Origin: a virus
IMG/VR virus record: IMGVR_UViG_3300008624_000090
Coordinates: 1-20,029 of that record
Length of the DNA: 20,029 nt
Strand: one strand, 5' to 3'
Below the pieces are notes generated by a model. The model had not been told where the DNA came from and ran no database searches. It was given only the letters and a program-made list of their open reading frames with translations. The position numbers and the translations under genes were made by a program. This document shows positions 1-20,029 of this stretch, piece after piece (position 1 is the first letter of the stretch; the number at the start of each line of letters is the position of its first letter).

Positions 1-302
1 AATTCTCCATCTGAGTTAACAGCGAAAGTTAATCCTTTTTTAGCAAAAAAACTTTCATCATATAAATCTGTTTGTGTGCCATCATTTGTTGCAGCACTAA
101 TATTATCTGCTCCATTAGTGTAAGTAATAACTAGATCCTCTAATTGACTGCCAGTTCCATTTGTTTTTTTAAAACCATAGTAGTCTATTTTTCCAAGCGC
201 ATCTTGAGCTGCACTAGAAATATCTACTAAGCCTATAGACGCATCTTGTATGTCTGCACCCGTTAAAGCCTGGTCTGCTGGTCTTGATCCTATATATCCC
301 AA
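1..302 (-). CDS. Tail fibre-like protein, N-terminal part, TTG start
   Basis: This is an open frame running off the left edge, about 100 codons visible. The start is a TTG at 302-300 preceded by AGGAGG five bases away; an in-frame stop lies just upstream and no ATG or GTG lies between, so TTG is the best start. The protein begins MGYIGSRPADQALTGADIQD. From memory, an M-x-Y-I-G opening is common in fibre-like structural proteins of marine podoviruses and cyanophages. It lies 10 nt after the small virion protein at 313-645 and continues the tail fibre cluster, so a virion appendage or host-recognition role is inferred. The visible part is polar (Asn, Asp, Ser, Thr, Gly) with no membrane segment. 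The C-terminal part, which would define receptor specificity, is outside the window. Confidence 0.7.
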   Translation of the reverse strand, partial: MGYIGSRPADQALTGADIQDASIGLVDISSAAQDALGKIDYYGFKKTNGTGSQLEDLVITYTNGADNISAATNDGTQTDLYDESFFAKKGLTFAVNSDGE

Positions 303-312
303 TTTATCCTCC

Positions 313-645
313 TTATGAACTTATTGCGTCAATGTATGAAACTACAGCATTTAAGCTGCTAGCTGTATCGCTTAATGCGACTAACTTATCTCCCGATTTT
401 AAAATTATCTTTGAGCCACCATCAATTAGTTCTAAAGAAGAACCAGCTGGTACGGGACAATTTTTAATCAGATAAGTGTTATCTGAGCCATTTCTAATAT
501 AGACATCTACATTAACGGCAGAGCTAACTACATTAATCAAACGGATACCAACGACAGTATCGTAAGTATCAGCTTGAGCTAATATATCAACAGCAGAAGT
601 TCCAATCGCTGTGCTTGTTAATTGGTTTCTAAAGTTTTGAGCCAT
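313..645 (-). CDS. Small beta-rich virion or tail-associated protein
   Basis: 110 aa. Alternating hydrophobic and polar stretches (YDTVVGIRLINVVSSAVNVDVYI, then a PAGSSLELIDGGSKIILKSGDKL segment) suggest a compact beta-sandwich with no helix-rich or membrane part. The pattern of extra-protein strands followed by 'PAGSSLEL.DGGSKI.L..GD' resembles small structural proteins seen next to tail fibres in marine podoviruses; the family resemblance is from memory and the exact function is unknown. A strong ribosome site (AGGAGG) lies seven bases before the ATG at 645. It sits between the tail fibre (24 nt upstream) and the TTG-started fibre-like gene (10 nt downstream), so a role as a tail or fibre accessory, or as a decoration protein, is plausible. 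Confidence 0.7.
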   Translation of the reverse strand: MAQNFRNQLTSTAIGTSAVDILAQADTYDTVVGIRLINVVSSAVNVDVYIRNGSDNTYLIKNCPVPAGSSLELIDGGSKIILKSGDKLVALSDTASSLNAVVSYIDAISS

Positions 646-669
646 TGTTTATCCTCCTTAGTTTATTGT

Positions 670-1734
670 TTATAAAGCTACACTCATAGCAATCGCAAAT
701 CCAGATTGAGCAAAACCAGTAGTATCTACTGCTGCGTCTCTCCAGACCGAAGAACTATAAATTTTTAACATATTTGAGGAAGAATTATAATACATATCTC
801 CCTCGGTTAAAGCATCGCCATCATTATCAGTTGTTGGATCTGTTGTTTTAGATCCTAAGTAAGCATCGTCAAATTGATCTTGAGCTAATTCAGCTGCGGC
901 TTGAGCTGCCTCGGCAGCCGTCTCAGCAGTTTCGGCTGCTGTCTCTGCTGTCTCAGCATTTGTTTCAGCTGTCTCTGCCGCTGATTGAGCCGCTAAAGCA
1001 GCATTTTTATAGGTTAAAGCATTTGCCTCACTAGCTGCTGCGGCTGTTGCAGAAGTAGCGGCTGCTGCTGCATCCACTAATAAATCCCATTTTGCGACAT
1101 CCGCATTGGATGAAATTGGAGTAGAGCCAGAGGAAGTATGAGCTGTATTACAAAGATAGATATTATTGTTTGAACTATCTTTAACCAAAGATCTTGCAGC
1201 ATAAGTTGTTGATGCTGCCCAGTTGCCTTTAAATTCTCCTAGTTCCTGGTCCAGTAAAATTTCTCCAGCAGTATTAAAAGATAAAACTTTGCTAGCTCTA
1301 TCTGTTGCGGAAGTAGTAATTTCTGAACTTGTAATCGTATTTGTTCTTGAAATTTTTAAAGCTCTATCTAATTCTTCTTGAAGTTCTTGAACTTGTAAAA
1401 CTAATTTATCAAGAGCTGCCTCATGTGTTTCTGCTGGGAAAGGATCGTTAGCAATATAATCTGTTTCTTGAGTTAAATTTGTAGATCTGATTAATACAAC
1501 TGTCTCTCCACTTGCTGGTATATTTCCTGCAGTAAAAATAACAGTTCCCCCTGCAGAACCATTATCATTAATAGTGTAGTGAGTTGTTAAATTTTTTGTA
1601 GTTTCAACTCCTGTACTTGATCTTATTATTACAGATAATTCAGACGTACTATGTATTGGAAAGGTATAAGTGAAATTAGCGTTAGAACCATTCCCACTGT
1701 AACTGTTCTTAACTGTAAGACTAGAAACTGTCAT
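670..1734 (-). CDS. Tail fibre protein, T7 gp17 N-terminal type, with heptad stalk
   Basis: 354 aa. Residues about 1-130 match the pattern of the T7 tail-fibre N-terminal domain, which attaches the fibre to the tail: a beta-rich opening with YTFPI near 23, GETVVLIRST near 76-85, then a helix LDKLVLQVQELQEELDRAL at 108-126. Residues about 220-290 are an Ala/Glu/Thr coiled-coil stalk with seven-residue repeats. Residues 292-333 hold the common phage fibre motif DPTTDNDGDALTEGDMYYN followed by KIY and W, and the chain ends shortly after with a Gly/Ala-rich tail. It is short for a complete receptor-binding fibre (T7 gp17 is about 550 aa), so distal parts may be supplied by the next two genes. Its ATG shares a base with the upstream stop (TAATG), implying translational coupling. 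Confidence 0.85.
   Translation of the reverse strand: MTVSSLTVKNSYSGNGSNANFTYTFPIHSTSELSVIIRSSTGVETTKNLTTHYTINDNGSAGGTVIFTAGNIPASGETVVLIRSTNLTQETDYIANDPFPAETHEAALDKLVLQVQELQEELDRALKISRTNTITSSEITTSATDRASKVLSFNTAGEILLDQELGEFKGNWAASTTYAARSLVKDSSNNNIYLCNTAHTSSGSTPISSNADVAKWDLLVDAAAAATSATAAAASEANALTYKNAALAAQSAAETAETNAETAETAAETAETAAEAAQAAAELAQDQFDDAYLGSKTTDPTTDNDGDALTEGDMYYNSSSNMLKIYSSSVWRDAAVDTTGFAQSGFAIAMSVAL
880..981 (-). repeat. 21-bp tandem repeats encoding an AETAETA heptad stalk
   Basis: Residues about 252-285 of the tail fibre read as successive seven-residue units: AETAETN, AETAETA, AETAETA, AEAAQAA and part of a fifth. At DNA level these are imperfect 21-bp tandem repeats built from GCTGTCTC/GCTGAGAC-like words. 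Such tracts usually form trimeric coiled coils in fibres and can change length by slippage or recombination, so length variation between relatives would be expected. Confidence 0.8.
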
Positions 1735-4562
1735 TAATTATATCCATGTAATTCATTTTTAAACTTCTCCTTAGCTATATTTAATGGTCTATCAAATAAA
1801 CCATTAATTAATAACTCTTCAAAAACCTCAGAGCGAATCCTTGAAACTTCTTTAAGAATGAGCGTTTTCTTAAAGTAATCATTTGGCGCATTTTTATACG
1901 CTTTAGAATTTATAAATTTCTCTAATCCACTCTTTACCATTAATCCAGCTATTCGTCTATACTCAGATATTTCCTGGTGGTTTAGATCAACTGTTATTCT
2001 TCCCCTTGGTAAATCACTTAATTGTTTTTGTAAACGCTTATTTTTAGAATTTTTTGCTTTTAGAACCTCCATTTTTAAAGGATCTAAAATAAGATATTTT
2101 CTTATTTCCTTAATATCTGGCATTACTCTTTTAAGCTCTGAGAATAAAGCTGGAGATATATCTACTTTTCTTTTCTTTCTTATAAATCTATAAGCATGTT
2201 TTGGAGCGCCAAAAATGTCATAATCTGCAGGAGCATCTGTACCCATACCAGGAGTATTATTCTTGATATTTTGAATCATAGATCCTATTTCTAAAGCATT
2301 GGAAGTTACTTTAGCAGTATCATCTCCTCTAAGTTGAGCCTCCCATCTTGAGACTTGTCTTGATAATCCAGGAGTCAATGCACTTTCAAATATTTTTTTA
2401 CCCGATTTTGAAAGATTATTTAAAAAATCTTTATCCCCAGACATGATCTTAAAATATTCTTTGGATTGTTTAGTATAACTTTTATTAAAGAAATTTTCTC
2501 CAACAGATATTGCAAGAGCAACCATAGCTTTTGTCCAGGCATCTTTATCTCCACCATTCTCCCAAATCTCTCTACCAAGCTGCATAATATCTATGGATTG
2601 AGAGATCATTTGTCCAAAAGGATCTAAACCATTATATGAAATAACATAATCTCCTATTATTAAAGAATTTTGTGGAATATCTAAAGCTTTCTCTAAAGCG
2701 TATGGTTGAGATTGTACTTTTTTATTTTTACTAATATGTTTAATACTAGCGTTTGTTCCTGTGCCTGTTCCAAAATAACCCATGGAACCAGCGGATAATA
2801 TAAACATAGTACCCATAGAAAGCTTAGCAAGAGCTAGATCTCTATTTGCTCCACCCATCATAAACTGACTATTCCAATTTGTTAAAAAATTAAGACCAGG
2901 AGTACGTTCTGCTGTATATCTTAATATATTTGTTGGAGTTTGAATAAAGGTAATCATATATCTACCAAGTGGCAGTTTTCTAATTTTCTTTACTCCATCA
3001 GCTCCGATTGAAAGCATATCTCCTTTAACACCTGTAGGAGTTTGAAAAGTAATATACTGAGCCTCTTTAAATGCTAACTCTTGTGCCTCTTTAGTTGGAT
3101 GAGTTACAAAATTTGCAATAAAAGCTCCAGCATCTTTTTCTTGTAATCGACCCTCTTTCATTAATCTAAAAGCTTTTCTCCAGCCTAAAGCATATAATTC
3201 AGATCGATATGCAAGTGTTTTAAAAAAAGTATCTCCAGCATTTAAACTTTTAATAGGTATGCCATTTAATGTTGCAAGTTTACCAATTACATCTGTAGCT
3301 TTTGCTATTGTATTATTTTTAATTCCTAATTTACTTGAAGTAAAAACACTAGCAGGAGCCTCAATTTTAGACCCCGCTACCAAAACTTGTTCTCCATTAA
3401 GAGCTTTAAAAAACATTTCAACAGCCTCCCCATAAGCCATTGTCATTCCATAATGTTTTGCATATCCCTCAAAGTGAGCTACGCCATCTGTTCTTTTAAT
3501 TAATCTATTAAAATTAGCTGCTAAACTTCTTTCAAAGTTAGCATTAAATAATGTAAAAGTATTACCGCTTAAATTTTTAACGTGAGTAATAGGGTTAGAT
3601 AAAATTAAATTTATAAAACTTTCATAAACAGCGTCTGATAATTTTTTAGAAAATCCAGCATTATCAATAAATTTAGCTCTTTTGTTTTTAGGTAAAGATA
3701 AATACATTTTAGCAGTTTGCGCTATATCATCAGCTCCACCCATTTTTTCTAAGGTGTGAGTCATATTTAATTCAGCAAAACTACTATCAGAAAATCTTGT
3801 TGATTGAGATGTAAGCTGCCATTCTCTTAAAGCTCTACCCGCATCAGATCTAATAGCTGATAATTTTTGATGAAGATTGGCAACTAAAGCCATTTCTTGT
3901 TTAAATAAAATTCTATCAGCGTCTGTACCATTAACAGCTTTTTTTGCTAGTTCATCTAATTGTTCAACTTTAAAAACATAAAAATCTCTAAAAGCTCTTA
4001 TTTTGGATGGTGGAGGTATTTCTCCAGGTTTTGTCGATAAGAAATCAAAACTTAATTTATTTTTATCTTTACTTAATAAGCTAGCTAACTCTTCAATATC
4101 AGCATCTTTTGTTTTTGTTGTTAATTTTTTTTTATAAAGTTTTTCGTGAGCCGCGATCATATCGTAAATACTTTGATCGCTATCTATATATTTAATATTA
4201 AATGTATCTAGGTGTTTTGAATTTTTATATACACTTTTTGAGTTTGCTTTTTTTAAATCTAAAATTACATTAACATCTGCATCTGTGGGTTTAATCTCTT
4301 GGTGTGGATAAACTTTTTTAGGAACAGCAGTGGAGCCGCCATCTGCAATTACATTACCACCCTCAGCTTGAGCAGCACCCTCTGTTTGATCAATAACTAC
4401 TTCCTCTTTTTCTTTAACTATTTTAGATTCATCTATCTTTTTAGGTTTACCCTCTGCCTTAGATATAATCTCAGAAGATTTTTTTAAAATATTTGAAACT
4501 ACAGGTTTTGTTAAATCTATAACGGGTTCAACAATCGTCTTTTTTAATATTGGTCCAACCAT
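1734..4562 (-). CDS. Very large internal virion / polyvalent-like protein (gp16 position)
   Basis: 942 aa, the largest product in the window. Residues 1-100 are charged and low in complexity. The middle has features seen in large injected phage proteins: LSNPITHVKNLSGN near 321-334, QTPTNILRYTAERTPG near 541-556, and a hydrophobic Gly-rich stretch near 583-603 that could insert in or cross a membrane. Residues from about 700 are Lys-rich and helical. The place after the gp14- and gp15-like genes and before the tail fibre is that of T7 gp16, a core protein ejected into the cell that helps bring in DNA. No transglycosylase motif of the T7 gp16 type is recognised. The start ATG at 4562 has no good Shine-Dalgarno; a small hairpin lies just upstream. 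No enzyme activity can be assigned. The stop overlaps the fibre start as TAATG. Confidence 0.75.
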   Translation of the reverse strand: MVGPILKKTIVEPVIDLTKPVVSNILKKSSEIISKAEGKPKKIDESKIVKEKEEVVIDQTEGAAQAEGGNVIADGGSTAVPKKVYPHQEIKPTDADVNVILDLKKANSKSVYKNSKHLDTFNIKYIDSDQSIYDMIAAHEKLYKKKLTTKTKDADIEELASLLSKDKNKLSFDFLSTKPGEIPPPSKIRAFRDFYVFKVEQLDELAKKAVNGTDADRILFKQEMALVANLHQKLSAIRSDAGRALREWQLTSQSTRFSDSSFAELNMTHTLEKMGGADDIAQTAKMYLSLPKNKRAKFIDNAGFSKKLSDAVYESFINLILSNPITHVKNLSGNTFTLFNANFERSLAANFNRLIKRTDGVAHFEGYAKHYGMTMAYGEAVEMFFKALNGEQVLVAGSKIEAPASVFTSSKLGIKNNTIAKATDVIGKLATLNGIPIKSLNAGDTFFKTLAYRSELYALGWRKAFRLMKEGRLQEKDAGAFIANFVTHPTKEAQELAFKEAQYITFQTPTGVKGDMLSIGADGVKKIRKLPLGRYMITFIQTPTNILRYTAERTPGLNFLTNWNSQFMMGGANRDLALAKLSMGTMFILSAGSMGYFGTGTGTNASIKHISKNKKVQSQPYALEKALDIPQNSLIIGDYVISYNGLDPFGQMISQSIDIMQLGREIWENGGDKDAWTKAMVALAISVGENFFNKSYTKQSKEYFKIMSGDKDFLNNLSKSGKKIFESALTPGLSRQVSRWEAQLRGDDTAKVTSNALEIGSMIQNIKNNTPGMGTDAPADYDIFGAPKHAYRFIRKKRKVDISPALFSELKRVMPDIKEIRKYLILDPLKMEVLKAKNSKNKRLQKQLSDLPRGRITVDLNHQEISEYRRIAGLMVKSGLEKFINSKAYKNAPNDYFKKTLILKEVSRIRSEVFEELLINGLFDRPLNIAKEKFKNELHGYN

Positions 4563-4636
4563 AATATGATTTGTTTGGGATAAGATTTATCCTATTTTCC
4601 TTTCTATTATACTAATAAATGTTTATTGTGTAGCGT
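4563..4636 (-). promoter_or_regulatory. Intergenic leader with possible promoter and small hairpin
   Basis: This 74-nt gap is one of the few breaks in an otherwise overlapping gene string. On the minus strand it has a perfect TATAAT (4611-4606) with GCTACA 17 bases upstream (4634-4629), which matches only the last three bases of the -35 consensus. A 6-bp inverted repeat, GGATAA/TTATCC with a 3-nt loop (4578-4592), lies about 15 nt before the ATG of the 942-aa protein, where a ribosome site would be expected. A second short palindrome (AATAAA-CA-TTTATT) overlaps the spacer. In AT-rich DNA a TATAAT can arise by chance, so the promoter is a weak call. Confidence 0.3.
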
Positions 4637-6352
4637 TTAATATACTCCACTACCTTTTTTTTCTGTTTCAATTATAGATTTTTGTATAATGGTACCCGTT
4701 TTAATCGTAGCTGCCGAATCAACTTTCGGAGATACCACATCATAAACGAATTGAATTTTACTATCTAAATCTTGGCTAAAATATGAGTCTGGAATAAGTC
4801 TGCCAGTAACCAATCCTCTTTTTAAATTTTTCATTCTTGATGTGTTGGTAGGAGCTTTGGCATAAACGACCTTAACTGTATAACCATTCTGTTGAAAAAT
4901 ATTAACATTCTTCATAACTTTATCCTCAGTTTTTCCAATAATAGGAAGAACCACATTATCCCCATTACTCATCGCTAATTGTATAGTTTTGTCCGTTAGA
5001 AATTTACCCTCTTCATGAACAGCTGATATTAAGGAAGTATTCTTCTTACCTGTTAAAGCAAATTTAAAATCATCGGAGTCTATAATTTTAGAACCAAAAT
5101 GATCTGCAATAGTTTTTGCTTTTGTAGATTTACCAGATGCAGGAGAACCAATAATAATATGAACTATTTTATCTTTTTGAGCAGATCCCGTTCCATAATA
5201 AGTATTAACAGCTTTTTCATACCCCATAACCTCTTTACCATCAAAATTAAATTTTCTGTTAGCTTGCCATTCTGGATCTTTAAATTTAAGAGCTGTGCTT
5301 TCTAGTTCCCCTTTTTTTTGATTCTCAATAATTTTTTTAACATTTTTATCCTGTTTAATAGACTCAATAACTTCATCTGATGGATTGTTAATATTCTTAA
5401 TTACTTTAGTGGCTGTGTTAAGATCATCTTGATCTGGATGAAATTTTAATAATTTATCCTCCTGTTTAACCATATCCTCAGATAATTGTTTTATTTGTTT
5501 TTCCTCCCCTAAATATTTAACTTTTTCTTTTGGTGGTAATTTAGATATTTTCCAATTTTTATAGACTTCTTTTATTCCTTTAAATAATTTTTCAAATAAT
5601 AAGCCATCCATAGCTCTTGCTGAAAAATTAAGCATACCCTCTACACTAACTCCAGAGTCTGAAATTTTTTCGTCAAACTCTTTTAGAGATGACATAAATT
5701 TACTATCGCCTAAAGCTTTTGCATAAATATCGCTAACTAATAATTCTTCATTTTTAAATCCCATACCCGATGCAAACATCCAGGCTAATAGGTTGGCTTT
5801 TTCCACTCCTATTCCTCCCTGGAGTAGTCTGGATCTTGCTAAGAATAAATAAGGAGCAGCTTGAAACATAAAAGTTGTAAGATTGTTAGCAAACGTCTTA
5901 TCTCTTTCAGTATCTAGTTTGTGTACTCTTTCAGATAATTGTCTTAATGTTAGATTAAATGGCTCTGGTCCAATATTCATTTGAGCCACTTCATCAATAA
6001 AAGGTTTAATACCAGGGAAAGTTTCTGTTGTTGCTCCTACTCCATTTTCTATTCCTTTAAAAATTCCATAAATTGCATCCTCTGGTAAATTTTTAAAAAA
6101 TCTAGGTAAATTTTCTGTAAAAAATTCTATAGTTGACTCCCCCGTATCTTTGAGAGCTTTAATTTCTACCTCATTATAAAAGGGAATGTTGGTACCAGGT
6201 ATAGTTTTATCTTTACCATCTAAATAAAAATTACCCGTGTCCAAACCAAGTTTTTCTGCAGCACTAAATCCATCTGAATTAAGTTGATGTTCTTGAGTAT
6301 AAATGGGTAGTAGTATGCTTTTCTCTAAATTTTCTGTGATGTTTAATTCCAT
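4637..6352 (-). CDS. Internal virion protein with C-terminal zeta-toxin-like P-loop kinase domain
   Basis: 571 aa in two parts. Residues 1-270 are helix-rich, with hydrophobic stretches at 157-175 and 186-199, and look like an ejected core protein. After a charged linker (275-350), residues about 395-545 form a P-loop kinase-like domain: strand IVHIII, Walker A GSPASGKST (402-410), IIDSDD (423-428) at the usual acidic substrate site, a central strand NVVLPIIGKT, and SRMKNLKRGLVTGRLIP (505-521), which matches the R...R...TGR.VP lid pattern of zeta toxin and AAA_33-type kinases. Zeta toxins phosphorylate UDP-N-acetylglucosamine; the substrate here is unknown. The gene follows the gp15-like gene with a TAATG overlap and precedes the 942-aa protein, so it probably enters the cell with the virion core. 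No antitoxin gene is seen beside it. The domain call is fairly firm, the role is inference. Confidence 0.8.
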   Translation of the reverse strand: MELNITENLEKSILLPIYTQEHQLNSDGFSAAEKLGLDTGNFYLDGKDKTIPGTNIPFYNEVEIKALKDTGESTIEFFTENLPRFFKNLPEDAIYGIFKGIENGVGATTETFPGIKPFIDEVAQMNIGPEPFNLTLRQLSERVHKLDTERDKTFANNLTTFMFQAAPYLFLARSRLLQGGIGVEKANLLAWMFASGMGFKNEELLVSDIYAKALGDSKFMSSLKEFDEKISDSGVSVEGMLNFSARAMDGLLFEKLFKGIKEVYKNWKISKLPPKEKVKYLGEEKQIKQLSEDMVKQEDKLLKFHPDQDDLNTATKVIKNINNPSDEVIESIKQDKNVKKIIENQKKGELESTALKFKDPEWQANRKFNFDGKEVMGYEKAVNTYYGTGSAQKDKIVHIIIGSPASGKSTKAKTIADHFGSKIIDSDDFKFALTGKKNTSLISAVHEEGKFLTDKTIQLAMSNGDNVVLPIIGKTEDKVMKNVNIFQQNGYTVKVVYAKAPTNTSRMKNLKRGLVTGRLIPDSYFSQDLDSKIQFVYDVVSPKVDSAATIKTGTIIQKSIIETEKKGSGVY

Positions 6353-8070
6353 TAGTTATCTTTCTTCATTAAATTTTTAATTATAGAAGATAATCCTCCA
6401 GATCCCTCTCCTGCAGCAAAACTAATAATATCTTCATCATCCATATCATCTGTAGCCTTACTTACTGAAACAGCATATTTATATCTTACATTAAATAATC
6501 TTTGAGATTTGTTAAGATTGTCTATCTCAAACATAAATTCATCATGATCGAGTTTTCCCTCTTTATAAAGTTGAGCCATTTTATCTTTAGCTTGTATAAA
6601 ATAAGCTGAGCCACCATGACCCTTAATTTGACTAAACCAATCACTTTCTTCTGAAAAAGCGGGTAAAGGAAAGATAGTCATATTTGGTAGAGCAGCTCCT
6701 GGATTAAATTTAGTTAAAGTTTTAAACATCGCGTCTGTAACATTCATTCCTTTGTTTATAACTAAATCATCAAAATATTCTATAGCCTGTCCGCCAATCG
6801 CTTTAACTGTTCTTGCATCCTCTCCAATATCAAACTCATAACTATCACTAGCAAAAAATATTGCTTTCATAGTTGATAAAGTTGATTTGTACTCTGAATA
6901 TAATTCTGAATTTTTTTTAAGAGTATTAATTTTCTTTAATGCTCTACCAGTAGCCTCAGCTGATAAATTTAAAAAAGTAAGATCTGATTCTTTGATTTGT
7001 ACTTTTTTTGAAAGATTCTGTAAGTCTATTGGAGAGTCTGTGTTTAATATTTCATCATTAATAGCTGCAATTAATTTTTCATCATCTAATTTTATAACGC
7101 CTGCTCTATAATCTATAAGCTTATGATACATTGTTTCATCAATATCATTATTTACATAAGCTCGTTTTAATTCTGAATATGTAATTAACTTATCTGAAAA
7201 ATCTTGATTATTAGCGTTTTCGTGAAAATCTTTAATTCTTACCGCAAGCTCAGCAAAATTATGAGCTTGATCTTCTAAATTCTTAGCATCAAGAATTTCC
7301 ATATCTTTTATTTCAGCCTCAACATTAGCTGCAGAATTTTCGTATGCTTTCTCTAAAATATACTCTGCTGTTTCTGTATCTTTAATATTATCTGTAATAA
7401 TTTTTGGATTATCTATTACAGAGTTAGGATCATTAGTTGCTAATAATATAGCAGCATTTTCCTGGATCTTCTTCTTTTGCTCATCTTCAAGCGCTATCCA
7501 TTTCGCAGGTGTATAAAATAATTTATTCTCTTCGTTGGCAAAATAATTATTAATCCAATTTTTAGATTCATTAACATCTTTTCTATTATGAGAACTAGCG
7601 ATTATAGATTGATGTTTTTCTAAAGTTATTTTATCTGTAGCAATTTTTTCTTCAATGACATTAGTTGTAATTGTTTTTTCTAAATCTAAACTAGCTGATG
7701 CAATCTTAGACGCATACCAAGAATTAACTTTCCTCTTTACAGAGTTATTTTCTTTAAGAATAGCTGTATCTTTAGCTAAAGATAATACGGATTTAAAAGT
7801 AACTAAATCATTTGGATTACTAGATCTGTCATAATTAATAGCTAATTTATTTATAGTTGATTCTAAGTTTGCAGATATACTTGATGTTTTAGTGTCATCT
7901 TTAGTTTTCTTAACTAACGCCCAAAGATTAACTGCAGCATCCGCAGCACCCGAACTACTTTTTGTAGAACTATAAACTGAACCAGGGGAAATAGCTAAAT
8001 TGGTTGCAGATACATTGGTGGATTCAGTATCTATTCTTCCTTGGGATTTGTATAATTTAATATTAGCCAT
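6352..8070 (-). CDS. Internal virion (core/ejection) protein, T7 gp15-like position
   Basis: 572 aa, with no catalytic motif recognised. The sequence is almost entirely polar and helix-forming with many Lys, Asp, Asn and Ala, and no signal peptide or membrane span. It lies directly after the gp14-like gene, which is the place of T7 gp15 (747 aa), a core-stack protein that is ejected and helps form the channel across the periplasm. The identification rests on order, size and composition rather than on a motif, so related functions such as another core layer are possible. Both ends overlap neighbours by one base (TAATG), at 8070 and at 6352, pointing to a single translationally coupled block of core proteins made in a fixed ratio. 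Confidence 0.65.
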   Translation of the reverse strand: MANIKLYKSQGRIDTESTNVSATNLAISPGSVYSSTKSSSGAADAAVNLWALVKKTKDDTKTSSISANLESTINKLAINYDRSSNPNDLVTFKSVLSLAKDTAILKENNSVKRKVNSWYASKIASASLDLEKTITTNVIEEKIATDKITLEKHQSIIASSHNRKDVNESKNWINNYFANEENKLFYTPAKWIALEDEQKKKIQENAAILLATNDPNSVIDNPKIITDNIKDTETAEYILEKAYENSAANVEAEIKDMEILDAKNLEDQAHNFAELAVRIKDFHENANNQDFSDKLITYSELKRAYVNNDIDETMYHKLIDYRAGVIKLDDEKLIAAINDEILNTDSPIDLQNLSKKVQIKESDLTFLNLSAEATGRALKKINTLKKNSELYSEYKSTLSTMKAIFFASDSYEFDIGEDARTVKAIGGQAIEYFDDLVINKGMNVTDAMFKTLTKFNPGAALPNMTIFPLPAFSEESDWFSQIKGHGGSAYFIQAKDKMAQLYKEGKLDHDEFMFEIDNLNKSQRLFNVRYKYAVSVSKATDDMDDEDIISFAAGEGSGGLSSIIKNLMKKDN

Positions 8071-8522
8071 TATCTAGTAGCTCCATATACAGTTGCGCCA
8101 GTAGTAAGTAGAGATTGTCCAGCGTCAAAGTAGCTTTGTCTTTTAAGAAGTTTACCCTCCCACATAGCTAACATACCTTTTGCCTCTGACATTAATGCTT
8201 TATTTTCAGATCTTGATTTAGCATTTAAAGCATTAAATTTTAAAATTTCCGAATCTGTTTTTAATTCATAATCATTCTCTATTAAGGAGATTATAGGAGT
8301 ACCCTCTAAAGTAACACCGCTATTTAGATAAGATACTTTTATTTGATCTCTTATTTCTTCTGCAGTTTTATCAAATTTAGGTTTTTCAAATTTTTCGTAA
8401 AAATTCCAATTTTGAGTTTTAGTCTGTCTTTCAATATCAGCATCTCTCTCATAGAGAGATTTATTGTAAGCTCCTAATTTCTTTGCTGCTTTTCCGCCTG
8501 ATAAAATACTAATAAATGACAT
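8070..8522 (-). CDS. Internal virion protein, T7 gp14-like
   Basis: 150 aa, read from the ATG at 8522 (MSFISILSGGKAAKKLGAYN). This start overlaps the upstream stop as TAATG, whereas the longer reading from 8606 would run 28 codons back into the GNAT-like gene with no support. A short hydrophobic start is followed by a long helical region with Lys/Glu heptads, and a small Gly/Ala-rich C-terminus (SLLTTGATVYGATR). T7 gp14 is about 196 aa, forms the outermost core layer and inserts in the outer membrane on ejection; size, position and architecture fit this. No further motif is visible. Confidence 0.75.
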   Translation of the reverse strand: MSFISILSGGKAAKKLGAYNKSLYERDADIERQTKTQNWNFYEKFEKPKFDKTAEEIRDQIKVSYLNSGVTLEGTPIISLIENDYELKTDSEILKFNALNAKSRSENKALMSEAKGMLAMWEGKLLKRQSYFDAGQSLLTTGATVYGATR

Positions 8523-8971
8523 TAATAAACCTTTGCATATAAGTAGTGATCCGAACCATCTGGACCATAATTTCTCATTAAACCCTCTTTTTTGAATCCA
8601 AGCCATTCAGCAAATCTAATTGCTTTTTGCGAGTCTGCTTTTACAGCAGTTTGAATCCTTTTAATTTTATTATTTGCTGCTAATAAATCTGTTCTTTTTT
8701 TAATAGTCTTAGCGCAAAAAATTGGATATTTGAATATATCCCTCGATGCCAAGACCCACCCCTCGGCAACGCCATCCCAGAGATAACAGATACCTCCTGC
8801 CGCTATAGGTTTATTATTTAATAACCCTGTAAACGACATACCAACATCTTCTATATCGACCACATATTTTTTATGTTCTGGTCTCAATTCCAGCGAAACA
8901 TCATTCATTCCTAACGCTAGGATCTGTTTTGCATGTTCGCCTTTAAAAGGTACAATCTCTATTTTAGACAC
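8522..8971 (-). CDS. GNAT-fold internal virion protein, T7 gp13-like position
   Basis: 149 aa from a GTG start at 8971 that overlaps the end of the nozzle gene by 8 nt. The N-terminal half has the layout of a GCN5-type acetyltransferase (PFKGEHAKQILALG helix, then NKPIAAGGICYLWDG strand pair at 53-67), and the C-terminal part RIQTAVKADSQKAIRFAEWLGFKKEG (105-130) is typical of the last helices and strands of the fold. The acetyl-CoA phosphate loop (R/Q-x-x-G-x-G/A) is not visible where expected (about 80-95), so it may be catalytically dead. Phage proteins in the T7 gp13 slot (internal virion protein A) are often GNAT-like. A structural or assembly role is more likely than free acetyltransferase activity. 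Confidence 0.75.
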   Translation of the reverse strand: MSKIEIVPFKGEHAKQILALGMNDVSLELRPEHKKYVVDIEDVGMSFTGLLNNKPIAAGGICYLWDGVAEGWVLASRDIFKYPIFCAKTIKKRTDLLAANNKIKRIQTAVKADSQKAIRFAEWLGFKKEGLMRNYGPDGSDHYLYAKVY

Positions 8972-11468
8972 TTTCAGTTTCTAATCTTGGGTAGATACCC
9001 AGGATTGTCATTGGCAGCGCCTGTGGTTGTTTTATATACACTAATCCCTCTGTACCATAATCTGAATCAAATTCTATATGTTTATCCCCAGTAAATAATG
9101 GTACGGGTAAATCCATGCTAGCTGAGCTATCTCTAAAATCGATTGAGGTTAAAGTGTCAGCGTTGGGACCAACACTCGCTCCAACTGTTTCATGAAATCG
9201 AACAGATAAGTCATAAATTCTTTTTACTTTAGTTTGAGTAGTTTCTTGATAACCCTCATCTAATCTCATAGTTTGTAAGTCAGAAGTATAAATTAAACCT
9301 ACATTAGCCTCTTCTATAGCATTATCCAGGCTTACCGCTCCAGAGCTTACCACCTTATTATTTTGTGCAGCTCCCTCTCCAATAATCGATACACTTTCTC
9401 CCTCTAAATGAGTTAAGCCGCTAAGAGAGCTAGTATTATCTCCACTATAAGATAAGCCAGAATCTAAAAAATGAAATGCTGTTAAATCTGAATTAAATTC
9501 AAAAGGTGTAAAATATTCAACATATCTTTTTTCAGCTCCATTAATCCATCTATTAACAATAACCCATACTTGATCCTCTTCTGAACCAGAAATAACTGCA
9601 AGACTTTCTACTTTGGCATAAGTTAAAATATTATCTGTTTGCTCGGAAGTATGAGCAGAAGTCATATTTACCTCTGTTAGTAAATCTTCTTTTGTATAAA
9701 GTTGAAATTGATTATCATCTACCTTTCCAATAAAATATTTAGTATTTTCTGCTAAACCACCAATAGAGGTTCCTGTATTATCGTAATAAACAACATCCCC
9801 TGTTTTAAATCCGTGATTTGCAGAATAAATAATATCAGTATAAATATTTATTCCTTGATAAATATATTGTGTTGTATCAGATCCAGGTGCCGAAGTTAAA
9901 CTAATAGCCGTTCCTGCTGTGGCGTTTCCAGATGTAGTTGCTAATTTTATAGTGTTAGCATCTACTGATATAACAAAATACAAGTTAGAATTATTTAATC
10001 CCCCTATAGAGTTTGATCCAGCATAATAATAAACAGTATCTCCCGTGGCTAATCCGTGGCTGCTTAAAGTAATAGTATTATTAGTAGTATTTACATTTGT
10101 TGCATTAGAGGTAAAAGAAATTTGTTGTTGTATAATATTTTTTCCTGTATCAGATTTACCACCGAATATATGTCTATGCCAGGCTGTAACTTGCTCTAAT
10201 CGATTATACGTTAGTCCTGCTAGCACTCCATCTGTTCTAACGCACCATACGATGCTAAAAGGCTCCTGCTGATAGTCCATCTGAGTAATACCCGATTCCG
10301 TTATGTGTTCTGATAAGATAGTCATGTCTGGAGCTTGATAACCATCTGAATCAAAATTATATGCTAGCTCTCGAATCTTTCTCTTCGCTCTTTGAAGAAA
10401 GATAGTGGCATTACCAATCGATAGCGCATCTACTCCTGCACTTCCATAATTAGATTGTTTTCTAATATTAATATTAGTAGGTGTAATAGCATCTTGAGCT
10501 GAACCAGAGCTTACCGCATATTCTCCACCTGTAGTCATAACAATCAAAGTTCTTGTTGCTTTTAAAGCTTTAATGACGTTTACCTGGTTTGATGCAATCG
10601 TATAAACCATAGCATCATCTGCATTAGTTCCAGATTTAAAATTTTCATAATCTCCAGACTTTGAAAAATATAAAGTTTGAGGATTATTTGTTGTTGCAGC
10701 AAACACCAGACGTTGCTCAAAAAATGAGACGCAGGATGGAAATCCAGTTGTGGTACTCCAGGATCCTAATTTCCAATCATCTACTGCAGTTGTGTTGTCA
10801 AAATCATCTTTAACATCTGCTGTAACAGAAGTACCAGATCCATAAGCTGTTATTTTAGCATAACCATTTGAAAAACTAATAAATCTTCCAACATCGGTAC
10901 TTACAAAAGTAGAGCTGCTGGCAGTAATTGTAATTCCAGTTCCAGTAGTTGCGGATGGTGTCATAGTGGTAGATGAGATATTAGCATCTAAATATGGTCC
11001 ATCAGTAAATTCAACTTCTGAAAGTGTCCAGGATGTATGACCCGTTCTTGATAATTTTCTTACAGCATGATTGTTATGACAAATATACATAACATCAGCA
11101 CTCTGTGCGAATTTAATATCAAATAATTCTGCTGTTAAATACGGAGAACTAATTTCATAAGGAGATCCTCCAGATTCAATTTGTCCATTATCTTTATAAA
11201 ATCTAATATATTGATTACCAAATTCTAAAACGTAAGTCTGTGTTGTTGAAAATTCAAAAGGTATTAATCTTGTTTTAGCAGTTTGAGTTTTAACATTTGA
11301 AACATAATAGGTTCCTGGTCGTCTAGTTATGGGTCCATGTGGTAATACCACAAAATTTTCTAATCGCGTACATCCGCTAAAATATTTTTGAAAATCTGTT
11401 CTTCCTTGCATACGCGAGGAAAGCTCCCCCGCAGTAAAGCTAGGAACTGCTATTAATTGTTTTGGCAT
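8964..11468 (-). CDS. Tail nozzle protein, T7 gp12 (tail tubular protein B)-like
   Basis: 834 aa. The opening has hallmarks of the family: FTAGELSSRMQGRTDFQKY (11-29) and LPHGPITRRPGTYYV (42-56). T7 gp12 (794 aa) forms the distal tail tube onto which fibres attach. Further conserved stretches are FPSCVSFFEQRLVFAAT (243-259), QRAKRKIRELAY (359-370), AWHRHIFGG (429-437) and VESLAVISGSEEDQVWVIVNRWINGAEKRYVEY (620-652). Between the last two lies an insertion of about 175 residues holding two related modules with HG-(L/F)-x-TGD-x-VYY and IGGL (471-491 and 552-572). The gene begins 1 nt after the adaptor gene ends and its C-terminus overlaps the GNAT-like gene. The family call is firm; the insertion is treated as a finding. 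Confidence 0.9.
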   Translation of the reverse strand: MPKQLIAVPSFTAGELSSRMQGRTDFQKYFSGCTRLENFVVLPHGPITRRPGTYYVSNVKTQTAKTRLIPFEFSTTQTYVLEFGNQYIRFYKDNGQIESGGSPYEISSPYLTAELFDIKFAQSADVMYICHNNHAVRKLSRTGHTSWTLSEVEFTDGPYLDANISSTTMTPSATTGTGITITASSSTFVSTDVGRFISFSNGYAKITAYGSGTSVTADVKDDFDNTTAVDDWKLGSWSTTTGFPSCVSFFEQRLVFAATTNNPQTLYFSKSGDYENFKSGTNADDAMVYTIASNQVNVIKALKATRTLIVMTTGGEYAVSSGSAQDAITPTNINIRKQSNYGSAGVDALSIGNATIFLQRAKRKIRELAYNFDSDGYQAPDMTILSEHITESGITQMDYQQEPFSIVWCVRTDGVLAGLTYNRLEQVTAWHRHIFGGKSDTGKNIIQQQISFTSNATNVNTTNNTITLSSHGLATGDTVYYYAGSNSIGGLNNSNLYFVISVDANTIKLATTSGNATAGTAISLTSAPGSDTTQYIYQGINIYTDIIYSANHGFKTGDVVYYDNTGTSIGGLAENTKYFIGKVDDNQFQLYTKEDLLTEVNMTSAHTSEQTDNILTYAKVESLAVISGSEEDQVWVIVNRWINGAEKRYVEYFTPFEFNSDLTAFHFLDSGLSYSGDNTSSLSGLTHLEGESVSIIGEGAAQNNKVVSSGAVSLDNAIEEANVGLIYTSDLQTMRLDEGYQETTQTKVKRIYDLSVRFHETVGASVGPNADTLTSIDFRDSSASMDLPVPLFTGDKHIEFDSDYGTEGLVYIKQPQALPMTILGIYPRLETESV

Positions 11469-11469
11469 A

Positions 11470-12054
11470 TTAGTATCTGCTGTTTATAAATTCGTCTGCT
11501 TGTACTTGGTCTGTTGGTCCAAGAGTTTGATCTGTATTATAACCACCCTCACTAGCGTCTGTGTGTCTAGCCTCGGATAATTTAAGTTGATATTTTTCGT
11601 TAAATAATTTTGCTGTTTGTAAATTTGCTGTAATTGAAAAACCCATATCAGACGCAAGAGCTGCAGATATAGTTTCTCTTAATAGTACATCCATTTCATT
11701 TGGATCTGTAACTTGTGAGATATAAATTAATTTAATTGATGATTCAGTAGTTAATACTTTTCTACCCTCAATTTTCCAATTAGCATCATAAGCGTCAATA
11801 CCTAAAACCCGCAAGCAATCACTTGGTAAAGTAAAAGCATAAGTATAACCCCAAACTGGAGCTGTACTATCAGCTGCCATAGTTACTCTTTTAGTTAAAC
11901 AATTCCAAGGATGAGATCTAAACACTGCATCTCTCACAGTATTATATCTTGCATTACAAATTCTCGCATTCTTATTGTTTTCTGTAAATGAAGTAATTGG
12001 AGCAGCACCTAATTGGTTTAATGCTGAATTACAAATTTCTATTACTGATGCCAT
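11470..12054 (-). CDS. Tail adaptor protein, T7 gp11 (tail tubular protein A)-like
   Basis: 194 aa, almost the length of T7 gp11 (196 aa). The N-terminus MASVIEICNSALNQLGAAPI is the usual opening of gp11/P22 gp4-type head-tail adaptors, followed by ARICNARYNTVRDAVFRSHPWNCLTKR (30-56), where the RSHPWN block is characteristic, then YAFTLPSDCLRVLGI and a helical LLRETISAALASDMGFSITAN near 125-145. The protein forms the ring between portal and nozzle and closes the packaged head. The ATG has an AGGA ribosome site. The gene is the first after the terminator that follows the capsid gene and lies directly before the nozzle gene, the same order as in T7. Confidence 0.88.
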   Translation of the reverse strand: MASVIEICNSALNQLGAAPITSFTENNKNARICNARYNTVRDAVFRSHPWNCLTKRVTMAADSTAPVWGYTYAFTLPSDCLRVLGIDAYDANWKIEGRKVLTTESSIKLIYISQVTDPNEMDVLLRETISAALASDMGFSITANLQTAKLFNEKYQLKLSEARHTDASEGGYNTDQTLGPTDQVQADEFINSRY

Positions 12055-12081
12055 AAATTCCTATAAATTTTTAATTTTAAA

Positions 12082-12107
12082 ATAGGCGGGAAATTAATCC
12101 CGCCTAT
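12082..12107 (-). terminator. Hairpin terminator just after the major capsid gene
   Basis: On the minus strand a 9-bp GC-rich perfect stem, ATAGGCGGG / CCCGCCTAT, encloses an 8-nt AT loop and is followed by TTTAAAATTAAAAA. It begins 12 nt after the capsid stop. The stem is strong compared with the AT-rich surroundings; the T run is short (four T's counting the stem end), so termination may be partial, allowing less transcript into the tail genes. Confidence 0.8.
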
Positions 12108-12118
12108 AATGTTAGTTA

Positions 12119-12988
12119 TTACTCATCACATGGTACTTGAAACACATGCTCTTCTTGCATACGAGTTGCACCGATTGCCATTGAATAATAGACCTGCGTT
12201 GCATAACTTTTGTCATCACGTTCCGAAATTTTTGCCGTAACGTCTTTTCCTAAAGCTAATTTAATCGCATCGCCAGTGAAACCAAAACACAATCTGTCGT
12301 CTGTGTTTGTTGCATCCATAGCTAGTCTAGTTGACATAATAAACTTAAAGCCTAAGAAAGAATCTACTTCTCCTTGAGCTAAAGCTTTTACAGTTGCATA
12401 ATCGCTAGATGTTATTTGCGTAGTACCTAATAGATCTTGGATCTGTTTTGGTCCGCAAACAAAATAACGAGCTATGCTAGGATCTACATCGCCATTATCA
12501 AAGAAATATTTAGTCTCTAATAATTTTGCAATAGTTAATCCATCAGTTTGCTGTGCAGTAGAGAATTTAGAACCCGCTGGTAAAGCCACCGCTGTTCCAC
12601 CCGCTACGCCAGTGTCAGCTGATCCGCCTAAAGCCGTAATTACTACGTCATCCATTTTTCTATTCATCGCCGCAGCTGCTGCCTTAGCGTAAACAGAAGT
12701 AGGATCCGAAAGCATACGAACTTTATCAAGATCATCTATTAAGTCTGCCCATTCATAGTCGGTCAAACTTACTCTACGTCTGCTGTGTGGAGTCGTTAAT
12801 TGAGGTGTCGATCCGTGTCTCGACCTAGTTTGAGCTGTAACCGCTCCTACTTGATCAAAGAATGCGTTGGAACCTCTAACATTCTCTACATCACAAGCAG
12901 CTCGTAGTTTACTACCCATTTGTTGGGATAGTAACTGAACATTCGATGAGTATTGCTCAACGAAAGCTGTTGTTATTTGAGTTGACAT
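12119..12988 (-). CDS. Major capsid protein (HK97-fold type)
   Basis: 289 aa. It starts MSTQITTAFVEQYSSNVQLL, followed by QQMGSKLRAACDV and a run of Arg/Thr-rich residues SRHGSTPQLTTPHSRRRVSL (56-75), then YEWADLIDDLDKVRMLSDP and AAAAMNRKMDDVVITALGG, a pattern I associate with the Phage_capsid_2-type capsid proteins of alphaproteobacterial podoviruses rather than T7 gp10. The C-terminus ends in a short acidic VPCDE. The position directly after the scaffold and before the adaptor agrees. The ATG has a GGAG site six bases upstream, within a 138-nt untranslated leader, and a terminator follows the stop, both fitting a highly expressed gene. Codon use looks less AT-biased than in the neighbours. 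It probably assembles as hexamers and pentamers of the icosahedral head. Confidence 0.85.
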   Translation of the reverse strand: MSTQITTAFVEQYSSNVQLLSQQMGSKLRAACDVENVRGSNAFFDQVGAVTAQTRSRHGSTPQLTTPHSRRRVSLTDYEWADLIDDLDKVRMLSDPTSVYAKAAAAAMNRKMDDVVITALGGSADTGVAGGTAVALPAGSKFSTAQQTDGLTIAKLLETKYFFDNGDVDPSIARYFVCGPKQIQDLLGTTQITSSDYATVKALAQGEVDSFLGFKFIMSTRLAMDATNTDDRLCFGFTGDAIKLALGKDVTAKISERDDKSYATQVYYSMAIGATRMQEEHVFQVPCDE

Positions 12989-13126
12989 AATTGTCTCCCA
13001 TTTGTTTAGTTGTTAAAGTTAATCGGATGATTATCCTTGCGGGTCGCTCCTCGATTTTAGATCTCCTGGATCCTATGCTTTCATAGTGTCAACTAGGGTC
13101 TTTTCGATTATCCTAGATTATTTCAG
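12989..13126 (-). promoter_or_regulatory. Structured untranslated leader of the capsid gene
   Basis: A 138-nt non-coding gap between scaffold and capsid genes, more GC-rich than its surroundings. On the minus strand it contains a hairpin CTATG-AAAG-CATAG (13086-13073), a possible CTAGG/CCTAG pairing at its start, two copies of GGATAATC (13113-13106 and 13036-13029), two GGAG words, and the capsid ribosome site (GGAGACAATTATG). There is a TTGACA, but no -10 box at a workable distance, so a standard promoter is not shown. A processing site, a phage-specific promoter or an expression-enhancing 5' leader are possible. Confidence 0.45.
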
Positions 13127-13966
13127 CTATACAGAGTTTTTTTGTTCTCGTAAAGCTAAAACCTCTTCTACTGCTATAGTATGGTTAGGATGGTTTTTAT
13201 CCCAATAAGCAGAACCAGGAGCTGTTAAATCTCCTATCTGTTTATCAATTTGTTTTGGTGTCATGAACACTGGTCCAGAACTATTCACAAACTGATCCTC
13301 TCCCATTTTAGCAGCTAAATTTGCAAAAGCTTTTATAATAGCAGGATTATCTCCTAATTTAGAGCCATCCGCCATTGGTGCATCTAACACCTTAGCATCA
13401 ACATATTGTTTAGCTAAAGCAGATGCTGCTTTTAATTTTTGATCAAAAGCTAATCCAAATTCTTTTTTTAAATTTGCTGTAGCCTCTGTTCTTGCAGTTT
13501 CTGCTGCAACATCTTTAGCTTGATTTTCTGAGTTTACATTTTCTTGATACCACTTAACCATTTCATTTGCTTGGTGTGGAAGTAAACCCATCTTATGAGC
13601 TTGATTTGCAAAAGATTTTAAACCATCTTGATTTACATCTTTTACATCAAATTTATATTCATCTGCAGTTTTGGGTCTGCCAAGTCTTGAATAAACTTCA
13701 TCCCAATCTTTATCAGTTGCATATTTATTAGGAACTGGAATTTTATCAGCTCCTACTAATTTTTGCGCATGAATATAACTTTTTGCTAAAGAGCTTATGT
13801 CTTTAATATTTTCTAAAGACTTATCGCCCGCTATGTCATCTGGAAGTGAACCTTTCCAATCGACATTTGTTTCTGGAGTATTTGGTGTAGGATCTCCAGA
13901 CAACACCGAACCTTGCTGCTCTGGTTGAGCTGCTGGTGTCGCTACCTCTTGATTTTCGCTAGACAT
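13127..13966 (-). CDS. Capsid assembly scaffolding protein
   Basis: 279 aa, acidic and helix-rich. The N-terminus is Gln/Pro-rich and disordered (VATPAAQPEQQGSVL), followed by DWKGSLPDDIAGDKSLENIKD (36-56) and SLAKSYIHAQKLVG near 59-72, and then PNKYATDKDWDEVYSRLGRP; this LP-D ... LAKSYxxxQKLVG plus 'LGRP' layout is typical of T7 gp9-like scaffolds of marine podoviruses (T7 gp9 is 307 aa). It acts inside the procapsid and leaves before DNA fills the head. The ribosome site AGGAG overlaps the end of the preceding Bbp19-like gene, whose stop lies inside it. Position right before the capsid gene supports the call. Confidence 0.85.
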   Translation of the reverse strand: MSSENQEVATPAAQPEQQGSVLSGDPTPNTPETNVDWKGSLPDDIAGDKSLENIKDISSLAKSYIHAQKLVGADKIPVPNKYATDKDWDEVYSRLGRPKTADEYKFDVKDVNQDGLKSFANQAHKMGLLPHQANEMVKWYQENVNSENQAKDVAAETARTEATANLKKEFGLAFDQKLKAASALAKQYVDAKVLDAPMADGSKLGDNPAIIKAFANLAAKMGEDQFVNSSGPVFMTPKQIDKQIGDLTAPGSAYWDKNHPNHTIAVEEVLALREQKNSV

Positions 13967-13968
13967 GA

Positions 13969-14181
13969 TTATTTCTCCTTTTTGTTTAGCATATTGTTAA
14001 TGAACAAGACAGTTGATCTTGCTCCCTCTAAGTATGCGCTTTCATGACTATCTCCTTTTATATGAGTAGTCGTGTTAAAGCTGCATCTCTTTTTAAGATC
14101 ATCAAGCACTCGCGCGCCATTCTCTGATCCAAAAGTCGTTTTATAATCTAATTCTAATTGTTTAAGATCTTTTTCATTCAC
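13969..14181 (-). CDS. Bbp19-like small phage protein
   Basis: 70 aa from a GTG start at 14181 that overlaps the portal's 3' end by 8 nt. The sequence shows YKTTFGSENGARVLDDLKKRC (12-33), then ESAYLEGARSTVLFINNML (47-65), which matches the family pattern 'F...GRRVL.DL...C ... AYREGRR.V...I..ML' of Bbp19-like phage proteins from memory. The family lies between portal and scaffold genes in many podoviruses; its function is unknown, and a part in head or connector assembly is inferred from location. No alternative ATG in this frame lies nearby: an ATG four bases on is in another frame with an early stop. The stop TAA sits within the scaffold's AGGAGAAATAA ribosome region. Confidence 0.75.
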   Translation of the reverse strand: MNEKDLKQLELDYKTTFGSENGARVLDDLKKRCSFNTTTHIKGDSHESAYLEGARSTVLFINNMLNKKEK

Positions 14182-15772
14182 TCGCTACCGCCTTTAATGC
14201 TGGAGCTGCTTTACCTGCAGCCTCTGCCATTTGCATTTCCTGCTGCATCTGTTGCATTTGCTGAGCTTGTTGTTCTTTCTGTTCTCTAATTTGTTCTACC
14301 TCAGCTCTGGATCTTAAAATTTTAGCTGGTAAACCTATAACATCTTTTAAGTGAGCCACTAAACCATCAACATCCAGGTAGTCAAAAACTGGTGCTGCTT
14401 GTTGAACTGCTCCAAATACTTCTATACCCCTCATGATTGCAGATAGATCTCCAGATTTTTGAGCTTTAGCAATAGGAGACACATATTCAATTTCTATCAT
14501 TTGATTTTGTAAAAATTGAGGTACCTCTTGAAATTTATTTTGTTTAAGTAATATATTGAAACATCTCGTTATTAATGGTTGTAATAATTCAGATTGAAGT
14601 CTGCCTAATACGGGTCCCAATATTCTCATCTTTTCCTCAGTACGCTGCATCACTTCTGTTGCTGTCATGTTTTGTCCAGCTACACTCATTAACTGATCTA
14701 CAAAGAAATTTTCTCTAATCGCTTTTCTTCTTTGCTCTTCCATCTGTAAACCTAAAGGCTGGTTACTACCAATATTTAATGGTTCAATTCTTTCTCTAGT
14801 TCCAGATCTATAGAAGTTTAATCCTCCAGGTACAGTTCTCACAGGTAAAACAAAGCCATCATCTGGGACCATTAAAGGTGGATCTATTTGTTTTTGAGCT
14901 GCTTTAATCGATACCTTAGACATTGTATTTAACATCTTAACATCGGGTAAAGCATTCATCGCAGGAGATCTGCCATAAGTTTCGTTTGATGCTTTTAAGT
15001 ATCTTGGAATAACATAAGGAAAATCATTAAATCCACTTTCACTAAATAAGAAACCTGTATCTTCATGAACATAACAACTTGAAAAAGGTTTATTAATATT
15101 GTTTTCATAAATACCACCCATCTCATTTGGCATTACTGCATGAAGTATTACTACATCATCTTGAGGTTTCTTTTTAACTATATCTGCTAAAGCATGTGGT
15201 AATTCTGCTTTTGGAAACATATCGGGAATAGATCTAGCTTTTAAAATAAATTTTCTAATAACTGTATCAACTATTCCTTTTTGATTTTCTGAAATATATA
15301 ATTCTGAAATATGAACTGTTTTAAATCTTAAATCATCATCGCTATCATTTTGAATAAACATTCCAGCTGTGCCAAAAGCTATAAGATCGTGATATAATTC
15401 AAAAATTTCCTGTTGGAAGTTTGATCTTGCAAAAGCTTGCAACATAACTTTATTACAATCTTCAAGCCATTCACTAGCTCCATCATCTTGATCAATAATA
15501 TCGTTTCTAAATTTTAAAGCAAACCAGGCAGAAGTTGTTGAAGTCAACATCCCATGTAGAGATGCCGCTAATAATTCTAAAGCATGAGTAGCAGTACCAT
15601 CGTAAATTTGATCGTGCCGCTTATCTCCTTTAGTTCTTTTAGATGTTATATCCGCTTTTCTTGGCAACATATAATCTGCTACATCTTGCCAGTGTGATTC
15701 CCATGTATTTCTTTGAGTCTTTAAAGATCCGTAAGTATCAATAACTTTTTTAGCTTTTGGTGTTAATTGCAT
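14174..15772 (-). CDS. Portal (head-to-tail connector) protein, T7 gp8 type
   Basis: 532 aa, very near T7 gp8 (536 aa). The N-terminus has the conserved RNTWESHWQDVADYMLPRK (21-39) and the ELLAASLHGMLTSTTSAWFAL stretch (66-86) of the Head-tail_con family. Further on are FGTAGMFI, YEN..., and the NMTATEVMQRTEEKMRILGPVLGRLQSEL helix, also typical. The C-terminus is a Gln/Met-rich coiled coil (about 488-520). Twelve copies form the channel through which DNA is packed and ejected. It uses an ATG with an AGGA site that overlaps the stop of the small KKTLLG protein just upstream, and it overlaps the Bbp19-like gene at its end. Confidence is high. Confidence 0.93.
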   Translation of the reverse strand: MQLTPKAKKVIDTYGSLKTQRNTWESHWQDVADYMLPRKADITSKRTKGDKRHDQIYDGTATHALELLAASLHGMLTSTTSAWFALKFRNDIIDQDDGASEWLEDCNKVMLQAFARSNFQQEIFELYHDLIAFGTAGMFIQNDSDDDLRFKTVHISELYISENQKGIVDTVIRKFILKARSIPDMFPKAELPHALADIVKKKPQDDVVILHAVMPNEMGGIYENNINKPFSSCYVHEDTGFLFSESGFNDFPYVIPRYLKASNETYGRSPAMNALPDVKMLNTMSKVSIKAAQKQIDPPLMVPDDGFVLPVRTVPGGLNFYRSGTRERIEPLNIGSNQPLGLQMEEQRRKAIRENFFVDQLMSVAGQNMTATEVMQRTEEKMRILGPVLGRLQSELLQPLITRCFNILLKQNKFQEVPQFLQNQMIEIEYVSPIAKAQKSGDLSAIMRGIEVFGAVQQAAPVFDYLDVDGLVAHLKDVIGLPAKILRSRAEVEQIREQKEQQAQQMQQMQQEMQMAEAAGKAAPALKAVASE

Positions 15773-15775
15773 AAT

Positions 15776-15982
15776 TTATCCTAATAATGTTTTTTTTCTT
15801 AATTTTAAATCGCCACTTCCTAAGCCTTGTGGTCCAGTTAAGATCATTGAAGATCTACCTTTACCTCTAGCTATATCAGATTTATCTGTAGCTGTAGCTT
15901 GTGAAATTTCTGGTTTCGTTGGAGCTACATAAACTGGAGCTGGTGGTGGTGGCGGTTTTGGTCTTGATACAAATCCTCCCAT
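15776..15982 (-). CDS. Proline-rich small protein, KKTLLG family, copy 2
   Basis: 68 aa, MGGFVSRPKPPPPPAPVYV. It has a proline-rich N-terminus, a basic middle (DIARGKGRSSMILTGPQGLG), and ends RKKTLLG followed by stop. The same plan, with ILT-(S/G)-P-x-G and KKTLLG at the end, occurs in the preceding gene, so the two are paralogues. Small Pro-rich proteins of this type lie between large terminase and portal genes in some alphaproteobacterial phages (from memory); their role is unknown, perhaps in head or connector assembly. The ATG is preceded by GGAGG, five bases off, lying in the last codons of copy 1. No membrane segment is present. Confidence 0.75.
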   Translation of the reverse strand: MGGFVSRPKPPPPPAPVYVAPTKPEISQATATDKSDIARGKGRSSMILTGPQGLGSGDLKLRKKTLLG

Positions 15983-15983
15983 A

Positions 15984-16208
15984 TTATCCTCCTAATAAAG
16001 TTTTCTTTTCAACAGTTGCCTCAGACTCATCTCCTAAAGGAGAGGTAAGAATAGTCTGTTTTCTACCTATTCTATTTCTTCTAAGCTTTGCTGCATCAGC
16101 TGCTGCTTGTTTTCTTCTTTCCTCATCCTCATAACTTGGAGCTGCTGGTAAAGGTTCGATTGGTGGTACAGGAGGCATCGCTGGAATTTTTGGTGTTAAA
16201 AAACTCAT
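15984..16208 (-). CDS. Proline-rich small protein, KKTLLG family, copy 1
   Basis: 74 aa: a proline-rich start (PKIPAMPPVPPIEPLPAAPS), an acidic/basic helix (YEDEERRKQAAADAAKLRRNR, 26-46), then KQTILTSPLGD and a KKTLLGG end. The last 25 residues align with copy 2 while the helix is longer here. Its ATG overlaps the terminase stop as ATGA, so translation is probably coupled to terminase. Two adjacent related copies suggest an ancient duplication, maybe with different partners, since the proline-rich parts differ. Function is unknown; a link to packaging or portal is inferred only from place. Confidence 0.78.
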   Translation of the reverse strand: MSFLTPKIPAMPPVPPIEPLPAAPSYEDEERRKQAAADAAKLRRNRIGRKQTILTSPLGDESEATVEKKTLLGG

Positions 16209-17491
16209 CTAACTAAACTCCCATGTATTTTATAATCATTCATAGCTATTTCTTGTTTTATTTTATGTTTATCCTCATAGTCATTAATAGACATCGCAAG
16301 ATACCTCATACTATCGCAGGCATGGCTGCTCCAATCATGAGTAGGCTTGTTATGAAACATTTTCATCTTCTCATTATACTTTCGATGATAATGTCTCAAA
16401 GCATCTATTAAAGGTTTTGTTTTATCCAGGTTAAAATAACATCTGGGTAAAAGCATCTTTAAACTGTGGATCCCATCCTCTAAAGGAATTTTAGGAAGTA
16501 TTCTAAATTTAATTCCTAACTGGTAAGCCACCTCTCTCCTAGTTTTTCCAGAAGAGAACTCTTGAACTTCAATATCGTGCGGTGCAAAATGTTTATCATA
16601 AATATAATCTTTTTCTTTAAGCACCTGGACATAATGAGGTAAACCCTCTCTTCGATTTTCATAAAAATCTATTACTCTTATGGTATTACCAAGCTTTTGA
16701 TAAAATACAATAGCTGTGGAATCTCCAACTCCAATGTCCCATGAAGTATTAACTAATAAACTTGGATCATAATCCATATTAACAATATGTTGATTATCTT
16801 CCAACTTCTTCATAATTTTACCATAAATGGATCCCTCAATATTTGCGATCCAATCACATTCAAACTCCTGGCGGAATTTAGTTTCCCCCATTTGTTTTTT
16901 AGCAGCGTCTAATTCTTCCTGGTCTATAATGCCTGTTTTTGATGCGGGAGCTGTATAAGTGAACCACTTAGGATCCGCTGTTGCCTGCTGGTATAATTCA
17001 TAAAATAGGTTAGACATTCCAGCTGGCGTACCGATCATATATGCGAACCCCTTACGATCCGATAGAGCGGGTCTAATAATCTCATTCCAGAGCTTAGGTT
17101 GGATCTGAGCTACCTCATCAATTATAACTCCATCTAAAGCCAAACCCCTTAGTGAATCTGGCTGCTCCGAGCTAAGTAAAGTTATTCGGCTGCCGTTGGG
17201 TAGATCACATCTTAATTCTGTTTCATTAAACCTGGTTGTTGGAATAGATCCAGCAAACATTTTCATATAATCCCAGGCTATGGATTTAGCTTGCTTATAG
17301 GTTGGAGCGATATATGCGTATCTCGGATTAACCATCTTATTTTGCAAAGCCGCCCGAATTAAATGATTCAACATGCAAACTGTTTTTCCAAATCTCCGAT
17401 GACACGCTAAAACCGCAAATCTATATTTATCTAATTCGTTATGTAATTTATTCTGCAGCTCTCTAGGAGAATATGGAATTTTAACGTGCAT
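16205..17491 (-). CDS. terL: Terminase large subunit (packaging ATPase-nuclease)
   Basis: 428 aa. The motor and nuclease motifs are visible: Walker A HRRFGKTV (31-38), Walker B VIIDE (122-126), coupling motif GTPAG (154-158), and a C-terminal RNase H-like nuclease with the acidic residue in WDIGVGDSTAIVFY (251-264), an acidic residue in the DFYE region, and HACDSMRYL (390-398). The layout matches the Terminase_6 type. It cuts the concatemer and pumps DNA through the portal. It is compact for a TerL (many are 450-600 aa). It begins with an ATG that shares a base with the stop of the 34-aa membrane peptide (TAATG) and ends in an ATGA overlap with the KKTLLG gene. In T7 this gene lies far downstream, so the order here is not that of T7. 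Confidence 0.95.
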   Translation of the reverse strand: MHVKIPYSPRELQNKLHNELDKYRFAVLACHRRFGKTVCMLNHLIRAALQNKMVNPRYAYIAPTYKQAKSIAWDYMKMFAGSIPTTRFNETELRCDLPNGSRITLLSSEQPDSLRGLALDGVIIDEVAQIQPKLWNEIIRPALSDRKGFAYMIGTPAGMSNLFYELYQQATADPKWFTYTAPASKTGIIDQEELDAAKKQMGETKFRQEFECDWIANIEGSIYGKIMKKLEDNQHIVNMDYDPSLLVNTSWDIGVGDSTAIVFYQKLGNTIRVIDFYENRREGLPHYVQVLKEKDYIYDKHFAPHDIEVQEFSSGKTRREVAYQLGIKFRILPKIPLEDGIHSLKMLLPRCYFNLDKTKPLIDALRHYHRKYNEKMKMFHNKPTHDWSSHACDSMRYLAMSINDYEDKHKIKQEIAMNDYKIHGSLVR

Positions 17492-17595
17492 TATAAAATT
17501 ATTAAAATAGCAAGTATAACACCTACAGCGATCATAACTTTTTTATGATCTTTCCAATAGTGTTTAACTTCATGAATAAATAAATTAATATCCAT
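17491..17595 (-). CDS. 34-aa single-span membrane peptide
   Basis: A short gene with product MDINLFIHEVKHYWKDHKKV followed by MIAVGVILAILIIL and stop. The first 20 residues are polar and charged; the last 14 are wholly hydrophobic, so it should be a tail-anchored membrane peptide with a cytoplasmic N-terminus. Support: a strong GGAGG ribosome site four bases before the ATG (with the stop of the previous gene just upstream of it), complete codons, and a TAATG overlap with the terminase gene. The length and single span resemble small holin-like or accessory peptides, but no family is recognised. Function unknown. Confidence 0.7.
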   Translation of the reverse strand: MDINLFIHEVKHYWKDHKKVMIAVGVILAILIIL

Positions 17596-17604
17596 TATCC
17601 CTCC

Positions 17605-17973
17605 CTAGTGAATTGTTGGTAGTTTAAAAAAATCACTCATCGCATTGTAATTAATACCAGATTTTTTCATTAATTTTGATGCAAAACTTTTTGCATGTTC
17701 CTCTGTTTCAAAGCCGTTAAAGTGAACTACCATAGAGTTTGTTTCTTCTTGAATTAAAACTAGAGCAGTAATTAATTTATCTCCTGGCTGTGTGTTTGTC
17801 TCTGTGTGTGCCTCGATCTCCCTAGATATAATATTATTGCGCACAGCGCCAGCTTTTGGGGGTATACCCCTTTGCGTATTTCCCTTTTCAACTTTGCGTT
17901 TTTCTTGTTTTTTTAACGTCATCGGTTTCTCAAACTGCTGCGAACCAAGCAAATCAAATAAAAATTTAAACAT
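17605..17973 (-). CDS. Hypothetical protein before terL
   Basis: 122 aa from the ATG at 17973 (MFKFLFDLLGSQQFEKPM). This start is preferred because AAAGGAT lies at the right distance; the possible ATG 18 codons upstream has no ribosome site and its extra region looks non-coding. The first ten residues are hydrophobic. The middle is basic and Lys-rich (TLKKQEKRKVEKGNTQRGIPPKAGAVRN), then comes a compact C-terminal half with LITALVLIQEETNSMVVHFNGFETEEHAKSFASKLMKK, a beta-alpha pattern perhaps of a small RNA- or protein-binding fold. No family is recognised. It lies between the small terminase and the membrane peptide, and shows no catalytic motif. Confidence 0.7.
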   Translation of the reverse strand: MFKFLFDLLGSQQFEKPMTLKKQEKRKVEKGNTQRGIPPKAGAVRNNIISREIEAHTETNTQPGDKLITALVLIQEETNSMVVHFNGFETEEHAKSFASKLMKKSGINYNAMSDFFKLPTIH

Positions 17974-18108
17974 TGTGTTATCCTTTGTGTTGATAATAGT
18001 AATCATTAGCGAACAAATAGCGAACATTCAGAAATCATACGCGCGCGCGGAACTGTGTTTCCTCGTATCATGTACCCGATAAACCAGGCTAACCAGTAGG
18101 ATTACTTC
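17974..18108 (-). promoter_or_regulatory. Non-coding gap with direct repeats and CG-alternating run
   Basis: This 135-nt gap carries no supported gene. Two exact copies of TGTTCGCTA (minus strand, 18026-18018 and 18015-18007) lie 11 bp apart, about one helical turn, and suit a protein binding site. A CG-alternating run (18040-18050) sits about 15 nt upstream of them, unusual in this AT-rich DNA. No good -35/-10 pair and no U-tract hairpin is visible. A 21-codon ORF crosses the region but lacks a ribosome site. Confidence 0.35.
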
Positions 18109-18567
18109 TTATGCTTTCGGATAATCCCCGACATTTCCAGGTAACTCTTTAACAGATGTACTTGATACTTGATCCATAACTTCTTTAGCTTGTAGCATAT
18201 TCTTTTCATCATTAGGCGCTCCCCAACTTACGCTCATTGTAAGATCTTGTTTGATCTCTGATTTAGTTTTATCCGCAAAGACGTTGCTTGCTAACTTGCT
18301 CGCAATCCAGCGAATGTGTCCCCATTTTTCTTTAATAAACATCATCTCTTGATTATTTTTAGGAACTTCCATATCTTCTGCTATCTTATCCAGGAGAGTA
18401 TATACACCTGTCTCCCTGGCATTCCTAATCTTTTTTTGTAAATCTTCATCCTCTCTTTGAGCCTTATAAACTGCAGAAAGACTTGGCATTGTTTTATCTC
18501 TGCATATTTTACTTAGTGGTTCTCCAAGTTCGAGTCTCTTAATAATTTCGTTTTGTTTAATATCCAT
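18109..18567 (-). CDS. terS: Terminase small subunit, Sf6-like
   Basis: 152 aa. An N-terminal helix-turn-helix runs IIKRLELGEPLSKICRDKTMPSLSAVYKAQREDEDL (8-43), the DNA-recognition layout of Sf6-type small terminases, followed by a long helix RNARETGVYTLLDKIAED (48-65) and the family's RWIASKLASNVFADKTKSEI segment (86-105). It oligomerises as a ring and selects the packaging site for TerL. The ATG overlaps the preceding HGGxSTG-like gene by 55 nt in another frame; the HTH begins near residue 8, so the early start is needed. A weak GAAGAG lies upstream. TerL is not adjacent: two genes and a 135-nt gap lie between. Confidence 0.82.
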   Translation of the reverse strand: MDIKQNEIIKRLELGEPLSKICRDKTMPSLSAVYKAQREDEDLQKKIRNARETGVYTLLDKIAEDMEVPKNNQEMMFIKEKWGHIRWIASKLASNVFADKTKSEIKQDLTMSVSWGAPNDEKNMLQAKEVMDQVSSTSVKELPGNVGDYPKA

Positions 18568-18782
18568 TGTTCAATCTCTTCATCCGTTTTATTTTTAAAC
18601 GGCAATAAATTCTTATAAGCTTTAATTTTTCCTTTTAATGTTGTGGCTCCTTGGCACATTCCTCCATGGAATCGGCAGCGATAGAATCCACTTTTTTTTA
18701 AATACCCTTTTGCTCGGCATCTTAAACCGCTATGTCTTGCGATAGAATCGCATTGTATTTTTTTTAGTGGTCTGCCTGGCAT
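18513..18782 (-). CDS. HGGxSTG-like Cys/His small phage protein
   Basis: 89 aa, basic. It begins MPGRPLKKIQC and has Cys11, Cys22, Cys36 and His39 followed by GG, giving a likely zinc site in the pattern C-x10-C-x13-C-x2-HGG. This resembles the HGGxSTG proteins found near small terminase genes in alphaproteobacterial phages and prophages; here the motif reads HGGMCQGATT. The rest is Lys-rich and helical. Function is unknown; a DNA-binding or packaging-linked role is inferred. The ATG lacks a ribosome site of its own: the nearest GGAGG (18827-18823) is placed for a different-frame ATG (18816). It overlaps the small terminase by 55 nt. Confidence 0.75.
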   Translation of the reverse strand: MPGRPLKKIQCDSIARHSGLRCRAKGYLKKSGFYRCRFHGGMCQGATTLKGKIKAYKNLLPFKNKTDEEIEQWILNKTKLLRDSNLENH

Positions 18783-18842
18783 AGAGGTAATGTGCGCGGT
18801 GGGTAATGAACGACATACGTTTCCTCCATTATATCACTCTGT

Positions 18843-19253
18843 TTAATTAATTTTGTCGATATTGTCGAGCATATTCTTCTCTCTTGCTTGTTCTTCCATA
18901 TTAATAAGCGCAGTTAAATATCTTCTTTTAATAGTTGTTCGATGAACACCAAACTTACGCGCTAAAGATACCCAGGAAAATCTCATGGCTCGACCCCAAA
19001 TTAATCTTCTCTGGTCCAATTCAACCAAGATAAGTAAATCAATAGCTAACTCCCAGCAGTTCATTTGTTTAAAAGTAGCTCTAAGCTTTAGTCCAGGTTT
19101 CTTATCATAATAGCCAATATCTTTAGGATCATAAGACATTTCAAGGAGATCCCACATTTTAGGAGAGCCTGGTGCTTTAGGCTTACTCATTAAACGCTCA
19201 CACATTCCAGCGTTTTCAAATATTTCAATTAATTTAACTAGCCTTAGTTTCAC
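18843..19253 (-). CDS. DUF6362-like helix-turn-helix protein
   Basis: 136 aa from a GTG start at 19253 overlapping the winged-helix gene by 20 nt. The C-terminal half reads ELDQRRLIWGRAMRFSWVSLARKFGVHRTTIKRRYLTALINM (78-119), a helix-turn-helix with the arrangement of DUF6362 proteins of alphaproteobacterial phages ('RRL.W.RA...W..IA..FG.SR.T..RR...AL'). The N-terminal part has a helix LVKLIEIFENAGMCERLM and then a Trp-containing linker, also as in the family from memory. Later ATGs (codons 17 and 22) exist but would remove this helix. The role is unknown, probably DNA binding, either regulatory or packaging-linked. It lacks a clear ribosome site and is likely translated by coupling. Confidence 0.72.
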   Translation of the reverse strand: MKLRLVKLIEIFENAGMCERLMSKPKAPGSPKMWDLLEMSYDPKDIGYYDKKPGLKLRATFKQMNCWELAIDLLILVELDQRRLIWGRAMRFSWVSLARKFGVHRTTIKRRYLTALINMEEQAREKNMLDNIDKIN

Positions 19254-19878
19254 GCTGCACCATAATTATCGCAGCGGTATCAAACTTTTTTTTTGGATTG
19301 CGAGGTTTAATCGCCTCCACTAAACTTTTAAATTTATGCACTCTTATTCTTTTACCAGATTTATTTTGAAATTCCATAAAATGACCCTCTTCTCCAATAC
19401 TGTCATATTTTTCCCCTTTATACTCGAAATGTTTTATAGAATGATTAGCAACCCCACCACTCGCGAACGATGATCTATTATAGTTATTCCTATAATTATT
19501 CTTACCCCTATAATAGTTATATTTAGTTTTATTAATATCAGTCAGTAGAGACACATTATTTGATTTATTTGACACATAATTATCCACAATCAGTTTCTTT
19601 CTAGCATTTTCTAGTATTGTTTGTTTAGGTAAGTGATATTCATTCGTTGAACTTTTCCGTGTTATTTTAACATACCCCAGCTTAGCAAGGTGGAGAATGC
19701 TACGATAAATAGTAGATCTACTTAAACCAATAGCTTTGGAGATTGTGGCATGGCGCGGAAAACAGGATCCTGTGTGTCGGTTCATATAAGATACTAATTT
19801 TAAATAAATAACTTTATCATTAGAACTCAATCTATTATCATCCAGGATTTTATTATCTCCTACAAAAAATAAGCTCAT
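19234..19878 (-). CDS. Winged-helix DNA-binding protein (replication initiator or regulator-like)
   Basis: 214 aa. The first 75 residues form a helix_turn_helix_36-like winged helix: SSNDKVIYLKLVSYMNRHTGSCFPRHATISKAIGLSRSTIYRSILHLAKLGYVKITRK (18-75), with the recognition helix near 51-62. This fold is common in plasmid/phage replication initiators and in regulators. The middle (113-137) is Tyr/Asn/Arg-rich and low in complexity, encoded by AT-rich repeats, and the C-terminal part is Lys-rich with FEYKGEKYDSIGEEGHFMEF. A phage O-type initiator or a transcriptional switch both fit. The ATG overlaps the upstream stop as ATGA. No helicase loader gene is seen next to it in the window, which weakens the initiator idea. 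Confidence 0.7.
   Translation of the reverse strand: MSLFFVGDNKILDDNRLSSNDKVIYLKLVSYMNRHTGSCFPRHATISKAIGLSRSTIYRSILHLAKLGYVKITRKSSTNEYHLPKQTILENARKKLIVDNYVSNKSNNVSLLTDINKTKYNYYRGKNNYRNNYNRSSFASGGVANHSIKHFEYKGEKYDSIGEEGHFMEFQNKSGKRIRVHKFKSLVEAIKPRNPKKKFDTAAIIMVQRETKAS
19476..19520. repeat. AT-rich repeat cluster inside the winged-helix gene
   Basis: On the plus strand three related words occur: TATTATAGTTAT (19476-19487), TATAATTATT (19491-19500) and TATAATAGTTAT (19509-19520). The first and third differ at one base, and CTATTATAG and CTATAATAG around them are inverted copies of each other. They encode the Tyr/Asn-rich middle of the protein. They could be iterons or simply the DNA face of a low-complexity peptide. 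Confidence 0.45.
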
Positions 19879-20009
19879 TTATTTTCTTTCCATTTTTTAT
19901 AATCTTTAACCCACTTATTAGGATCCCGCTTACTCCAGCGTTTATTCCACGCCCAGCAACTAACCATTGATCCATATTTTTCAATTAATCCTAAGATCCA
20001 ATCCCTCAT
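19875..20009 (-). CDS. Small Trp-rich basic protein, start near right edge
   Basis: 44 aa, from the ATG at 20009 (MRDWILGLIEKYGSMVSCWA) to a TGA overlapping the next ATG (ATGA). It has six Trp and many Lys residues (W21, W25, W33, W40 spaced about eight apart) in the C-terminal half, so a short basic amphipathic helix or nucleic-acid binding tail is possible. Just upstream is a GGTGGTGG run that could serve as a ribosome site. The frame is also open upstream to the window edge, so a longer reading cannot be excluded. No family is recognised. Confidence 0.6.
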   Translation of the reverse strand: MRDWILGLIEKYGSMVSCWAWNKRWSKRDPNKWVKDYKKWKENK

Positions 20010-20029
20010 AAAACCACCACCAACATATA

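Follow-up and report, generated by a model that had tools for sequence, protein, structure and literature searches.

In an ocean bacteriophage, the terminase and portal genes are separated by two small genes; the proteins they encode both end in KKTLLG(G), and the codons of that shared end double as the ribosome site of the following gene. This arrangement raises two questions: whether the peptide is held in place by the role of its DNA or by a need of the protein itself, and what the two proteins do. The stretch of DNA analysed here, which we call the window, is a virus record of 20,029 bases. The genes for the virion are all read from the minus strand, starting with TerS and TerL and continuing through copy 1, copy 2, portal, Bbp19-like gene and a 279-aa ORF to the major capsid protein (Table 1). 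The window portal is 55–60% identical to the portals of cultured HTVC010P-type Pelagibacter phages, with 57% identity to that of HTVC010P itself.

The first-pass annotation had described the pair as tandem paralogues between terminase and portal, with proline-rich starts, an unassigned function and end codons that serve the next gene; this description holds throughout. The ends KKTLLGG (copy 1) and KKTLLG (copy 2) are confirmed on the minus-strand ORFs. At the junction of copy 1 and copy 2 (ctttattaggaggataatATG), the gap is 1 nt and AGGAGG stands 5 nt ahead of the ATG; at the junction of copy 2 and portal (acattattaggataaattATG), the gap is 3 nt and AGGA stands 6 nt ahead of the ATG. The overlap is real but ordinary and is not special to this pair: a Shine-Dalgarno core was found at 8 of the 20 called gene boundaries of the window, in 5 of these 8 inside the upstream coding sequence. 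It is of the same kind as the overlaps described in PMC2784483, where genes 1–4 bp apart show a high presence of Shine-Dalgarno sites, placed towards the end of the upstream gene. Compared with those ordinary overlaps, the sole particularity of the window is that the overlapped codons encode a conserved peptide. Elsewhere in the window, a 149-aa ORF in the tail region (8522–8971) overlaps both of its neighbours and looks acetyltransferase-like by eye.

Table 1. Features of the two small genes and their neighbours, in window coordinates.
Feature	Position	Strand	Basis
Copy 1, PHROG 831 protein, 74 aa, Pro-rich N-terminus, C-terminal GRKQTILTSPLG...VEKKTLLGG	15984..16208	-	ORF, profile match, alignment
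Copy 2, PHROG 831 protein, 68 aa, Pro-rich N-terminus, C-terminal GRSSMILTGPQG...LRKKTLLG	15776..15982	-	ORF, profile match, alignment
Codons of conserved motif GRKQTILTSPLG, copy 1	16032..16067	-	alignment A1; coordinates by hand from ORF
Codons of conserved motif GRSSMILTGPQG, copy 2	15824..15859	-	alignments A1, A2; coordinates by hand from ORF
AGGAGG, Shine-Dalgarno site of copy 2, within last Leu-Gly-Gly codons of copy 1	15988..15993	-	
AGGA, Shine-Dalgarno site of portal gene, within last Leu-Gly codons of copy 2	15779..15782	-	
Portal (head-tail connector) gene, PF12236, E = 1.7e-136	14174..15772	-	Pfam match
Terminase large subunit (TerL); its end holds GGAG for copy 1, 4-nt overlap	16205..17491	-	

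The two copies arose by an old tandem duplication within the PHROG 831 (epsilon15 gp3) family, whose small members are encoded directly upstream of the portal gene. Both match the phrog_831 profile, copy 1 at 4.8e-13 (profile positions 5–69 of 70) and copy 2 at 2.8e-13 (11–69 of 70), as do all 40 aligned relatives in alignment A1 at E up to 0.1. The Salmonella phage protein epsilon15 gp3 matches the same profile at 6.2e-34, and weaker matches come from BPP-1 bbp22 (0.0086) and a Limnohabitans phage protein (0.0031). Compared directly by BLASTP, copy 1 and copy 2 give E = 0.001; the profiles of their orthologue groups in the window group match at E = 2.3e-18, with a reversed control at 0.021. 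The hhalign comparisons join copy 1, copy 2, the corresponding HTVC010P-group sets, two Baldr-group sets and a GC-rich set, with Prob values of 86.9–99.8 except for HTVC010P copy 2 against Baldr copy a (58.5), and with reversed controls for the family-set pairs at or below 14.8. Orthologue profile pairs (copy 1–copy 1, E = 7e-28; copy 2–copy 2, 6.6e-19) outscore the cross pairs, and the duplication therefore seems, from these profile scores, to predate the split of the two HTVC010P-type groups.

What the family shares is a C-terminal segment, GR.STILTG..G......KKTLLG, preceded by a variable N-terminal part that is proline-rich or of low complexity. Among the 40 sequences of alignment A1 the Gly of TLLG is invariant, and L72, T52, I53, T55, G48 and G59 are each present in at least 90%. 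In copy 2 of the HTVC010P group, 42 to 223 residues precede the motif (52 of 64 sequences, those in which the script located it). A portal of the PF12236 type follows the family gene directly in the window, HTVC010P, Greip, BPP-1, the Limnohabitans phage, Lederberg, BUCT711 and epsilon15, and in Baldr one extra small gene separates the two. Among the genome hits, a portal match adjoins the family gene in 7 of 9; with the BUCT711 protein as query, a single locus came out of the genome-contig scan. Epsilon15 gp3 and BPP-1 bbp22 share with the window pair both the position upstream of the portal and the C-terminus [ST][TM][IML]LTG..G...TLLG. They differ in number: next to the portal there is a single copy in epsilon15 and BPP-1 but a tandem pair in the window, and relatives have up to four small genes. 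Two database records touch on this family: Caudoviricetes MW202510 (locus L098) holds an unannotated family-like ORF between 1977 and 2498 that ends in RKTLLGQ directly before the portal, and Limnohabitans phage DC33 (L086) carries the taxonomy line Inoviridae despite its PF12236-type portal match.

AF2 produced no confident, usable fold for either copy: the mean pLDDT was 64.6 without secondary structure for copy 2 and 68.7 with one helix, at residues 29–50, for copy 1. In PDB searches neither copy, nor the family profile, had a significant relative (best E 0.28).

A known counterpart in gene place and size is found in T7, where genes 6.7 and 7.3, placed just upstream of portal gene 8, likewise encode two small low-complexity proteins. 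The end of gene 6.7 in T7 and K11 also holds GGAGG for the next gene, like the window copies. According to PMC11784390, twelve gp6.7 subunits sit between the portal barrel and the core, with loop I around the barrel, and six gp7.3 subunits anchor a C-terminal loop on two adjacent nozzle gp12 chains; the N-terminus of gp7.3 is credited with density encircling DNA, and both are described as ejected virion proteins. A C-terminal loop that is anchored and an N-terminus that is not resolved, as seen in gp7.3, are a further point of likeness. The two systems also differ. The T7 tails end GGGINI and SAFGGKK and the window family ends TLLG; in T7, gene 7 stands between 6.7 and 7.3 and gene 7.7 before the portal gene, whereas the window copies are directly tandem.

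Membership of either T7 family was tested by hhalign, with reversed and T7 gp6.5 controls, and was rejected. Against gp6.7 (PF17570) the Prob was 0.5% for the merged family, 1.1% for copy 1 and 0.6% for copy 2. Against gp7.3 (PF11653) there was no Pfam match, and the merged family gave Prob 5.6% (E 0.0068); after realignment, only 16 N-terminal columns were left of a match between Baldr copy a and gp7.3 that had first scored a Prob of 60%. As these tests revealed no homology to the T7 proteins, the comparison is worded as 'works like' and not as 'is a'.

We favour minor virion proteins of the portal and tail channel as the role of the pair, because of the T7-like gene place and size, the weak predicted structure, the variable N-terminus joined to a conserved C-terminus, and the gp14/15/16-like internal proteins that are encoded by Skadi, a relative of HTVC010P, according to PMC10504331. 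The copies would be present in low number. Each would be fastened by its conserved C-terminus to a ring protein, which could be the nozzle, the adaptor or the portal; its disordered N-terminus would be free to coat the inside of the channel or to contact the DNA end or the ejection core, as is reported for T7 gp7.3 and gp6.7. In HTVC010P-type phages this role would seemingly be divided among two to four neighbouring genes. In Peru-2, p2_32, which is T7 6.7/7.3-like in place and size, was detected at low abundance in the virion by mass spectrometry, according to PMC13320782. The literature searched, in the portions available, yielded neither mass-spectrometry nor mutant evidence for any PHROG 831 protein. 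Sources on bbp22, epsilon15 gp3 and pelagiphage cryo-EM, structural proteins and proteomics, mostly represented by less than their full text, held nothing on the family proteins, and the accessible portions of PMC11440229, PMC8954989 and PMC5850374 do not mention them.

The alternative that survives best is that the proteins act in the cell and outside the virion, as assembly or packaging factors: a portal chaperone, a terminase-docking protein or a head-completion helper. The position between terminase and portal is compatible with this, and proteins that are small and have little predicted structure could be chaperones. However, in epsilon15 and BUCT554 other genes separate the terminase from the family gene, which nevertheless stays beside the portal, and, by analogy, the products of the T7 genes at this position would speak against it, being ejected virion proteins. 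We therefore regard an assembly factor as possible but unlikely, and retain the portal/tail-channel virion protein as the working role.

To the second question, what holds the peptide, the first-pass annotation had offered its DNA as a possible answer: the need for a Shine-Dalgarno site for the next gene in these codons may partly fix KKTLLG(G). We searched for family members blind to the tail, using the A1 profile without the last 11 residues (of copy 1) against 790 small genes, of which 446 matched. Among their 257 distinct ends, 251 carry an LLG-type tail irrespective of the place of the next ribosome site, and the other six carry LG. By group, the tail is present in 83/84 ends of the window group with a gap of up to 4 nt and in 8/8 with the ribosome site in the spacer; in 98/98 ends of the HTVC010P group; and in 44/48 (gap up to 4 nt) and 7/8 (longer gap) ends of the Baldr group. 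Baldr-group proteins carry 1–11 residues after the Gly, which moves it away from the next start, and a Shine-Dalgarno core precedes the next start in only 3 of 51 Baldr contexts, yet the peptide is kept.

The codons vary as well. Epsilon15 gp3 ends GKTLLGQ, encoded at its end by CTG CTT GGT CAG, and its portal is served by CGGAG in a 14-nt spacer, whereas the window portal has its site in the TLLG codons. GC-rich phages and prophages use other tail codons, for example CTC GGG GCG, CTC GGC CAA and TTG GGG CCG, so that Leu is read from CTG, CTC or CTT and Gly from GGG, GGC or GGT. Homologues that place the ribosome site elsewhere, or that use different synonymous codons, thus retain the tail. 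One observation points the other way: non-family middle genes with their own site end in KSQLG instead of TLLG in 5 of 8 distinct ends. That one peptide occurs both where a ribosome site overlaps it and where none does amounts to a natural experiment. Because the tail is kept with spacer sites, with distant starts and with other codons, it is held at the protein level; in the sequences compared, the TLLG peptide does not follow the ribosome site, and it is probably kept for the protein's own need. As an account of TLLG, fixation by the Shine-Dalgarno site is largely refuted, and we consider it very improbable.

The part of the earlier claim that survives concerns the synonymous codon of the Gly. 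The codon counts rest on small genes that precede the portal and have an LLG-type end (490 rows from 272 loci, reduced to 175 distinct contexts by removing repeats of an identical context within a group). Loci L291–L304, distant portals found via BUCT711 with no family gene seen upstream, were excluded beforehand, as were small genes without an LLG-type pattern in the last 16 residues (SSLTFGE- and KSQLG-type ends). As only LLG-type ends were taken, these counts cannot show that the peptide persists, which the tail-blind search supplies.

Pooled over the pelagiphage groups, the Gly is GGA in 92/111 contexts whose next start lies 7–16 nt downstream and in 3/53 with the next start farther away, although the far contexts come mostly from one lineage (Baldr, 47/53, none GGA), so that lineage and distance are confounded. 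The background of GGA in portal genes is 39% in the window group, 28% in the HTVC010P group and 27% in the Baldr group. Within the window group alone, GGA occurs in 50/53 coupled contexts and in 3/8 with their own site (Fisher p = 4.6e-4), and a residue follows LLG in 32/53 coupled and 0/8 own-site contexts (p = 0.0015); both contrasts had also spoken for a peptide fixed by its DNA, and, since the contexts are related by descent, all these p-values overstate the evidence and are only indicative. When KSQLG ends are restored, own-site GGA rises to 9/14 against 50/53 (Fisher p = 0.008). This restored own-site set has GGA in 1/6 family ends and in 8/8 non-family distinct ends, and the latter is evidence against the codon rule.

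The T7-like phages supply further cases in favour of a DNA role. T7 gp6.7 ends FGGKK, with GGAGG 9 nt before gene 7; K11 gp6.7 ends LGG, read ttaggaggctaacATG, and holds the site of the next gene; and IME15 has GGGAG within the last codons of gp6.7. In Luksen and pEp_SNUABM_10 it is the spacer that holds the site. In the pelagiphage group of the window, the ribosome site of a gene is usually contained in the end of the gene before it. We conclude that the ribosome role shapes mainly the choice of the synonymous Gly codon (GGA) in the pelagiphage group and does not explain the peptide; the counts suggest that the overlap governs the codon. The extra residue in coupled contexts leaves room for one addition: the site may be the reason why copy 1 has its last Gly, which would then be ribosome-driven. 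In the Baldr group, none of the 47 far contexts uses GGA for the Gly of LLG, against a background of 27%, which possibly reflects avoidance of misplaced Shine-Dalgarno-like sites or a codon habit of the lineage.

The number of small genes at this place varies. In a first survey of 86 portal loci, two small genes were chained upstream of the portal in 53, three in 13, four in 10, one in 8 and none in 2; the low counts include contigs that end there, non-family small genes are also counted, and, because a script called the gene starts and chains, some N-termini and some copy numbers at contig ends are uncertain. Two to four small genes are present here in many pelagiphages, and some of these genes combine a similar tail with an unrelated body. 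In Greip, TerL and portal are separated by four. Some middle-gene bodies, of the RPEKLK and SSLTFGE types, have no profile link to the family, and the non-family middle genes end in QTLLG, KSQLG, TTLGA or SLTFGE. In HTVC010P (L083), an unannotated SSLTFGE-type middle gene at 2437–2640 is interrupted near an A run and is intact in relatives; the interruption may be an error, decay or slippage. Greip gp19 (L084, 3408–3593), annotated as 'translation initiation factor IF-2-like protein', is actually a small SSLTFG-type gene between TerL and portal, without a phrog or Pfam match at E up to 1.

The two paralogues of the Baldr group flank an acyltransferase-like gene (phrog_4470), an order that is fully visible in 25 of 83 loci, for instance at 1402–2316 of L099 and 1065–2035 of L090. 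The T7 order, with gene 7 between 6.7 and 7.3, is parallel to it. Homology of the acyltransferase-like gene to T7 gene 7 was not supported (hhalign 0.2%); in Pfam, T7 gene 7 had no match and the WRT gene at that place had a weak GNAT match (E 0.027).

The variable gene number admits a more speculative thought. KTLLG may be a portable C-terminal docking tag, carried by unrelated bodies and binding one portal or tail ring, with tagged genes swapped and multiplied to tune the ejection channel; the RPEKLK-type middle protein and long low-complexity proteins would carry it alongside the PHROG 831 copies, and so perhaps would the SSLTFGE-type middle protein. The idea rests on short similar ends, for which chance or shared origin could account, and we hold it as a doubtful proposal. 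That the shared gene-end DNA, TTATTAGGAGGATAA..ATGGGAGG, is instead a recombination linker where small genes come and go would fit the number of genes between TerL and portal, up to four, and the somewhat similar tails of inserted bodies unlinked to the family (W_mid, H_mid), but the DNA differs between groups where the peptide is kept, and a separate ribosome site mostly comes after the W_mid gene, which makes this the least probable of the readings.

Taken jointly, the explanation that we favour with moderate confidence, and in part by analogy, is that the pair are old PHROG 831 paralogues, that the ribosome overlap is tied to GGA and not to the peptide, and that the proteins would be portal/tail-channel virion proteins with a C-terminal anchor. 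HTVC010P-type viruses are widespread in the sea, and this explanation would give a plausible role to a gene pair that had no name in them. Through epsilon15 gp3, it also ties these pelagiphage genes to a relative that lends itself to experiment.
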